Of a stretch of DNA of 64,000 bases, positions 1-64,000 are shown in pieces; the first letter of the stretch is position 1; each line of letters opens with the position of its first letter. The stretch spans positions 1,054,001-1,118,000 of the forward strand of contig NZ_JACBYQ010000001.1 of NCBI RefSeq assembly GCF_013408295.1, written 5' to 3'. The notes beneath the pieces were generated by a model. That model was not told the DNA's origin. It ran no database searches and saw only the letters and a program-made list of their open reading frames with translations. Source of the stretch: Psychromicrobium silvestre (GTDB taxonomy: Bacteria > Actinomycetota > Actinomycetes > Actinomycetales > Micrococcaceae). The position numbers were made by a program, and so were the translations under genes.

Positions 1-884
1 ATGGTCTTGCGCACCACTAGCTGCTGTAGCGAGACCGGGGCAAGCTCCAGCCCCAATTCGTTCGCCTCGGTCCGCTCCGCGGTACTCAGTTGGCCGTTGA
101 TGGTGACCGAAGCCAAAGAAGCGAAGTTCTCCCGATGCAGGATCTCCTTGCCCGCAACGAAGTGCTCGATTCGAGCTGCTGCCCCCACCACGGTGACCGC
201 GCTGCCGCGGATATTTTCGGCGTCGTCGTCGATAATGATCCTGCCCTTATCGATCACGATCACGTGTTCCAGCAGATTCGACACCTCGTCAATCAGGTGC
301 GAGGAAAGCACAATGGTGCGCGGATGCTCGGAATAGTCCTGCACTAGCCGGTCGTAGAAGAGCTGGCGGGCCACCGCGTCGAGACCCAGGTAGGGCTCGT
401 CGAAGAAGGTCAGCTCAGCCCGCGAGGCCAGTCCAATAATCACGCCCACGGCGGAGAGCTGCCCCCGGGAGAGTTTCTTAATTCGGCGGTTTAGCGGCAA
501 TTGGAAATCTTCCACCAGTCGCTCCGCGAGCTCTTGATCCCAATTCTCGAAGAAGATCTTCGCCGCGGCGAAAGCGTGCCTCGGCTTGAAGTCATCGGGG
601 TACTTCTGTGATTCACGGATAAAGCAGATTCGGCTGAGGATCTTGTCGTTTTCATAGGGATGGCCGCCGAAAACCTCGATCTCGCCACTGGAGCTGAAGC
701 CTTGGGCTGTCAAGATCGACATCAGAGTGGTCTTGCCCGCGCCATTGCGGCCAAGAAGTCCGTAGATCTTATTGGCTTCTAGTTCGAAACTTACCGAATC
801 CAAAGCCTTGAAATCACGGTAGTGCTTGCTGAGATTGCGCACCTTCACCACCGGGTCCCGGTGCTCGCTGCCAATATCTCTCAT
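1..884 (-). CDS. ABC transporter ATP-binding protein (3' end outside window)
   Basis: ATPase subunit of an ABC transporter that would energise a membrane permease. The reverse strand stays open from the ATG at 884 to the window edge, about 294 codons. Walker A GRNGAGKTT is at residues 45-53, a slightly divergent signature LSRGQL at about 138-143, Walker B ELTFFDEP at about 157-164, then an H-loop in SSHLIDEV. The start codon overlaps the stop of the upstream GntR gene by one base (TAATG), so the two are probably translationally coupled. GntR-ABC pairs of this kind belong to the YtrA type and normally have a permease next; it would lie before position 1. The substrate cannot be told from the sequence. 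Confidence 0.9.
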   Translation of the reverse strand, partial: MRDIGSEHRDPVVKVRNLSKHYRDFKALDSVSFELEANKIYGLLGRNGAGKTTLMSILTAQGFSSSGEIEVFGGHPYENDKILSRICFIRESQKYPDDFKPRHAFAAAKIFFENWDQELAERLVEDFQLPLNRRIKKLSRGQLSAVGVIIGLASRAELTFFDEPYLGLDAVARQLFYDRLVQDYSEHPRTIVLSSHLIDEVSNLLEHVIVIDKGRIIIDDDAENIRGSAVTVVGAAARIEHFVAGKEILHRENFASLASVTINGQLSTAERTEANELGLELAPVSLQQLVVRKT

Positions 885-1282
885 TAGTTCGTCGCCCTTT
901 CTGCCGTTTCTTGCGGCTGTTCTAGCCCAGTCCCATCCCGGGTGATCATCTCGGCTAGTTGTCGATTGTCGATGCCTAATTTGCGAGCCTCGGCGCGCAA
1001 TGGTTGTACGAATTGCTGGTAGAACTCTTCTCGTCTGCGCACCATCAAACTTTCCCGCGCTCCGCTCGCCACGAACATTCCTATCCCCCGCCGTTTGTAC
1101 AAGATGCCGTCGTCAACCAGCAGGTTCACGCCCTTGGCGGCTGTGGCGGGGTTGATTCGGTGGAAGGCCGCGAATTCGTTAGTAGAGGGCACTTGGCTCT
1201 CCTCGGCTAATGAGCCGTCCACGATTTCGTTCTCGATCAGTTCCGCGATCTGCAAGAAGATCGGTTTACCGTTGTCGATCAT
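884..1282 (-). CDS. GntR-family regulator, YtrA type
   Basis: Short GntR repressor of 132 residues. The N-terminal winged helix-turn-helix spans about residues 8-75 (PIFLQIAELIENEI at the start, RRGIGMFVA at the wing). The effector part is only about 50 residues, mostly helical, as in the YtrA subfamily. YtrA regulators usually sit first in the operon of the ABC transporter they repress, and here the ATPase gene follows with a one-base overlap. Autoregulation through the dyad at 1333-1346 is inferred. Start ATG at 1282 has GGGGG a few bases upstream. Confidence 0.88.
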   Translation of the reverse strand: MIDNGKPIFLQIAELIENEIVDGSLAEESQVPSTNEFAAFHRINPATAAKGVNLLVDDGILYKRRGIGMFVASGARESLMVRRREEFYQQFVQPLRAEARKLGIDNRQLAEMITRDGTGLEQPQETAERATN

Positions 1283-1332
1283 GCGTCCCCCACTCCACGG
1301 CTAACCATGTCGGTTACTTGGTTAGCCGGTTC

Positions 1333-1376
1333 ATTACTCATGTAACTAACCTAGGGTCTGTTCGAGTTCCTGTCAA
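1333..1376 (-). promoter_or_regulatory. Promoter and putative GntR operator
   Basis: On the minus strand TTGACA (1376-1371) is followed by 17 bp and TAGGTT (1353-1348), a near-consensus housekeeping promoter. Right at the expected start site lies an imperfect dyad, ATTAC-TCAT-GTAAC (1333-1346), and the short words GGTTAC/CTAACC recur nearby. This is a sensible place for autorepression by the GntR protein. The promoter is seen directly; the operator is inferred. Confidence 0.65.
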
Positions 1377-1431
1377 CCGAATTTTCGATGCAGCATTTTC
1401 GATCTAGCCCGCAGCGGGAGAGGATGGTGCG

Positions 1432-1848
1432 GTGACTAGAATCGTCCAGGTCAGCGCGGTGGCCATCTTCAATCTCGACGGCGAATTACTCACGGTGCGT
1501 AAGGCCGGGACCCAACGATTCCAGCTACCGGGCGGCAAACCGGATTCCGGGGAGACACCGCTCGAAGCAGCCCTGCGCGAGGTGCAGGAGGAAGTTGGGC
1601 TGGAGCTCCCGGCGTCGTCCCTCAGCGCGCTAGGGCACTGGCAGGGTGAGGCCGCCAACGACGACGCCGACCTCGTCAGTGCGCAGGTGTATCTCGCTGC
1701 GGGTATTCACCAGGCGCTAGCCCGGGCGGAAATCGCCGAATTGCGCTGGCTGGATCTAGCGGCGGAGGAGACTCCGGATCTGGCTCCTCTCATTTCCCTT
1801 TTTCTGCTGCCGATCCTCCGGGCAATGGATCTGCCTTTGGCCCGCTAA
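1432..1848 (+). CDS. Nudix hydrolase
   Basis: Hydrolase of nucleoside diphosphates linked to another moiety, 138 residues, cytosolic. The Nudix box is intact at residues 35-57 (Gx5Ex7REVQEEVG). The GTG start at 1432 follows GGGAGAGG. The substrate is unknown; an ADP-ribose or 8-oxo-nucleotide type activity is possible. Its last 59 bases overlap the 3' end of the convergent gene at 1790-2599, in a region that codes on both strands. Confidence 0.88.
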   Translation: MTRIVQVSAVAIFNLDGELLTVRKAGTQRFQLPGGKPDSGETPLEAALREVQEEVGLELPASSLSALGHWQGEAANDDADLVSAQVYLAAGIHQALARAEIAELRWLDLAAEETPDLAPLISLFLLPILRAMDLPLAR

Positions 1849-2599
1849 TCTCGGCTTGCACTCGCTTTTCCAGGGCCGCCAGCGCCTCATCGGGTAGCGC
1901 AATCAGCCCATCGAGTTCCTTGCGGGCCCGGCTATAGGCAAGTTGCCGTTCGGCTTGAGTTGAGGCGGCGTCCACCGCCATCGGCAGCAGCTTCCTGGCC
2001 GTTTTGAGTCGTTGTTGCTCCGGGGCACTGAAATGCTGATCCTTGATCCGTTTTGCCTCGCGCTCGGCCACGTCGAAGGAGACCTCAAAGTTACGCACCG
2101 CCTGCCGATATTCGGCCAGTCGGGCGTCGTCATCTAGCTCTTGCGGGGACTCTGGCTTCATCCCGTCTGCCAGCCGCTTGGCCCGGATGAACTCCACGGT
2201 AAGAGGTTCGCGCACATCGGACATCATCGGATAGTCGATCAGCTTGCCAACATCGAGCTCATACTCTAACCAACGAGCGTTGACCGCCCGATGGTCGGCG
2301 ATCAATCGGGTGGCTTCGCGTTCGCGAGGGCTTTCAGCGGCTTGGCTCTGCTGACGCCAGGCTGGAGTTGCCGGGTAGCTGGCCGGTCCGTAGGTGTTCT
2401 GATTGTTCTGGCCCTGGTTGTTAGCCAGCCCTTCCGCGGAGCCGGAACCTCGCTCAAAACGGTCGCGGCTGCCAGAGCGCCGCCCCCTGCGATCACCGCT
2501 CAGCGCCGAGCGGAACATTCCGATCACCACCGGGGCAGCAAAAATCAGCCACCAATAGTGGCCTGCGAAATTCAAGATGTTATTGATCGCCTCATTCAC
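1790..2599 (-). CDS. Membrane-anchored hypothetical protein
   Basis: 269 residues of unknown function. One hydrophobic segment lies at about residues 13-30 (HYWWLIFAAPVVIGMF), followed by an Arg/Gly/Ser-rich and then Gln/Asn-rich linker (about 33-85) and a charged, helical C-terminal half with many Ala, Glu, Arg and Lys. This looks like a single-pass protein with a cytosolic coiled domain. Start GTG at 2599. It ends inside the convergent Nudix gene and is divergent from the antiporter. No family recognised. Confidence 0.75.
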   Translation of the reverse strand: MNEAINNILNFAGHYWWLIFAAPVVIGMFRSALSGDRRGRRSGSRDRFERGSGSAEGLANNQGQNNQNTYGPASYPATPAWRQQSQAAESPREREATRLIADHRAVNARWLEYELDVGKLIDYPMMSDVREPLTVEFIRAKRLADGMKPESPQELDDDARLAEYRQAVRNFEVSFDVAEREAKRIKDQHFSAPEQQRLKTARKLLPMAVDAASTQAERQLAYSRARKELDGLIALPDEALAALEKRVQAEISGPKADPLPGGSAAEKGK

Positions 2600-2694
2600 A
2601 ACTCATCACTCGTTCATCCTGTCACTGTCCACAGAGCGGCTCAATGACTTTCGTCATCGGGCCGCGACAAGCTGTTCGATTAGGCCGCGCCTGA

Positions 2695-2706
2695 CAGAAT
2701 GATCGA
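2695..2706 (+). promoter_or_regulatory. -10-like hexamer for leaderless antiporter mRNA
   Basis: CAGAAT (2695-2700) ends 6 nt before the ATG at 2707, and no Shine-Dalgarno is visible. The transcript probably begins at the start codon. Confidence 0.45.
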
Positions 2707-4584
2707 ATGGAATTCATCCTGAGCGTGCTGATTATTGTCTTGGTGGTGTGCGCGGTCAGCGCCCTGGGTAAGAGAATCAACCTTTCAGCGCCTTTGCTGC
2801 TTGTCCTAGTCGGCGCCCTCGGCTCGTATATCCCCGGTGTTCGCGTCGAGTTGAACCCGGAAGTCATTCTGATCGCGATCCTGCCTCCGCTGCTCTTCGC
2901 GGCGGCCTTCCGCACCTCGCTGGTTGATTTCCGTAGCAATATTCGTTCCATTGGCTTACTCTCGGTGGGCTATGTCATCTTCACGGCGATCGGCGTCGGA
3001 CTGGTGGCTTATTGGGTCTTCCCCGGCATCTCCTTGGCTGCTGCCATCGCCCTGGGCGCCGTGGTGGCGCCGCCGGACGCGGTGGCAGCGACCGCCGTCG
3101 CCCGCCGGATTGGGATGCCCCGCCGAGTGGTCAGCATCCTAGAGGGCGAATCCCTGGTCAACGACGCCACCGCGCTGGTCACCCTGCGCGCTGCTATCGC
3201 CACCCTAGCGGGCGGAATCTCGGTTTGGCAGATTGGCGCACAGTTCCTCTGGGCAGCCGGTGGCGGCGTGGTGATCGGCCTGATTGTGGCCATTATTCTC
3301 ACCCAGATTCGCAAGCGAGTGCGCAATGTAGCGATCAATACCTCAATGTCCCTGGCCGCACCTTTTATTGCCTATATTCCGGCCGAGGAACTCCATCTCT
3401 TCGGTATCTCCGCCTCGGGAGTACTCGCCGTCGTGGTCTGTGGACTGCTCATGGGCTACAAGAGCCCGGCGATGCCCGGCGGTGCCTCCCGGACCAGCCA
3501 ACGCAGTAACTGGACCACGGTGCAGTTCGTGCTGGAAAACTCGGTCTTTCTGATCATTGGCCTACAAGCCAAGGACATCATCCAGCAAGTCCAAGAGGAT
3601 CCACTTGGACTTGCCGCGATCTGGTGGGGTTGCCTGGCGATACTGGTTGCGGTCCTGGTGCTACGACCCATCTGGGTTTTCCCGGCCACTTACCTGCCCC
3701 GGCTAATCCCCTCCGTGCGGCGCGCCGATCCCGCCCCCTCATGGACCTCCCCGGCGATCATTTCCTGGGCGGGCATGCGCGGCGTGGTCACCCTGGCCGC
3801 CGCCCTGACCCTGCCGGAGGAGCTGGAACATCGATCGGTGCTTATTCTGGCTGCCCTGGTCGTAGTGGCAGGGACCCTGGCACTACAAGGCTTCAGCTTG
3901 CCAGCGCTGGTCCGAATGTTAGGCGTGCGCGGCCCGGATAAACGCGAGGATCTGCTTTCCGAGGCGGCGGTCATGCAAAGAGCGACGACGGCGGGAATCA
4001 CCAGACTGCGCGAAATCAGCACCGACGACGACCCACCGGAAGTGCTCGCGATGCTCAAGCGACGTACCCAAGAACGCGGCCTGGCCGCCTGGGAGCGATT
4101 GGGTCGGTCGGAAGCGGAGAGCCAAACCCCTTCCCAGCGCTATGCACAGTTGCGGCAAGAGATGCTGGGCGCGGAACGTGAGGAAGTGCTTAGTCTTCGC
4201 AGCAGCGGTGAATACGCACACGAGGTTCTGGCCGAGGTGCTCGATCGCCTGGACGTCGAAGAATCCATGCTTGAGAGCGCAATGGAGGATCCGGAATTTG
4301 ATGACCCCACCGAGATGGCAGTCAGCGAGGGCGGCTGCGAACATCTGCAAGCCGCTCACGACCTGCCGACGCCGGAGAACCCCTACTGCCAAGACTGTGT
4401 TGAAGAAGGCACCACGGCTGTGCACTTGCGGATGTGCCTAAGCTGCGGAAAGGTGGCTTGCTGTGATTCCTCGGTGGGCAGGCATGCAGACCGGCACTAC
4501 CGAGAAAGTGGGCACCCGGTAATGCGTAGTGTGGAGCAAGGTGAGAGCTGGCGCTGGTGCTATCCGGATGAACTCCTCGGCTAG
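2707..4584 (+). CDS. CPA1-type Na+/H+ antiporter with C-terminal UBP zinc finger
   Basis: Integral membrane cation/proton exchanger of 625 residues. About 12 hydrophobic segments fill residues 1-400, including GAVVAPPDAVAATAVA and the conserved GESLVNDATALV stretch, both typical of the NhaP/CPA1 family. A charged helical region follows (about 405-540). The last 80 or so residues form a ubiquitin-carboxyl-hydrolase-type zinc finger: CEH, YCQDC, CLSCGKVACC and three spaced His (GRHADRHYRESGH). Bacteria of this group have no ubiquitin deconjugation for it to serve, so a regulatory or ligand-binding role at the cytosolic tail is more likely. Antiporters with this tail are known in actinobacteria; the role of the tail is not clear. 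Confidence 0.9.
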   Translation: MEFILSVLIIVLVVCAVSALGKRINLSAPLLLVLVGALGSYIPGVRVELNPEVILIAILPPLLFAAAFRTSLVDFRSNIRSIGLLSVGYVIFTAIGVGLVAYWVFPGISLAAAIALGAVVAPPDAVAATAVARRIGMPRRVVSILEGESLVNDATALVTLRAAIATLAGGISVWQIGAQFLWAAGGGVVIGLIVAIILTQIRKRVRNVAINTSMSLAAPFIAYIPAEELHLFGISASGVLAVVVCGLLMGYKSPAMPGGASRTSQRSNWTTVQFVLENSVFLIIGLQAKDIIQQVQEDPLGLAAIWWGCLAILVAVLVLRPIWVFPATYLPRLIPSVRRADPAPSWTSPAIISWAGMRGVVTLAAALTLPEELEHRSVLILAALVVVAGTLALQGFSLPALVRMLGVRGPDKREDLLSEAAVMQRATTAGITRLREISTDDDPPEVLAMLKRRTQERGLAAWERLGRSEAESQTPSQRYAQLRQEMLGAEREEVLSLRSSGEYAHEVLAEVLDRLDVEESMLESAMEDPEFDDPTEMAVSEGGCEHLQAAHDLPTPENPYCQDCVEEGTTAVHLRMCLSCGKVACCDSSVGRHADRHYRESGHPVMRSVEQGESWRWCYPDELLG

Positions 4585-4632
4585 CTGCTCGACGGCGGTG
4601 GGTTGCTGAGCGTCCAGCACAGCGAATTACCG

Positions 4633-4644
4633 TACCCTTGAGGG
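4633..4644 (+). promoter_or_regulatory. -10-like hexamer for leaderless dedA mRNA
   Basis: TACCCT (4633-4638) lies exactly 6 nt before the GTG at 4645. TGAGGG in between could also act as a weak ribosome site. Confidence 0.45.
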
Positions 4645-5376
4645 GTGACTCTCTCAGCAATCGGCCTGCACTCGGCCTTCTTACGCGGCCCGGCCCCTAC
4701 AGGCCTGCTTCCGGACTGGCTCAATCCGATCAATATCCTAGACAATCCCGCCTTGGGGTTCTGGGTGATTGTGATCGCTTGCGGAATCATCTTTGCCGAG
4801 ACCGGATTGCTGCTCGGTTTCTTCCTGCCCGGCGATTCCCTGCTCTTTACCGCAGGCTTACTCACCGCCGCAGGCAAGCTGCCGATCAATCTCTGGGTGC
4901 TCACCCTACTTCTTGTGGTCTGTGCGATTGCCGGTAACCAAGTCGGTTATATGATCGGTGCGAAGGCTGGACCGGCCATTTTCAAGCGCCCAGATTCACG
5001 CTTCTTCAAGCAGGAGAACATCGTCAAGGCGCACGATTTCTTCGAAAAACACGGTGGCAAGGCGCTCATTCTGGCTCGCTTCGTGCCGATTGTGCGCACC
5101 TTCGTCCCGGTCATCGTCGGCGTAGCCCAGATGAACAGGCGGCATTTCACGATCTTCAACGTAATCGGCGGCGTACTCTGGGCTGGCGGCGTAACCCTGT
5201 TGGGCGGATGGCTCGGTAATTCGGTGCCGTGGGTCCGGGACAACCTGGATCTGATCTTCATCCTGATCGTCGTGCTTTCGGTGGTCCCGATCGCTATCGA
5301 GCTGATCCGCAGCCGCCGTGGCCGCAAAGACGGGGATGTTGCGACTTCCGACCCCTCCGAAGAGCCGCTGAGCTAA
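4645..5376 (+). CDS. DedA-family membrane protein
   Basis: 243 residues. Carries the SNARE-associated/VTT signature: the GFFLPGDSLLF segment at about residue 72, RFVPIVRTFVPVIVG at about 150 and a GG/GW-rich helix after it. DedA proteins act as lipid (undecaprenyl phosphate or phospholipid) transporters or scramblases in the inner membrane. Residues 200-243 form the last helix and a basic and acidic cytosolic tail. GTG start at 4645. The gene stands alone, convergent with rdgB, with a perfect inverted repeat between them. Confidence 0.9.
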   Translation: MTLSAIGLHSAFLRGPAPTGLLPDWLNPINILDNPALGFWVIVIACGIIFAETGLLLGFFLPGDSLLFTAGLLTAAGKLPINLWVLTLLLVVCAIAGNQVGYMIGAKAGPAIFKRPDSRFFKQENIVKAHDFFEKHGGKALILARFVPIVRTFVPVIVGVAQMNRRHFTIFNVIGGVLWAGGVTLLGGWLGNSVPWVRDNLDLIFILIVVLSVVPIAIELIRSRRGRKDGDVATSDPSEEPLS

Positions 5377-5420
5377 GCCTCCAAAGCTGCCGCACGCCGT
5401 CGTCCATCCTTCTCTTCCGC

Positions 5421-5477
5421 CGAGTGTGGAGATCTGCACCTTATGAAGCACTCATACGGTGCAGATCTCCACACTCG
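5421..5477. repeat. Perfect 20-bp inverted repeat between convergent genes
   Basis: Arms CGAGTGTGGAGATCTGCACC (5421-5440) and its exact complement (5458-5477), with a 17-nt spacer. It lies 44 bp after the dedA stop and 4 bp before the rdgB stop. It could terminate both genes, but there is no clear T-tract, so it may instead be a dispersed palindromic element. Confidence 0.85.
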
Positions 5478-5481
5478 ATGT

Positions 5482-6111
5482 TTATGAAAGGGCTCTAACG
5501 ACGGCGGGGAGCAGCTTCCGGAAGGCTTGTCCCCGATGCGAGATCGCGTTCTTTTCTTCCGGTGCGAGTTCGGCGCAGGATCGATCTAAGCCTTCCGGTT
5601 GCAGGATCGGATCGTAGCCGAAGCCACCGTCGCCCCGCGGAGCGCTCAACAGGGTGCCGCGCAATTCGCCGAGTTCCACCACTTCGGTCTCGGGAGCCAC
5701 CAGGGCAGCCGCACAGATAAAACCTGCGGCTCGGTGCTCCGGGCCGATATCGCCCAATTGCGCCAGCAGAAGGTCCAGATTGGCTGCGTCATCCCCGTGC
5801 CTGCCGGACCAGCGTGCAGAGAAGATGCCAGGAGCCCCGCCCAGCACATCCACCGCCAAGCCAGAATCATCCGCAATGGCTGGTAACCCGGTCGCTGCAC
5901 TCACCGCATGGGCTTTTAACAGGGCATTCTCCGCGAAGGTCACCCCGGTTTCCGCCACATCTGGGGCACCCGCGGCAGCCGCGTCGATCACCTGAGTGTC
6001 GACGTCGAGCCCCGGAATCTGGCCACGAAGCAATTCCCTAAGTTCGCGCAGTTTGCCTTGGTTATGAGTGGCCAGGATCAGTTTTGGCCCAGTCATGATC
6101 AGCTCGGTCAT
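5482..6111 (-). CDS. rdgB: XTP/dITP pyrophosphatase (HAM1/RdgB)
   Basis: House-cleaning enzyme that hydrolyses XTP, dITP and ITP to monophosphates, keeping deaminated purines out of DNA and RNA. 209 residues, normal length. Motifs: THNQGKLREL near the N-terminus, DDSGLAVD with GGAPGIFSARW at about 80-100, GGFGYDPI near 165, and a final SHRGQAF. It starts 2 bp after the rph stop, so the two form an operon. A second ATG 18 nt downstream (6093) is an equally good start. Confidence 0.95.
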   Translation of the reverse strand: MTELIMTGPKLILATHNQGKLRELRELLRGQIPGLDVDTQVIDAAAAGAPDVAETGVTFAENALLKAHAVSAATGLPAIADDSGLAVDVLGGAPGIFSARWSGRHGDDAANLDLLLAQLGDIGPEHRAAGFICAAALVAPETEVVELGELRGTLLSAPRGDGGFGYDPILQPEGLDRSCAELAPEEKNAISHRGQAFRKLLPAVVRALS

Positions 6112-6113
6112 GA

Positions 6114-6866
6114 TCAGCCCAGGGTGTCCCGCTGAATCTGAGCCAGCTGTGAGGTGCCAAGTAGGGCCAGATCCAGCAGCGCGTTGAGCTCGTCACGGTC
6201 GAAAGGTGCACCTTCCGCGGTGCCCTGTACTTCAACGAATTTTCCGCTTCCGGTGACCACCACATTCATATCTGTCTCCGCCCGGACATCCTCAACGTAG
6301 GCCAGATCCAACATGGGAGCACCATCGATGATCCCCACCGAGACCGCTGCCACGGTATCCAGCAGGGGCTGCGCCGAGGCGGAGATCAGCTTGTTCTCGC
6401 GTGCGAAGCGGATTGATTCGGCGAGCGCCACATAGGCTCCCGTGATCGCTGCGGTCCGGGTGCCGCCGTCGGCCTGCAAAACATCGCAATCCAGCACGAT
6501 GGTGTTCTCTCCCAGGGCCTTAGTGTCGATAATGGAGCGCAGTGAGCGTCCGATCAGCCGAGAAATCTCATGGGTGCGTCCGCCAATTTTGCCCTTGACC
6601 GATTCCCGGTCGGAGCGAGTGTTAGTGGCTCGCGGCAACATGGCATATTCCGCGGTAACCCAGCCTCGACCTTCGCCACGCAGCCAGCGCGGCACGCCTG
6701 CGGTGAGCGAGGCGGTGCAGAGCACCCGGGTGCTGCCGAACTCGATCAAAGCCGAGCCCTCGGCTTGGCTGGACCAGCCGCGGGTGATGGAAATATCTCG
6801 GAGTTGATCGACGGTGCGGCCATCGGCCCGGGTTCCGGCCGTGGCGGCCTCAGCATTCAGTGACAT
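6114..6866 (-). CDS. rph: Ribonuclease PH
   Basis: Phosphate-dependent 3'-5' exoribonuclease that trims tRNA precursors. 250 residues, full length, with the typical N-terminus ([13 protein letters not shown]), [11 protein letters not shown], the basic [20 protein letters not shown] region and [17 protein letters not shown] of the phosphate site. First gene of the rph-rdgB pair. The order MBL hydrolase-rph-rdgB matches mycobacteria. Confidence 0.96.
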
Positions 6867-6878
6867 GCCTCCAGCCTA
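6867..6878 (-). promoter_or_regulatory. -10-like hexamer upstream of rph
   Basis: Minus-strand TAGGCT (6878-6873) ends 6 nt before the rph ATG. The spacer GGAGGC resembles a ribosome site, so leaderless and leadered starts are both possible. Confidence 0.45.
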
Positions 6879-6933
6879 TCGAACCCCACCACCCAAAACC
6901 CCCTCCACCCAACCCATCTATCCCATCTCAACT

Positions 6934-7026
6934 CCCAGCTATCCCACTGGGTGTTACCAGAGTGAAGAATGTGACCGAAAATCGTGTTCAGCAGCATCAT
7001 CTGCCACATCCAGTGGGACAGATGGG
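6934..7026. repeat. Intergenic palindromic repeat, copy A
   Basis: Left arm CCCAGCTATCCCACTGG (6934-6950) pairs with the right arm (7010-7026) at 15 of 17 positions. An extra left half-arm CCCAACCCATCT (6908-6919) exactly complements 7020-7031. The spacer begins GTGTTAC and ends CACAT, as in copy B. It starts 22 bp after the stop of the MBL gene and precedes the rph promoter, so it may end the clpS operon transcript. Confidence 0.8.
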
Positions 7027-7047
7027 TTGGGTTTGGTGGGCTTGGGG

Positions 7048-7845
7048 CTAGATGGTGTAGTGCACTCCGGCGACGGCAACCGCTACGTCCCCGGGGTAAA
7101 CTTCCTTAGCCTCGGCCACCACCACATTCGGATCGGTCCAGACCGGAAGATGGGTCAGCAGTAGCCTCCGTACCCCCGCCTCGACGGCGGCTTGCGCCGC
7201 CCGTTTACCGGTCAGATGCACATGCTTAATCGCATCATCGCGGCCCTCTTGGAACGCCGCCTCACAGAGGAAGAAGTGCGCATCCCGGGCAGCCTCGACC
7301 AACGCCGGGCAGGAATCGGTATCCCCCGAATAGCTCAATACCACCCGACGATCCACCCCGGTGCCGTCGTATTCGGTGACTTCGACCCGCAGCGCATAGG
7401 CTTCCTCGTCCAGGTGATCCACCAAATAGGGAGTGATGGTGAACGGTCCCAGTTCAACCGAAGCTCGATCAGACCAGAGCTTGAAGTCGAATTCCTCACT
7501 CATTCCCGGATCGGGGTCCAGGCCATAAGCAGTGGCGAGCCTTTCGGCCGTGGCCGCAGGTCCCCAGACAGGTATCCTGCCGGTGTCCCAGCCTGCCGGG
7601 TCCCAGCGCACCGCAACGTGCAATCCGCACAGGTCCATGCAATGATCCGGGTGCAGGTGGCTCAGGAAGATGCCGTCAATATCATGCAAATCCAGATACT
7701 TCTGTGCGGCGCCGAGGGCACCGCTGCCCAGATCGAGCAGAATCCGCCAGGACCGCTCGCCATCGTGCGCGGTGAGCAGATAGCAGGAAGCCGGCGATTG
7801 TGGTCCAGGGAAGGAACCGCTGCAGCCCACAATGGTCAGTTTCAC
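7048..7845 (-). CDS. MBL-fold hydrolase, possible cAMP phosphodiesterase
   Basis: 265-residue metallo-beta-lactamase-fold protein of the RNase Z-like/phosphodiesterase branch. Metal motif [10 protein letters not shown] at about residues 62-71, a later SGDTD and a C-terminal LLTHLPVW. It overlaps murI by 4 bp (ATGA), so it is coupled. The mycobacterial gene in the same place (between murI and rph) has been described as an atypical cyclic-AMP phosphodiesterase; that activity is inferred here from position and family. Confidence 0.85.
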
Positions 7846-8765
7846 CGCTCACCCGCCGCGGCTAGGCGTGCGGCGTGCAGCATCTCTGGGGTGACCCGAG
7901 CCAGCGAGCCGGTGGGATAGTGCGCGGAAACGTGCGCGGCGTGCTCGACGCCGATCACCTCAGGCCCCAGGAAGCGCCGGGCCAGCGACTCGAAGCTCTG
8001 CGCATCCCCGGTGGAGACAAAACGATGCGCCGGAGCCATCGTCTCGGTGCGCTCCAGATCATGGCTGAGCAGAGCCTTATAGACGTCTTTTGCTGTCTCC
8101 TCGGCACTGGAGACCAGGGTGACCCCATCCCCCATAACGTAGGAGATGATCCCGGTCAGCAAGGGATAGTGGGTGCAGCCAAGCACCAGGGTATCCACCC
8201 CGGCAGCCTTGAGCGGAGCCAAGTATTCCTCCGCCGTGCTGAGCAGCTCCGGCCCCGCGGTGATACCAGATTCGACGAAGCGAACGAACTCCGGGCAGGC
8301 CACCGAGGTGATCTCCAGGTGTGGAGCGGCGGCGAAATTGTCCTGGTAAGCCCGCGAGGTAATCGTCGCTGCCGTCCCGATCACTCCGATTTTGCCATTC
8401 CTGGTAGCTGCGACCGCGCGGCGCACTGCCGGCTGGATGACCTCGACCACCGGAATTCCGTACTTCGCCGTGTAACGCTCCCGTGCATCGGGAAGTACCG
8501 CGGCAGTAGCCGAGTTACAGGCGATCACGAGAAGTTTGACGCCGGAATCCACCAGTTCGTCCATCACACCCAAAGCGTTCGCCCGGACTTCGGCAATCGG
8601 TAGCGGCCCGTAGGGGGCATTCGCGGTGTCCCCTACGTAGAGAATGGCCTCATTGGGCAATTGGTCAATCACCGCCCGAGCCACCGTCAGCCCACCCACT
8701 CCCGAATCGAAGATGCCCAATGGAGCTTGGGCATCATCATCCTGCAGCTTGGCTTCCGAGCTCAT
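7842..8765 (-). CDS. murI: Glutamate racemase
   Basis: Makes D-glutamate for peptidoglycan from L-glutamate. 307 residues. Substrate motif [10 protein letters not shown] near residue 20 and both catalytic cysteines: [10 protein letters not shown] (about 82) and VLGCTHYPL (about 196). It overlaps the DUF2017 gene upstream and the MBL gene downstream by 4 bp each. The N-terminal 15 residues are extra and poorly conserved. Confidence 0.96.
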
Positions 8766-9361
8766 GATTCCTCCTGAACCTGCCGTTGCTCCAGCATCGC
8801 CACCACGAGTGCCTGCTGAAGAGCGGAGGTGAACCCGTAAATCACCGCCAGCAGGTCCTCGGAGCCGGAATTCTCGGATCCTGGATCCTCAGACTCGGGG
8901 TCTTCCGAATCTAAGACCTCGTGCACCGCTTCGACGGCTTCGGGATCATTCAGCCCGAGCCGCTCGGCCAGCACCAAGCGCACATCATTCAAGGCTCGGG
9001 CAAACAACTCTGCTTGCGGCAGGCTGAGCCGTAATTCATCGGCATCAAGCATTAAGCTGGCCGCGCGGAGCGCCCCCACCTTGCTCTGCCGCACCGAGCG
9101 TTCGGTGAGCCGACGCAGTTCCAGTGCCTCGCCGTCGTCGTCCTTAACTCCATCCGGCAGTAGCCGACGCAGAGCCGGATCGGTGGGAACACTGACTTCA
9201 TCGTCCCAGCCCACCAAAGCCTCAAGAGGGTCTGCCGGGGTATCGGTTTCGGGTTCGAGCAGGCTAATCACCGAGGACATAATGCCTTGCAACAGGGTTC
9301 GCTCGGACTCCCCAATCACCCCAACTAAACCGTCCGGGCCCGCAATAAAGGTCTTAGTCAT
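8762..9361 (-). CDS. DUF2017 family protein
   Basis: 199 residues, acidic, mostly helical, no membrane segment. It lies between clpS and murI with overlaps of 8 and 4 bp, the position DUF2017 proteins hold across actinobacteria. A run of repeated [13 protein letters not shown] at about 150-170 is low-complexity. The function is unknown; constant pairing with clpS suggests a link to protein turnover. Confidence 0.85.
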
Positions 9362-9656
9362 CCGAGCCCTTGCGCACGGTGGCCTGCAAGCCGAAGGAGT
9401 GCATGGCCATCAGATCGGTCTCGGCTTTCTCCCTGGAACCATGAGAGACCACGGCCTGACCGGAGCGGTGCACCTGCATCATCAGAGCGTGCGCGCGCGA
9501 CTGTGGGTAGTTGAAGTAGCTCTGGAAAACATACTCGACATAGTCCATCGTGTTCACCGGATCATCCCAGACCACAACGGACCAGGGCAGCTCCGGTGAA
9601 GCTGCCTGATCCGGGGCGGTCTCCTCCACCAGAACGGGCATAGCACTGATACTCAT
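9354..9656 (-). CDS. clpS: ClpS adaptor protein
   Basis: Adaptor that delivers N-degron substrates to the Clp protease. 100 residues. The core reads VVVWDDPVNTMDYVEYVF, then HALMMQVHRSG and a C-terminal strand. The Asp/Asn pair near the start (DDPVNT) and the Met/His positions of the N-degron pocket are present. First gene of clpS-DUF2017-murI-MBL. Confidence 0.95.
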   Translation of the reverse strand: MSISAMPVLVEETAPDQAASPELPWSVVVWDDPVNTMDYVEYVFQSYFNYPQSRAHALMMQVHRSGQAVVSHGSREKAETDLMAMHSFGLQATVRKGSDD

Positions 9657-9668
9657 CTGACTATTCTA
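9657..9668 (-). promoter_or_regulatory. -10-like hexamer for leaderless clpS mRNA
   Basis: Minus-strand TAGAAT (9668-9663) ends 6 nt before the clpS ATG; no ribosome site is present. It is back to back with the pncB hexamer. Confidence 0.6.
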
Positions 9669-9680
9669 GGCGAGGCCGGT

Positions 9681-9692
9681 TAGAGTACTGCT
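9681..9692 (+). promoter_or_regulatory. -10-like hexamer for leaderless pncB mRNA
   Basis: TAGAGT (9681-9686) ends exactly 6 nt before the GTG at 9693. The whole divergent gap to clpS is 36 bp. Confidence 0.6.
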
Positions 9693-11015
9693 GTGATCTC
9701 CATCAACTCCCGCACATCATTGCTGACCGATCATTATGAGCTGACCATGTTGCAGGCAGCCCTGCACTCGGGCGCAGCCTCCCGGCCCAGCGTCTTCGAA
9801 GCCTTCGCTAGGCGACTCCCCGATGGCCGCAGATACGGCATTGTTGGCGGTACCGGGCGGCTGCTAGAGGGAATTGCTAACTTCCGGTTTAGCGAGCTTG
9901 AACTGGGATTCTTGGAGCAGAACCAGGTGGTCAACCGGCAGACTCTAGATTTCCTGGCGAACTTCCGCTTCAGCGGCAGCATCTACGGTTATGCGGAAGG
10001 CGAAGCTTACTTCCCAAATTCACCGATTTTGATCGTGGAATCGAGCTTCGCCGAGGCCTGCATTCTGGAGACCTACATTCTTTCTGTGCTCAACCATGAC
10101 AGTGCCATCGCCTCGGCTGCCTCCAGGATGACCTCGGCAGCCAGCGGGCGCCCATGCATTGAGATGGGTTCGCGACGAACCCATGAGGAAGCCGCCGTGG
10201 CAGCGGCCCGCGCCGCAGTGATCGTGGGCTTTACCGCCACCTCAAACTTGGAAGCGGGGCTCCGCTACGGCGTGAAAACAGTTGGCACCGCGGCACATTC
10301 TTTCACCTTGCTGCACGACTCGGAACGCGATGCCTTTCGCGCTCAACTGGAATCTCAGGGGCGCGGCACCACCTTGTTAGTAGACACCTACGATGTGGTC
10401 TCGGCGGTACGCACCGCCGTGGAGTTGGCTGGTCCCGAATTGGGTGCGGTGCGGCTCGATTCCGGCGACCTGATCGCCCAGGCTCACGAAGTTCGGGCGC
10501 TGCTGGACTCGCTGGGCAATGAGAACACGCGAATCGTGGTCACCTCGGACCTGGACGAATACGCTATCGCCGCGCTGGCAGCCGCGCCGGTGGACTCCTA
10601 TGGCGTGGGCACCTCCCTGGTCACCGGTTCCGGTGCCCCCACCGCCGGGATGGTCTACAAGCTGGTCAGCCGGGCCGGAGCCGATGGCCAATTCGTCTCG
10701 GTGGCTAAGGCGGCGAAAAACAAGACCAGTGTGGGTGGCCGGAAATACGCCTTACGACGCCGCTCCCCCCAAGGCGTGGCGGTCGCCGAAGTGGTCGGTA
10801 TTGGCCACCGCCCGCAGGATGACGGGGATGATCGGGCACTTATGCACGAGTTCATGATCGATGGCGTACTCCAAGAAGGCTGGACGGGAGCAGCCGGAGT
10901 ATCCCGCGCCGCCAGCCAATATCAGGAATCTATTGCGGAATTGCCCAGCTCCTGGCGACGTCTGCAAAAGGGCGAGCCGGTAATACCCACCGAATACGAA
11001 TCTCACGAATCCTAG
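9693..11015 (+). CDS. pncB: Nicotinate phosphoribosyltransferase
   Basis: Converts nicotinate and PRPP to nicotinate mononucleotide in NAD salvage. 440 residues. N-terminal TDHYELTMLQAAL, the EMGSRRTHEEAAV and GFTATSNLEA stretches, and GAVRLDSGDL for the phosphoribosyl site. GTG start at 9693. pncA follows 8 bp downstream, so nicotinamide is deamidated and then ribosylated by products of one operon. Confidence 0.95.
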   Translation: MISINSRTSLLTDHYELTMLQAALHSGAASRPSVFEAFARRLPDGRRYGIVGGTGRLLEGIANFRFSELELGFLEQNQVVNRQTLDFLANFRFSGSIYGYAEGEAYFPNSPILIVESSFAEACILETYILSVLNHDSAIASAASRMTSAASGRPCIEMGSRRTHEEAAVAAARAAVIVGFTATSNLEAGLRYGVKTVGTAAHSFTLLHDSERDAFRAQLESQGRGTTLLVDTYDVVSAVRTAVELAGPELGAVRLDSGDLIAQAHEVRALLDSLGNENTRIVVTSDLDEYAIAALAAAPVDSYGVGTSLVTGSGAPTAGMVYKLVSRAGADGQFVSVAKAAKNKTSVGGRKYALRRRSPQGVAVAEVVGIGHRPQDDGDDRALMHEFMIDGVLQEGWTGAAGVSRAASQYQESIAELPSSWRRLQKGEPVIPTEYESHES

Positions 11016-11023
11016 GAGCCCTG

Positions 11024-11650
11024 ATGACGAATGCCTTGATCATCGTGGATGTGCAGAACGATTTCTGTGAGGGTGGTTCGCTCGCGGTGCCCGGCGGAGC
11101 CGAAATAGCCACCGGAATCTCTGAGTTACTCGACTCCGCCTTCAATGTCGAAGGTGGTGCCTTCGATCTTGTAGTGGCTACCCAAGACTGGCATATCGAC
11201 CCAGGTTCACATTTCTCGGAGCAGCCAGATTTCGTGAATTCCTGGCCGGTACACTGCGTAGCCGGAAGCAACGGTGCCCGGCTGCATCCAAATCTGGATA
11301 CCGAGTACATTGACGCTTATTTCCATAAGGGCATGTTTGAGGCAGCATATTCCGGCTTCGAGGGAGTGTTGGCACCAGAAGATGAGGTGCCAACCGGCCA
11401 GCCTGAGACCGACGCCGAGGAACCTCAGACGGGCCCGAGCCTCGATGAATGGCTGCGCGAGAACGACGTTGATTCACTCAGCATCGTGGGGCTAGCCACC
11501 GATTACTGCGTCCGAGCCACCGCCTTGGACGCGGTAGCCGCGGGCTATGAAGTGACCCTGTTGAGCGGGTTCTGCGCTGGCATCGATGCGACCGGAAGCC
11601 AGGCCGCACTGGATGAATTGAGCGAAGCGGGAGTCGTGATTGAAAGCTGA
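11024..11650 (+). CDS. pncA: Nicotinamidase
   Basis: Hydrolyses nicotinamide to nicotinate and ammonia, feeding PncB. Isochorismatase fold, 208 residues. Catalytic Asp in VDVQNDF (residue 9), Lys in YFHKGMF, and the nucleophile Cys in ATDYCVRATALDA. Metal-site Asp/His residues are seen in TQDWHIDPGSH. Residues 115-150 include an acidic insert (PETDAEEPQ). The adjacent gene for the short ThrRS has its own leader. Confidence 0.94.
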   Translation: MTNALIIVDVQNDFCEGGSLAVPGGAEIATGISELLDSAFNVEGGAFDLVVATQDWHIDPGSHFSEQPDFVNSWPVHCVAGSNGARLHPNLDTEYIDAYFHKGMFEAAYSGFEGVLAPEDEVPTGQPETDAEEPQTGPSLDEWLRENDVDSLSIVGLATDYCVRATALDAVAAGYEVTLLSGFCAGIDATGSQAALDELSEAGVVIES

Positions 11651-11655
11651 TGTTG

Positions 11656-11667
11656 TACGATATCGGC
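11656..11667 (+). promoter_or_regulatory. -10-like hexamer for the Thr leader transcript
   Basis: TACGAT (11656-11661) ends 6 nt before the leader peptide ATG. No convincing -35 is seen. The leader is likely translated from the first base of the RNA. Confidence 0.45.
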
Positions 11668-11724
11668 ATGAAGTTTTTGTTCAACACGACCACGCTGGGT
11701 TATCCCCGGCGTCATTCGGTGTGA
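11668..11724 (+). CDS. Threonine leader peptide (attenuator)
   Basis: An 18-codon reading frame, MKFLFNTTTLGYPRRHSV, begins 17 nt after the pncA stop and has three consecutive Thr codons (ACG ACC ACG, 11686-11694). An intrinsic terminator follows 16 nt after its stop, and then comes a threonyl-tRNA synthetase gene. This is the layout of ribosome-mediated attenuation: when charged tRNA-Thr is short the ribosome would stall at the Thr codons. Region 11703-11709 can pair with the terminator's 5' arm (11745-11751, one mismatch) as an antiterminator; GGG/CCC at 11697-11706 could form the competing hairpin. The pairing scheme is inferred. Confidence 0.72.
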   Translation: MKFLFNTTTLGYPRRHSV

Positions 11725-11740
11725 GCATTAGCTAAACCAC

Positions 11741-11771
11741 AGGCCCTGGGAGTGAATCCCGGGGCCTTTTT
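11741..11771 (+). terminator. Intrinsic terminator of the Thr attenuator
   Basis: Stem AGGCCCTGGGA (11741-11751) with TCCCGGGGCCT (11757-11767), 11 pairs including one G-U, a GTGAA loop, and TTTTT at 11767-11771. It sits 50 bp before the ThrRS start, between leader peptide and gene. Confidence 0.85.
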
Positions 11772-11821
11772 CATTTCGGTTTCGGGTGTTCCCTTTCGAG
11801 GAATACAAACGAAGGAAACCA

Positions 11822-13057
11822 ATGAATATCGACCAATCCGTAAAAGTTGACCACAGAGAACTTGGCCGCGAACTCGATCTATTTGCCTCCCACCCCCTGG
11901 TTGGCCCCGGGTTGCCCCTGTGGCTCCCGGATGGAGCGGTAATCCGCGCCGAGTTGGAAAAGCTGGCTTTTGAGGAGTCGCTGCGCAGCGGCTGCCAGCG
12001 GGTGTACTCCCCCGTACTAGCCAAACGCGAACTCTACGAACGCAGCGGACACTGGCAGAAATTCTCCGAGGACATGTTTCCGGCAATGCGGATCGGAACC
12101 GAAGAGCTGGTGCTGCGCCCGGCCAATTGCCCGCATCACGCGATGATCTATGCCTCTAGGCCGCATTCTTGGCGGGAACTTCCGCTACGCTATGCGGAGC
12201 TGGGCTCAATGTTCCGGAGTGAACTCTCCGGGGTGCTCTCCGGGCTGAGCCGAGTTCGGCAGATCAATCTGGATGACTGCCACGTTTTCGCCACCCCGGA
12301 TCAGGCCCATGGCGAGGTGCTCCGTGCGCTGCGAGCCATCCAGCGCGGCTACGCGGTGCTCGGCCTGGAGGTCGATTATTACCGGCTCTCCGCCCGCGGT
12401 TCCGGGGCCGGTTTCATCGGTTCCGATCAGCAATGGGCGGATGCCGAGGATGTCCTTGAGGCGGCACTCCAGGAGCTCGGTCTGCCTTATCGAAAGGTGT
12501 CCGGCGAGGCGGCCTTCTATGGACCGAAAATCGATGTGCAGCTCTTCGATGCGGCGGGCAGGGAGGAGACCATCTCCACCGTGCAATTCGACTTCAACCA
12601 GCCGGAACGCTTTGGGCTGGAGTACATTGCCGACGACGGCGCAGCACACCGACCGCTGATGATCCACCGCGGGCTCTTCGGGGCGATGGAACGGATGGTG
12701 GCCTTGCTGATTGAAAAGTATCAAGGTCAATTGCCACCCTGGCTGGCCCCGCTACAACTATCGGTGCTGCCCATTGGTGAAGGGCAAGAGGCAGCTGCCG
12801 AGTCCTTGGTCGATGAATTGCGAGCCCGGGGACTCCGGGTGCAGCTGGAGTCCCAAGGGAGCCTGGGCAGCCGGGTGCGGAAGGCACGGCAACAGCGGGT
12901 GCCGTGGATCGCCGTCGTGGGTGAACGGGAGGCACAGGCCGGGACCCTTAGCCTTTCGGTGCCTCGGCTGGGCGAGCAGCGAGAGCTAGGTCTTCTCGAA
13001 TTCATCGAGGCTGCGGAGCGAGATCTCCGGTCCCGGAGCAGCTCGGCTGCGCTGTGA
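11822..13057 (+). CDS. thrS: Short threonyl-tRNA synthetase, no editing domains
   Basis: Charges tRNA-Thr. 411 residues, against 640 or more for the usual bacterial enzyme: the TGS and N2 editing domains are absent and the protein starts with the class II catalytic core. The zinc ligands are visible: Cys in LRPANCPHH, His in DDCHVF and His in MIHRGLFGAMERM. The anticodon-binding domain fills the last 110 residues. Start ATG 11822 is preferred over an upstream in-frame ATG at 11786, because AAGGA lies just before it and residues 1-12 of the longer form lie in the leader RNA. Probably a paralogue of a full-length ThrRS elsewhere. Without the editing domain, misacylated Ser-tRNA would have to be cleared in trans. 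Confidence 0.9.
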   Translation: MNIDQSVKVDHRELGRELDLFASHPLVGPGLPLWLPDGAVIRAELEKLAFEESLRSGCQRVYSPVLAKRELYERSGHWQKFSEDMFPAMRIGTEELVLRPANCPHHAMIYASRPHSWRELPLRYAELGSMFRSELSGVLSGLSRVRQINLDDCHVFATPDQAHGEVLRALRAIQRGYAVLGLEVDYYRLSARGSGAGFIGSDQQWADAEDVLEAALQELGLPYRKVSGEAAFYGPKIDVQLFDAAGREETISTVQFDFNQPERFGLEYIADDGAAHRPLMIHRGLFGAMERMVALLIEKYQGQLPPWLAPLQLSVLPIGEGQEAAAESLVDELRARGLRVQLESQGSLGSRVRKARQQRVPWIAVVGEREAQAGTLSLSVPRLGEQRELGLLEFIEAAERDLRSRSSSAAL

Positions 13058-13110
13058 GATTCCTGAGCTGTGAGATTCCTGTAGTGCGGGATTCCTGAGT
13101 TGCGGGATTG
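13051..13110. repeat. 16-bp tandem repeat, about 3.7 units
   Basis: Units GCTGTGAGATTCCTGA, GCTGTGAGATTCCTGT, AGTGCGGGATTCCTGA and a partial GTTGCGGGATTG. The first unit overlaps the end of the ThrRS gene. It fills the gap to the convergent helicase gene; no terminator hairpin is evident. Confidence 0.8.
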
Positions 13111-13114
13111 GGGG

Positions 13115-14911
13115 CTATTTACGGCCGATGAACCAGCCCTGTAGGCGCTTCAGTCGTTCCTTTAGCTGTGCCTCATTGGCCTGCGCCACCGCTGGGCCGC
13201 CGCCCAGGCGACGTAGCTCGGCGTGCACCACGCCATGCGGGGTGCCGGTGCGCGCCGACCAGGCCGAGACGCTTTTGGCTAGCTCGCCGCGCAGGTCAAG
13301 CAATTGGCGATGGTCCGGCACCGTGGGGGCGGATGCCTCCGGGGCACGCTGCCGACGGCGGCTGAGCTGCTCGGCTTGACGCTGGCGTAGCAGGGTGGCT
13401 ACCTGGTCCGCGTCCAGTAAGCCAGGGATGCCCAGGAAGTCCTGTTCCTCTTCGCTGCCGATCTCTCCTGCGTGGCCGAATTCGCCGCCGTCGAAAAGCA
13501 CTCGGTCGAAGGAGGCTTGTGATTCCAACGCCTCGAAAGCGGTCTTCTGCTGCCCGTCGGAAGCCTTCTCCTCACGGTTGGCCGCTTCCATCTCGGCATC
13601 TTCGCTTAGGAAACCATCGGACTCCGCTTCCGGTCGGTCCAGGGCATGATCGCGTTCCAGTTCCAGCTCATTGGCAAGACCCATGAGCTGAGGCACCGAG
13701 GGCAGGAAAATCGAGGCGGTCTCCCCACGCTTACGAGCCCGCACGAAACGTCCCACCGCTTGGGCGAAGAACAGCGGGGTCGAGGTGGAAGTGGCATACA
13801 CACCCACCGCGAGACGAGGCACGTCCACGCCTTCGGAAACCATCCGAACGGCAACCATCCAGCGCTGCGAACCGGCGGAGAACTCCTCAATTTTGTGTGA
13901 GGCACGAGTATCGTCGGAGAGAATCACGGTGGGCGATTCGCCGGTAAGTTTCTTTAGCTGCCCGGCATAGGCCCGAGCGTCTTCATGGTCGGTGGCAATC
14001 ACCAGGGCTCCCGCATCGGGCACCGTGCGGCGTACCTCCGAAAGCCGCTGATCCGCCGCCGATAGCACCGCCGGAATCCATTCGCCACCCGGGTTGAGGG
14101 CGGTTCGCCAGGCCTGAGCGGTAATGTCCTTGGTCACCGCGGCGCCCAGGGTGGCCGCCATCTCTTCTCCGGCGCTGGTCCGCCAGCGCATCTGCCCCGA
14201 ATAAGCCATGAAGATCACCGGACGCACCACGTGGTCCTTGAGCGCTTCGCCGTAGCCATAGCTGTAGTCGGAGCGCGAGCGGCGGATTCCATCCCGGTCC
14301 TCGACGTATTCCACGAAGGGAATGGGTGAGGTGTCCGAACGGAAGGGGGTACCGGTCAGCGCGAGCCGACGGTGCGCCGGCTCGAAGGCTTCCCGGATGC
14401 CGTCGCCCCAGGAGAGTGCATCGCCCGCGTGATGCACCTCGTCCAGAATCACCAGGGTCTTGCCTGCCTCGGTTTTGGCCCGGTGCAGCGCCGGTTTGGA
14501 GGCTACTTGGGCATAGGTGACCGCGACGCCAATGAAGTCCTTACCGTGCCTGCCATCGGCGTTCTTGAAATTGGGATCGATGGCCACACCGACTCGCGCA
14601 GCAGCATCCGCCCACTGCCGCTTCAGGTGGTCGGTGGGGGTCACGATGGTGATCCGGTTGATCTGTCCACCATCGATCAAGGTCCGGGCGGCAGTCAGCG
14701 CAAAGGTGGTCTTTCCGGCACCCGGTGTAGCCACCGCCAGAAAGTCCTGCGGTGCCTCGGTGAAGTATTTCTCTAGAGCTTCGGATTGCCAGGCGCGCAG
14801 TTTCTGAGCGGTGCCCCAGGCTGCCCGATCCGGGTACGCCGGAGGCAGCACAGGGTGCGGAGAATTTGAGCCCGAACCAGCAGGCTCGGAGCCAAAGAGA
14901 GTTTCAGTCAC
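13115..14911 (-). CDS. DEAD/DEAH-type superfamily II helicase
   Basis: 598 residues. Motif I ATPGAGKTTFAL (about 61-72), motif II ILDEVHHAGD, motif III LALTGTPFRS, and motif VI in QAVGRFVRARKRG, so both RecA-like lobes are complete. The first lobe resembles the ResIII helicases of restriction enzymes and XPB. The C-terminal 180 residues are acidic then basic and helical, with no nuclease motif. No methylase or nuclease partner is adjacent, so a stand-alone DNA or RNA helicase is more likely than a restriction subunit. It is preceded by the DUF3039 gene in the same direction, 45 bp away. Confidence 0.88.
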   Translation of the reverse strand: MTETLFGSEPAGSGSNSPHPVLPPAYPDRAAWGTAQKLRAWQSEALEKYFTEAPQDFLAVATPGAGKTTFALTAARTLIDGGQINRITIVTPTDHLKRQWADAAARVGVAIDPNFKNADGRHGKDFIGVAVTYAQVASKPALHRAKTEAGKTLVILDEVHHAGDALSWGDGIREAFEPAHRRLALTGTPFRSDTSPIPFVEYVEDRDGIRRSRSDYSYGYGEALKDHVVRPVIFMAYSGQMRWRTSAGEEMAATLGAAVTKDITAQAWRTALNPGGEWIPAVLSAADQRLSEVRRTVPDAGALVIATDHEDARAYAGQLKKLTGESPTVILSDDTRASHKIEEFSAGSQRWMVAVRMVSEGVDVPRLAVGVYATSTSTPLFFAQAVGRFVRARKRGETASIFLPSVPQLMGLANELELERDHALDRPEAESDGFLSEDAEMEAANREEKASDGQQKTAFEALESQASFDRVLFDGGEFGHAGEIGSEEEQDFLGIPGLLDADQVATLLRQRQAEQLSRRRQRAPEASAPTVPDHRQLLDLRGELAKSVSAWSARTGTPHGVVHAELRRLGGGPAVAQANEAQLKERLKRLQGWFIGRK

Positions 14912-14956
14912 TTGTTGCTTTCAAACTGGCAGCCATCCAGTGATGGCGGAGGGAGC

Positions 14957-15271
14957 TTACTTCTTGTCTTTGTCCTTATCGGACTTCCCCGGCCGCAAAC
15001 CCTCGTAAATGGCCTTGCAATCCGGGCAGACCGGAAACTTATTCGGATCCCGCCCCGGCACCCAAACCTTGCCGCAAAGGGCAATTACAGGTTCCCCGCT
15101 GAGCGCGGATTCCAGAATCTTCTCCTTGCGGACATAGTGGGCGAACCGCTCGCTATCTCCCGGTTCCAGTTCCTCGCGCAACTCGGTGCGCTCAATCGTC
15201 GCGGTCGAGCCGCCAGGGCCCGGTGAGCCGATGCCGGGATCGTTTTCGAAGGGATCAGGAGGCAAACTCAT
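14957..15271 (-). CDS. DUF3039 protein
   Basis: 104 residues. Has the family core: ERFAHYVRKEKI, ALCGKVWVPGRDP and CPDCKAIYEG, with three Cys that could bind metal, and a Lys/Asp tail. The function is unknown. Start ATG 15271 is preferred over the ATG at 15280, which overlaps the TAGAAT hexamer that lies 7 nt upstream of 15271. It is commonly next to a DEAD-box helicase gene in actinobacteria, as here. Confidence 0.85.
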   Translation of the reverse strand: MSLPPDPFENDPGIGSPGPGGSTATIERTELREELEPGDSERFAHYVRKEKILESALSGEPVIALCGKVWVPGRDPNKFPVCPDCKAIYEGLRPGKSDKDKDKK

Positions 15272-15284
15272 GGACACCATTCTA
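15272..15284 (-). promoter_or_regulatory. -10-like hexamer for DUF3039 gene
   Basis: Minus-strand TAGAAT (15284-15279) ends 7 nt before the ATG at 15271. Confidence 0.45.
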
Positions 15285-15364
15285 GCCTCTCCGCACCGAC
15301 AGTTTCTCGCCGTCGTCCACCTTCAGCGTGCTCCCAAAGCACCTTGACCGCCCAGTCTGTGGGC

Positions 15365-16147
15365 TCAGAGCCCTTGCCAATGCGGCTTATTTGCCCAGGT
15401 GTGTCGGTAGTATTCGGTGAGTTTTAATTGCCCGGCCGAGGCCGAATCAATTAACACCGTGACATGCGGGTGGAGTTGCAGAACCGAAGCTGGACAGAGC
15501 GCGCTCACCGGCCCTTCGACCAGGGCCTGAACCGCCCCGGCCTTCTGCGCGCCGGTGGCAATCAGCAGAATATGTCGGGCTTCCATAATGGTTCCTAAGC
15601 CCTGGGTCACCACATGATGGGGCACTTCCTCAGCAGCATCGAAGAAGCGGGCATTATCCTGCCGAGTCTGCTCGGTCAAGGTCTTAATCCGAGTCCTCGA
15701 AGCCAGCGAGGAGACCGGCTCGTTAAAACCGATATGGCCATCGGTGCCGATCCCCAAAATCTGCACGTCAACGCCACCGGCTGCCTTAATGGCGGCCTCG
15801 TAGGCCGCACAGGCTTGCCCAATATCTGTCGCGGTACCGTCCGGGGCGTGCACTCGATCCGGATCGATATCGACGCGCTCGGTGAATTCCCGGCGCAACA
15901 CCTCCCGATAGGACTGAGGATGCCCGGAAACTAAGCCCACGTACTCATCGAGCGCGAAACCTTGAGCCCGGGTAAAGCTAAGCCCTTGTTCTTGGTGGCG
16001 ACGAGCCAACTCATCGTAAATAGGCAGCGGCGAGGAGCCGGTGGCTAGGCCGAGAACGCCGTCCGGCTTGGCCCGGAACAGCGCCTCGATGGCGTCAGCG
16101 GCGAGCGCACCGGCCTCTTCCTTGCCCGAGAGGATAACAACTTCCAC
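15365..16147 (-). CDS. nagB: Glucosamine-6-phosphate deaminase
   Basis: Converts glucosamine-6-phosphate to fructose-6-phosphate and ammonia. 260 residues. N-terminal phosphate site LGLATGSSPLPIY, FALDEYVGL, LGIGTDGHIGFNEP and the late ALCPASVLQLHPH. GTG start. It stands alone here; the partner nagA lies about 10 kb away at 26023. Together they degrade GlcNAc from chitin or cell wall. Confidence 0.94.
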   Translation of the reverse strand: MEVVILSGKEEAGALAADAIEALFRAKPDGVLGLATGSSPLPIYDELARRHQEQGLSFTRAQGFALDEYVGLVSGHPQSYREVLRREFTERVDIDPDRVHAPDGTATDIGQACAAYEAAIKAAGGVDVQILGIGTDGHIGFNEPVSSLASRTRIKTLTEQTRQDNARFFDAAEEVPHHVVTQGLGTIMEARHILLIATGAQKAGAVQALVEGPVSALCPASVLQLHPHVTVLIDSASAGQLKLTEYYRHTWANKPHWQGL

Positions 16148-16241
16148 GCAGCACTGCCTTCCTGGGAATCCGATTCACGCCTTAGACCAGTTCTCATTCT
16201 CCGCACTACAAGCGGAATACTCCAGTCAGTTCGCCGGATGT

Positions 16242-17816
16242 TTATTTTTGCGCCATCAGCAGGGCCAGCAGTTCCGGGGCTCGACGCTCGTAGACGCGGC
16301 CGCCCATCCGCAACCCCAGCACCATCAGTAGTCCACCCAGCAGCACACCGACCAGCAGTGAGATCCAGCCCAGCAGAGCCTGGCCCGTGGTCACCGCGAT
16401 AGTCGTCAGGATCAGTTCCGGCAGTACTAATACCATCAGCCCCACCAAGCCGCCCATCTGGATCAGCGCAAAGATGAAGTTGTTTCCCGGCCGTGATTTG
16501 AAGGGGCTATCACCCGGGGCGGGCACGTTGAAGATGAAGAAAGCCGAGGTTACCGAGCCCAGTCCCACCCCGCTAAAGGCGATCCCCAGAACCAATCCCA
16601 GCTGTCCCGGCAGCATTGCCCAACTGCCGGTGAGGGCCGCGGCCAGCACGGCGTAGAGCAAGCCCAGGGTCAGAGTGATCGCCAAATAGGCAAAGGCACG
16701 GCCCCAGCGATCTGCCAGCCCGGAGACCCCGGTGCTCACATGCAAGGCAAAGGCCGTGTTGTCGTAGGAGGTGTCGGAAGCGAGCGACCAAATCAGCAGG
16801 AAGGCCGAGATGGCTCCGGCAAAGGCCAGGATGCCCAGATTCCCACCGCGTAGACCGGCTGGAATGGCAAAAACCAGCGGCAGGATCGGCGCAATAATGA
16901 ACCCCGCAGCGTAGCGCGGGTCCCGGAAGAAGTAGCTCAGGCTCCTCGCCGCCACGGCACCCCAGGGCGTCGCGGGGAAGCGGCGGAAGAATCCCAATTT
17001 TCCGGCTGCCCGGCGTGGTCCCGTGGTATGCACCGGGGTTACCAAGGCTCGGGCCAGGCTCACTCTCCAGAGCCAGGCGAGCAGGCCTGCGGTGGCCAGG
17101 GCGATCAGAAATTTGACCCCTGCTTGCCACCACTGACCGGCGACGATATCCGCCGGAACGGACCAAACGGCGCCGAGCGGGGTAAAGGAGATGGTTTCCG
17201 CGAAACCTGGCAGGAATTGGCCGAAATTGCGAATTCCTTGACTGATGCCGGCGATCATCGGGCCCAGGAACATTAGCGGAATCAGTAAGACCAGGAAGCT
17301 CAGATCTCGGAATTTGCGGGAGGCCGCCAGATTGCTGCTCAGCGAGGTCAGGGCCCGCGAGCCGAGCACGCAGGTGGCCACTCCCAGCACGGCGCAGAAC
17401 AGCGCGACGACGGCGGCCAAGGGGTTACGCAGCCAGGTCGCCACGGTGCCCAGTGAGGCCAAGAGGGTGACGATTCCCGGGATACCGAGCACTGCAGCGC
17501 AGGCCAGACCGGTGAGTAACTGCCGCATCGGCACCGCAAAGGTAACAAAGCGCTCGGGGTCAAGGGTCATATCCAAGCCCGAGGTGAAAAGCGGCACAAT
17601 CAACCAAGCCAGGATCAGCGCGGCTCCGGCCAGCACGATCACGGTGCGGGAAATCTCCAGGGGCACAAAGGCCAGTCCGATTAAGCCAACGATCATTAAG
17701 GCCAGAATAGCTAGCCCGTAGAGTGCGCCGAAGATCATTCCAATGAGTTGCGCCGTGCTTCGGCGCACCGAGTTTCGGAGAATGGCGAGTTTGAGTCCGA
17801 TTAGGTGCGCAACCAT
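16242..17816 (-). CDS. ABC exporter permease
   Basis: 524 residues with about a dozen hydrophobic helices along the whole chain and no recognised soluble domain. Its start overlaps the end of the ATPase gene by 16 bp, so both proteins are made from one mRNA. The gene pair has the form of ABC-2 type exporters; no substrate clue is visible. It ends 95 bp before the nagB start. Confidence 0.85.
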   Translation of the reverse strand: MVAHLIGLKLAILRNSVRRSTAQLIGMIFGALYGLAILALMIVGLIGLAFVPLEISRTVIVLAGAALILAWLIVPLFTSGLDMTLDPERFVTFAVPMRQLLTGLACAAVLGIPGIVTLLASLGTVATWLRNPLAAVVALFCAVLGVATCVLGSRALTSLSSNLAASRKFRDLSFLVLLIPLMFLGPMIAGISQGIRNFGQFLPGFAETISFTPLGAVWSVPADIVAGQWWQAGVKFLIALATAGLLAWLWRVSLARALVTPVHTTGPRRAAGKLGFFRRFPATPWGAVAARSLSYFFRDPRYAAGFIIAPILPLVFAIPAGLRGGNLGILAFAGAISAFLLIWSLASDTSYDNTAFALHVSTGVSGLADRWGRAFAYLAITLTLGLLYAVLAAALTGSWAMLPGQLGLVLGIAFSGVGLGSVTSAFFIFNVPAPGDSPFKSRPGNNFIFALIQMGGLVGLMVLVLPELILTTIAVTTGQALLGWISLLVGVLLGGLLMVLGLRMGGRVYERRAPELLALLMAQK

Positions 17817-18574
17817 GACAGTCCCTCTCCGTGGTTGCGTCCACCAACCAGGTCGACGAACCGATCCTCCAGGCTCATCCCAGCCCTGACCTGATCAACC
17901 GTGCCTGCGGCCAGCACATTGCCCCCGGCGATTACGGCGACGTGGTCGCACATCCGCTGCACCAAGTCCATCACATGGCTGGAGACAATCACCGTGCCCC
18001 CGGAACGGACGTAATCGCTCAGAATGTCACGAATATTAGCGGCCGAGATCGGATCCACGGACTCGAAGGGCTCGTCCAGCACCAAAACTCGCGGGGCATG
18101 AATCAGCGCCGAGGCCAGCGCTATTTTCTTGGTCATCCCGGCCGAATAGTCCACCACCAAGGTTCCAGCGTCCTTGCTCAGATCGAGCGCGTCTAATAAG
18201 TCTTTGACCCGGCTGGTCACAGTTTCCCGGTCCATGCCACGTAGCAGACCGGAGTAGGTGACCAATTGCTCGCCGCTAAGACGGTCGAAAAGCCGTACCC
18301 CGTCTGGCAGCACACCGAGCAGCTTTTTAGCTTGCAAGGTGTCCTGCCAGACGTTTACGCCATGTACCCAGACCTCGCCGCCGTCGGGTCGCAACAGCCC
18401 GGTGGACATCGACAGAGTGGTGGTTTTGCCGGCGCCGTTAGGCCCCACCAAACCATAGAAAGATCCCGAGGGAACTTCCAGACTCACTTGATTGACGGCC
18501 ACTTTGTCGCCGAAGCGCTTGAACAAACCACGGATACTCAAGGCCGCCGGGGCGGTCTGAAGGTTTTCACTCAT
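17801..18574 (-). CDS. ABC exporter ATP-binding protein
   Basis: 257 residues. Walker A GPNGAGKTTT near residue 45, signature DYSAGMTKK near 145, Walker B VLVLDEPF, H-loop SSHVMD. The signature Gly-Gln is replaced by Gly-Met, a mild deviation. Energises the permease gene that follows. Confidence 0.92.
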   Translation of the reverse strand: MSENLQTAPAALSIRGLFKRFGDKVAVNQVSLEVPSGSFYGLVGPNGAGKTTTLSMSTGLLRPDGGEVWVHGVNVWQDTLQAKKLLGVLPDGVRLFDRLSGEQLVTYSGLLRGMDRETVTSRVKDLLDALDLSKDAGTLVVDYSAGMTKKIALASALIHAPRVLVLDEPFESVDPISAANIRDILSDYVRSGGTVIVSSHVMDLVQRMCDHVAVIAGGNVLAAGTVDQVRAGMSLEDRFVDLVGGRNHGEGLSWLRT

Positions 18575-18654
18575 TCAGCAACGCTATAATATCCAGCGCT
18601 TGGATGAATCATCCTTGCGGACGAACTTTGTCAGATTTGGCTCAGTACTTTGGC

Positions 18655-19773
18655 TCAGTACTTGCCGGAAGTCGCAGCCCGCTCGTATTGCGGTGCCCAA
18701 GGCAGGGGTACGCCTAGTTCATGTGCGGCCTGCTGCCACCAATGCGGGTTGCGCAGGGCAGCCCGCGCAATGAAAATTGCGTCCGCCTGAGCCGTGCCAA
18801 TCACATGATCGGCCTGCTGGGCCGCGGTGATCAAACCCACGCTGGCCACCGGGATATCCGCCTGCGCTTTGATCTGCTCGGCGAAGCCGGTCTGGTATCC
18901 GGGGCCGAGCGGAATCTTCACTCCACCGATCGCCCCACCACTGGAAACGTCGATCAGGTCCACTCCCCTGTCCTTGGCCAGCACGCCGAGCCGGGCCAGA
19001 GCCTCAGGTTGCAGTCCGGGTATCGGCGCATCGGGTTCGGTCCAGTCGCTAGCCGAAACGCGTAGCAGCAGCGGCATGGAATCGGGAATCTCCCGCCGCA
19101 CGGCGTCAATCACCTCAAGGACCAGTCGGAATCGCTTGTTCTCCTCGCCGCCCCAGGCATCGGAGCGAGTATTCACCACGGGGCTGAGGAACTGGTGGAG
19201 CAGGTAGCCGTGAGCCGCATGCAGCTCGATGGTGTCGAACCCCACCTCGACGGCACGGCGAGCCGCCTGAGCGAAGGCATCGATCACCGCCTGAATGTCC
19301 TGCTCAGTCATTGCCCGTGGAGCCGCATAGCCGGGGAAAGCCTCATCGGTGGGGCCAAGCGTTGGCCAGCCACCTTCCGCCAGCGGCACCGAACCGTGCT
19401 GGCCAACAAAGGGCCACCAAGTGCTCGCTTTCCGGCCAGCATGCGCCAGCTGAACTCCGATTTTGGTATCGACGGCGCCATAGCGGTGCACGAAGTCAAT
19501 GATCCGCCGCCAGGCCTCGGCCTGCTCATCGTTGTATAAGCCGGTATCGCGGGGTGAAATTCTCCCCTCCGGCACGACCGCGGTGGCCTCGGTGATAATG
19601 AGTGCCGCACCACCGGCCGCGAATTGGCCCAAGTGCATTAGATGCCAATCATTGGGCACACCGGGAGCGGGTTCAGCATCGGTATCGGTGGAGTACTGGC
19701 ACATGGCTGAAACCCAGCCACGATGGCTCAGTTCCAGTCCACGCAGGGCAAGGGGGTCGAAGAGTCTACTCAC
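18655..19773 (-). CDS. Old yellow enzyme family NADH:flavin oxidoreductase
   Basis: FMN-dependent ene-reductase of the YqjM/NamA class, 372 residues. N-terminal FDPLALRGLEL and AMCQYS with the redox-tuning Cys, substrate His pair in HAAHGYLLHQFLSP, then the FMN phosphate site near the end (IARAALRNPHWW). GTG at 19773 is chosen; the longer frame from 19887 would add 38 non-conserved residues and run into the preceding gene. Cytosolic; likely reduces alpha,beta-unsaturated carbonyls or nitro compounds. Confidence 0.92.
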   Translation of the reverse strand: MSRLFDPLALRGLELSHRGWVSAMCQYSTDTDAEPAPGVPNDWHLMHLGQFAAGGAALIITEATAVVPEGRISPRDTGLYNDEQAEAWRRIIDFVHRYGAVDTKIGVQLAHAGRKASTWWPFVGQHGSVPLAEGGWPTLGPTDEAFPGYAAPRAMTEQDIQAVIDAFAQAARRAVEVGFDTIELHAAHGYLLHQFLSPVVNTRSDAWGGEENKRFRLVLEVIDAVRREIPDSMPLLLRVSASDWTEPDAPIPGLQPEALARLGVLAKDRGVDLIDVSSGGAIGGVKIPLGPGYQTGFAEQIKAQADIPVASVGLITAAQQADHVIGTAQADAIFIARAALRNPHWWQQAAHELGVPLPWAPQYERAATSGKY

Positions 19774-19834
19774 GATTAGCGCAACCGAGCGACCGCTCTG
19801 ATCATTCCCACCGACGCCATTCCACCGTCCGCGC

Positions 19835-20791
19835 TTAGAACAAGGCTCGGGCCAGTGCCTGTCGAGCCTTGGCCACCCGAGGATCACTGATCCCGACTAT
19901 CTCGAATAGCTCCAATAGTCGAAGCCTCGCCACCTCACGCTCCGGGCCAAAGTGCCCGGCGATGAAGCCGACAACTCGGTTCAGGCCGTCCTCAACATGA
20001 CCTCCCAGCAAGTCCAGGTCTGCCACCAAAAGCTGGGCCTCGACGTCGTCGGGCTGCTCGGCCGCGGCGCTACGTGCCGCCTCTACGGCCGTCGCATCTA
20101 AGCCGTCGGTCCGCTGCATTAGCTGCACCTGAGCCAGTCCGGCCTTGGCTTCGGCATCGGCCGGTCGCTCGGCGAGCGCCTGCCGGTAGGCGGTAGCCGC
20201 GGCAGCCAAATCGCCGCGGTCAATCGCCTCCAGTGCTTCTTGATGCAGGGGTGGCAGTGGAGCTTCCTGGGGCTGCGCTTCGGCGTCGCCCAGAGTGCCG
20301 TTCACACCATTAGCGGCCGCTACCTTGAGCAATTCCTCTAGGTAGTTGCGAGTATCCGCTTCGGAGAGCTCCCCGTTGAAAAGTGGCACCGGCTGCCCCT
20401 TCACCAGGGCGACGACGGCGGGTACCCCCTGCGCGCCGAAAGCTTGGGCCAGTTGGGGGAAGGTCTCGATATTGGCACGCGCCAACAGCAGCCGGCCAAC
20501 GTAGGCCGCTACCAATCGCTCAAGGGTCCCTGTCACCGACTGAGACTGCGGCGACCAGCTAGCGAACATCGAGACCACCACCGGGACCTCAGAGGAAAGC
20601 TGCACCAGCTCCGGGAAGGTGGCCTCGGTGGCATCCACCGCGAAGCTTTGCTGCCCACCGGCGGCGCCCGGTGCGCCGTCACCGGCCGGGGAGGATCGCT
20701 GCAGGGCGGAAAGATCTATCGCACCACGCAGATTGCCGCTAAGTTGATCCCCGGCAGCGGGACGGGCAGAGGGCGAAGCAGGTTCGGTCAT
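19835..20791 (-). CDS. Thioredoxin-like co-chaperone with TPR-like tail (YbbN/CnoX type)
   Basis: 318 residues. A thioredoxin fold is seen at about 45-155, followed by an Ala-rich helical repeat domain (about 180-318, DRGDLAAAATAYRQAL and similar). The usual CxxC is replaced by SPQS in FASWSPQSQS, so it cannot be a dithiol reductase. YbbN/CnoX proteins hold chaperone clients; those of actinobacteria often lack the cysteines. The start has a -10-like TAAGCT 6 nt upstream. Confidence 0.86.
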   Translation of the reverse strand: MTEPASPSARPAAGDQLSGNLRGAIDLSALQRSSPAGDGAPGAAGGQQSFAVDATEATFPELVQLSSEVPVVVSMFASWSPQSQSVTGTLERLVAAYVGRLLLARANIETFPQLAQAFGAQGVPAVVALVKGQPVPLFNGELSEADTRNYLEELLKVAAANGVNGTLGDAEAQPQEAPLPPLHQEALEAIDRGDLAAAATAYRQALAERPADAEAKAGLAQVQLMQRTDGLDATAVEAARSAAAEQPDDVEAQLLVADLDLLGGHVEDGLNRVVGFIAGHFGPEREVARLRLLELFEIVGISDPRVAKARQALARALF

Positions 20792-20803
20792 GTCTTTAGC
20801 TTA
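20792..20803 (-). promoter_or_regulatory. -10-like hexamer for leaderless ybbN-like mRNA
   Basis: Minus-strand TAAGCT (20803-20798) ends 6 nt before the ATG at 20791. Confidence 0.5.
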
Positions 20804-20823
20804 TCGAGCTAGCAGCCGAGGAA

Positions 20824-22560
20824 CTACTTGAGGGAGGCAGCTACCAGCCCACGCTCGGCTGCCAGCACCGTCATCGGCTGGGCTGTACTGCCCGCGGGAA
20901 TATAGAGCACCACCTGATCAGTGATCGAGAGGCTGTAGCCCTTCTGAGTGGAGTCACCCCCCGCGAGCGCCTTGGTGCCGTTATCCACCAGGTTCAGGGT
21001 TGCCCCGGATTTCGCGGTGGCATCGATCTTGAGCTCGGTGTTCCCAAACACCACCGTGCCACCGTCCGCGGTACGGAAAGCAACCACAGAATCCGGTAGC
21101 ACCGAGGATTTGAAGGTGAAGGTGGCAGCGTCCTTATTGCTGCTGGCCAACTCGCTTTGGAATTGCTGATTGGCGGTGGTGAAGGTGGAGCTAGCGAACT
21201 TGCTCTTTGACTTCCCGGTGGGGCTGCTGATCAGGTCCGCGAAGGCGCTCATTGCCCCGTTGGCGGAGTCGCCTTGGTTGTCCTTCGAGTCCAGTCCCAG
21301 TGGCGCGCTGGGGCCTTCTGCCGGGCGCAGGCTCTGGCCCGGCAGCATCCGAGCGGTCGCGGTGAGCTTGTAATTATCCCGCGGGCTCTGCTGAACCAGG
21401 GTGAGGAACTGAGGAACCTTATTCGCTGAGCCCTGGGTTATCGCGATCACGGTGCGCGGCCAATCCCGACCGGAGGAAATGATTTTCCCCTTTAACGCCG
21501 ATTCGGCAACGGCTTCGAAGGCCTGATAGTCCGGAGCTGCAGCCCTGATCTTATAGTTTGCGGTCCGCTCCTTAAGCGCTGTCCCGTCCACGCGCGGAGT
21601 GAGCAGTTTGGCATTCTTAGCCGCGTCACCGCTCGCCACGGTCTTCACCACGACGCCCAGCACCCGGGAAAATTGTTCATCGTTCAGCACCGGGAAGGTG
21701 CTAGCTGATTCCGGAGCTGTAGCGGTGCTGCTCTCGATACTCGAAGCGGATGAACTGGAAGACGAGGTAGAACTCGCAGTGCTGCTGGAGGAGGCAGTGC
21801 TGCTGGAGGACGGTGAGGAACTCTCGTCTGCGACTGCCTGCGGGGCATGGCCTTGACCGAGTGCGGTCAAGGCCAGCGCCAAGATCGCGGCTGCGCCTGC
21901 GGCACCGGCGGCTCGCTTGCCGGACTTTCCGTTTTTTCCGGACTTTCCGAAGCGATTGAGGAAGAACCAGAGCAAGGCACCGAGCAGAATCAGTACGCCG
22001 CCGAGCACCATGGTCGGAACGGCCCAGGGGGTCGAGGTGTCATTGGAGACTGTGATCGATACCTTCTGTGGTCCTGCGGCCTTGCCATCGCTGGCTAGCA
22101 GGAGGGACCAGTCACCGTCTCCCGGAGACTGCCAGTCGTAGGAGAGCTGGCCGTTACCGCTCTGTTCGTTAACCCACAGGTCCGATCCGGCTGGATTGGC
22201 ACCGGCTTCCTGTCCATCGACGAAGTTAGCGTTCAAAGCGCTGAAATCGTCTTTAGCGCTCTCCACCTCAAGGTGAGGGGTCTTGCCAACCCAGTCTGCG
22301 ACGTCGTCGGCCCGCCCTTGGGCAAGCAGGAGCTGGCCGCTACCTTCAACCTTGATCTGCACCGGGCCGGAACGCTGAGTCAAAGCCTTGGAATCAATCA
22401 CCGTTAGCGGAGCACTCTGGCTCAATGTGGTGGTGTCCAGCTGCGCGGTGACTTCCGAAGGTGGCTGCCATACCGTGCGCTGCGCAATGCCGAGGGCCAG
22501 AACTAGCACACCAATCGCTACCACTATGAGGGGGGCTAGCCAGGGAATTCGTCGTTGCAC
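20824..22560 (-). CDS. Ser-rich two-segment envelope protein
   Basis: 578 residues, function unknown. Hydrophobic segment at about 8-26, an extracytosolic domain of about 150 residues, a second membrane segment (about 180-200, WAVPTMVLGGVLILLGALLW), then a basic stretch, a third hydrophobic run (about 220-237) and a long Ser-rich linker (about 245-295). A second domain of about 280 residues ends the chain. It resembles actinobacterial glycoprotein-like membrane proteins; no motif allows an enzymatic call. Confidence 0.8.
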   Translation of the reverse strand: MQRRIPWLAPLIVVAIGVLVLALGIAQRTVWQPPSEVTAQLDTTTLSQSAPLTVIDSKALTQRSGPVQIKVEGSGQLLLAQGRADDVADWVGKTPHLEVESAKDDFSALNANFVDGQEAGANPAGSDLWVNEQSGNGQLSYDWQSPGDGDWSLLLASDGKAAGPQKVSITVSNDTSTPWAVPTMVLGGVLILLGALLWFFLNRFGKSGKNGKSGKRAAGAAGAAAILALALTALGQGHAPQAVADESSSPSSSSTASSSSTASSTSSSSSSASSIESSTATAPESASTFPVLNDEQFSRVLGVVVKTVASGDAAKNAKLLTPRVDGTALKERTANYKIRAAAPDYQAFEAVAESALKGKIISSGRDWPRTVIAITQGSANKVPQFLTLVQQSPRDNYKLTATARMLPGQSLRPAEGPSAPLGLDSKDNQGDSANGAMSAFADLISSPTGKSKSKFASSTFTTANQQFQSELASSNKDAATFTFKSSVLPDSVVAFRTADGGTVVFGNTELKIDATAKSGATLNLVDNGTKALAGGDSTQKGYSLSITDQVVLYIPAGSTAQPMTVLAAERGLVAASLK

Positions 22561-22788
22561 GTGGTTAATCCTCAGGTTTCATTCCGGCCGCTTCACCCCG
22601 CTCAGCTTGCCAGCTGAGCCGGAGCAAGAGGTCTCTTCACTGTTTCTACTCCTTCCAGGGTACCGGTTTTGGGTTTTTCGGGGCCATTCGAGGACCATCC
22701 AAGGCTGCTCATCGGCCGTTTTTCGGACTCAGGCTGATAAGGTTTGGCTGAAATATACAGACTCGAACTACGCTGAAAGCGGGCGGCC

Positions 22789-24015
22789 GTGAGCACCGAA
22801 GAACACCCCGAGAGCTCCGAAGAGAGTCCGGGCGTCGAGGAACCCAAAGAGCGGCAAAGTAGCAACCCGCTGGGCAAGTTAATACATAAGCTAGCCAAGC
22901 CCATCGCAGCGGAAGCCAAGTCCGCTCTGAACGTCCCGGAGCCCGAGGAACTCGCGAGTTCCGGTGCAGCCCAGTACAGCGTTGTCCAGCGCCCCATCTA
23001 CTTCGGATTTATGCTCACGCTCGGCGTTGGCATTGCCTTGGGTCTCTACTTCATGGCGACCAGCCTGACCCAGTTGCTGACCTGGATGTTGACCGCGTTG
23101 TTCATCTCGCTAGGCTTGGATCCGGTGGTGCGCTTCCTGCAGGCACGCAAGATTCCAAGACCCGCTGGCATTGTGATTACTCTCACGGTGCTGGTGGCCG
23201 CGGTTGGTGGTTTTTTCGCCACCCTGATCCCGACCATCGTCACCCAGACCACTCAGTTGATCGACAGCGCGCCGGGCTGGATTCAGGACTTCCTGAACTC
23301 GGATTTCTTCAAGCAGGTGGATAGTCAGTTCAATATCCGTGACCGCCTCAATGAGGAAGTACAGAAGTTCTTCTCAAATTCCTCGGCTGTCGGTGGAGTT
23401 TTTGGTGGTGTGGTCAATGTTGGCACCACGGTGGCCAATGGCTTGTTTGGCACCCTGATCGTGGTGGTGCTCAGCCTCTACTTCCTGGCCTCACTGCCTG
23501 CCATGAAACGCTGGGGTTATAAGCTGGCACCGCGCTCTCGCCGGCCCCGGGTCGAGGGCCTCACCGAGGAAATCACTCGCTCGGTGGGCAATTACGTGAT
23601 CGGCCAAGCCGCAGTAGCGGTGCTAAATGCGATCTTCGCCTTTATTGTGATGTCGATTCTGGGCGTGCCGTTCAGCATTCTGCTGGCTTTCTTGGTGGCC
23701 CTACTTGCCTTTATTCCGCTGGTTGGTGGCGTGATCGCCTTGGTACTGGTGTCCTTGGTGGCGCTGACCGCCAGCTGGCAGACCGCAGTCATCTACCTGA
23801 TCCTCTACGTGATCTACCTGCAGTTTGAAGCCTATTTCGTCTCTCCACGCATTATGCAGCGAGCGGTTTCGGTACCGGGCGCCGTGGTAGTGATCGCGGT
23901 AATCGCCGGTGGCAGCCTGCTCGGGGTGTTGGGAGCTTTGATCGCAATCCCCACCGCAGCCGCGATTATGCTGCTGATTCGGGAGATCTTTATTGTCCGA
24001 CAGGACCGGCGCTGA
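22789..24015 (+). CDS. AI-2E family transporter
   Basis: 408 residues, eight or so hydrophobic segments with the family layout: two N-terminal helices, a soluble loop (about 150-210), and a C-terminal bundle containing PFSILLAFLVALLAFIPLVG and RAVSVPGAVVVIAVIAGGS. Members export diverse small molecules; autoinducer-2 transport is only one example, so the substrate is open. GTG start at 22789. It ends 3 bp from the convergent hydrolase. Confidence 0.88.
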   Translation: MSTEEHPESSEESPGVEEPKERQSSNPLGKLIHKLAKPIAAEAKSALNVPEPEELASSGAAQYSVVQRPIYFGFMLTLGVGIALGLYFMATSLTQLLTWMLTALFISLGLDPVVRFLQARKIPRPAGIVITLTVLVAAVGGFFATLIPTIVTQTTQLIDSAPGWIQDFLNSDFFKQVDSQFNIRDRLNEEVQKFFSNSSAVGGVFGGVVNVGTTVANGLFGTLIVVVLSLYFLASLPAMKRWGYKLAPRSRRPRVEGLTEEITRSVGNYVIGQAAVAVLNAIFAFIVMSILGVPFSILLAFLVALLAFIPLVGGVIALVLVSLVALTASWQTAVIYLILYVIYLQFEAYFVSPRIMQRAVSVPGAVVVIAVIAGGSLLGVLGALIAIPTAAAIMLLIREIFIVRQDRR

Positions 24016-24018
24016 GCC

Positions 24019-24804
24019 TCAGGCGCTAGCCATCGGGCCCAGCCACTGGCTAGGCAAGGTGATAGGAGCGCCAAGCAGCGTGCTGCTGATCTCGTCCAGT
24101 GCTTGCCGGACGTACTTCTCCCCCACCCAGAGATGCTTTCCGCCCTCGATTCCCTTCACCTCGGCCTGCGGAACCCGGGCGAACCGCTGCCGGGCTTCCT
24201 CGGGACGCAGGTAATCGTCAAACTCGGGGACTAGGGCAATCAACGGCTTAGCGCTTTCCGCCCAGCGATCTAGATCTTGATCTTCGGCGCGCTTGAGCGG
24301 CGGAGAGAGCAGAATCGCGCCCTCCACCTGCGCCGCCGCTGGGGGTAGGGCACCGTATTTCAGCGCCAGTTCGGTACCGAAGGACCAGCCCAGCAACCAA
24401 CGGTTGGGCAGGCCTCGATCTACCGCGAATTGGCTGGCCGCGAGCACATCCGCGCGCTCTCCAATGCCCTCTTCGAAGTTCCCCTGGCTGGTGCCCCGGG
24501 GCGAGCTGGTGCCCCGGGTGTTGAAGCGCAGTACCGCGATTCCTGTCAGCGCGGGCAAGCGGAAGGATGCTTTGCGGTAAAGGTGGGAATCCATGAAGCC
24601 ACCGTGGGTGGGAAGCGGGTGCAGGGTGACCAAGGTTGCCTTGATCTCTCCGCTCTCCGGGAGCGCAAGCTCCCCCACCAGGGTCAGTCCGTCCTCGGTG
24701 CGTAATTCGATGTTCTCCCGATGCGCGGGAAGTACCGAGGAGGCTCGAATTTCTTCAGCCTCACCGCTATTGACGAAGTGATAGCTGGCAGGATCAAAAT
24801 TCAC
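24019..24804 (-). CDS. Alpha/beta hydrolase
   Basis: 261 residues. Nucleophile elbow GWSFG, an oxyanion stretch LHPLPTHGG and RFNTRGT, with a late catalytic His in GGKHLW. It resembles the dienelactone-hydrolase-like bacterial alpha/beta hydrolases; the substrate is unknown. GTG start. Confidence 0.88.
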   Translation of the reverse strand: MNFDPASYHFVNSGEAEEIRASSVLPAHRENIELRTEDGLTLVGELALPESGEIKATLVTLHPLPTHGGFMDSHLYRKASFRLPALTGIAVLRFNTRGTSSPRGTSQGNFEEGIGERADVLAASQFAVDRGLPNRWLLGWSFGTELALKYGALPPAAAQVEGAILLSPPLKRAEDQDLDRWAESAKPLIALVPEFDDYLRPEEARQRFARVPQAEVKGIEGGKHLWVGEKYVRQALDEISSTLLGAPITLPSQWLGPMASA

Positions 24805-24816
24805 CTAGTCATCCTA
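24805..24816 (-). promoter_or_regulatory. -10-like hexamer for leaderless hydrolase mRNA
   Basis: Minus-strand TAGGAT (24816-24811) ends 6 nt before the GTG start. Confidence 0.5.
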
Positions 24817-24848
24817 TCCCCGCGCATGGTTCCGCGTGCCCGTTTCCG

Positions 24849-24959
24849 CGCGAGTTCGCGTGTGCCTCTCGTATTCGCGGGTAAAAACAAGCGAACTCGC
24901 GATCGACAAGCGAACTCGGTCGGAGGTTGGGGGTCGGAGGTTGGGGGTTCGAGGAGGGA
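24849..24959. repeat. Inverted and tandem repeats between minus-strand genes
   Basis: CGCGAGTTCGC (24849-24859) is exactly complementary to 24891-24901, and a second partial copy CGAACTCG is at 24911. Next come two identical 14-bp units GGTCGGAGGTTGGG (24918-24945) and a degenerate third. The element lies just after the zinc-ribbon gene. Confidence 0.75.
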
Positions 24960-24963
24960 CGGC

Positions 24964-25299
24964 TCAACGCGAGCGACGGAAACTACGTCCCCGCCAGCAG
25001 GCGGTATGCCAGTGCCGCCGACCCTCAATGGCATCAGCCTCGCCGAAGATCCAATCTTCACGCCAGATCACCAGATGCGCGGTCCCCGGTGCGACGGTGG
25101 CTCCGCAGCCGGGGCAGGTGTACTCCTTGCGCGCTTGAGCTGGACTGACCGAGCGGACCATCCACTCGCCATCGCCCGCGCTTTCCACCCGTGCCATGCC
25201 ACCCAGAATCCGATCCGGATCAAGCGGCTCAACCTCCTGCGGACGAGACTTGCCTCCTGCGGGTGGGCGCGGCCGACGCGGTCGGTTGGAACGAGGCAT
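24964..25299 (-). CDS. Small zinc-ribbon-like protein, nucS neighbour
   Basis: 111 residues. A basic Pro/Arg-rich N-terminus, then CPGCGATVAPGTAH and a later HWHTAC, giving a CxxC...H...C pattern suited to zinc, and an Arg-rich C-terminus. Proteins of this kind are commonly annotated as ATP/GTP-binding, but no P-loop is visible. It is divergent from nucS with a 32-bp gap, a frequent pairing in actinobacteria. Function unknown. Confidence 0.75.
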   Translation of the reverse strand: MPRSNRPRRPRPPAGGKSRPQEVEPLDPDRILGGMARVESAGDGEWMVRSVSPAQARKEYTCPGCGATVAPGTAHLVIWREDWIFGEADAIEGRRHWHTACWRGRSFRRSR

Positions 25300-25311
25300 A
25301 CATCCATTCTG
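25300..25311 (-). promoter_or_regulatory. -10-like hexamer for zinc-ribbon gene
   Basis: Minus-strand CAGAAT (25311-25306) ends 6 nt before the ATG. It is back to back with the nucS hexamer. Confidence 0.45.
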
Positions 25312-25319
25312 CCGCAGGG

Positions 25320-25331
25320 TAGAGTTTTGCT
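25320..25331 (+). promoter_or_regulatory. -10-like hexamer for leaderless nucS mRNA
   Basis: TAGAGT (25320-25325) ends 6 nt before the GTG start of nucS. The same hexamer and spacing precede pncB. Confidence 0.55.
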
Positions 25332-26018
25332 GTGCGTTTGGTGATTGCTCGTTGCTCAGTTGACTATGAAGGCCGGCTCAAGGCCCACCTCCCCGAGGCG
25401 ACTCGTTTGCTGATGGTGAAGGCGGACGGTTCGGTACTGATCCATTCCGACGGTGGTTCTTATAAACCGCTGAACTGGATGAGCCCACCGGCTACCCTGC
25501 ATGTCCAACAGGACTCCTTGGAGGACGGCGTGGTGGAGCAGTGGACCGTGCAGGCAGTGAAAAGCGATGACCGCCTGGTGATCAGCATTTTGGAAAAAAT
25601 CCATGAATCGGCACACGAACTCGGGACTGATCCGGGACTGATCAAGGACGGCGTGGAGGCGGATCTGCAGCGCCTACTCGCCGCGCAGATCGAGACCCTA
25701 GGCACCGGCTTCTCCTTGATCCGGCGCGAATACTTCACCGCGATTGGTCCGGTAGACATTCTGGCCAGGGATGCCAAGGGCGCCACCGTGGCCATCGAGC
25801 TCAAACGCCGCGGCGATATTGACGGCGTCGAACAACTCACTCGCTACCTCGAACTGCTCAACCGAGATCCACTGCTGGCGCCGGTCCGCGGTATTTTCGC
25901 CGCCCAGCAGATCAAGCCGCAGGCCAGGGTGCTGGCTACCGACCGAGGCATCGACTGCATCACCCTAGATTATGACGCCATGCGAGGCGTGGACGACAGC
26001 GCATCGCGTTTATTCTGA
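25332..26018 (+). CDS. nucS: Mismatch-specific endonuclease NucS/EndoMS
   Basis: Cleaves mismatched DNA and carries the non-MutS/MutL mismatch repair found in actinobacteria and archaea. 228 residues. N-terminal DNA-binding dimerisation domain (1-120), then the RecB-like nuclease core with [18 protein letters not shown] and QLTRYLE. The C-terminal SRLF fits the expected sliding-clamp-binding tail. GTG start. Confidence 0.95.
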
Positions 26019-26022
26019 GTAC

Positions 26023-27243
26023 ATGATCACTCCCAGCGCCGCCGCCCAGCAAAAGCTCATCTATGGCACCCTGCTAAGCGATGGTCAGCGGATCAACGAC
26101 GGCGTGCTGGCCACCGAGGGCGACCGGATCAGCTATGCGGGCCCAGCCGCCGGCTTCGTTCCCCCCACGGGAGCCGTGGAGACCAGGCTCGACGCAGGTT
26201 CGCTGATCCTGCCCGGCCTGATTGACATCCACAATCATGGTGCCGTAGGCGGAGATTTCCCTGGCGGGGAGGAAGCTGGCGCTCGTAAAGCCATCGACTT
26301 CCTGCACAGCAGCGGCACCACCACCCTGCTCGCCTCGATGGTGACCGCTTCGGAGGAGGACCTACTTCGCGGCATCGAGCTCTACGTGCGACTGAGCAAA
26401 GAGGGCCTACTGGCGGGCATCCACCTGGAGGGCCCCTTCCTCTCCGAGGCTCGCTGCGGCGCTCAAGATCCGGCCTTCCTGCGTGCCCCCGATCTGGAAT
26501 TGGCTCGGCGACTGATCGAAGCAGGCGAAGGAAAGATCGTCACCATGACCTATGCTCCGGAGCTGGAAGGCGCCGCCGCGCTGATTGATCTACTCACCAG
26601 CCACGGCGTGACCCCCTCGCTGGGACACACCGATTCGGATGCGCCAACCGCAGCGGGTTCCTTGGCACAGGCTCGCGAGGGTCTAGCAGCCGCTGGCTTC
26701 GACGGTAATACCGGTCGGCCCACCGTAACTCATCTCTTCAACGGCATGCCCCCCATGCACCATCGTGCCCCCGGCCCGGTCGCAGCCTGTTTACGTGCCG
26801 CGAAAGCCGGGCAAGCCGCCGTCGAGCTGGTCGCCGACAACACTCACCTGGACCCGCAGACGGTACTCACCGTCTTCGAGCTGGTGGGAGCCAAGAACAT
26901 CCTGCTGGTCACCGATTCAATGGCTGCTACCGGCCTGAGCGACGGCGGCTACCGGCTGGGTCCGGCTCAGGTCAGCGTGAGTCAAGGCGTCGCCACCCTG
27001 GACAGCACTGGTTCGATCGCCGGCGGCACCGCAACCCTGCTTCAGGTAGTTTTGCGCACAGCCGCCGCCGGAGTTCCTCTGGAAGATGCGGTTCTCAGTG
27101 CGACGGCGGTACCAGCCACCGTGTTGGGGCTTTCCGATGAAGTGGGTGGGCTGCGCCGCGGGCTGCGAGCCGATGGCGTGATTATTGATGCCGCAGGTGA
27201 ACTCAAATCGGTACTACGCGGCGGCAACTGGCTCAGGAATTAA
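26023..27243 (+). CDS. nagA: N-acetylglucosamine-6-phosphate deacetylase
   Basis: Deacetylates GlcNAc-6-phosphate to give the NagB substrate. 406 residues, amidohydrolase fold: LPGLIDIHNHG metal site, HLEGPF, LGHTDSDAP, and VTDSMAATGL with the catalytic Asp. ATG 26023, 4 bp after the nucS stop, is chosen; an earlier in-frame start at 25972 would lie inside nucS. Probably co-transcribed with nucS. Confidence 0.94.
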   Translation: MITPSAAAQQKLIYGTLLSDGQRINDGVLATEGDRISYAGPAAGFVPPTGAVETRLDAGSLILPGLIDIHNHGAVGGDFPGGEEAGARKAIDFLHSSGTTTLLASMVTASEEDLLRGIELYVRLSKEGLLAGIHLEGPFLSEARCGAQDPAFLRAPDLELARRLIEAGEGKIVTMTYAPELEGAAALIDLLTSHGVTPSLGHTDSDAPTAAGSLAQAREGLAAAGFDGNTGRPTVTHLFNGMPPMHHRAPGPVAACLRAAKAGQAAVELVADNTHLDPQTVLTVFELVGAKNILLVTDSMAATGLSDGGYRLGPAQVSVSQGVATLDSTGSIAGGTATLLQVVLRTAAAGVPLEDAVLSATAVPATVLGLSDEVGGLRRGLRADGVIIDAAGELKSVLRGGNWLRN

Positions 27244-27546
27244 TTTTTCCCTCCAACAGAGCCTGCGGGGCTAAATTCTGTTGCATAAAGCAAATAATTA
27301 AGCGAAAAAGCAAAGTTTAGATTAACTTTCGGCTTCATTCGACGCGCCGACATTGACCTGAGCTGATGCACATGGAATGCTTAGAGCAGTCTTTGTGTAC
27401 GTGTTTTTCATGCTCGCAAGACAAGTTGCGAGCGTGAAGCGCCCGGGCAGACGATAATCGTCGATCAGGATTCTTCTCGCGCAGTAACTGGGGAGTTGCA
27501 CATTTGGGTGCAATTTCACAACGTTTCACCACGAGGAGAACAGTAA
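27244..27546 (+). promoter_or_regulatory. csp upstream region with hairpins
   Basis: 303 bp without a gene. An AT-rich stretch at 27276-27330 could hold a promoter (TTGCAT at 27281). Two hairpins follow: CATGCTCGCAA with TTGCGAGCGTG (27409-27436) and TTGCAC with GTGCAA (27496-27513), then GAGGAG (27533-27538), 8 bp before the csp ATG. Long structured 5' leaders are usual for cold-shock genes; thermosensing is inferred. Confidence 0.5.
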
Positions 27547-27750
27547 ATGGCTCAGGGAACCGTCAAATGGTTCAACGCTGAAAAGGGCTTCGGCTTCATC
27601 ACCCCTGATGATTCGGACAGTGACGTTTTCGTTCACTACTCCGAGATTCAGACCAAGGGTTTCCGGACCCTGGATGAGAATCAGCGCGTAGAATTCGAAA
27701 TCGGACAAGGCGCAAAGGGCCCTCAGGCCACTGGCGTTATCGTCCTCTAA
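27547..27750 (+). CDS. cspA: Cold-shock protein
   Basis: 67 residues, single-stranded nucleic acid chaperone. RNP1-like KGFGFITP and RNP2-like VFVHYSEI are present. Full length for the family. Strong GAGGAG site. Followed directly by an intrinsic terminator, so it is a monocistronic unit. Confidence 0.97.
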
Positions 27751-27770
27751 TCGAGCTTCGCTTCGAGAGA

Positions 27771-27802
27771 ATGGCTCCTGGCTTCGGCCGGGGGCCATTT
27801 TT
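27771..27802 (+). terminator. Intrinsic terminator of csp
   Basis: ATGGCTCCTGGC (27771-27782), a TTCG loop, GCCGGGGGCCAT (27787-27798): 12 pairs with two G-U, then TTTTT. It lies 20 bp after the csp stop. Confidence 0.9.
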
Positions 27803-28098
27803 GTGCCCGGAGTTTGATTGGCCCCGAGGCTCTTGGCTTATGAGTTCCCTCAGCTATGGGACAAACCGTGGGTAGGTTCCGTCGCTGTAGGATCCCGTCG
27901 CGGCGTCTTCCAAGGTAAACAGGTTCCCGTTGCGGCGTCTTTACTCGCGATAGCTCAATAGCTTCGCGATAGCCTACCGACGCGACAATGGACTATCCCG
28001 AAGTCGGTGGGCTATCCCCAACCGTTGTGCACTAGTTGAGCGCCACAGCTGAGCAGCGCTAACACGCGGCCCAACGCCGTCGTCCGGTTACTGTTGGC
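27803..28098. repeat. Gene-free stretch with degenerate direct repeats
   Basis: No credible gene. CCCGTCGCGGCGTCTT (27894-27909) recurs with one change at 27926-27941. TCGCGATAGC occurs at 27945-27954 and 27964-27973, and CTATCCC words recur to 28018. Origin unknown. Confidence 0.6.
28035..28063 (-). terminator. Possible end of the atp operon
   Basis: GTTGAGCGC (28035-28043) pairs with GCGCTAAC (28056-28063) with one bulged base. It is 36 bp beyond the DUF2550 stop on the minus strand. No T-tract, so the call is weak. Confidence 0.35.
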
Positions 28099-28530
28099 TC
28101 AGCGCCAGGTTCCCACGCCCACTACGGGGCCAGCCTCAAGCCAGGAACTTAGCCCGGCATAGGCATCAAATTTCATCGCCATCTTGAATTCCTGCTCCTG
28201 GCAGCGCAACATGACAATCACGGACTCGGGTTGCACGAGAGGCCGCTCCAGTTCGCTGGGCGCCCGGCGTCCCAGTACCTCCAGGCCGCTGCGGCGGAAG
28301 GTATAGCGCGGCCGCGGGCTGAGAGAAAGCAGCCGAAACCATTCCAAGTCCTTGTCCTGGTAACGACAAACCCCCATCCGCCAGCGGTTGTCCGCTAGGC
28401 AGATGGAGGCGTCTACTGTGCCCAAGGCTCGGCGCAATTGAAAGCGCCTAATCCCAAAAAGACACAAGGAAAGTATGACTAGAAGGAAGAGCAAGCCAAT
28501 AATGAAGAACGGACCCCCCAAATCGTTCAT
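28099..28530 (-). CDS. DUF2550 membrane protein
   Basis: 143 residues with one N-terminal membrane helix (about 7-27) and a soluble domain of about 110 residues. DUF2550 proteins are the usual neighbour after atpC in actinobacteria, as here (26 bp gap). The role is unknown; its position suggests co-expression with ATP synthase. Confidence 0.85.
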   Translation of the reverse strand: MNDLGGPFFIIGLLFLLVILSLCLFGIRRFQLRRALGTVDASICLADNRWRMGVCRYQDKDLEWFRLLSLSPRPRYTFRRSGLEVLGRRAPSELERPLVQPESVIVMLRCQEQEFKMAMKFDAYAGLSSWLEAGPVVGVGTWR

Positions 28531-28556
28531 CCAAGCAGCTCGTTCATCGTCAGTGG

Positions 28557-28859
28557 TTATCGAATCCCTGCGGAGGAGGCCTCAGCGGAGGAGCCACCAG
28601 TCGTGAGTTTGGCATTATCGGCAACGATGACCACGCGGTTGCTGTCTACCGAGAAGAAACCACCGTCAACGGTCACGTGAAGGCGTTCACCATCGACCGG
28701 GACAATCTCCAGTTCGCCGGCAGCCAAGATCGCCAAAACCGGGGCGTGCCCCGGCAAGATGCCGATTTCGCCGTCGGAGGTCTTCGCTTTGACCAGGCTC
28801 GCCGCGCCGGACCACACGAAGTGGTCCGCCGCGACGATTTCAACTTCGAGTTCGGCCAT
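28557..28859 (-). CDS. atpC: ATP synthase epsilon subunit
   Basis: Central-stalk subunit that couples and inhibits rotation. 100 residues, short: the beta-sandwich (ILPGHAPVLAIL) is complete but the C-terminal helices are nearly absent, ending in a Ser/Ala-rich tail. Short epsilon is common in actinobacteria. Starts 1 bp after the atpD stop. Confidence 0.94.
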   Translation of the reverse strand: MAELEVEIVAADHFVWSGAASLVKAKTSDGEIGILPGHAPVLAILAAGELEIVPVDGERLHVTVDGGFFSVDSNRVVIVADNAKLTTGGSSAEASSAGIR

Positions 28860-28860
28860 C

Positions 28861-30369
<1,509 letters not shown>

Positions 30370-30386
30370 TTACTTCTTCTACCGGC

Positions 30387-31280
30387 TTAGGATGCGCTCA
30401 GCGAATCGGCGCCGGCCACAATTTCGGATAGCTCTTGGGTGATTTCAGCCTGGCGAGCCGTATTAGCAAGCCGGGTGAACTTCTTAACCAGATCGCGAGC
30501 GTTGTCGCTAGCGGACTTCATTGCCCGCTGGCGGGCAGCGAGTTCACTGGCCGCAGCTTGCAACATGGCGTTGAAGATTCGTGCCTCAATGTAGCGGGGC
30601 AAGAGTGCATCCAGGACCTTTTCCGGTTCTGGCTCGTACTCGTACAGCGGCAGCAGCTCGGAGGATTCGGTGACCTGTTCTTCAGCTACTTCCAAGGGCA
30701 ACAGGCGGATCACGGTAGGAACCTGGGTCACCATGGAGACGAACCGAGTGTAAACAACGTGAATCTCGTCCACGCCATCGTCTTCAAAGTCCTTAGCGAA
30801 TTCAGCCAACAGAACCTTGCTGATCTCCTTAGCCGTAGCAAATTCCGGAGCGTCCGTGGCGTCAAGCCACGACTTGGTGAATCGACGATTACGGAACTGG
30901 AAATAGGCTTGAGCCTTGTTACCGACCAAATAGGTCTTGACTTCCTTGCCCTCGGCCTGCAGAAGCCCGTTGAGCTGCTCCACTTGCTTGAGCACGCTCG
31001 CGGAATACGAACCGGCCAGACCTCGGTTGGAAGTCAGTACAAGCACTGCCGCGCGCCGGATCTGCTCCGGCTCGGTGGTCAGCGGATGATCGATTTCCGA
31101 TTGAGAAGCTACCGCCGAGACGGCGCGGGTGATCGCATTGGCGTAAGGCAGCGAAGCCACAACTCGCGCGCGCGCCTTGCCGATGCGCGAGGTGGCGATC
31201 AGTTCCATCGCCTTGAAGAGCTTTCCCATCGACTGAGTCGATTTGATCCTCTGGCGGTAGACCCGAAGCTGGGCTCCCAT
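30387..31280 (-). CDS. atpG: ATP synthase gamma subunit
   Basis: Rotor shaft, 297 residues. N-terminal coiled coil ([19 protein letters not shown]), [11 protein letters not shown] in the globular part and the C-terminal helix ending [15 protein letters not shown]. Follows atpA after 87 bp. Confidence 0.95.
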
Positions 31281-31367
31281 TCTTATCCTTTCCTAACAGC
31301 CTAAGGTTTTTGCGAGGAACCCGGCTCCGCGAAGAGATCCGCAGAGCCGGGGCTCGGAAACCGCTTG

Positions 31368-33005
<1,638 letters not shown>

Positions 33006-33077
33006 CTGCAGTCCCTGCTCTCCTCAATCATGGCTGCCGCTTGCTGCGACAACCTCTATGTACTGTGGTACTTCTGC

Positions 33078-33889
33078 TTAGCCAGCAAGTTGCCGGCGAA
33101 GCTCTCCTAGACGAGCGATTACCGTAGCGTCAACCACTTCATCGCCCACTTTGACCCGAACCCCGCCAATGAGCGTCGGATCGACGCTGATATTGACCTT
33201 GAGTTCACGGCCGTAAAGCTTATTCAAACCAGCGTGCAAACGACCGGCTTGGTCCTCGCTGAGCGGGCGGCTCACCGTGACCGTTGCGATCCAGCGCTGC
33301 TGACGTTGCGCCGCCAGAGTCGCAAAACGCTCAACCAGCTTGGAAGCCTGCACACCGCGAGGACTCCGCACTGCCTGGCTGATCAAAAGCTGTGCCGGTT
33401 CCCCGGCTTCGGGCACCAACGCTAGGGCAAGTTTCGCCTTAGCTTCGGGGCTCGCCTGCGGTTCGCCCAGAGCACGCTGCACCTGATGGCTGGACTCAAC
33501 GACCTGGTTGAAGGAGAACAAATCGTTCTCCAACTTTTCAAGGCCAGCGCCCCCAGCCGTGTTTTCGGCCACCGCAATGGCTACAGTTGCTGCAACTGTT
33601 TCCAGTGCATCACCGAAGTCTCGCGAAGCTGACCAGCGCTCGGCAGCCAGTGAGTCGGCAACTTGCTCCGCTTCCGCAGAGACTTTGCCACCCACTAGCG
33701 AAGCCAGCAGCGCTGATTTAGCCGCTGATTCACGAGCTGGATCAGTCAGCGCTCGACGCAAGCCAGCCGAGCTATCGAGGGTGCCGAGCACGGAGAACAA
33801 TTCCCCAGCTAAGGACAGCGAAGCGCTGGCAAGCCGTGGCTCCAGCTCTTCTAGAACCTTGGCTTGGGCTGCACTCGATACTCCGGCCA

Positions 33890-33890
<1 letters not shown>
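33078..33890 (-). CDS. atpH: ATP synthase delta subunit
   Basis: Peripheral-stalk connector, 270 residues, longer than the 180 of proteobacteria but normal for high-GC Gram-positives. The C-terminal DPTLIGGVRVKVGDEVVDATV is the family hallmark. Its start overlaps the atpF stop by one base (TAATG). Confidence 0.94.
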
Positions 33891-34456
<566 letters not shown>

Positions 34457-34507
34457 CTACCTCTCCTTATCTGCATGGACATAAGTCCAACGGCTTTGAC
34501 CTTGGAC

Positions 34508-34714
34508 TTATTTGATGATGAACGCGAAAACCAAACCGAGGATCGCGAGCGCTTCGGTGAAGGCCAGCCCCAGGAAGGCGATGGGCTGCAGCACACGCTG
34601 TGCTTCCGGCTGACGAGCAACGCCGCTGACGTAGGCAGCGAATACCAGACCCACGCCGATACCACCACCGATAGCGGAGAGGCCGTAACCGATCATGTTG
34701 AGAGAGCCAGTCAT
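34508..34714 (-). CDS. atpE: ATP synthase c subunit
   Basis: Ring subunit, 68 residues, two helices. The first helix has [10 protein letters not shown], the polar loop RQPEAQ, and the second helix [11 protein letters not shown] with the ion-carrying Glu. No Na+-binding signature (no Gln/Glu in the first helix), so proton coupling is inferred. Confidence 0.96.
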
Positions 34715-34795
34715 GATTTTCCTTTCAAGATACCGCCACGGTGACGGTAGGTTGTTGGAGATATCCCAGTCGGGAATCCTTCTTTGGTAAGAACG

Positions 34796-35596
34796 CTAGT
34801 GCGCATCCGCGTGGATGGCACCTTCAATATAGGTTGCGGTCAAAAGTGTAAAAACGTAAGCCTGCAGGAACATGATTAACAGTTCCAGGAAGTACATGCC
34901 TAAGAATCCCGCAATCACCAAGATTGAGGTTCCTTTGAGCAATACGTTCTCTTGCTCAAGCAGGAACTCGGTGCCATAACCGGCCATCAGCACGATCATG
35001 TGCCCGGCGAGCATGGTGGCGAAAAGACGCAATGAGTGCGTCATGGGTCGGACCAGATAGTTCGAGATGATCTCGATCGGCACCACCATGACCAGCAAAT
35101 ACCCGGGCACTCCCGAGGGGACCACCGAAAGCTTGAAGTAGCGGAAACCGTTCTTCTTGATTCCCAGTATGATCCAGGTTAGATACACCACTCCCGCCAG
35201 CACATAGGCGCCGCCGACGTGGGAGAAGGTCGGGATCTCTAGGATCGGGATGGCCCCGAACATATTGTTCACCACGATGAAGAAGAACAAAGTGAACAAC
35301 ATCGGTACGTACTTGATGAAGTCCCGGCCGCCAATAATGTCCTTGGCGATGGAGTTACGGACGAAGCCGTAGGCTAATTCACCAGCAAACTGTAGCCGTC
35401 CCGGTACCAGTTTCCCCTTGCGGCCAGCCAGCAAGAAGAAAGCTGCGATCAAAATAACCGAGAGCACGATCAGGACATGGTATTTACCGATGCCATCCCA
35501 AGCGAACCAGGCACCAGGCAGGCCAGCATCGTCGATTCCCGGGGGGTTGAAGTCGCCATTAGACGAGCCTTCGGCGGGGAGCACAAGCGCGATCAA
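34796..35596 (-). CDS. atpB: ATP synthase a subunit
   Basis: Stator channel of Fo, 266 residues with six or so hydrophobic segments. The essential Arg lies in HSLRLFATMLAGHM. Followed by atpE after 81 bp. Confidence 0.95.
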   Translation of the reverse strand: MIALVLPAEGSSNGDFNPPGIDDAGLPGAWFAWDGIGKYHVLIVLSVILIAAFFLLAGRKGKLVPGRLQFAGELAYGFVRNSIAKDIIGGRDFIKYVPMLFTLFFFIVVNNMFGAIPILEIPTFSHVGGAYVLAGVVYLTWIILGIKKNGFRYFKLSVVPSGVPGYLLVMVVPIEIISNYLVRPMTHSLRLFATMLAGHMIVLMAGYGTEFLLEQENVLLKGTSILVIAGFLGMYFLELLIMFLQAYVFTLLTATYIEGAIHADAH

Positions 35597-35699
35597 CGCG
35601 TTTCCTCTCTGCAGTGTCCTTCATTGGGCATGATTCTGAGTGTCGTAGACCAACATTCAGTTATGAATTTTTCAAAACGTGCTAGATAAGATTGTCCCG

Positions 35700-35999
35700 T
35701 CACGACCGATCATCCTCGCGAGCCACATCTTCTTTGACTTGCTGGCTACGAAATCTCGGAGCAAAGGAAAGGTACAGCCCTCCGGCAAGCCCTGACAGGG
35801 CACCGACAAGCACTATCCAATGAGTTTTGAACAAAGTGTCCAAACCCCACCCTATCAAACTCCAGACCACGATTCCGCCAATAATGTAGCTGAACACAGT
35901 CATTCCGGCGTTGTAGGTATTAGTCCCTGCGGGGGCGTCAGTACCGCCTGCTGCCGCGGAGATCAAAGTAGCTTCCGGGGTCCGTGATTTCTTAGCCAT
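35700..35999 (-). CDS. AtpZ/AtpI-like small membrane protein
   Basis: 99 residues, two membrane helices (about 34-52 and 62-80, FSYIIGGIVVWSLIGWGLD and IVLVGALSGLAGGLYLSF). Proteins of this type precede atpB and help c-ring assembly or ion supply in other bacteria. Its start overlaps the preceding gene by 8 bp. Confidence 0.8.
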   Translation of the reverse strand: MAKKSRTPEATLISAAAGGTDAPAGTNTYNAGMTVFSYIIGGIVVWSLIGWGLDTLFKTHWIVLVGALSGLAGGLYLSFAPRFRSQQVKEDVAREDDRS

Positions 36000-36477
36000 T
36001 TTGCGGTTTCACCTCCGGCTCGACTGGGTCGTTAAAAACCTGCTGCCGAGTCCGAGCGAAAACCACAATCTCCACGGTTTGCCACACCAATACCGAGGCA
36101 AGAGCAGCGACAAAGAACCACAGCCCATCCAGCCAGCTGGGTGATCCGATAATAAGCAATAGCGCCGCGAAGCCAACAAATTTGATCACATAAGCCACCG
36201 CAAACGCGCTCAGGGCGGCGGTCGGGTTCTTACGGCCCACAAAATGGCCTATAAGCAAAGAAATGGCGAAGAAAAGCACCACCAGGCCGCCGCCGAAGAG
36301 GGCGCTGAAAACACCGGAGAACCCGGCGGAAAAAACCGAGATGATAGCGATCAGCACGATGGCCGGAACGGTGAAAAAAAGGCAACGAAGCAGAATGCGG
36401 AGCCAAGGAGATTCCGTGGCACCGGACGCCTCAACCAGCGCAGGCTGCGGAGCAGCTGCGGGGTGGGAGTCGTCCAT
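35992..36477 (-). CDS. atpI: ATP synthase protein I-like membrane protein
   Basis: About 161 residues, four hydrophobic segments after a short acidic/Ala-rich start. First gene of the atp cluster. ATG 36477 (MDDSHPAAAP) is preferred; a longer form from a TTG at 36552 is possible but has no ribosome site. TAGATT lies 8 nt upstream of the ATG and could be a -10. The family call rests on position and topology. Confidence 0.72.
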   Translation of the reverse strand: MDDSHPAAAPQPALVEASGATESPWLRILLRCLFFTVPAIVLIAIISVFSAGFSGVFSALFGGGLVVLFFAISLLIGHFVGRKNPTAALSAFAVAYVIKFVGFAALLLIIGSPSWLDGLWFFVAALASVLVWQTVEIVVFARTRQQVFNDPVEPEVKPQNG

Positions 36478-36597
36478 GGGAACCCAATCTAGTTCAGGCT
36501 TTGGTCTGGAAGCCAGCGAAACAGGAAGACGATACTGCGATCGGAGCAGCAACGCACTATGAATTCTACACGAGATAGAACAGTGCTTGTGTCAGGG

Positions 36598-37758
36598 CTA
36601 TGAACCAGCCGTAGACTCGCCCTGCACCGGGTTCCGCTCGGTCCCCAATTCATGGTTCCTACTCAGTTGTTTAGCCCGCAGCACCGTGATCAGCACCATC
36701 AGGGACACCACGATGAGATCAACTATGATCACCAGCTGCCAGCGGAAGAAGGCGAAGGCAATCCCACCGAAGGCCATCACGAAAGTCCAGGCATACATCA
36801 ACAGCACGGCCCCACGATGCGAGTAACCCAAATCCAGCAGTCGGTGATGTAGGTGCCCTCGATCTGCGGCAAAGGGTGAGCGCCCGGCCATCGTACGGCG
36901 GACCACCGCGAGCGAGAGGTCGAGCAGGGGGACCAGCAGAATCGCTACCGGCAACACGATGGGAACGATGGCCGAGACTCCACCAATTCGGTCATAGAAG
37001 CCATTCCCGACGACCTTCTGCCCTAGCGCGGCGATACTGCCAGAAGCCACAATCAGACCAATCAGCATGGAGCCGGAATCACCCATGAAGATCTTGGCCG
37101 GGTGCCAATTATGCACGAGGAATCCCACACAAATGCCAACCAGTAGCGCCATCAGCAAGGTAGAGAGGTCCGACCAGTCGGTGACTCCCGAGCTACGGCG
37201 GACCCAGTAGGAACCAAGAAAGAAGGCCAGTCCGCTGATCGCAGCCACGCCCACGGCCAAACCGTCCAGGCCATCGATGAAGTTGAAAGCATTCATCACC
37301 AGCACGATGAAGAACACGGTAAGTATGAACTGTAAGGGCTTCGAGTCAATGGGCAGCGGCCCGCCCGGCCAGGGAAAGACGAGCATACGCACCCCCCAAG
37401 TCGCCACTACCAACGCCCCAGCGATCTGGCCCAATAGTTTGATCCACCAGCGCAGATCGATAACATCGTCCACAATGCCCACGGCCACCACAATAGCGGC
37501 ACCGATCAAAATGCCCCAGGGGCCAAAGGTGTCCTTGAAAATGCCCTTCACAAAGTAAGTATTGGAGGCTACAACCAGCACGACGGCGAACCCGACAAAG
37601 AGTCCCACCCCACCCAGGCGGGCCACCCGGTCGGAATGCACGTCACGTTCTCGGATGGGGGTATAAACCTGAAACTTTCGAGCCAGTCCGCGCGCACCCC
37701 AGGTCGCCGCATAAGAAAGCACGGCGGCCAGCGCCATCATGAGGAGGTAGATCGTCAT
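36598..37758 (-). CDS. wecA: Undecaprenyl-phosphate GlcNAc-1-phosphate transferase
   Basis: Transfers GlcNAc-1-phosphate from UDP-GlcNAc to undecaprenyl phosphate, the first step of teichoic-acid-like or arabinogalactan-type wall polymers. 386 residues, about 11 membrane segments. Mg and catalytic motifs FNFIDGLDGLAVG and MGDSGSMLIG, and RGHLHHRLLDLG near the end, mark the WecA branch of the MraY superfamily. It lies just upstream of the atp cluster, as in mycobacteria. Confidence 0.93.
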   Translation of the reverse strand: MTIYLLMMALAAVLSYAATWGARGLARKFQVYTPIRERDVHSDRVARLGGVGLFVGFAVVLVVASNTYFVKGIFKDTFGPWGILIGAAIVVAVGIVDDVIDLRWWIKLLGQIAGALVVATWGVRMLVFPWPGGPLPIDSKPLQFILTVFFIVLVMNAFNFIDGLDGLAVGVAAISGLAFFLGSYWVRRSSGVTDWSDLSTLLMALLVGICVGFLVHNWHPAKIFMGDSGSMLIGLIVASGSIAALGQKVVGNGFYDRIGGVSAIVPIVLPVAILLVPLLDLSLAVVRRTMAGRSPFAADRGHLHHRLLDLGYSHRGAVLLMYAWTFVMAFGGIAFAFFRWQLVIIVDLIVVSLMVLITVLRAKQLSRNHELGTERNPVQGESTAGS

Positions 37759-37881
37759 GCTTTGGCGACCTCGCGGTAGGAAACAGGGGCATCGGTGCTC
37801 CGCCCCAGGTGCACAGCACAGGACCGCACGACTGGAGTCATGCAGCTAATTCTGCCATCGATCGCGGCTGGCACGGCCTCC

Positions 37882-39699
37882 TCAGCGCTCCGGTGAGTCG
37901 GAGTTCGGTGTGGGCTCAGCCGGGGACTGGGTAAAGGCACCTCGATAGCCCGCCTTGCGAACCGCCGTCGGAATCAAGCGATAGCCGCCACGAATCAGCA
38001 CATTACGCAACCATCCGAACGGGCTGATATACCTGGCTGCGAGCATCCGATTCTGTAGGCCAAACTCCGAGGAAAGCATTTTTAGCCCGCCACGGCGGTG
38101 ATAGGCGCCCGCGGAGACTCGGTAGCGCAGCAGTGGCTCGGCTAAGTTCACCGGCCTGGCGCCCTGATGCAAGAGCCTCAGCCAGAGCCAGTAATCTTCC
38201 ACGCCCGGGGTTTCCCCGTATCCCCCGGCGCGTAGCACGGCGCTCTTCCGATACACCACCGAAGGGTGGTGGAAGGGGCTGCGGAATCCGGAGCTGTCCA
38301 AGATCTCCCGCTCATCCAAGGGCACCGGGCGATAGGCAAGCACCCGGGACTCATCCTCACCGATCTCCTCGATAGCTGAACCGACAATGTCGTAGCCAGC
38401 CTCTAAATAGGGCAGTTGCCGTTCGAATCGTTCGGCTAAGGAAATATCGTCGGCGTCCATCCTGGCCACCAGTTCATTGCTGCAGGCGGCTAAGCCTGCA
38501 TCCAGAGCTTGAGCCAGCCCCGTTGCCTGCTCCAGGCGCAGTACCTTGGCGCCCGGAAGGGAGCTTTCTACTTCCCGCAGCAAAGTTTCGATCTCCGGAG
38601 AGACCGGGCCATCGCGAACAATCACGACCTCGGCAGGCGGCCGGCTCTGCTGCACCGTGACCGAGTCCAGGGCACGCCGGAACTTTGCTACGTCGTCGCC
38701 CGCATAGACCGGTAACAAAACCGAAAACTCCGCCGGAGCCACCGCAGAAGCCGTTGCCTCGAGTTTCCACGCCGGCAGTCGATGAACACCTTCGAGCGCC
38801 TGATCGTTTGCTCGCGGTCGTTTTAGCAAACCCTCCCGAGCACCCCGCAAGCCCGCGCGTAACACCACCGAGCGAGAGGAACTGCGACTCACCATGGAAA
38901 GCCAGCGCCGCAAAGTAGCGCCGCCATAGAGCAGCTTCTCACCCGCAGTCAGCGCGGAGGATCTGGTGAACATCCAGAGCTTATTGCGCACCTCGAAGTA
39001 GAACCGCTCCCCCACATCGACGGTGTTGGAATCAAAAACCTTGGTGTGGTGGCTCACCGTGGACTTCTCGCTGGCCAGGGCCAGGCCGTCCTTGGCTAGC
39101 CGGGCGGTGAATTCGAAATCATCGTTCCAGAGGAAATAGTCAACCACCGGCAAACCATCGCGTCGGACTGCCTCAGCCGAGACAAAAAGGGAAACAAAGG
39201 AAGCCGAACGGACCACCCGGGCGGACAGCTTGGCCGCCTTGGCGCGCTCTGCGCCAGCTGCTCCGAAGCGAGTTCGCGGAGAATTCATCGGATGGTCCCG
39301 GCCGTCCGTCCATAACACCCGGCTGGCCACGAAGACCGGGGGCTGAGCGGATGGATACCGCTCCCACAGCGCCACCGCCTCGCTTAGGGTATTCCGATGT
39401 GGCTCGGTATCGTCATCCATAATCCAGAGCAGGTCCGGTCGGTGCCCGGCTAGGGCGTGTGCCATGCCCACCGTGAAACCACCGGCTCCACCGGTATTGC
39501 GATTCAGCTCGACGAGCTCATAGTCGAAGGGCAAGTCCAGACTGCGCAAATACGCCACGGAACCGTCGCTAGATCCGTTATCCACCACGACTAGGGCTGC
39601 GGGAAGCTGATCTGCGGCGACAATAGCGGCAATCGCATTGCGGAGCAGTTCTTCTCGATTGAAACTGACCAGAACCGCAACGACGCGGGTCATCTTCAT
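37882..39699 (-). CDS. Two-domain family 2 glycosyltransferase
   Basis: 605 residues with two GT-A domains. The first (about 1-290) begins VVAVLVSFNREELL and has the metal site IMDDDTEP, like galactofuranosyl/rhamnosyltransferases. The second (about 325-590) begins FSVLLPVYAGDDVAKFRRA and has ARMDADDIS. No membrane helix. The start overlaps the sua5 stop by 4 bp. A wall-polymer role next to wecA is inferred; the sugar is unknown. Possible fusion of two once separate genes. Confidence 0.85.
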   Translation of the reverse strand: MKMTRVVAVLVSFNREELLRNAIAAIVAADQLPAALVVVDNGSSDGSVAYLRSLDLPFDYELVELNRNTGGAGGFTVGMAHALAGHRPDLLWIMDDDTEPHRNTLSEAVALWERYPSAQPPVFVASRVLWTDGRDHPMNSPRTRFGAAGAERAKAAKLSARVVRSASFVSLFVSAEAVRRDGLPVVDYFLWNDDFEFTARLAKDGLALASEKSTVSHHTKVFDSNTVDVGERFYFEVRNKLWMFTRSSALTAGEKLLYGGATLRRWLSMVSRSSSRSVVLRAGLRGAREGLLKRPRANDQALEGVHRLPAWKLEATASAVAPAEFSVLLPVYAGDDVAKFRRALDSVTVQQSRPPAEVVIVRDGPVSPEIETLLREVESSLPGAKVLRLEQATGLAQALDAGLAACSNELVARMDADDISLAERFERQLPYLEAGYDIVGSAIEEIGEDESRVLAYRPVPLDEREILDSSGFRSPFHHPSVVYRKSAVLRAGGYGETPGVEDYWLWLRLLHQGARPVNLAEPLLRYRVSAGAYHRRGGLKMLSSEFGLQNRMLAARYISPFGWLRNVLIRGGYRLIPTAVRKAGYRGAFTQSPAEPTPNSDSPER

Positions 39700-40475
39700 T
39701 CGGCGTCCTGAGCCTGCGCGGTGTCCTGCGCCTCGGCCGAACTCCCGGCGGTGTGCTCAGCGGAGCTCTCGCTCGGAACCTCCGCTGGCATCTCCTGAGC
39801 CGTTACTTCTTCCCCAATATCGAGTACCCCGGGCACCACGGCGCGCAGTTGTTCTAGCGTGATCGCTCCTGCCCGGACCACTCGAAGCCGTTCCCCGGTG
39901 GCATCGACAATGGTGGAAGGCAGAATCTCTTCCGCGCCGGCGCGGGGTCGCTCACCCTCACCCAGGTAGACCTCAACCACCTCACCCAGCTGCTCCCTGG
40001 CTTCGGCGGCATTACGGGCGGTCGGCTGACCGGTCCGATTCGCCGAGGACACCGCAAGAGGGCCGGTCAGAGTCAGCAGGTCCAGGGCCAGGGCATCGTC
40101 TGGCATCCGCAGGGCCACGGTTCCCAGTGCATCACCCAGATCCCATTCCAAGGAGGGCTGAGCGTGAAAGATCATAGTCAGCCCGCCGGGCCAGAAGGCT
40201 TCCGCAAGTTTGCGGGCATCATCGCTGACTTCGGTGGCCAATCCGTCCAGGGTCTGGATTCGCTGAATCAGCACGGGCGGCGGCATTGAACGCCCACGGC
40301 CCTTGGCGGCAAGCAAGGTAGCCACCGCGACCGGAGAGAAAGCATCCGCAGCAATGCCATAGACGGTATCCGTCGGCATCACGATGGTCTGCTTCTGCTC
40401 GATCGCTTTTTTGGCATGCGCCAAGCCTTCAGCGCGCTGGGACTCTATTGTGCAGTCGTAGACGATGGTACTCAC
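39696..40475 (-). CDS. tsaC: Threonylcarbamoyl-AMP synthase (Sua5/YrdC)
   Basis: Makes threonylcarbamoyl-AMP from Thr, bicarbonate and ATP for t6A at position 37 of ANN-decoding tRNAs. YrdC fold at about 15-210 with KQTIVMPTDTVYGIAADAF and SANRTGQPTA. The last 40 residues are a Glu/Ala/Ser-rich tail, not a true Sua5 domain. GTG start. Confidence 0.92.
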   Translation of the reverse strand: MSTIVYDCTIESQRAEGLAHAKKAIEQKQTIVMPTDTVYGIAADAFSPVAVATLLAAKGRGRSMPPPVLIQRIQTLDGLATEVSDDARKLAEAFWPGGLTMIFHAQPSLEWDLGDALGTVALRMPDDALALDLLTLTGPLAVSSANRTGQPTARNAAEAREQLGEVVEVYLGEGERPRAGAEEILPSTIVDATGERLRVVRAGAITLEQLRAVVPGVLDIGEEVTAQEMPAEVPSESSAEHTAGSSAEAQDTAQAQDAE

Positions 40476-40487
40476 TCGGTTATTCTG
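40476..40487 (-). promoter_or_regulatory. -10-like hexamer upstream of tsaC
   Basis: Minus-strand CAGAAT (40487-40482) ends 6 nt before the GTG start and overlaps the end of prmC. Confidence 0.4.
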
Positions 40488-41370
40488 TCATCTCCCCGGC
40501 TCTTTCATCTCCTCCGCCGGATTCACCGAGCACGCCGCTGGTGGCTCGATCCTTGTCCGCAAGATCGAGATGGCCCTGTACCTGGTGGAAGCCCGCCCGG
40601 CTGAATAGCCGCTGGATGGCCTCTGCCTGCACCTCGGCGTGCTCCATCACGAAGTAACCGCCGGGCTTTAGCAAGCGAGCCGCGCTGGCGAGGGCCGCCG
40701 TCGGCAATTCCAGGCCATCAGCGCCGCCGCCGTAAAGCGCAATTTGCGGATCGTGCTCGGCCACCTCGGGTTCCCGGGGGACGGCTGCGGCCGGAATATA
40801 GGGTGGGTTACTGACCACCACGTCAGCCAGGCCATCCAGTTCCGGGAAGGCCGTGCGCAGGTCGCCCAGCCGGAGTTCCACCCCGTGGGGAGCAAGATTA
40901 CGGGCTGCCCAGGCGTGCGCCAGTTCGGAGAGTTCGACGGCGTATACCGAAGCTTGCGGGATTTCCGTGGCGAGTGCGGCGGCCAGCGCGCCGGAGCCGG
41001 TGCCCAAATCGACCAATACCGGCCGATTGACCGAGGCAGCGGTTACCCAATCAATCGCTAGTTGCGCCACGGTCTCGGTCTCCGGCCGTGGTACGAAGAC
41101 TCCGGGGCCGACGGCGAGTTCCAGATGGCGGAAATAAGCCTTGCCGGTGAGGTGCTGAAGCGGTATCCGCTGGGCACGTTCGGCAACTAAATCCGCCAAT
41201 CCCTCTGGCGCCGGAACACCCCGAAGCGCGGCCGCCCGCAATTCACCTAGGTTCAGACTAAGCAGGTGGGCGGCGAGCAACTCCGCGTCCACCCGGGGTG
41301 AAGGTACTCCGGCGGCGGTAAGTGCGGCAGTCGCAACACGTAACGCCTCGGCTAGTTCAAGCTGATCCAT
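40480..41370 (-). CDS. prmC: Release factor glutamine methyltransferase
   Basis: Methylates the Gln of the GGQ motif in release factors. About 296 residues. SAM site LVDLGTGSGALAAALA and catalytic SNPPYIP are clear. The start ATG 41370 (MDQLELAEAL) begins 13 bp after the prfA stop; a longer form from 41400 overlaps prfA by 17 bp and adds 10 residues. prfA and prmC are adjacent, as enzyme and substrate. Confidence 0.93.
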   Translation of the reverse strand: MDQLELAEALRVATAALTAAGVPSPRVDAELLAAHLLSLNLGELRAAALRGVPAPEGLADLVAERAQRIPLQHLTGKAYFRHLELAVGPGVFVPRPETETVAQLAIDWVTAASVNRPVLVDLGTGSGALAAALATEIPQASVYAVELSELAHAWAARNLAPHGVELRLGDLRTAFPELDGLADVVVSNPPYIPAAAVPREPEVAEHDPQIALYGGGADGLELPTAALASAARLLKPGGYFVMEHAEVQAEAIQRLFSRAGFHQVQGHLDLADKDRATSGVLGESGGGDERAGEMTE

Positions 41371-41383
41371 TTCTAACGCTGAC

Positions 41384-42457
41384 TCAGTCGCCCAACGCAT
41401 CCAGTCGAGACTGCTCGTCCATTTCGATGGCAGAGTGAATGACCGGTTCCAGATCGCCGTTCATCACGGCGTCCAGGTTGTAAGCCTTGTAGCCAGTGCG
41501 GTGATCAGCGATCCGATTTTCCGGGAAATTGTAGGTCCGGATTCGCTCTGAACGGTCCATGGTGCGAATCTGAGATTTGCGCTGTGCCGAGTTGGCGGCG
41601 TCGATTTCGGCTTGCTGATGAGCCAAAATACGTGCCCGCAGCACCCGCATACCGGCTTCCCGGTTTTGCAGTTGCGACTTCTCATTCTGCATGGCCACCA
41701 CAATGCCGGTGGGTAAGTGAGTGATCCGCACCGCCGAGTCGGTGGTGTTCACGGATTGTCCGCCGGGACCAGAGGATCGATAGACATCAATCTTCAAATC
41801 GTTCTGGTTGATCTCAACTTCTTCGGGCTCGTCCACTTCGGGCAGCACCAGTACGCCTGCCGCCGAGGTGTGAATGCGGCCCTGTGATTCGGTCACCGGA
41901 ACGCGCTGTACCCGATGCACTCCGCCTTCAAATTTGAGCGAGGCATAAACACCCTCGGCCGGATCATTGGAACGGCCCTTGACCGCGATCGAGATGTCTT
42001 TATAACCGCCCAGATCTGATTCGGTTGAGGAGATGACTTCGGTTTTCCAGCCCTTGGATTCCGCGTAGCGGGTGTACATCCGCACCAGGTCCGCGGCAAA
42101 CAGCGCAGACTCGTCGCCGCCCTCCCCCGCCTTAACCTCAAGGATCACATCACGAGCATCATCCGGATCGCGCGGGATCAGCAAACGGCGTAGTTTCTCC
42201 TGAGCGGTGGCAAGTTGTACTTCCAGCTCCGGAACCTCAGCGGCAAACTCCGGATCCTCGGACGCCATTTCACGGGCAGCCTCCAGATCATCGGAAAGCT
42301 GCTGGACTCGGCTATTGCCTTCGACGATGCTGCTCAGCTCGGCATAGCGACGGCCTAATTTGCGTGCAAGAGCCTGATCGGTATGCACCGCCGGGTCGCT
42401 CAGCTTAAGCTGCAGCTCGGCGTGCTCCTCCAGAAGCCCATGAATGGACTCGAACAT
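41384..42457 (-). CDS. prfA: Peptide chain release factor 1
   Basis: Terminates translation at UAA and UAG. 357 residues, normal. GGQ loop in [16 protein letters not shown] ribosome site GGAAGG precedes the ATG. Confidence 0.97.
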
Positions 42458-42495
42458 CTATCAACCTTCCAACCGTCCGACTAACCGAACAAAAA

Positions 42496-42586
42496 CCAGC
42501 TGTCCCACTGGGTGTTACTGGTGTTGCTGGTGTGAAGAAAATTCCTTCACACCAGCAACATTAGTCACATTGAGTGGGACAGCTGG
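42496..42586. repeat. Intergenic palindromic repeat, copy B
   Basis: The most regular copy. Outer arms CCAGCTGTCCCACT (42496-42509) and the exact complement (42573-42586). Inner arms GTTGCTGGTGTGAAG (42523-42537) and the exact complement (42545-42559) with a 7-nt loop. It lies 12 bp after the rho stop. It could form a long hairpin. Confidence 0.85.
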
Positions 42587-42597
42587 GTAAAAATGGG

Positions 42598-44652
42598 CTA
42601 TTTATCGTCGTCGGATTTAGCGCCTAGGGTGGTTTTCTGAATCTGCATCAGGAACTCCACATTGCTCTGCGTATCGCGAAGCTTGGAGGTGAGCAGCTCA
42701 AGTGCTTGCTGCTGATCCAGACCGGAGAGCACCCGACGCAAACGCCACATGATCTTGATCTCGTCCTTCGACAGCAGGTTCTCCTCGCGACGAGTGCTCG
42801 AAGCATTCACATCCACAGCCGGGAAGATCCGCTTATCCGCCAAGGAACGGGAGAGGCGCAACTCAGAGTTACCGGTACCCTTGAACTCCTCGAAGATCAC
42901 CTCGTCGGCCTTGGAACCGGTCTCCACCAGAGCGCTGGCAATAATGGTCAGCGAGCCACCATTTTCGATATTGCGAGCGGCACCAAAGAAACGCTTCGGC
43001 GGGTAGAGCGCAGCCGCATCCACACCACCGGAGAGGATACGTCCAGAGGACGGCGCCGAGTTGTTGTAAGCCCGGCCCAGACGAGTCATCGAGTCGAGCA
43101 ATACGACGACGTCCATCCCCATTTCCACCAAGCGCTTGGCGCGCTCAATGGATAGCTCGGCAACCTGGGTGTGATCGTCCGCGGGACGATCGAAGGTGGA
43201 GGCAATAACCTCGCCACGCACCGTGCGCTGCATATCGGTGACTTCCTCGGGACGTTCGTCCACGAGCACCATCATCAAATGCACTTCGGGGTTATTGGTC
43301 GTAATCGCCTCGGCGATCGACTGCAAGATGAGCGTCTTACCGGCCTTCGGCGGCGAGACGATCAGACCACGCTGGCCCTTACCAATCGGCGCAATCAGGT
43401 CGATAACGCGGGGGCCGATCTTTTTCGGATCGGTCTCCAGGCGCAAACGCTCGGTGGGGTACAACGGCACCAACTTGGAGAACTCAACACGATCCTTGAG
43501 CTCTTCCGGGTTCTTGCCGTTAACACTGGTCACCCGGACCAGGGCGTTGAATTTCTGCCGCTGGCTCTGATTGCTGCGATCTTCGCCCTCGCGGGGTGCC
43601 CGAATGGCGCCAACCACGGCGTCGCCCTTGCGCATATTGTGCTTCTTGACCTGGGCCAAGGACACGTACACGTCGTTCGGTCCGGGCAGGTATCCGGAGG
43701 TGCGCACAAAGGCGTAGTTCTCCAGCACATCCAGGATGCCTGCTACCGGCAGCAAGACATCGTCTTCGGTGACCTCTACGTCGTCGACCTCTGGGCCTTG
43801 ATTGCGGCCACGGCGGCGATCATTGCGGTCACGGAACCGGTCATTACGGTCATTGCGGTTGCCGCGGTCATTACGATCGCTGCGCTCATTGGTGTTCTCG
43901 CGGCCGTTGCGCTGACGACGACGGTCATTGCGGTTGCCGCGATCCTCACCATCGGTGCGCTCGGCGCGGTTCTGGTTATCCCGGCCCTGGCGGTTATTGT
44001 CGCGACCCTGGTTATCCCGGTTTTGGTTTTCGCGGCCCTGGTTATCCTGCGTGGGCTCTTTTTCGCCCTGCTGCTCGGTGGCCGGCTGAGCGGCTTCGGC
44101 GGCGTTATTGCGACCGTTACCCTCGGACCGACGGCCACGTCCGCGCTGCCTGCGCTGCCCGCTTTCGGCGTTTTCGGAGCTAGCTCCGTTGGCTTCGGCG
44201 CTGGCCTCGGTAACCTCGGTGCTCGCCTCGGCAGCCGGAGCGGCCGCTTCGGTGCTGACCACGCCGTCGCTGGCTGCCCGGCGGCTACGTCCACGCCCTC
44301 GTCCGGTCTTAGCCGGAGCCGCGCCTTCGCTCGGTGCTGCCTCAGGAGCTACCGCAGGGGTTTCCTCGCTAGCAACGGCACGCAAGCTGGTTTTGGCCGA
44401 TCGGCTGGTGCTGGCCTTGCTATCACGGTCCGCAACCGACGATCCACGTTGATGGGCGGTAATCGCCGTCACCAGATCGCCCTTGCGCATCCTGGAGCCG
44501 CCGGTAATCCCGAGCTGGCCTGCAAGCGCCTGCAATTGTGCCAATTTCAAAGCGGCAAGTCCATTGCTTTTCGCCGGAGCCGCGGCACCGCCTGCGGCAT
44601 TATTAATCTCGGCATTTTCCACGCCTGTTGCCAGGCTGGTGGTTTCTGTCAC
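42598..44652 (-). CDS. rho: Transcription termination factor Rho
   Basis: Hexameric RNA helicase. 684 residues against about 420 in E. coli: the N-terminal 290 residues add an Ala-rich part and a long Asn/Arg/Asp/Gly stretch (about 185-275, repeats such as RGNRNDR). The core begins at about 300 with the RNA-binding fold, then Walker A SPPKAGKTLIL and Walker B VDVVVLLDSMTR. GTG start preceded by GGAAGGA. The insert is common in actinobacterial Rho. Confidence 0.95.
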   Translation of the reverse strand: MTETTSLATGVENAEINNAAGGAAAPAKSNGLAALKLAQLQALAGQLGITGGSRMRKGDLVTAITAHQRGSSVADRDSKASTSRSAKTSLRAVASEETPAVAPEAAPSEGAAPAKTGRGRGRSRRAASDGVVSTEAAAPAAEASTEVTEASAEANGASSENAESGQRRQRGRGRRSEGNGRNNAAEAAQPATEQQGEKEPTQDNQGRENQNRDNQGRDNNRQGRDNQNRAERTDGEDRGNRNDRRRQRNGRENTNERSDRNDRGNRNDRNDRFRDRNDRRRGRNQGPEVDDVEVTEDDVLLPVAGILDVLENYAFVRTSGYLPGPNDVYVSLAQVKKHNMRKGDAVVGAIRAPREGEDRSNQSQRQKFNALVRVTSVNGKNPEELKDRVEFSKLVPLYPTERLRLETDPKKIGPRVIDLIAPIGKGQRGLIVSPPKAGKTLILQSIAEAITTNNPEVHLMMVLVDERPEEVTDMQRTVRGEVIASTFDRPADDHTQVAELSIERAKRLVEMGMDVVVLLDSMTRLGRAYNNSAPSSGRILSGGVDAAALYPPKRFFGAARNIENGGSLTIIASALVETGSKADEVIFEEFKGTGNSELRLSRSLADKRIFPAVDVNASSTRREENLLSKDEIKIMWRLRRVLSGLDQQQALELLTSKLRDTQSNVEFLMQIQKTTLGAKSDDDK

Positions 44653-44908
44653 GAAGGATCCTTCCCCCTCGGTACCGGTCCCACGGTGTCCATGGGACCG
44701 CTTTGATTGATGTCAGTCGCAGGTTCCCGAGCTAGTCAGCATGAAGCTGGCGAGCCGATTCCGGCGCTCTGATTTTCAGCAGAGCCGCACTGGGCTGCTC
44801 ATAAGCTGATCGGTGAAACAACTTCCGTGGACACTTCGACGTTCCGGGAAGTCTGCATCTGTGAATATTGCCGATGAATGTATCTCCTGGCAATGGGACA
44901 GGCAGCAA

Positions 44909-45916
44909 TTACCGCCGATGCAACTCCATTTTAGCACCATTGGTGTCGATTTCGAGCTGTTGAACACGCCAGGCCAATTTCGAGGCAAATTCATCGTTCT
45001 CGGAACTGTTCTGAGCAGCTGCCAAGGACTGCGCCAACTGCGCTTGTTCGGCACCGTAAGCGAGCGCCAGCACGGTGGGGCCAGCGCCGGAGATCACCGC
45101 AGCCAGGCCCTGCTTCCGCCAGACCCCCATCAGCTCAGCACTCCCCTGCATGGCCTGAGCGCGATAGCCCTGGTGCAGATAATCCTCGGTGGCTGCCAAT
45201 AGCAGTTCGGGGGCGGTTGAAAGTGCATGGATCAGCAACGCTGCCCTGCCCGAGTTGGCGGCAGCATTCTGATGCGAGACCGAGGAGGGCAGCATGGCCC
45301 GAGCGGTCTCGGTGGAGAGCTCGACGGCGGGCACGGCCACCACCGGGTGCACCTCGGGGCGTACCTGCACCCTGGCACTGCGATAGTTATCGCCCTCCTG
45401 CCAGGAGATCGCCAAGCCACCAAAGAGCGCCGGGGCAACATTATCCGGATGTCCCTCCAATTCGGAGGCCTGTTGGAAAATCCACTGCTCACCATTCTGT
45501 GCCTCGGCCGGAACCAGGGCGTGGGCGGCGCTGATTGCCGCCACAATAGCCGCGGCCGAGGAGCCCAGGCCCCGACCATGCGGAATCACGTTTTCCGCCA
45601 CGATGCGCAGTCCGGAGCGCTGATAACCCAGGCGGCTCAAGGCATGGTCGATGCTGCGCACGGTCAGGTGCGAAGCATCCCGGGGCAGGGATTCCGCTCC
45701 TTCCCCGCTGAGTTCGAAGAGCAGCTCGTCACCGGGCAGGGTCTCCACGGTCAAAGTGTCGTACAAGCTCAGAGCCAAACCAAGCGAATCGAAGCCAGGA
45801 CCGAGATTAGCGCTGGTCGCTGGAACTCGCACAATGACCGACTGCCCAGCCTCGATCCGAGGCAGCTCAGCCTTTTGGGCCAGCTCAGCCCTTTGAGGCA
45901 GCTCAGCAGCACCCAT
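44909..45916 (-). CDS. thrB: Homoserine kinase
   Basis: Phosphorylates homoserine for threonine synthesis. GHMP fold, 335 residues, ATP loop IPHGRGLGSSAAAIVA. Begins exactly at the thrC stop. Confidence 0.95.
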   Translation of the reverse strand: MGAAELPQRAELAQKAELPRIEAGQSVIVRVPATSANLGPGFDSLGLALSLYDTLTVETLPGDELLFELSGEGAESLPRDASHLTVRSIDHALSRLGYQRSGLRIVAENVIPHGRGLGSSAAAIVAAISAAHALVPAEAQNGEQWIFQQASELEGHPDNVAPALFGGLAISWQEGDNYRSARVQVRPEVHPVVAVPAVELSTETARAMLPSSVSHQNAAANSGRAALLIHALSTAPELLLAATEDYLHQGYRAQAMQGSAELMGVWRKQGLAAVISGAGPTVLALAYGAEQAQLAQSLAAAQNSSENDEFASKLAWRVQQLEIDTNGAKMELHRR

Positions 45917-47032
45917 CTAGGCTTCCAGCCCGAGTGCCCGAGCCACGCTCACCACGTCGAACTCCACCTTCTCCGGCTGCACCGGGCTGCCATCGGGCAG
46001 TTTGAGTGCCCAATCCGGGTCCTTCAAACCATGCCCGGTGACCGTGATCACGATGCTCTGGCCTGATGCTAGCTCACCGGAACGGTGTTTCTTCAGGATT
46101 CCGGCTACCCCGGCCGCCGATGCGGGTTCCACAAAAACACCCTCCTGAGAGGAGAGCCAGCGATGTGCTTCTAGAATCTGCTCGTCGGTGACCGCCTCGA
46201 TCACACCACCTGATTCGTCCCGGGCCGCAATAGCCTGCTCCCAGGAAGCCGGGTTGCCGATTCTGATCGCGGTGGCGATAGTATCCGGTTCGTCGATCGG
46301 ATGTCCGGCCACAATCGGAGCAGCACCAGCGGCTTGGAAGCCCCACATTGCGGGAGTCTTGCTGGAGACAGCGGGCAACTCACCGCCGTCGGCTCCCGGA
46401 GTGGGGTTGCTGTAGGGCGCCGCGTATTCCTGATAGCCCTTCCAATAAGCGGTGATGTTCCCGGCATTCCCCACCGGAAGGGCGTGAATGTCCGGGGCGT
46501 CGCCGAGTACATCGACCACCTCGAAGGAACCAGTTTTCTGGCCTTCGATGCGGGCCGGGTTGACCGAGTTAACCAAGAACACCGGATAGGCCTCTGCGAG
46601 TTTACGGGCTACCTCGAGGCAGTTATCAAAATTGCCATCCACCTGTAACAAGGTGGCGCCATGGGCTATCGCCTGGCTCAATTTTCCCATCGAAATCTTG
46701 CCCTCCGGGACCAGCACCGCGCAGTTCAGCCCCGCTGCAGTAGCGTAGGCCGCCGCCGATGCAGAGGTATTGCCGGTGGAGGCGCACACCACAGCCTTGG
46801 CCCCGGCTTCAACGGCAGCGGTGATCGCCATTGTCATGCCGCGGTCCTTGAAACTACCGGTCGGGTTCATACCCTCGACCTTGAGGTACACCGTGCACCC
46901 GGTTAGCTCCGAAAGGGCGCGCGCCGGCACCAAGGGAGTGCCGCCCTCCCCTAGGGTGATGATCTTGGTCTTCTCGGTGACCGGCAAGCGGTCCGCGTAC
47001 TCACGGATTACGCCGCGCCATTGCTGAGCCAT
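45917..47032 (-). CDS. thrC: Threonine synthase
   Basis: PLP enzyme, last step of Thr synthesis. 371 residues. PLP Lys in [11 protein letters not shown]. Starts 5 bp after the hom stop. Confidence 0.95.
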
Positions 47033-47037
47033 TGCGT

Positions 47038-48378
47038 TCAGATTCCTTCTACTCGCAGAACGGAGGTTATTTCTCTGGTCACCGGCAACTGGCGGATTTG
47101 TTCCACCGTTCCGGCGAGCGCAGATTCAAGCGCTCGGTGGGTGACAATCCGCAACTCCGCATAGTCCTCTTGGTCTACCGAGTCGCGGTGAATGGTCTGC
47201 CGGATGGTCTCGATCGAGACGCCCTGGCCGGCGAAGAGCTGCGCGATCTGCGCCAGCACCCCGGGCTGATCGGCCACGGTGAGGCCAATGCAGTAGCTGG
47301 TTTGCACCGCTTCGATGCCGAGCGCGGCGACTTCCCCGGTGGTGGTTTCGGTCCGTCCCGGGCCGCCCAAGACGATCCTTCGAGCCGCCGAAACCAGGTC
47401 TCCGAGCACGGCGGAAGCGGTTGGTGTACCGCCGGCGCCCTGACCGTAAAACATCAGCTCACCGGCGTATTCAGCCTCCACAAAAACGGCGTTGAAGGCA
47501 CCATGCACGGCAGCCAATGGATGCTCGCGAGGCAGCAGCGTCGGGTGCACGCGCACGCTGACGCCGCCCTCCTCGCCATCCTTAGCGGGGAATTTCTCGG
47601 CAATGGCCAGCAGCTTGATTACCAAGCCGGCTTCTTTGGCTGCCGCAATATCCGCCGCGGTGATCGAGGAGATGCCCTCGCAGTGCACGTTCTCTAGGGC
47701 AAAACGGGTATGGAAGGAAAGCGAAGCCAGAATCGCTGCCTTGGCCGCCGCATCGTGCCCCTCGACGTCGGCGGTCGGATCTGCTTCGGCATAGCCAAGC
47801 CGCTGTGCTTCGGCGAGCGCAGTGGCGAAATCGGCGCCCGTGGAGTCCATCTGATCCAGGATGTAGTTGGTGGTGCCGTTAACGATGCCCAGCACCCGGG
47901 TGATCTGGTCCCCGGCGAGCGAGTCCCGAATGGGACGCAGGATCGGGATCGCTCCGGCCACGGCTGCCTCATAGGACAGTTGCACCCCGGCGGCGTCTGC
48001 CTGCTGATACAGCGTCGCCCCATCGGCGGCCAGCAGGGCCTTATTGCCACTGACCACGCTGGCGCCGTGCGCAATCGCGGTCTGAATTAGGCTGCGCGCT
48101 GGTTCCAGACCACCGAGCAGTTCGATCACTAGATCGGCTTCTTTTACCAAAGCCTCAGCGTCGGTGGTAAGAAGCTCGCGAGGTAATGGAGCGGTGCGGG
48201 GTGCATCCAGGTTCCGCACCGCGATGCCTAGCAGCTCAAACCTGGCGCCGGTTCTAGCGGCCAGGGAATCGGCGTCGTCGAGCAGTATTCTGGCCACCTG
48301 CGCGCCGACATTACCGCCGCCGAGCAGGGCGACTTTGAGCGGCTTATGCGCGAGGACGTGGTTTGTGGGGGCAGTCAT
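47038..48378 (-). CDS. hom: Homoserine dehydrogenase
   Basis: Reduces aspartate semialdehyde to homoserine. 446 residues. NAD(P) site [13 protein letters not shown], catalytic region INGTTNYIL and [16 protein letters not shown]. The C-terminal ACT domain (about 365-446, [15 protein letters not shown]) gives Thr feedback control. Start overlaps the lysA stop by one base. Confidence 0.96.
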
Positions 48379-49832
48379 CAGGCTCCTGGATCGCGGGCGA
48401 GCAAATCTTCTTCGGTCTCCGCCCGCACGATCACCCGTGTGGCGCCATCCCGCACGGCGACCACGGCCGGACGGGGCAGGTAATTGTAATTACTGGAAAG
48501 TGACCAGCAATAGGCACCGGTACCGGGCACCGCGAGTAAGTCTCCGGCCGCGACATCACCGGGCAGGTAGGCATCTCGCACCACAATGTCGCCGCTTTCG
48601 CAGTGCTTACCGACCACCCGGCTCAGCACTGGCTCGGCCCGACTAGCTCGATTGGCCAGCACCGCAGTGTAATCCGCATCGTAAAGTACCGGGCGTGGGT
48701 TATCGCTCATCCCGCCATCCACCGCGAGGTACCGGCGTTCGGCCGCTTCGGCGCTTGCCGATGCATCGGGGGCATCCACGGCGACCGTCTTTACGGTGCC
48801 TACCTCGTACAGGGTGAAAGTGCTTGGACCGACAATGGCGCGGCCGGGCTCAATGGAGATCCGCGGTGGCTGCAGCCCCAGCCTGGCACACTCCTGACGG
48901 ACGACGGCGGCCATCGCCTGCGCGATCTCGGCGGCAGGCCGGGGGGAATCGGTTTCGGTATAGGCAATGCCGTAACCCCCACCCAAATCAACCTCGGCTA
49001 GTTCAACGCCGTGCCGATCACGCATTTGAGCACTGAATCCAAGCAAACGCCGGGCAGCCTCGGCAAAGCCCTCCGCATCAAAGATCTGCGAGCCAATATG
49101 GCAATGGATACCGAGTAATTCGATGTGCTCGGCGTCGCGGGCGGCCAAAACGGCTTGTTCGGCCGGGCTTTGCTTGGCGCCTTCCGGACTTCCGGCGGCG
49201 CCGCCCAGGGCAAGTGAGAGTCCGAACTTCTGATCCTCATGCGCGGTGGCGATGAACTCGTGGGTATGCGCATGCACGCCGGGGGTCAACCTGAGCATCA
49301 CCTTGGCCCGGACCCCGAGCTCGGCGGCCAGCACTTCGATCCGGGAAATTTCGTCGAGCGAATCCGCGACGATCCTGCCTACGCCGCGTTGCAAGGCGCG
49401 GCGCAACTCGGCATTCGATTTATTGTTCCCATGCAAGCCAAGTTTCTCCGCGGGCACTCCGGCCCGTTCGGCCACCAGTAATTCCCCGCCGGAGCAGGTA
49501 TCCAGGAACATTCCCTCCTCGATCACCCAGCGCGCTACCTCGGTGCAGAGGAAGGATTTGCCCGCGTAGTAGACGTCCACTCCCCCGCAAATATCGTCGA
49601 AGGCGGCGTTGAAGGCGTCGCGGAATTCCCGGGCGCGCTGCCGAAAGTCTGCCTCCGAAAGCACGAACAGCGGGGTGCCATAATCTTCGGCCAACCGACG
49701 CACGCTCACCCCATCGATAGCCAACTCACCGGCCGGGTGCCGGACCACATCGTGCGCCCACTCCTGCGTGCGCAGCTCATTGACATCCTCCGGGTAGCTC
49801 AACCACCCGGGCGCCAGAGGCGAAATCGCCAT
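48378..49832 (-). CDS. lysA: Diaminopimelate decarboxylase
   Basis: Last step of lysine synthesis. 484 residues. PLP Lys in YYAGKSF, HCHIGSQI, and active-site CESGD. It starts 2 bp before the argS stop region. Confidence 0.95.
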   Translation of the reverse strand: MAISPLAPGWLSYPEDVNELRTQEWAHDVVRHPAGELAIDGVSVRRLAEDYGTPLFVLSEADFRQRAREFRDAFNAAFDDICGGVDVYYAGKSFLCTEVARWVIEEGMFLDTCSGGELLVAERAGVPAEKLGLHGNNKSNAELRRALQRGVGRIVADSLDEISRIEVLAAELGVRAKVMLRLTPGVHAHTHEFIATAHEDQKFGLSLALGGAAGSPEGAKQSPAEQAVLAARDAEHIELLGIHCHIGSQIFDAEGFAEAARRLLGFSAQMRDRHGVELAEVDLGGGYGIAYTETDSPRPAAEIAQAMAAVVRQECARLGLQPPRISIEPGRAIVGPSTFTLYEVGTVKTVAVDAPDASASAEAAERRYLAVDGGMSDNPRPVLYDADYTAVLANRASRAEPVLSRVVGKHCESGDIVVRDAYLPGDVAAGDLLAVPGTGAYCWSLSSNYNYLPRPAVVAVRDGATRVIVRAETEEDLLARDPGA

Positions 49833-49834
49833 CC

Positions 49835-51496
49835 TTACATCCTCTCCGGAGCCGAAACGCCGAGCAGTTCCAGACCGTTAGCCAGCACCTGACCGGTGGC
49901 GTCATTGAGCCACAGCCTGCTGCGGTTGAGGTCGGTGATCGGTTCCTCGCCTTGCGGGGTCACCCGGCAAGCGTCGTACCAGCGGTGGTATGCCCCGGCG
50001 ATCACTTCCAGGTGGCGAGCCACCCGATGTGGTTCGCGGAATTTAGCCGCTTCGGACACCACCGAGGGGAAACTGCCGAGAGCGGCCAGCAACTCGGACT
50101 CGGTGGGGTGCTCCAACAGGCTGGCGTCGAAGGGGAATTCGGCTGAGACTTCGCCCACCCCGGCGGCGGCCGCGTTGCGGTCCACAGCCTTAGTGCGGGC
50201 ATGCGCATATTGCACATAGAACACCGGGTTATCGTTGGTGGCTTTCTTCAACTGCTCAGGTTCCAGCGAAAGCGGTGAGTTCGCCGGTGAACGTCCTAGC
50301 GAATAGCGCAGCGCATCGGCTCCCAACCAATCGAGCAAATCCCGCAGTTCAACAATGTTCCCGGCACGCTTGGACAACCGGGCACCGTTGACCGAGACCA
50401 TCTGGCCGATCATCACCTCGATATTGTGTTCCGGATCGTCCCCCGCGCAGGCGGCAATCGCCTTCAGCCTGCCAATATAACCGTGGTGATCGGCGCCGAG
50501 CAGGTAAATCTTCTGCTCGAAGCCTCGATCCTTCTTCGACAGGTAATAGGCGGCATCCGCGGCAAAGTACGTTGGCTCACTATTGGCTCGGATCAACACC
50601 CGGTCTTTATCATCGGTGAAGTCCGTGGTACGCAACCAGACGGCACCGTCCTGGTCGAAGACGTGTCCCTGTTCGCGCAGCCGCTCAACGGCCTTCTCAA
50701 TGGCTCCACTGCTGTGCAATTGCTGCTCTGAAAAGAAAACGTCGAACTCCACCCCGAAGTCGTCCAGGGTTTCCTTAATATCAGCCAGTTGCGCCTGATA
50801 GGCGGCATGCCGAACGACCGGCAGCGCAGCCTCGTCGGTAAGTTCCCGAATCGCCGGATGATCGGCCAGCACGGTATGTGCCAACTCGTCGATATATGCA
50901 CCCGGGTAGCCACCCTCCGGAGTCGGCTCGCCCTTGATCGAGGCAAAGACCGAGGCGGCGAAATTATTCATCTGCGAACCGGCGTCATTGATGTAATACT
51001 CTCGGCTGACGGTGGCTCCGCTGGCTTTGAGTACCCGAGCGAGCGAATCGCCGACGGCGGCCCAACGGGTATGTGCCAAGTGCAGAGGCCCGGTGGGATT
51101 GGCGGAGATAAATTCCACGTTGATCACCTGCCCGGCCAGGCTGCTGTTCTCGCCGTAGTGTGCACCGGCTTCAACAATGTTCTTGGCCAAGGCCCCGGCC
51201 GCAGCCGCCTCGAGGGTGATATTCAAGAAACCCGGGCCGGCCACCTCAACCGAGGCAACGCCGTCGAGCGCTTCAAAACGAGCCTTCAACGTCTCCGCAA
51301 TTACCCGCGGGGGAACACCAGCAGCCTTGGATAGCTGCAGGGCAATATTGCTGGCCCAGTCCCCATGATCCCGGTTCTTCGGTCGCTCCACTCTCAACTC
51401 CGCGGGAATCGATTCCGCCGGCGCGGTGATTTCACCGGCGGCGACGGCGGCCTGCAGGGATGCGGTAAGAGCTACGGAAAGTTCGTCAGGAGTCAC
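49835..51496 (-). CDS. argS: Arginyl-tRNA synthetase
   Basis: Class I, about 553 residues. HIGH-like LHLAHTR and KMSK-like RLSKRAGN are present; a C-terminal DALR domain (about 435-553) binds the anticodon. GTG 51496 is chosen over 51532, because TATGCT lies 6 nt upstream and the 12 earlier residues lie in the promoter. It heads the argS-lysA-hom-thrC-thrB operon. Confidence 0.95.
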   Translation of the reverse strand: MTPDELSVALTASLQAAVAAGEITAPAESIPAELRVERPKNRDHGDWASNIALQLSKAAGVPPRVIAETLKARFEALDGVASVEVAGPGFLNITLEAAAAGALAKNIVEAGAHYGENSSLAGQVINVEFISANPTGPLHLAHTRWAAVGDSLARVLKASGATVSREYYINDAGSQMNNFAASVFASIKGEPTPEGGYPGAYIDELAHTVLADHPAIRELTDEAALPVVRHAAYQAQLADIKETLDDFGVEFDVFFSEQQLHSSGAIEKAVERLREQGHVFDQDGAVWLRTTDFTDDKDRVLIRANSEPTYFAADAAYYLSKKDRGFEQKIYLLGADHHGYIGRLKAIAACAGDDPEHNIEVMIGQMVSVNGARLSKRAGNIVELRDLLDWLGADALRYSLGRSPANSPLSLEPEQLKKATNDNPVFYVQYAHARTKAVDRNAAAAGVGEVSAEFPFDASLLEHPTESELLAALGSFPSVVSEAAKFREPHRVARHLEVIAGAYHRWYDACRVTPQGEEPITDLNRSRLWLNDATGQVLANGLELLGVSAPERM

Positions 51497-51533
51497 CGCT
51501 CCAGCATAGTTGGAACCGCCGGGTGCCCCCAAT
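51497..51533 (-). promoter_or_regulatory. Promoter of argS-thrB operon
   Basis: Minus-strand TTGGGG (51533-51528), 19 bp, TATGCT (51508-51503), then GGAGCG and the GTG. Leaderless, or GGAG as a close ribosome site. Confidence 0.55.
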
Positions 51534-51564
51534 ATGACTTACTCTGCGCGGCAAGTCGGCTCGT

Positions 51565-52863
51565 TCAGGAAGTGGGGCCTGGATTTGGCGTGCTGGGACT
51601 CGGGCCTGGCTGGATTGACTCCGGCGACGACGGTTCCGGCTGTGGTGATGCCGAGGGACTGGGCGGCGTTGAACACTCCGGCAGAGTTGGCAGTGCGGTC
51701 GGCAGGAACGGAGTGGTCGTAGACATCGGCGAGATCTGCACCGGCGTTGACTGCTGAGCGCTGCTGGACTGCTGAGCGGTTGCTTGGGCGGATGCTGGCT
51801 CAGCCTGCTCACTACCGTTTTCCGGGCTCGGCGGGGCGCTGCTTGTCGAAAGTCCAGACTGACCGCCGCTCGGTAGGGCGCTGGATGACTCCGGAGCGAT
51901 AAGTGGCTGCTGCGCGTCATCAGCCATCGGACCCCCTAGCTGCTTAGACGATGCTGTCCGGTTGCTCGGCGCCAAGGTCTGCGGGCAATTGGCCAGCACG
52001 GCGGCCATCACATCGTGTTCATCCTGACTGAGCCACAGCCCATAACTGACCTTGACGCTGAGTTGGCGAGCAACATAGGAGCAGCGGTCATCCATTTCCG
52101 TTGGCAGCCAGGCCGAGGCGTCGGCATTGTGCTTGCTTAGGGCGGTTTTAGCTGCCACCGCATTCAGATTGAGTGGATCATTGGCAAAGGCTATCCGCTG
52201 AGCCAGGCTCAGTCCCTGGCCACCTTTTCGCCAGGCATCGCTAAGCGAAACCGCTTGGTCAATCTGCACGGTGGCCGGGTTCTTCCGGTCGAAGACCACG
52301 GTATCCCCGCTATAGGGGTCGGAGAGCTGTCCACTCTGCACCAGGCAGTCATGCCCATCGAGGGTCGGTTTCACATTGCTCAGATCGCGACGCAGGATGT
52401 CATTGCGGGTATCGCAACCATTGTTGTTCACATCCAGCCAAGCCGCGCCGAACTTCGATCGCTGATATCCGGCGGCGGATTGGACGGCCTTAATCGGCAT
52501 CAAGGCAAGCAATTTGATGGCAAGCGTCCGGTAGGCCGGTTGCGGGTGTGGAGCCACTGCCCCGGCAGGGACACTGGCAGAAGCCGGGGCGGGATCAATC
52601 GGCGGCTGGTCGGTTGCCGCCGCAGGGCTCGGCGGGCTGGTCAGGTAAATGGTCGGCGTACTGAAGGACTCCTGCTCCACCGCGGGCGAAACGTCAACTA
52701 AGGCTTCACGCAGGGCACCGCCAACCACGGCGATCAAGACGAGAGCAACTACCCAGGCGGAGATCATCGCCCAGAACCGGAGACGGCGTGCTCGGCTGGG
52801 CAGCATGGATTCCTCCGGGAAGTCCGCTGCCACCGCTTCCGCCGCTTTCGAATCCACGCTCAT
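51565..52863 (-). CDS. Membrane-anchored DUF1524 (HNH-like) protein, catalytic His replaced
   Basis: 432 residues: cytosolic 1-30, one membrane helix (about 31-50), Pro/Ala-rich spacer, a DUF1524/GmrSD-C-like domain (about 115-300, with WLDVNNNGCDTRNDIL and FANDPLNL) and a Ser/Pro-rich tail of 130 residues. The usual IDH of the active site reads IDQ (Gln203, CAA codon at 52257-52255), so nuclease activity is doubtful. Extracytosolic by topology. Confidence 0.82.
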   Translation of the reverse strand: MSVDSKAAEAVAADFPEESMLPSRARRLRFWAMISAWVVALVLIAVVGGALREALVDVSPAVEQESFSTPTIYLTSPPSPAAATDQPPIDPAPASASVPAGAVAPHPQPAYRTLAIKLLALMPIKAVQSAAGYQRSKFGAAWLDVNNNGCDTRNDILRRDLSNVKPTLDGHDCLVQSGQLSDPYSGDTVVFDRKNPATVQIDQAVSLSDAWRKGGQGLSLAQRIAFANDPLNLNAVAAKTALSKHNADASAWLPTEMDDRCSYVARQLSVKVSYGLWLSQDEHDVMAAVLANCPQTLAPSNRTASSKQLGGPMADDAQQPLIAPESSSALPSGGQSGLSTSSAPPSPENGSEQAEPASAQATAQQSSSAQQSTPVQISPMSTTTPFLPTALPTLPECSTPPSPSASPQPEPSSPESIQPGPSPSTPNPGPTS

Positions 52864-52966
52864 CCTCGTCCGCTTCCGGGCCGAAGAGCCTCGGCCTTGA
52901 AGTGAGACTAATCAGGTTTCCTGAAAATTTCCCGGATGTTTCCCGACGTTTAGCCGAAATGGGGAT

Positions 52967-54169
52967 TTATGACGGATCGCCCTGCTGATCTTCCAGAAAA
53001 ATGGGACGGCAGGCGAAGAACGCGCCGAGGCCCAGGACTCCCAGTGACACGAAGAGAAAGATGAAGCCGGTGGTCCAATTGCCGGTCGCCTGATGCAGCA
53101 CCCCGAAGAGCACCGGACCAATGCAAGCCAGGGCATAGCCGACACCTTGACTGAAGCCGGAAAGAGCGCCAGCCCCCTGCCGGGAACGAGTTCTCAGGTT
53201 GATCAGCAGTAAGGAGAGCGGGAAGGTACCCGGGCCGATGCCTGCCAAAACCACCCACAGCCAGGTGAGATTCCCTGGGCTGAGCAGGATCCCTAGGTAA
53301 CCGGAGACAAAGCAGATCAACAAAAAGACCACTACGGGTAAGGGATTCCGCATCCGGCTGGCAAATAAGGGAATCACCAGGCTCAGTGGCAAGCCTAAGC
53401 CCGCAAAGAGGGCAAGCATTGAGCCGGCGGCTTCATGACTTAGCCCGGCCTCCGTCAGTATCTGCGGCAACCAAGCGAACATGGCATAGGTATTCAGCGA
53501 AGTGCAGCCGAACATCAGGGTCAGTCCCAAACCCATCGTCGAGCGCCAGACACTGATTTTCCGCTCAGGCGCCGCCGCAGCAGCCATCGCAGACTGAGTT
53601 GCCGCTGCCTCCCGCTGTTTCCGGCCCAGTAACAGGACTATCCAGGGCACCACCGCAACGAAGTTAAGCACGGCCCAACTGGCCAGGGAGAACTGCCATC
53701 CAGCGGCGGAGGCCACCGGGACAGAGAGCTGCGCGGGTAGCGCGGTACCCACGCTGATCATGGTGACATAGAGCGCGGTGACCAAGCCCAGGCGATCCGG
53801 AAAATAGTGTTTCACCAGCGGTGGCAGCAAGACATTCCCGGCACCTAGACCGGCCAGCCCGAGCACGGTAAAAATCAGGAACAGGGGCGTATTGGGTGCG
53901 AATACTCGGGCAACTTGGCCAATAATGGCTACTGCCATCGCCCCGATCAGCAGCTTCTCTAGGCTTGTCCAGCGCATCATCATCGGGGTGAAGAAACCGA
54001 AAAAGGCGAAAGCCAGGGTGGGGAGCATGCCGAGCAAGCCAATAGTCAACGAGTCAATCGGCAGATCTTTGCCGATCTCCGAAACTACGGGAGGCACTAC
54101 CGTGACCGCTGAACGTAAAGTGGTAGCGACGATCAGGATGCCGACCAGAGCTATAACTCGGCCCTTCAT
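52967..54169 (-). CDS. MFS transporter, CynX/NimT-like
   Basis: About 400 residues, 12 hydrophobic helices, with the typical opening of the CynX branch (TLRSAVTVVPPVVSEIGKDL). ATG 54169 is preferred over a GTG at 54196, since the first helix begins there. Substrate unknown. Confidence 0.85.
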   Translation of the reverse strand: MKGRVIALVGILIVATTLRSAVTVVPPVVSEIGKDLPIDSLTIGLLGMLPTLAFAFFGFFTPMMMRWTSLEKLLIGAMAVAIIGQVARVFAPNTPLFLIFTVLGLAGLGAGNVLLPPLVKHYFPDRLGLVTALYVTMISVGTALPAQLSVPVASAAGWQFSLASWAVLNFVAVVPWIVLLLGRKQREAAATQSAMAAAAAPERKISVWRSTMGLGLTLMFGCTSLNTYAMFAWLPQILTEAGLSHEAAGSMLALFAGLGLPLSLVIPLFASRMRNPLPVVVFLLICFVSGYLGILLSPGNLTWLWVVLAGIGPGTFPLSLLLINLRTRSRQGAGALSGFSQGVGYALACIGPVLFGVLHQATGNWTTGFIFLFVSLGVLGLGAFFACRPIFLEDQQGDPS

Positions 54170-54245
54170 AGACGCTGTTTTTACCACTTGCCCCACGTTA
54201 TCAGTGGCTCCTACCGCGGCCTATGGAAAATGTCTTTATAAGTAT

Positions 54246-54276
54246 GTTCGCTTCCTCACAACTCCTCACAGCGAAC
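54246..54276. repeat. Small inverted repeat upstream of the lipoprotein gene
   Basis: GTTCGCT (54246-54252) and AGCGAAC (54270-54276), with a direct repeat TCCTCACA between. It lies in the divergent gap, 45 bp before TAGACT (54321-54326), a possible -10 of the lipoprotein gene. Operator role inferred. Confidence 0.4.
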
Positions 54277-54352
54277 TTGAAGGTTGCAAGCTGAACCCTT
54301 CCACCACCGCCATCGTCTCCTAGACTGACAACGAATCACTTCAGGAGGATGA

Positions 54353-54853
54353 ATGCGAACTACCACCCGCAAGACGATGTTCCTTTCCGCGGCGGGCATC
54401 GCCCTGGTCGGCGGCGTGACGGCCTGCGCGCCCACGGCCAGCCAGCCCAGTAACGCGGCCAACCAGGATGCCTCAAGTCAAAGCACCTCAAGCCAGCAGA
54501 GCTCAAGCAATGCCAGCAGCTCCAGTTCGGGAACTTCGGGGACATCTGGGACAAGCAGCTATCAGGACGGCAGCTACAGCGCGGATGGTCATTACGTCTC
54601 CCCCAATGGCGAGGAGACTATTGGCGTCAAACTCACCCTGGCCTCGGGGGTGATCACCGATCTGCAACTCACTCCGCACCCCACCAGCCCTAACACGCAG
54701 CAGTTCCAGGGCGAATTCATTTCCGGCATCAACGCCATTGTGGTGGGTAAGAAGATCGACGAGTTGAATGTTTCCAAGGTAGCCGGATCCTCGTTGACCA
54801 GTGGCGGCTTCAATCAGGCCATTACAGAAATTGAGAAAGAGGCCAGCAAATAA
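54353..54853 (+). CDS. FMN-binding-domain lipoprotein
   Basis: 166 residues. Signal peptide with lipobox VTAC (Cys25), a Ser-rich spacer (26-70) and an FMN-binding domain (72-166) of the NqrC/RnfG/FMN_bind type. The flavin attachment site, usually SGAT, here reads VAGSSLTSGGF (144-153), with Ser in place of Thr. Expected to be flavinylated outside the membrane by the ApbE encoded next. Strong AGGAGG at 54343-54348. Confidence 0.85.
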   Translation: MRTTTRKTMFLSAAGIALVGGVTACAPTASQPSNAANQDASSQSTSSQQSSSNASSSSSGTSGTSGTSSYQDGSYSADGHYVSPNGEETIGVKLTLASGVITDLQLTPHPTSPNTQQFQGEFISGINAIVVGKKIDELNVSKVAGSSLTSGGFNQAITEIEKEASK

Positions 54854-55731
54854 CTGGCAGCCAGCCCGGTTCCAGGGCTGAATACCGCTTCGAGGCAATC
54901 GGGACGCACTGGCAGATCGACACTCTTGAGGAGCTAGATATCGAAATCCGTGGGGCTCTGCGCACCGTAATAGCGGATTACGATCAAGGTTTCTCCCGAT
55001 TCCGGCAAGATTCCGTGGTCTCTCAGGCCGGGGCGGTTCCGGGGTATTACCGCCTGCCCCAGGCAGCAGCCAGCCTGGAACCGCTCTACCGCTCTCTTTA
55101 TCGACTGACCGAGGGTGCTATGACGCCGCTTATCACCGGATCCCTTGAGCACCTAGGCTACGACGCTGACTACACCCTGCGCGCGCAACCGGGTTTTTTG
55201 CCGTCCCCGGACTGGGCTGAGGCAATCGACTGGCACGGAACCCGCTTGCAGACCAAGCAGCCGGTGGTGCTCGACGTTGGTGCTGCGGGCAAAGGCCAGC
55301 TCGTCGATCTATTGGCCGCAGAGTTAGAGCGGCACGGTGTGGGGAACTACGTGATCGACGCCAGTGGCGACCTATTCGCGCAGGGCCTGACGCTGCGGGT
55401 GGGCCTAGAACATCCGCTCGATCCGAGCACAGCCATCGGAGTGGTGGAACTTGACCACGGCTATCCAGCCATCTGCGCCTCCGCATCGAATCGGCGTAGC
55501 TGGGGAGCTGGCCTACATCATGTGCTTGATGGCAGCACCGGAAAGCCGGTGCAGACCGTGCTAGCCAGTTGGGCGCTCGCCCAGGACGCCATGCAGGCCG
55601 ATGCGCTGGCCACCGCTCTGTTCTTCACCGACCACGCAACGCTGGCCAAAGAATTCGACTTTGCCAGCGTCCGAATGTTCTCCACCGGGCGCGCCGAAAT
55701 CTCGGACAATTTTGATGGAGAGATCTTTTGA
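54850..55731 (+). CDS. apbE: FAD:protein FMN transferase (ApbE), no standard start codon
   Basis: Attaches FMN from FAD to Ser/Thr of partner proteins. The frame is open from 54835, and its N-terminal coding YRFEAIGTHWQI and SRFRQDS match ApbE. LDVGAAGKGQLVD, DASGDLF and the late ADALATALFF are also typical. No ATG, GTG or TTG is in frame before 55015, where a GTG would remove the SRFR motif. ATA at 54850 overlaps the lipoprotein TAA (ATAA) with AGAGG 8 nt before. ATGA is the usual coupling overlap; one G-to-A change would give what is seen. So: ATA start, loss of expression, or truncated protein from 55015. Confidence 0.72.
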   Translation: MTGSQPGSRAEYRFEAIGTHWQIDTLEELDIEIRGALRTVIADYDQGFSRFRQDSVVSQAGAVPGYYRLPQAAASLEPLYRSLYRLTEGAMTPLITGSLEHLGYDADYTLRAQPGFLPSPDWAEAIDWHGTRLQTKQPVVLDVGAAGKGQLVDLLAAELERHGVGNYVIDASGDLFAQGLTLRVGLEHPLDPSTAIGVVELDHGYPAICASASNRRSWGAGLHHVLDGSTGKPVQTVLASWALAQDAMQADALATALFFTDHATLAKEFDFASVRMFSTGRAEISDNFDGEIF

Positions 55732-55745
55732 GGAGAATTCAGCCA

Positions 55746-57260
55746 ATGAGAGCACAACTCGACGGCTTTCTAGGCCGCTTCACCATGTATCGCTTGGTGC
55801 TGTCGGTGCTGACGATTCTGCTGGTCTATTCCTTAGTGTTGGACCTGCTGGGCTGGTTGACCTTCGGCATTGGTGCGATGCTGCTCAGCGCGCTGCTGAG
55901 CGTCGCGATCTGCACCCTGGTGAGCTGGGTGCTGGCCAAAATCTTCCGAGTCAAGGCTCATCTAGAATCCAGCCTGATCACCGGATTGTTAGTCTATTTC
56001 CTGTTCTGGCCCACTTTGGATCCCACCGCGCTCGGCGGAATAGCACTAGCCGCCGCCTTAGCCGGTGCCTCAAAATTCCTGCTCGCCTATCGCCGTCGTC
56101 ATATCTTCAATCCGGCAGCCATCGGAGCCTTCCTGGTCTCCTTGACAGGCCTCAACCTGGCCACCTGGTGGACTGCTACTCCTGCCATGCTCTGGCTGCT
56201 GATCCCGGCGGCCTTGCTCGTGCTCTACCGCAGTTCTAAGCTCATCTTTGCCGGTATTTTTGTGGTGGTCGCGGCGGGTGTTATTTCTCTTCGTCTGATC
56301 GGTAGTGGCCTTGACCCGGCCACCGCGCTGAGCCAGCCGTTCGGCTCGCTTCCGGTGCTGTTCTTCGTCGGATTCATGCTCTCTGAACCGCTCACCCTGC
56401 CACCCCGTCGCTATCAGCAATGGCTGCTAGCCGGCGTCGTAGGACTGCTCTTCTCAGTCCCATTCCAGCTTGGCCCGATCTTCTCCAGCCCTGAGCTAGC
56501 CCTGCTGATCGGCAACCTCCTGAGCTTCCTGCTCGGGCAGCGCCGCGGGCTGCGGCTGAAATTCAACGGTTCCAGGGAGCTCACCCCGAGCAGCCGGGAG
56601 TACCTCTTCAGCTCGGACCGGCCGGCCCGCTTCGCCGCCGGGCAGTATATGGAGCTATCGCTGCCTCACCGCAAGGCCGATCTGCGCGGTATGCGACGCG
56701 TCTTCAGCCTCACCACGGACCCGCACGACGGCGGCCAGCTCGCCTTCGCTTTGCGGCTCGCCGAGCCTTCCAGTAGCTTCAAGAAAACCCTCAACACCCT
56801 GCGGGCCGGTGAGGTGATCTCGGCCACCGGGGTGTGGGGAGATTTTGTACTGCCACGTGGGCACTCCCCCTTGCTGCTGTTGGCTGCCGGAGTGGGTATC
56901 ACGCCGTTCATGAGCCAATTGCGATCGGTGCTACACACCCCTGCTGAGCACCGCGATGTGGTACTGGTCTATACCGTGACTTCGCTGGAAGAGTTCGGTT
57001 ACCGCCAGGAACTCACCGAATTGTGTGCCGCCGACGGGGTACGGCTGGTGGTCTGTTGCCCGGTGGATCCTGAAATCACCGGAGCCGAACACCTAGCTTC
57101 CGGCTACCCCTCCGCCGAGCAGTTGGCTGCTGCCGTTCCCGATATCGGCATTCGACGGGTCTATGCTTCGGGATCCCCCGCGTTCGTGGCTCACGCCAGG
57201 GCTTCGGGACACCGCGCCGGAGCTCGAAAGGTACATACCGATAGCTTCCTGGGTTACTAG
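55746..57260 (+). CDS. RnfD/NqrB-like membrane domain fused to FNR reductase
   Basis: About 504 residues. Eight or so helices (15-270) with FWPTLDP and HIFNPAAIGAFLVSLTGL like RnfD/NqrB; then a ferredoxin-NADP reductase module (about 280-504) with RRVFSLTTDP for FAD and AAGVGITPFMSQ for NAD(P). It would move electrons from cytosolic NAD(P)H through the membrane to the flavin lipoprotein. ATG 55746 follows GAGGAG; a TTG at 55728 overlaps the apbE stop. Third gene of the module. Confidence 0.88.
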   Translation: MRAQLDGFLGRFTMYRLVLSVLTILLVYSLVLDLLGWLTFGIGAMLLSALLSVAICTLVSWVLAKIFRVKAHLESSLITGLLVYFLFWPTLDPTALGGIALAAALAGASKFLLAYRRRHIFNPAAIGAFLVSLTGLNLATWWTATPAMLWLLIPAALLVLYRSSKLIFAGIFVVVAAGVISLRLIGSGLDPATALSQPFGSLPVLFFVGFMLSEPLTLPPRRYQQWLLAGVVGLLFSVPFQLGPIFSSPELALLIGNLLSFLLGQRRGLRLKFNGSRELTPSSREYLFSSDRPARFAAGQYMELSLPHRKADLRGMRRVFSLTTDPHDGGQLAFALRLAEPSSSFKKTLNTLRAGEVISATGVWGDFVLPRGHSPLLLLAAGVGITPFMSQLRSVLHTPAEHRDVVLVYTVTSLEEFGYRQELTELCAADGVRLVVCCPVDPEITGAEHLASGYPSAEQLAAAVPDIGIRRVYASGSPAFVAHARASGHRAGARKVHTDSFLGY

Positions 57261-57316
57261 TCTGCCGTCGGTTTGCTCTTCGGGGAGGCTTAGCTGCTAA
57301 ACTCGATAAGTCCCTT

Positions 57317-57389
57317 GCCCTCGTAGCTCAGGGGATAGAGCGGTTGCCTCCGGAGCAACAGGCCGTAGGTTCGAATCCTATCGAGGGCA
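57317..57389 (+). tRNA. tRNA-Arg (CCG)
   Basis: Full cloverleaf: acceptor GCCCTCG/CGAGGGC, D-stem GCTC/GAGC, anticodon stem GTTGC/GCAAC with loop CTCCGGA (anticodon CCG), T-loop TTCGAAT on GTAGG/CCTAT. Discriminator A; CCA is not encoded. Confidence 0.97.
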
Positions 57390-57434
57390 CTTTTCTTCGT
57401 TTCTCGCGTATTTTTCGCGCATCACCTCACCGAT

Positions 57435-57466
57435 TTGACCCGTCCCCATGGGGACGGGTTTACGGT
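57435..57466 (+). promoter_or_regulatory. MerR-type promoter with palindromic operator
   Basis: TTGACC (57435-57440), 20-bp spacer, TACGGT (57461-57466). A perfect 22-bp palindrome, arms ACCCGTCCCCA / TGGGGACGGGT (57438-57459), fills the spacer. Over-long spacers with a central dyad are the hallmark of MerR-controlled promoters. It also might act as terminator hairpin for the tRNA. Confidence 0.72.
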
Positions 57467-57485
57467 TTTCCCAGAGGTGATGAAA

Positions 57486-58481
57486 ATGTTGGCACAAGAA
57501 CTGGCGCGGAAGCTCGCCATTAGCGTCAAGGCGCTGCGCTATTTTGAAGACCGCGGGCTGATCGATCCACCGCGTCTGGACAATGGTTATCGCGATTACT
57601 CCGAACAGGATCAAGCCGCCATCCAACACATCCTTGAGCTACGGGCACTCGGATTTTCGGTGGAGGGAACCAGGCCGTTTATCGATTGCCTACGGCTGGG
57701 GCATCAGCAAGGCGATGACTGCCTTGACTCGCTCGCGGCCTATCAACGCGAAATTGACCGAATCGATGAAACCATCGCCCAGCTCAGGCAGAACCGAGAG
57801 CTGCTACGCGAACGACTGTTTACGGCGGCAGCCCGAGGCTTTCCGCTCGATCAGCATGACCATTCAAGTCAGCAGGAAGAGGATAACGAAATGTCCAGCG
57901 GCCACGACTATGAGAAGTTACCGCCAAATCTCCCGGCGCCTCAGGACGATGGCCAAGCGGCCCACCTGCCGGGTCTCGCCTTGCCCGGATTGACCCTGGA
58001 ATCGACAGGGCTCACCCCGGTGAGCCTGTCCGGGATGGGTGAGCAACGCTGGGTGCTTTTCATTTACCCAACCACCGGAGTGCCCGGAACCGATATGCCG
58101 CTGGGCTGGAATGAGATTCCCGGTGCCCGGGGTTGCACCCCGGAGGCTTGCGGTTTCCGGGACAATCTCGAGGAGCTGCGTGCTGCCGGAGCCAGCGCCA
58201 TTTACGGGCTCTCCGGCCAGGGCAAGGACTATCAGAGCGAGTTGGTAACCCGCTTGCACTTGCCCTACGAGCTTCTAAGCGATCCGCAGCTGCGGCTTGG
58301 CCACGAACTCTCGCTGCCGACCTTCCAAGCGGAGGGCCGACCATATTACAAACGACTCACCATGGTGCTTTCCGGTCAGCGGATTGAGCACGTGTTCTAT
58401 CCGATTTTTCCACCGGATGAACACGCCGCTCAAGTCCGCGATTGGCTGCTGGCAAATCCAGTCAGTCCGGTCAGTCCGTGA
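57486..58481 (+). CDS. MerR regulator fused to peroxiredoxin
   Basis: 331 residues. MerR helix-turn-helix at 1-70 (LAISVKALRYFEDRGLID), coiled-coil at about 75-115 (REIDRIDETIAQLRQNRELL), a hydrophilic linker (120-145), and a peroxiredoxin domain (about 150-328) with GARGCTPEACGFRDN: Cys217 and Cys222 are peroxidatic and resolving candidates. The second half looks like a stand-alone peroxiredoxin family (YPTTGVPGTD, LPTFQAEG, EHVFYPIFPPDEHA). Redox sensing by the Prx part to switch the HTH part is inferred. ATG 57486 follows AGAGG. Confidence 0.88.
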   Translation: MLAQELARKLAISVKALRYFEDRGLIDPPRLDNGYRDYSEQDQAAIQHILELRALGFSVEGTRPFIDCLRLGHQQGDDCLDSLAAYQREIDRIDETIAQLRQNRELLRERLFTAAARGFPLDQHDHSSQQEEDNEMSSGHDYEKLPPNLPAPQDDGQAAHLPGLALPGLTLESTGLTPVSLSGMGEQRWVLFIYPTTGVPGTDMPLGWNEIPGARGCTPEACGFRDNLEELRAAGASAIYGLSGQGKDYQSELVTRLHLPYELLSDPQLRLGHELSLPTFQAEGRPYYKRLTMVLSGQRIEHVFYPIFPPDEHAAQVRDWLLANPVSPVSP

Positions 58482-58683
58482 AGCTAAGTGCCCGCTCTGC
58501 GAGTGCAACCTTGAGGATTGACATCGCCTTTGGCCCCATTCCGTGAAGTCTGAGCAGGTCACTCGCCGAAGCCCCATCCAGGGACTCTATGGTGAAGTAA
58601 CCGGCCCCAGCCAGCGCTCGGGTGGCTGGGGCTCCGATCTTTGGAAGAGGCGTTCCGTCCTGGTTTGTCCTCGACTCATTCAT
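58471..58683 (-). CDS. Small helix-hairpin-helix protein
   Basis: 70 residues. Two HhH-like elements, LPKIGAPATRALAGAGY and LLRLHGMGPKAMSIL; likely a nucleic-acid-binding protein. Its last 11 bases overlap the end of the convergent MerR-peroxiredoxin gene. Confidence 0.8.
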   Translation of the reverse strand: MNESRTNQDGTPLPKIGAPATRALAGAGYFTIESLDGASASDLLRLHGMGPKAMSILKVALAERALSFTD

Positions 58684-58692
58684 GCAGGCAGT

Positions 58693-59259
58693 TTAGCGGA
58701 GCCCGTGCCGGTACAGATCCCGCAAGAGCGAGACCTCGGCACCATGGTGAATCACCTCGCGATTAATGTGCAGGATCAGATCACTCAGCGGAAACTGCCC
58801 GAAATGCTCGCCTTCAGCGTCCCCGCAAGGAGCTGCCAAAGCCTGCTCATCGAGAGCCGAAACCGCTGAGATCCACCGTTGATAGGCTTCGTCGAGCTGC
58901 TCCAAGGCATCGGCCGCGGTGCCCGGATAAGGGTAATCTCGCTGATCCACAGCTGGTCCGTTGAAGTGCGAGGCATTGCGTTCTCCCAGCACCCCGGTGA
59001 TCACATGGCCCAGCCGCCAAGCAATCGTGGTCACCGGTGCGGGATAGGGCGGTGGATGCTCGAAATCGATCAAGAATTCGCCGGAGCCTCGCTGTCCCAC
59101 ATTCTTCAAAGTCTCGCCCCGACGTCGAACATTCCAGGCGCGCGGAACTGGCTCCCAGAAGTATTCCTCATCACTCAAGTTATTGAGTCTGGGTCGTAAT
59201 TGGTTCTCCCAATGCCAGCTCAGTTGCTCCGCCAGTTGAGTGGCCAAGGTCCGGCTCAT
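58693..59259 (-). CDS. DinB-superfamily protein
   Basis: 188 residues, four-helix DinB fold. Metal-ligand candidates are the His in WRLGHVITG and the two His in REVIHHGAEVSLLRDLY. DinB-like enzymes include bacillithiol/mycothiol transferases; a thiol role is possible. Start overlaps the stop of the DJ-1 gene by 4 bp. Confidence 0.87.
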   Translation of the reverse strand: MSRTLATQLAEQLSWHWENQLRPRLNNLSDEEYFWEPVPRAWNVRRRGETLKNVGQRGSGEFLIDFEHPPPYPAPVTTIAWRLGHVITGVLGERNASHFNGPAVDQRDYPYPGTAADALEQLDEAYQRWISAVSALDEQALAAPCGDAEGEHFGQFPLSDLILHINREVIHHGAEVSLLRDLYRHGLR

Positions 59260-59897
59260 GCGGACCTCCTCCCCTGCTCAGCGGCCAGGCCATAGATGCC
59301 GGACACCTCACGATCAGCCCAGAACAGTAGCCAGTTCGCCAAAGCTGACTCGGTCATCACTTCTAATTCAGCGAACACTTGGGCGGCTAGTTCGACCGGC
59401 GCCCAGCTACCCGCGGTGATCACGTGATTATCGCGAACAGCGAATTCATTCCGGTACAGTTCGGCACCCCGATATTCCTTGAAGCTCTTCAAGAAGTCCG
59501 GGCTATTGCTGGTATGTGCCACATCGTTGAGCAGCCCAACGGCAGCCAACGCCTCGGTGGCACCACAAATTGCCGCAATCGGCACCCCCCGAGCCTTCAG
59601 CCGAGTCGCCAATCCCAGTACTTCTTGTTCTGCCGCAATATCTGCCCAGGATTCCCCACCCGGCAGGATAAGCGCGTCAATATTCTGCTCATCGAGCTCC
59701 GCGAGCGTTTGTTCGGGCACTAGGCTCAATCCCCCCATGGTTGGCACTGCCTCCCTGGATTTAGCCGCAGTAGTCAAGTTCAACTTCACCCCTGCCCGCA
59801 GAAAACGGCCGGTTTTGAGCTCCGCCATCAGGTAGCCCACCTCCCAATCCGCCATCTTCTCCGGAAGATACACCACAACGCTTAATGGCCTATTCAT
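59256..59897 (-). CDS. DJ-1/PfpI family protein
   Basis: 213 residues, glutamine-amidotransferase-like fold. Nucleophile elbow AAICGATEALA with Cys, acidic residue in LILPGGESW. Likely a glyoxalase or stress protein. Ribosome site AAGGGG. First gene of the DJ-1-DinB pair, divergent from the WYL regulator. Confidence 0.88.
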   Translation of the reverse strand: MNRPLSVVVYLPEKMADWEVGYLMAELKTGRFLRAGVKLNLTTAAKSREAVPTMGGLSLVPEQTLAELDEQNIDALILPGGESWADIAAEQEVLGLATRLKARGVPIAAICGATEALAAVGLLNDVAHTSNSPDFLKSFKEYRGAELYRNEFAVRDNHVITAGSWAPVELAAQVFAELEVMTESALANWLLFWADREVSGIYGLAAEQGRRSA

Positions 59898-59961
59898 TTG
59901 TCGTTCCCCTTTACAGCTCCCCTTGTGCGTTCCTTCAATATTGTCAGTCTAGGAGCAAATA

Positions 59962-59978
59962 AGGACAGAATTTGTCCT
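59962..59978. promoter_or_regulatory. Candidate operator of the WYL regulator
   Basis: Perfect inverted repeat AGGACA-GAATT-TGTCCT in the 103-bp divergent gap. It would allow one regulator to control both sides. Confidence 0.6.
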
Positions 59979-59988
59979 CTATTACTTT

Positions 59989-60000
59989 TAGACTGGCAGC
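59989..60000 (+). promoter_or_regulatory. -10-like hexamer for leaderless WYL regulator mRNA
   Basis: TAGACT (59989-59994) ends 6 nt before the ATG at 60001. Confidence 0.5.
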
Positions 60001-60963
60001 ATGATCGAGACTTCCGCCCGGCTCTTGCAATTGCTTTCGCTGCTGCAAGTGCGCCGAGAGTGGACCGGATCTGCACTGGCCGAGCGAATGAGCGTGACCG
60101 AACGGACGGTACGCCGCGACGTAGATAAGCTACGCAGCCTGGGCTATCCTATCCATGCTTCCCCTGGAGTGGCGGGTGGTTACCAGCTGGGAGCCGGGGC
60201 TGATTTACCTCCCCTGCTGCTCGATGACGACGAAGCTCTTGCTGTAGCGCTCGGTCTCAGCACGGTGGCTGTTGGCCCGGTGGCCGGAATTGGTGAGGCC
60301 TCCATCCGTGCACTGAGGAAGCTAGAGCAGGTGCTACCACCAAGGTTGCGGCCTCGTTTCGCCTCCCTACAGGGGGCCGTGAGCCGGATCGCGGCGCCCA
60401 CGGACGCGGTGGAACCGCAATTGCTAACCCAGATTTCCGCAGCCATCTCGGAACGGCGGGTGCTGAGCCTGCGCTATCAGAAGCACGACGGCGAGGCCTC
60501 CTCGCGGCTGATCGAACCTTATCGACTGGTGGATTCAGGGCCACGCTGGTACCTGCTGGCTTGGGATCTACAGCGCGAAGATTGGCGGACCTTCAGGGTG
60601 GACCGGGTGCAGGCTAAGCCCACCGAACGGCAGCGCTTTCTGCCGCGTGCCTTACCGGCCAAGGATCTAGCCGCTTATGTTCATCGAGCCATTACCCGCT
60701 CGCCGTATCGCTACGATCTGGTGGTACGAGTTCAAGCCCCAGCTTCCCTGGTCTCGGAGCATTTCTCGGTATCCACGGCGGTGCTGGAAACGGAAGCTGC
60801 CGGTATCACCCTGATGCGGTTGGGTTGGGATTCGCTTGACTCCCCACTGGGACGTCTGGCAGCCAGCGGTCTAGATTTCGAGATTCTGGAGCCCGCAGAA
60901 CTGCGCGAACGAGCCGAGCTAATGGCCCAAAGACTACTCAAAGCCACCGCCCCACCCACCTGA
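60001..60963 (+). CDS. HTH-WYL regulator (YafY type)
   Basis: 320 residues. DeoR-like winged helix at 1-60 (SVTERTVRRDVDKLRSLGYPI), a helical middle, a WYL domain (about 140-220, GPRWYLLAWDLQREDW) and the WCX C-terminus. Divergent from the DJ-1/DinB genes, which it probably controls through 59962-59978. Confidence 0.92.
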   Translation: MIETSARLLQLLSLLQVRREWTGSALAERMSVTERTVRRDVDKLRSLGYPIHASPGVAGGYQLGAGADLPPLLLDDDEALAVALGLSTVAVGPVAGIGEASIRALRKLEQVLPPRLRPRFASLQGAVSRIAAPTDAVEPQLLTQISAAISERRVLSLRYQKHDGEASSRLIEPYRLVDSGPRWYLLAWDLQREDWRTFRVDRVQAKPTERQRFLPRALPAKDLAAYVHRAITRSPYRYDLVVRVQAPASLVSEHFSVSTAVLETEAAGITLMRLGWDSLDSPLGRLAASGLDFEILEPAELRERAELMAQRLLKATAPPT

Positions 60964-60988
60964 GCCCGCCTACCCCCACCCATCCGAA

Positions 60989-61081
60989 CCCATCTGTCCC
61001 ACTGAATGTTGCAGGTGTTGCTGGTGTGCATCTTTCGACGGCGCTTCCGCCACTCTGTTCACACCCAGTGGGATAGCTGGG
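60989..61081. repeat. Intergenic palindromic repeat, copy C
   Basis: Left arm CCCATCTGTCCCACTG (60989-61004) and right arm (61066-61081) pair at 14 of 16. It shares GGTGTTGCTGGTGTG with copy B, and its arms are those of copy A swapped left to right. It begins 26 bp after the regulator stop. Confidence 0.8.
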
Positions 61082-61155
61082 AGTAGAAACGGGCGGGATT
61101 GGGGGAAGCGGGTGGGGATTGGGGCGGGCGGGATATCAAATAGACTGGAGGGGTT

Positions 61156-64000
61156 ATGAGCCTGACCATCACTTACCCGCCTGAGCTACCGGTATCGGCG
61201 CGACGAGACGAGTTGATGGCGGCTATCCGGGATCACCAGGTGGTGATCATCGCCGGAGAGACCGGCTCCGGCAAGACCACCCAGATCCCCAAGATGTGCT
61301 TGGAACTCGGGCTGGCCGAGCCCGGTAAAGACGGGAAACCACGGCTGATCGGCCATACCCAGCCACGCCGCTTGGCCGCGCGCACCGTAGCCGAGCGAAT
61401 CGCCTCCGAACTCGATGTAAAAATCGGTGAGGAAGTCGGCTTCCAGGTTCGTTTTACCGGAGAAGTGAGCAAGCAGACCAAGGTCAAGGTGATGACCGAT
61501 GGCATTCTGCTAGCGGAAATCCAGCGGGACAAACTACTCCGCCGTTACTCCACGCTGATCATCGATGAGGCCCACGAACGCAGCCTGAACATCGATTTCA
61601 TCCTCGGCTACCTGCGTCAGATCTTGCCGCAGCGACCCGATCTGAAGATCATCATCACCTCGGCCACCATCGACCCGGAACGCTTTGCCCAGCACTTCGG
61701 CACCGAGGCTGAGCAGGCTCCTATTCTGGAGGTTTCCGGCCGTACCTATCCGGTGGAACTCCGCTACCGTCCGCTGGTCGCAGATCCCGGTGATGAAGAC
61801 GCCGATGCGGACTCCGGTGACCCAGCCTCGGAAGACCGCGATCCGCTCGATGCGGTCTGCGACGCGGTAGAGGAACTCTCGAAGGAAGCCCCCGGCGATG
61901 TGCTGATCTTCTTCTCCGGAGAACGCGAAATCCGCGATGCCGCCGAAGCTCTGCGCAGCCGTTTCGCCCAGCATCCCAGGCTTCGCGAGGCGGAAATCCT
62001 GCCGCTTTTTGCCCGGCTTTCACTCGCCGAGCAGCACGCCGTCTTCAGCCCAGGCTCTCGCCGCAGGATCGTGCTGGCCACCAACGTTGCCGAGACCTCG
62101 CTCACCGTGCCCGGCATCAAATACGTGATCGACACCGGGACAGCCAGAATCTCCCGTTACTCTCACCGCACCAAAGTCCAGCGTTTGCCGATCGAGCGGA
62201 TCTCCCAAGCCAGCGCCAATCAGCGCGCCGGTCGGTGCGGTCGAGTCTCGGACGGCATCTGCATCAGGCTCTATTCCGAGGAAGATTTCGGCTCCCGTCG
62301 CGAATTCACCGACCCGGAAATCCTGCGCACCAATCTGGCTGCCGTGATCTTGCAAATGATCTCCATCGGCGTGGCCAAGGGTCCGCAGGATGTCTCCGAC
62401 TTCCCCTTTGTTGAGCCTCCGGATGAAAAAGCAGTGGCCGACGGCGTGGCGCTGCTCCGTGAGCTGGGCGCCCTCAAGTCCAGCGGTGGCCGGGCTTCAA
62501 GCGGTGGCCGGGCTTCAAGCGGGGTTGCGGCCGCAAGCGGCACCCAGGGTGGCACGCGACAGACCTCCATCTCCGCCGTCGGACGCCAGCTGGCCTTACT
62601 GCCGGTTGACCCGCGACTGGGCCGAATGATCGTTGAATCCGGTAAGCGCGGCTGCGCCCGCGAGGTGATGGTGCTGGCTGCCGCCTTGACCATCCAGGAT
62701 CCTAGGGAAAGACCGACTGAAAAGCGTCAGCAGGCCGATGAGAAACACAAGCGCTTCAGCGATGAGAATTCGGATTTCACCGGCTATCTGAACCTGTGGC
62801 GTTACCTGCAGGAAAAGCAGAAGGAACTCTCCGGCACCGCCTTCCGCAGGCTCTGCAAGGCGGAATTTATCAATTACCTGCGCGTGCGGGAATGGCAGGA
62901 TCTCTTTGCCCAGCTACGGCAACTGGCCAAGCCACTGAATATCACCTTGACAGCGGGCGAGGTGGATCAGGTGGGCATGCACGCCCAGGTGCACCAGAGC
63001 TTACTGGCCGGGCTGCTGAGCCACATCGGCCTCTATGACGAGCGCAAGCGGGAATATGCGGGCGCCCGAAATGCCCGCTTCGCCATCTTCCCGGGCTCGG
63101 CCTTGTTCAAGAAATCCCCTGACTGGGTGATGAGTGCCGAACTGATAGAAACCTCCAGGCTCTGGGCGCGGGTGAACGCCAAGATCGACCCGCTCTGGGC
63201 TGAAGAAGTTGCGGGCGAACTGGTCAAGCGCAGCTACTCGGAGCCACACTGGTCCAAGCGCAATGGCTCGGTGATGGCCTACGAGAAGGTCACCCTGTTC
63301 GGGGTGCCCATCGTGCCGCAACGACGGATCAACTACGGCCGAATCGACGCTCCGCTCTCCCGAGAGCTCTTCATCCGGCACGCCCTGGTGGAAGGCGATT
63401 GGCGTACCCATCACAAATTCTTCCATCGAAACCGCGCTCTGCTCGCCGAGGTCGAAGAATTAGAGACCAGGATGCGCCGCCGTGATCTGCGGGTGGATGA
63501 CGAGGCGCTCTTCGAGTTCTACGACGCGCGGGTGGGCGCAGAGGTCGTCTCCGAACGGCACTTCGATCAGTGGTGGAAGCACGCCCGGCATGAGAACCCC
63601 AGCTTGCTGGATTTCGATCCCGGCGTGGTGATGGCCGAGGTTGAAGAACTTGATGAGTCGGCCTTCCCGAAGAGTTGGCAGCAGGGTGAATTCACGCTGC
63701 CGCTCAGTTACGAGTTCCAACCCAACTCCCCAGGAACCTCGGTCAATGAGTCCGACGGTGTCACGGTCCAGGTGCCCGTGCTGTTCCTCAATCAGCTCGA
63801 CGACGGCCCCTTCCGCTGGCTGATCCCCGGCCTGCGCGCCGAGCTAGTCACAGCACTGATCAAGTCCCTGCCGAAGGCGATCCGGAAGAACTTCGTGCCC
63901 GCCCCCGATGTGGCTAGGCAAGCTGCGGCTGCCCTCGCGGAGGATTTCGATCCCGGCACCGATGAGCTGGAAGCCTCACTGGAACTGGTGTTACGCCGCC
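61156..64000 (+). CDS. hrpA: ATP-dependent RNA helicase HrpA (3' end outside window)
   Basis: DEAH/RHA helicase; 948 codons visible, no stop. Walker A AGETGSGKTTQIP (about 33-45), DEAH box IIDEAHERS (about 136), SAT, and motif VI NQRAGRCGR. OB/HA2-like helicase-associated regions follow. Between the RecA lobes and the HA2 region is a Gly/Ser linker coded by a tandem repeat (62484-62525). HrpA acts on stalled or structured mRNA. A GGAGGGG ribosome site precedes ATG 61156, with TAGACT at 61141. Confidence 0.93.
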   Translation, partial: MSLTITYPPELPVSARRDELMAAIRDHQVVIIAGETGSGKTTQIPKMCLELGLAEPGKDGKPRLIGHTQPRRLAARTVAERIASELDVKIGEEVGFQVRFTGEVSKQTKVKVMTDGILLAEIQRDKLLRRYSTLIIDEAHERSLNIDFILGYLRQILPQRPDLKIIITSATIDPERFAQHFGTEAEQAPILEVSGRTYPVELRYRPLVADPGDEDADADSGDPASEDRDPLDAVCDAVEELSKEAPGDVLIFFSGEREIRDAAEALRSRFAQHPRLREAEILPLFARLSLAEQHAVFSPGSRRRIVLATNVAETSLTVPGIKYVIDTGTARISRYSHRTKVQRLPIERISQASANQRAGRCGRVSDGICIRLYSEEDFGSRREFTDPEILRTNLAAVILQMISIGVAKGPQDVSDFPFVEPPDEKAVADGVALLRELGALKSSGGRASSGGRASSGVAAASGTQGGTRQTSISAVGRQLALLPVDPRLGRMIVESGKRGCAREVMVLAAALTIQDPRERPTEKRQQADEKHKRFSDENSDFTGYLNLWRYLQEKQKELSGTAFRRLCKAEFINYLRVREWQDLFAQLRQLAKPLNITLTAGEVDQVGMHAQVHQSLLAGLLSHIGLYDERKREYAGARNARFAIFPGSALFKKSPDWVMSAELIETSRLWARVNAKIDPLWAEEVAGELVKRSYSEPHWSKRNGSVMAYEKVTLFGVPIVPQRRINYGRIDAPLSRELFIRHALVEGDWRTHHKFFHRNRALLAEVEELETRMRRRDLRVDDEALFEFYDARVGAEVVSERHFDQWWKHARHENPSLLDFDPGVVMAEVEELDESAFPKSWQQGEFTLPLSYEFQPNSPGTSVNESDGVTVQVPVLFLNQLDDGPFRWLIPGLRAELVTALIKSLPKAIRKNFVPAPDVARQAAAALAEDFDPGTDELEASLELVLRR

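Follow-up and report, generated by a model that had tools for sequence, protein, structure and literature searches.

How might a gene work that joins a MerR-type DNA-binding domain to a peroxiredoxin-fold domain and that is preceded by a promoter with a palindrome in its spacer? This question is raised by a fusion gene found in a 64,000-nucleotide stretch of the genome of Psychromicrobium silvestre (in the following, the window), and by its many relatives, which database records name merely 'MerR family transcriptional regulator' or 'redoxin family protein'. The reading that we favor, with a probability of roughly 0.58, is that of a TipA-like, one-gene, autoregulated module for thiol/peroxide stress, and it would sharpen the naming of these genes in the records.

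The fusion gene and its promoter

The MerR-peroxiredoxin fusion gene occupies positions 57486..58481 of the forward strand and encodes a protein of 331 amino acids, followed by a stop codon. Its ATG at 57486 was assigned as the coding start by alignment with relatives, although the in-frame ATG at 57480 could serve as well; the −35 element begins at position 57435, with a TTG that was used as the start in a mechanically generated list of open reading frames, and the interval 57435-58481 consequently comprises promoter and gene. That a DNA-binding and a peroxiredoxin part reside in one polypeptide, as the sequence-only reading of this DNA had proposed, is borne out by two Pfam domains that lie above their cut-offs in the same 331-residue frame: MerR_1 on residues 4-61 (5.3e-14; 52.5 bits versus a cut-off of 21.6) and Redoxin (Redoxin/AhpC-TSA) on residues 165-311 (2.5e-8). 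The Pfam MerR model, which represents the N-terminal winged helix-turn-helix (HTH), reaches 38.2 bits against a cut-off of 28.2. According to Pfam and AlphaFold2, the MerR half (57486..57839, forward strand) consists of a winged HTH (residues about 1-75) and a dimerization helix (residues 80-118), the latter a long helix following the HTH as in the MerR family and modeled here as part of a monomer only. Block pLDDT values range from 89 to 98 as far as residue 110 and fall below 50 in the linker (residues 124-145) and in the loop around Cys217 (residues 215-221). The peroxiredoxin fold of residues 165-331 (57978..58478, forward strand) was matched by VIA-align structure comparison, the match list of which is filled by this domain.

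A scan of species genomes yielded at least 80 relatives, at least 51 of them with the MerR half (by our own reading of the rows), and of 197 genomes covered by a family search, 24 gave a match, which spans the full length in 12 (by our own reading of the table). Locus L006 represents the same gene as L001 and was left out throughout. The promoter was assessed in 59 fused loci, among which near-copies are present (53 distinct 32-mers); four minus-strand loci (L088, L089, L093 and L097) stand outside this set and inside the later counts. With L054 (short frame) and L080 (broken frame) set aside, the start-codon counts comprise 61 genes, 41 of which are non-redundant at 80%. Two of the seven genomes of the own genus in the family search carry the fusion gene, which has been gained or lost in a patchy fashion next to a tRNA.

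MerR proteins activate transcription by twisting promoter DNA. Upstream of the fusion gene, a −35 element (TTGACC; 57435..57440, forward strand) and a −10 element (TACGGT; 57461..57466, forward strand) are separated by 20 bp, and the spacer is filled by the perfect 22-bp palindrome ACCCGTCCCCATGGGGACGGGT (57438..57459, forward strand), a putative operator. All 59 fused loci possess a pattern of this type (TTGAC-type, N20, TA...T) within 70 nt of the start, with TTGAC in 58 loci, CTGAC in L050, and TA...T at exactly 20 bp in every one of them; CTGACC was let into the pattern only after L050 had been seen. The same pattern occurred in 1 of 5900 shuffles and twice among 2030 further 70-nt segments of these fused loci. 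In register, a mean of 8.73 of the 11 pairs of the dyad are symmetric, and at most 5.53 when the register is shifted by 1 to 4 bases. Among the 41 non-redundant genes, several pairs are symmetric more often than is expected for independent columns, namely 8/21 (38 versus 28.4 genes), 7/22 (29 versus 22.4), 9/20 (32 versus 26.4) and the central pair 14/15 (19 versus 11.8); pairs 6/23, 10/19 and 13/16 vary without an excess of symmetry, and the remaining pairs barely vary. A stricter operator pattern misses the fused loci L013 and L050 and has zero matches in the non-fused members of a set of 110 loci. The sequence-only reading had claimed a MerR-type promoter of the gene's own, with a 20-bp spacer and a perfect 22-bp palindrome, and had named the absence of the palindrome upstream of orthologs as the finding that would speak against it; dyad and 20-bp spacer are present upstream of 41/41 non-redundant fused genes, and this objection consequently falls away.

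In the genome of P. silvestre itself, no second operator site was detected by the palindrome with up to 2 mismatches, by the strict operator pattern, or by the 32-mer with up to 3 mismatches. Since two matches to the reversed control pattern arose in this genome by chance, single extra operator matches would in any case mean little. For the corresponding scan of other genomes, 10 of the 11 others with a full-length match were chosen along with 9 from among the 51 fused loci, and 18 genomes were searched, two of which (G096 and G203) seem to represent a single assembly. Seventeen of the 18 contain one operator site; the genome G202 contains two, the second of which is located upstream of an unfused MerR paralog, a protein that has a C-terminal CGC in addition to C68 and C79. 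Regulation of further genes by way of similar palindromes had been suggested as well; with a single site in the own genome and in 17 of the 18 others, it is not supported. The suggested self-regulation, for its part, is supported by a conserved operator at the own promoter and by the finding that nearly every genome searched has just one site. In the flanks of 38 loci, no family of open reading frames (100 amino acids or more) is common to more than 5; the one neighbor cluster (5 of the 38 loci) looks composition-biased and was dismissed as probably consisting of non-coding reading frames. Because there is a single site per genome and no conserved neighbor, the module looks self-contained and autoregulated. 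We regard autoregulation by the fusion protein through the dyad as highly probable.

Conserved cysteines and the unfused sister regulators

Two cysteines of the MerR half are found in 62/62 fused sequences: Cys68 (codon 57687..57689, forward strand) is positioned in the last turn of helix 60-70, and Cys79 (codon 57720..57722, forward strand) directly precedes the dimerization helix. In the peroxiredoxin domain, Cys217 and Cys222 (CTPEAC; codons 58134..58151, forward strand) correspond to the peroxidatic/resolving pair of PrxQ; the segment aligns with GCTKEAC of 5epf, and the two cysteines are five residues apart, as in PrxQ/BCP. Each of them is present in 61 of the 62 fused sequences, the sole exception being L080 with its broken frame. 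The numbering of this pair in the sequence-only reading is correct with the start at ATG 57486, and the doubt raised there, that these cysteines might not be conserved in fused homologs, is dispelled by their retention. Its choice of Cys217/Cys222 as the thiols of the switch, however, captured only half of the matter: the pair is conserved, but the invariant C68 and C79 of the MerR half had been overlooked.

The canonical active-site motif of peroxiredoxins is PxxxT/SxxC. The fusion proteins have no in-register match to it, as Ala214 (61/62) stands at C−3, where Thr/Ser is expected, and an insert precedes Cys217. Peroxidase activity is not assured because A214 replaces the Thr/Ser of the motif, and A214 together with the insert led us to treat the domain as a member of the Redoxin superfamily and not to class it as a canonical peroxiredoxin; nevertheless, we infer that the domain may possess such an activity. 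The same alanine and the long insert (YPxTGxPGxDxPxGWDxIPGARGC) also distinguish the fusion from the PrxQ/BCP proteins of known structure to which it was compared (5epf, 3gkm, 3ixr).

When the MerR half was used for a search of 296 genomes of the phylum, matches were obtained in 20, and 30 of 41 places were analyzed. Cys68 and Cys79 are kept in all ten of the closest unfused proteins (the nine best unfused MerRs plus L130); among 19 weaker relatives, 3 have both cysteines at the aligned positions, 10 have one, and 6 have neither. Since C68/C79 are also common to unfused sisters, they need not concern the peroxiredoxin. A thioredoxin gene lies directly downstream in eight of the ten sisters (L133-L139 and L151, not L140 and L130), and seven of these eight match a palindrome of the type CTTGACG-TCGG-CGTCAAG, a pattern written after those loci had been viewed. 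Each of the ten sisters (L130, L133-L140, L151) has one or more additional Cys residues at positions 121-135; in 38 of the 41 fused proteins, the stretch from residue 91 to the peroxiredoxin domain is free of Cys. Judged by gene order, the eight thioredoxin-linked proteins are a MerR subfamily that is possibly an unstudied regulator of thioredoxin. Their arrangement is similar to that of SCO5437-SCO5438 of S. coelicolor, of which the loci are probably orthologs. The available portions of two papers describe SCO5437 as a MerR regulator (PMC6637917) and SCO5438 as trxA2 (PMC9952706). This MerR-thioredoxin pair of Streptomyces resembles the fusion in its C68/C79, its upstream palindrome and its thiol-redox partner, and it differs in that the genes are separate, the enzyme is a thioredoxin, the palindrome is another one, and an extra C-terminal Cys is present. 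The subfamily of MerR proteins with C68/C79 is in this way linked to both thioredoxin and peroxiredoxin.

A predicted internal start and the free peroxiredoxins

The two halves of the protein are joined by a linker that can barely be aligned among the relatives (proteins 41-53% identical to that of the window). Within it, an ATG at residue 136 is predicted to act as an internal translation start for a free peroxiredoxin of 196 amino acids (57891..58481, forward strand); it is preceded by the Shine-Dalgarno (SD)-like sequence AGGAAGAGG (57874..57882, forward strand), and the anti-SD duplex energy at this ATG amounts to −8.7 kcal/mol, versus −5.3 kcal/mol at the primary start of the gene. An ATG, GTG or TTG codon five to nine codons before the LPxxLP motif of the peroxiredoxin was found in 34 of the 41 non-redundant fused genes, predominantly at codon −6 (24/41) or −7 (8/41), while any codon from −20 to −8 reads as a start in at most 2/41; inside the LP motif, TTG/GTG also occurs at codon 0 (5/41) and at codon +4 (4/41). 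It should be noted that the position had been spotted in the same genes in which these counts were then made. The mean SD energy at the internal starts (−8.1 kcal/mol) is close to that at the primary starts (−8.3 kcal/mol) and far from that at other in-frame codons (−2.2 kcal/mol). Synonymous reshuffles gave a mean of −6.65 (sd 0.35) and a minimum of −7.6, and 0/300 were as low as the real value; the excess of 1.45 kcal/mol is modest because the amino acids of the linker themselves favor GGAG. Codon choice at −6 was also biased, with Val written as GTG in 6/6 cases (usage 45%) and Leu as TTG in 3/5 (usage 9%). The free peroxiredoxin would not be universal, because seven of the 41 genes are without the internal start (L027, L037 and L051, all of Leucobacter, as well as L040, L047, L055 and L097) and L096 and L046 possess the start codon without the SD. 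We consider it likely that a free peroxiredoxin is made from the internal start in the linker. The picture of one polypeptide drawn by the sequence-only reading holds with regard to the fusion but had missed this start, conserved as it is in 34/41 genes.

Peroxiredoxin-fold genes without the MerR half were placed in a common tree with the fused ones, built from 62 rows (41 fused and 21 free; other free loci, such as L102-L105, were left out). Fused and free genes are interleaved in this tree, in which 20 of 59 inner branches are well supported; the fused/free label needs 10 changes, 7 of which are forced by well-supported branches, and the named rows show the fusion in 11 actinobacterial families. 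In our reading, the free genes may have lost the MerR part and kept the peroxiredoxin, and repeated gain is also possible. Of 25 free loci, eight from actinobacteria were inspected closely, and each of them has a start codon at −6 or −7, the SD energies lying between −3.1 and −12.2; in L069, a free locus outside these eight, the 14 codons inspected contain no start codon. Still present in the locus L059 are the promoter, some 11 codons of MerR (tblastn, E 0.1 only) and, in a different frame from the MerR start, the peroxiredoxin start with its SD; the remainder of MerR has been deleted. In L060, a remnant of the MerR start is, by eye, joined to the linker; only the MerR tail is left in L099 (86% over 22 residues, tblastn), and L068 has a frame-broken MerR (tblastn) in a draft bin that may contain an assembly error. 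After the loss of most of its MerR, the promoter spacer of L059 (L059:2840-2990) measures 19 bp by our own count, versus 20; in this one case, it looks as though the promoter had been released from activator control.

Fusion copies were also noticed on Streptomyces plasmids of about 275-480 kb (L161 and L162, both linear records); among 128 matching plasmid records, the match extends over 80% or more of the fusion protein in 6, and there are also plasmid matches to the peroxiredoxin part only. No relative was confirmed among the viral contigs searched, and a search of an anti-phage library gave a single weak HTH match.

Proposed mechanism and competing explanations

In the mechanism that we propose, the full-length protein would dimerize via its MerR half and occupy the palindrome within the overly long spacer of 20 bp. 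Peroxide or disulfide stress would oxidize its cysteines, the peroxiredoxin pair C217/C222 first, and, in a relay version of the model, oxidation would then move on to C68/C79 adjoining the dimerization helix. The oxidized dimer would twist the DNA in the manner of MerR proteins, RNA polymerase would fire, and one transcript would give rise to both the full-length regulator-enzyme and, from the internal start in the flexible linker, the free peroxiredoxin, which would clear the oxidant and reset the switch. That the signal is thiol/peroxide stress seems probable, and activation by oxidation of the fusion protein is what we infer. The relay from the peroxiredoxin to C68/C79 is proposed tentatively; it is attractive because all ten sisters possess a C-terminal Cys that is missing from 38 of the 41 fused proteins. 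Slightly more speculative still is the wider notion of a bacterial peroxiredoxin-to-transcription-factor relay within a single polypeptide, the internal ribosome-binding site of which would set the ratio of relay to free scavenger. In it, C217/C222 would trap the peroxide and hand the disulfide over to C68/C79, which would lie at the hinge of the MerR dimer. If the relay is true, one gene would represent sensor, switch, enzyme and feedback.

Of the known systems, TipA of Streptomyces lividans is the closest in design; the available text of PMC7762955 describes it as autoregulated and as using two start codons to form the regulator TipAL and the free effector TipAS. There, too, a MerR half is combined with a C-terminal effector that reacts through a cysteine, so that sensor, activator and neutralizer are contained in one gene; for the fusion studied here, the likeness is seen in sequence signs only, namely an operator-bearing promoter of its own and a predicted second in-frame start. 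Unlike TipA, the effector has a peroxiredoxin fold instead of the drug-binding TipAS domain, the signal is presumably redox and not a thiopeptide, and the second product is a predicted one. Pfam gave no match to the TipAS domain (PF07739) up to E 1 in the fusion protein, which is therefore not a member of TipA. The comparison suggests that the TipA trick, an autoregulated MerR protein with a free effector from an internal start, has been reached with an enzyme as the effector.

SoxR and NmlR resemble the fusion in being regulators of redox/thiol stress with a MerR fold, and both act at a dyad in a long spacer, NmlR being short. SoxR differs in its 2Fe-2S cluster, and we know of no enzyme domain in either protein. 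Membership in SoxR was considered and rejected for the fusion protein (TIGR01950, 18.2 bits versus a cut-off of 116.9; cysteines of the Fe-S region absent in 38/41). In the portion of a MerR review that was available (PMC9909328), SoxR and NmlR are treated as redox regulators of the MerR type, NmlR answering formaldehyde and other stress, and that portion contains no word starting with 'peroxi' or 'fused'. Peroxiredoxin relays to transcription factors are described, in the available part of PMC5339411, for yeast and mammals as separate proteins; in the case of Orp1-Yap1, a thiol peroxidase hands oxidation to a transcription factor, the two being separate eukaryotic proteins. The fusion would place both functions in one bacterial polypeptide, and the transfer within it is proposed. 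No study of a MerR-peroxiredoxin fusion was found in the titles and abstract openings of the best literature matches, a search that lay mostly outside subscription journals; one candidate paper, PMC4991794, proved in its available part to be unrelated to the fusion.

The chief competitor of the relay assigns the whole of sensing to the MerR half: C68/C79 would react directly with an oxidant or an electrophile, and the peroxiredoxin would be the output enzyme only. Taken as a whole, we consider this rather unlikely, and direct sensing with the peroxiredoxin as output is nearly as likely as the relay. The unfused sisters with C68/C79 seem, by their position, to regulate a separate thioredoxin gene, an unfused MerR of Leifsonia has the same type of operator, and the internal start would in any case supply the enzyme as a separate protein; on the other hand, the extra Cys of the sisters (positions 121-135) is gone in 38/41 fused proteins, which fits the peroxiredoxin cysteines taking its place, and the fusion has been kept across the 11 actinobacterial families. 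Since the four thiols are invariant in one joined gene, single Cys changes could separate relay from direct sensing. The thiols of the MerR half might instead be ligands, with C68 and C79 forming a metal site together with H73, H75 and D77 that senses zinc, another thiophilic metal, or an electrophile. A C-x10-C spacing, the occurrence of H73 and H75 in 54/62 fused sequences each and of D77 in 62/62, and the finding that the best NCBIfam neighbors are CueR, ZntR and MerR all favor this idea; moreover, position 79 at the foot of the dimerization helix is presumably where Cys79 of ZntR and Cys82 of MerR bind metal. It is nonetheless improbable: the scores fall far below the cut-offs of these metal sensors (CueR, 53.3 of 147.4; ZntR, 45.0 of 167.95; MerR, 44.7 of 150.85 bits), residue 75 is Gln in the window protein, the partners are peroxiredoxin and thioredoxin and not metal pumps, and, with no Cys between residue 91 and the peroxiredoxin in 38/41 fused proteins, the C-terminal metal-loop pair is absent from them.

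The thiol/peroxide-stress module that we prefer also includes the free peroxiredoxin and the operator, and for each of these a different origin can be envisioned. The internal start could be a fossil of the joining of two genes, its codon and SD unused and only the full-length protein made. Its position is indeed that of the start of most free relatives inspected, and it has been lost in 7/41 fused genes; the persistence of the start codon, of the GTG/TTG choice and of the SD in an otherwise barely alignable linker, a mean SD strength equal to that of the primary start, and the several relatives that lost MerR and kept this start make disuse unlikely. The palindrome, in turn, is a G+C-rich perfect inverted repeat 47 bp past a tRNA-Arg gene and could be taken for the intrinsic terminator of the latter. 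A terminator scan, however, gave two sites in 57000-58700, neither of them at the palindrome, and 39 of the 40 fused loci scanned have no tRNA and yet carry the dyad at the same distance from the −35 and −10 elements. As the dyad is kept at loci without a tRNA, and in 41/41 fused genes overall, we rejected a tRNA terminator, the chance of which we regard as negligible, and retain the palindrome as the putative operator of the module.

The tRNA in question, tRNA-Arg(CCG), is located at 57317-57390 and precedes the fusion gene, as it likewise does in L087, a locus of the same genus. A tRNA-Gly called by ARAGORN at 60396-60483 lies inside and antisense to the open reading frame of a WYL regulator (60001-60963) and is probably a false positive. 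Just upstream of the fusion gene and its tRNA, three proteins are encoded in a row (54353-57260): one is small and lipoprotein-like, one belongs to the ApbE family (2.6e-28), and one, of 510 residues, has an NAD-binding reductase end; by the sequences of its members, this row looks like an extracytoplasmic flavin electron-transfer set.
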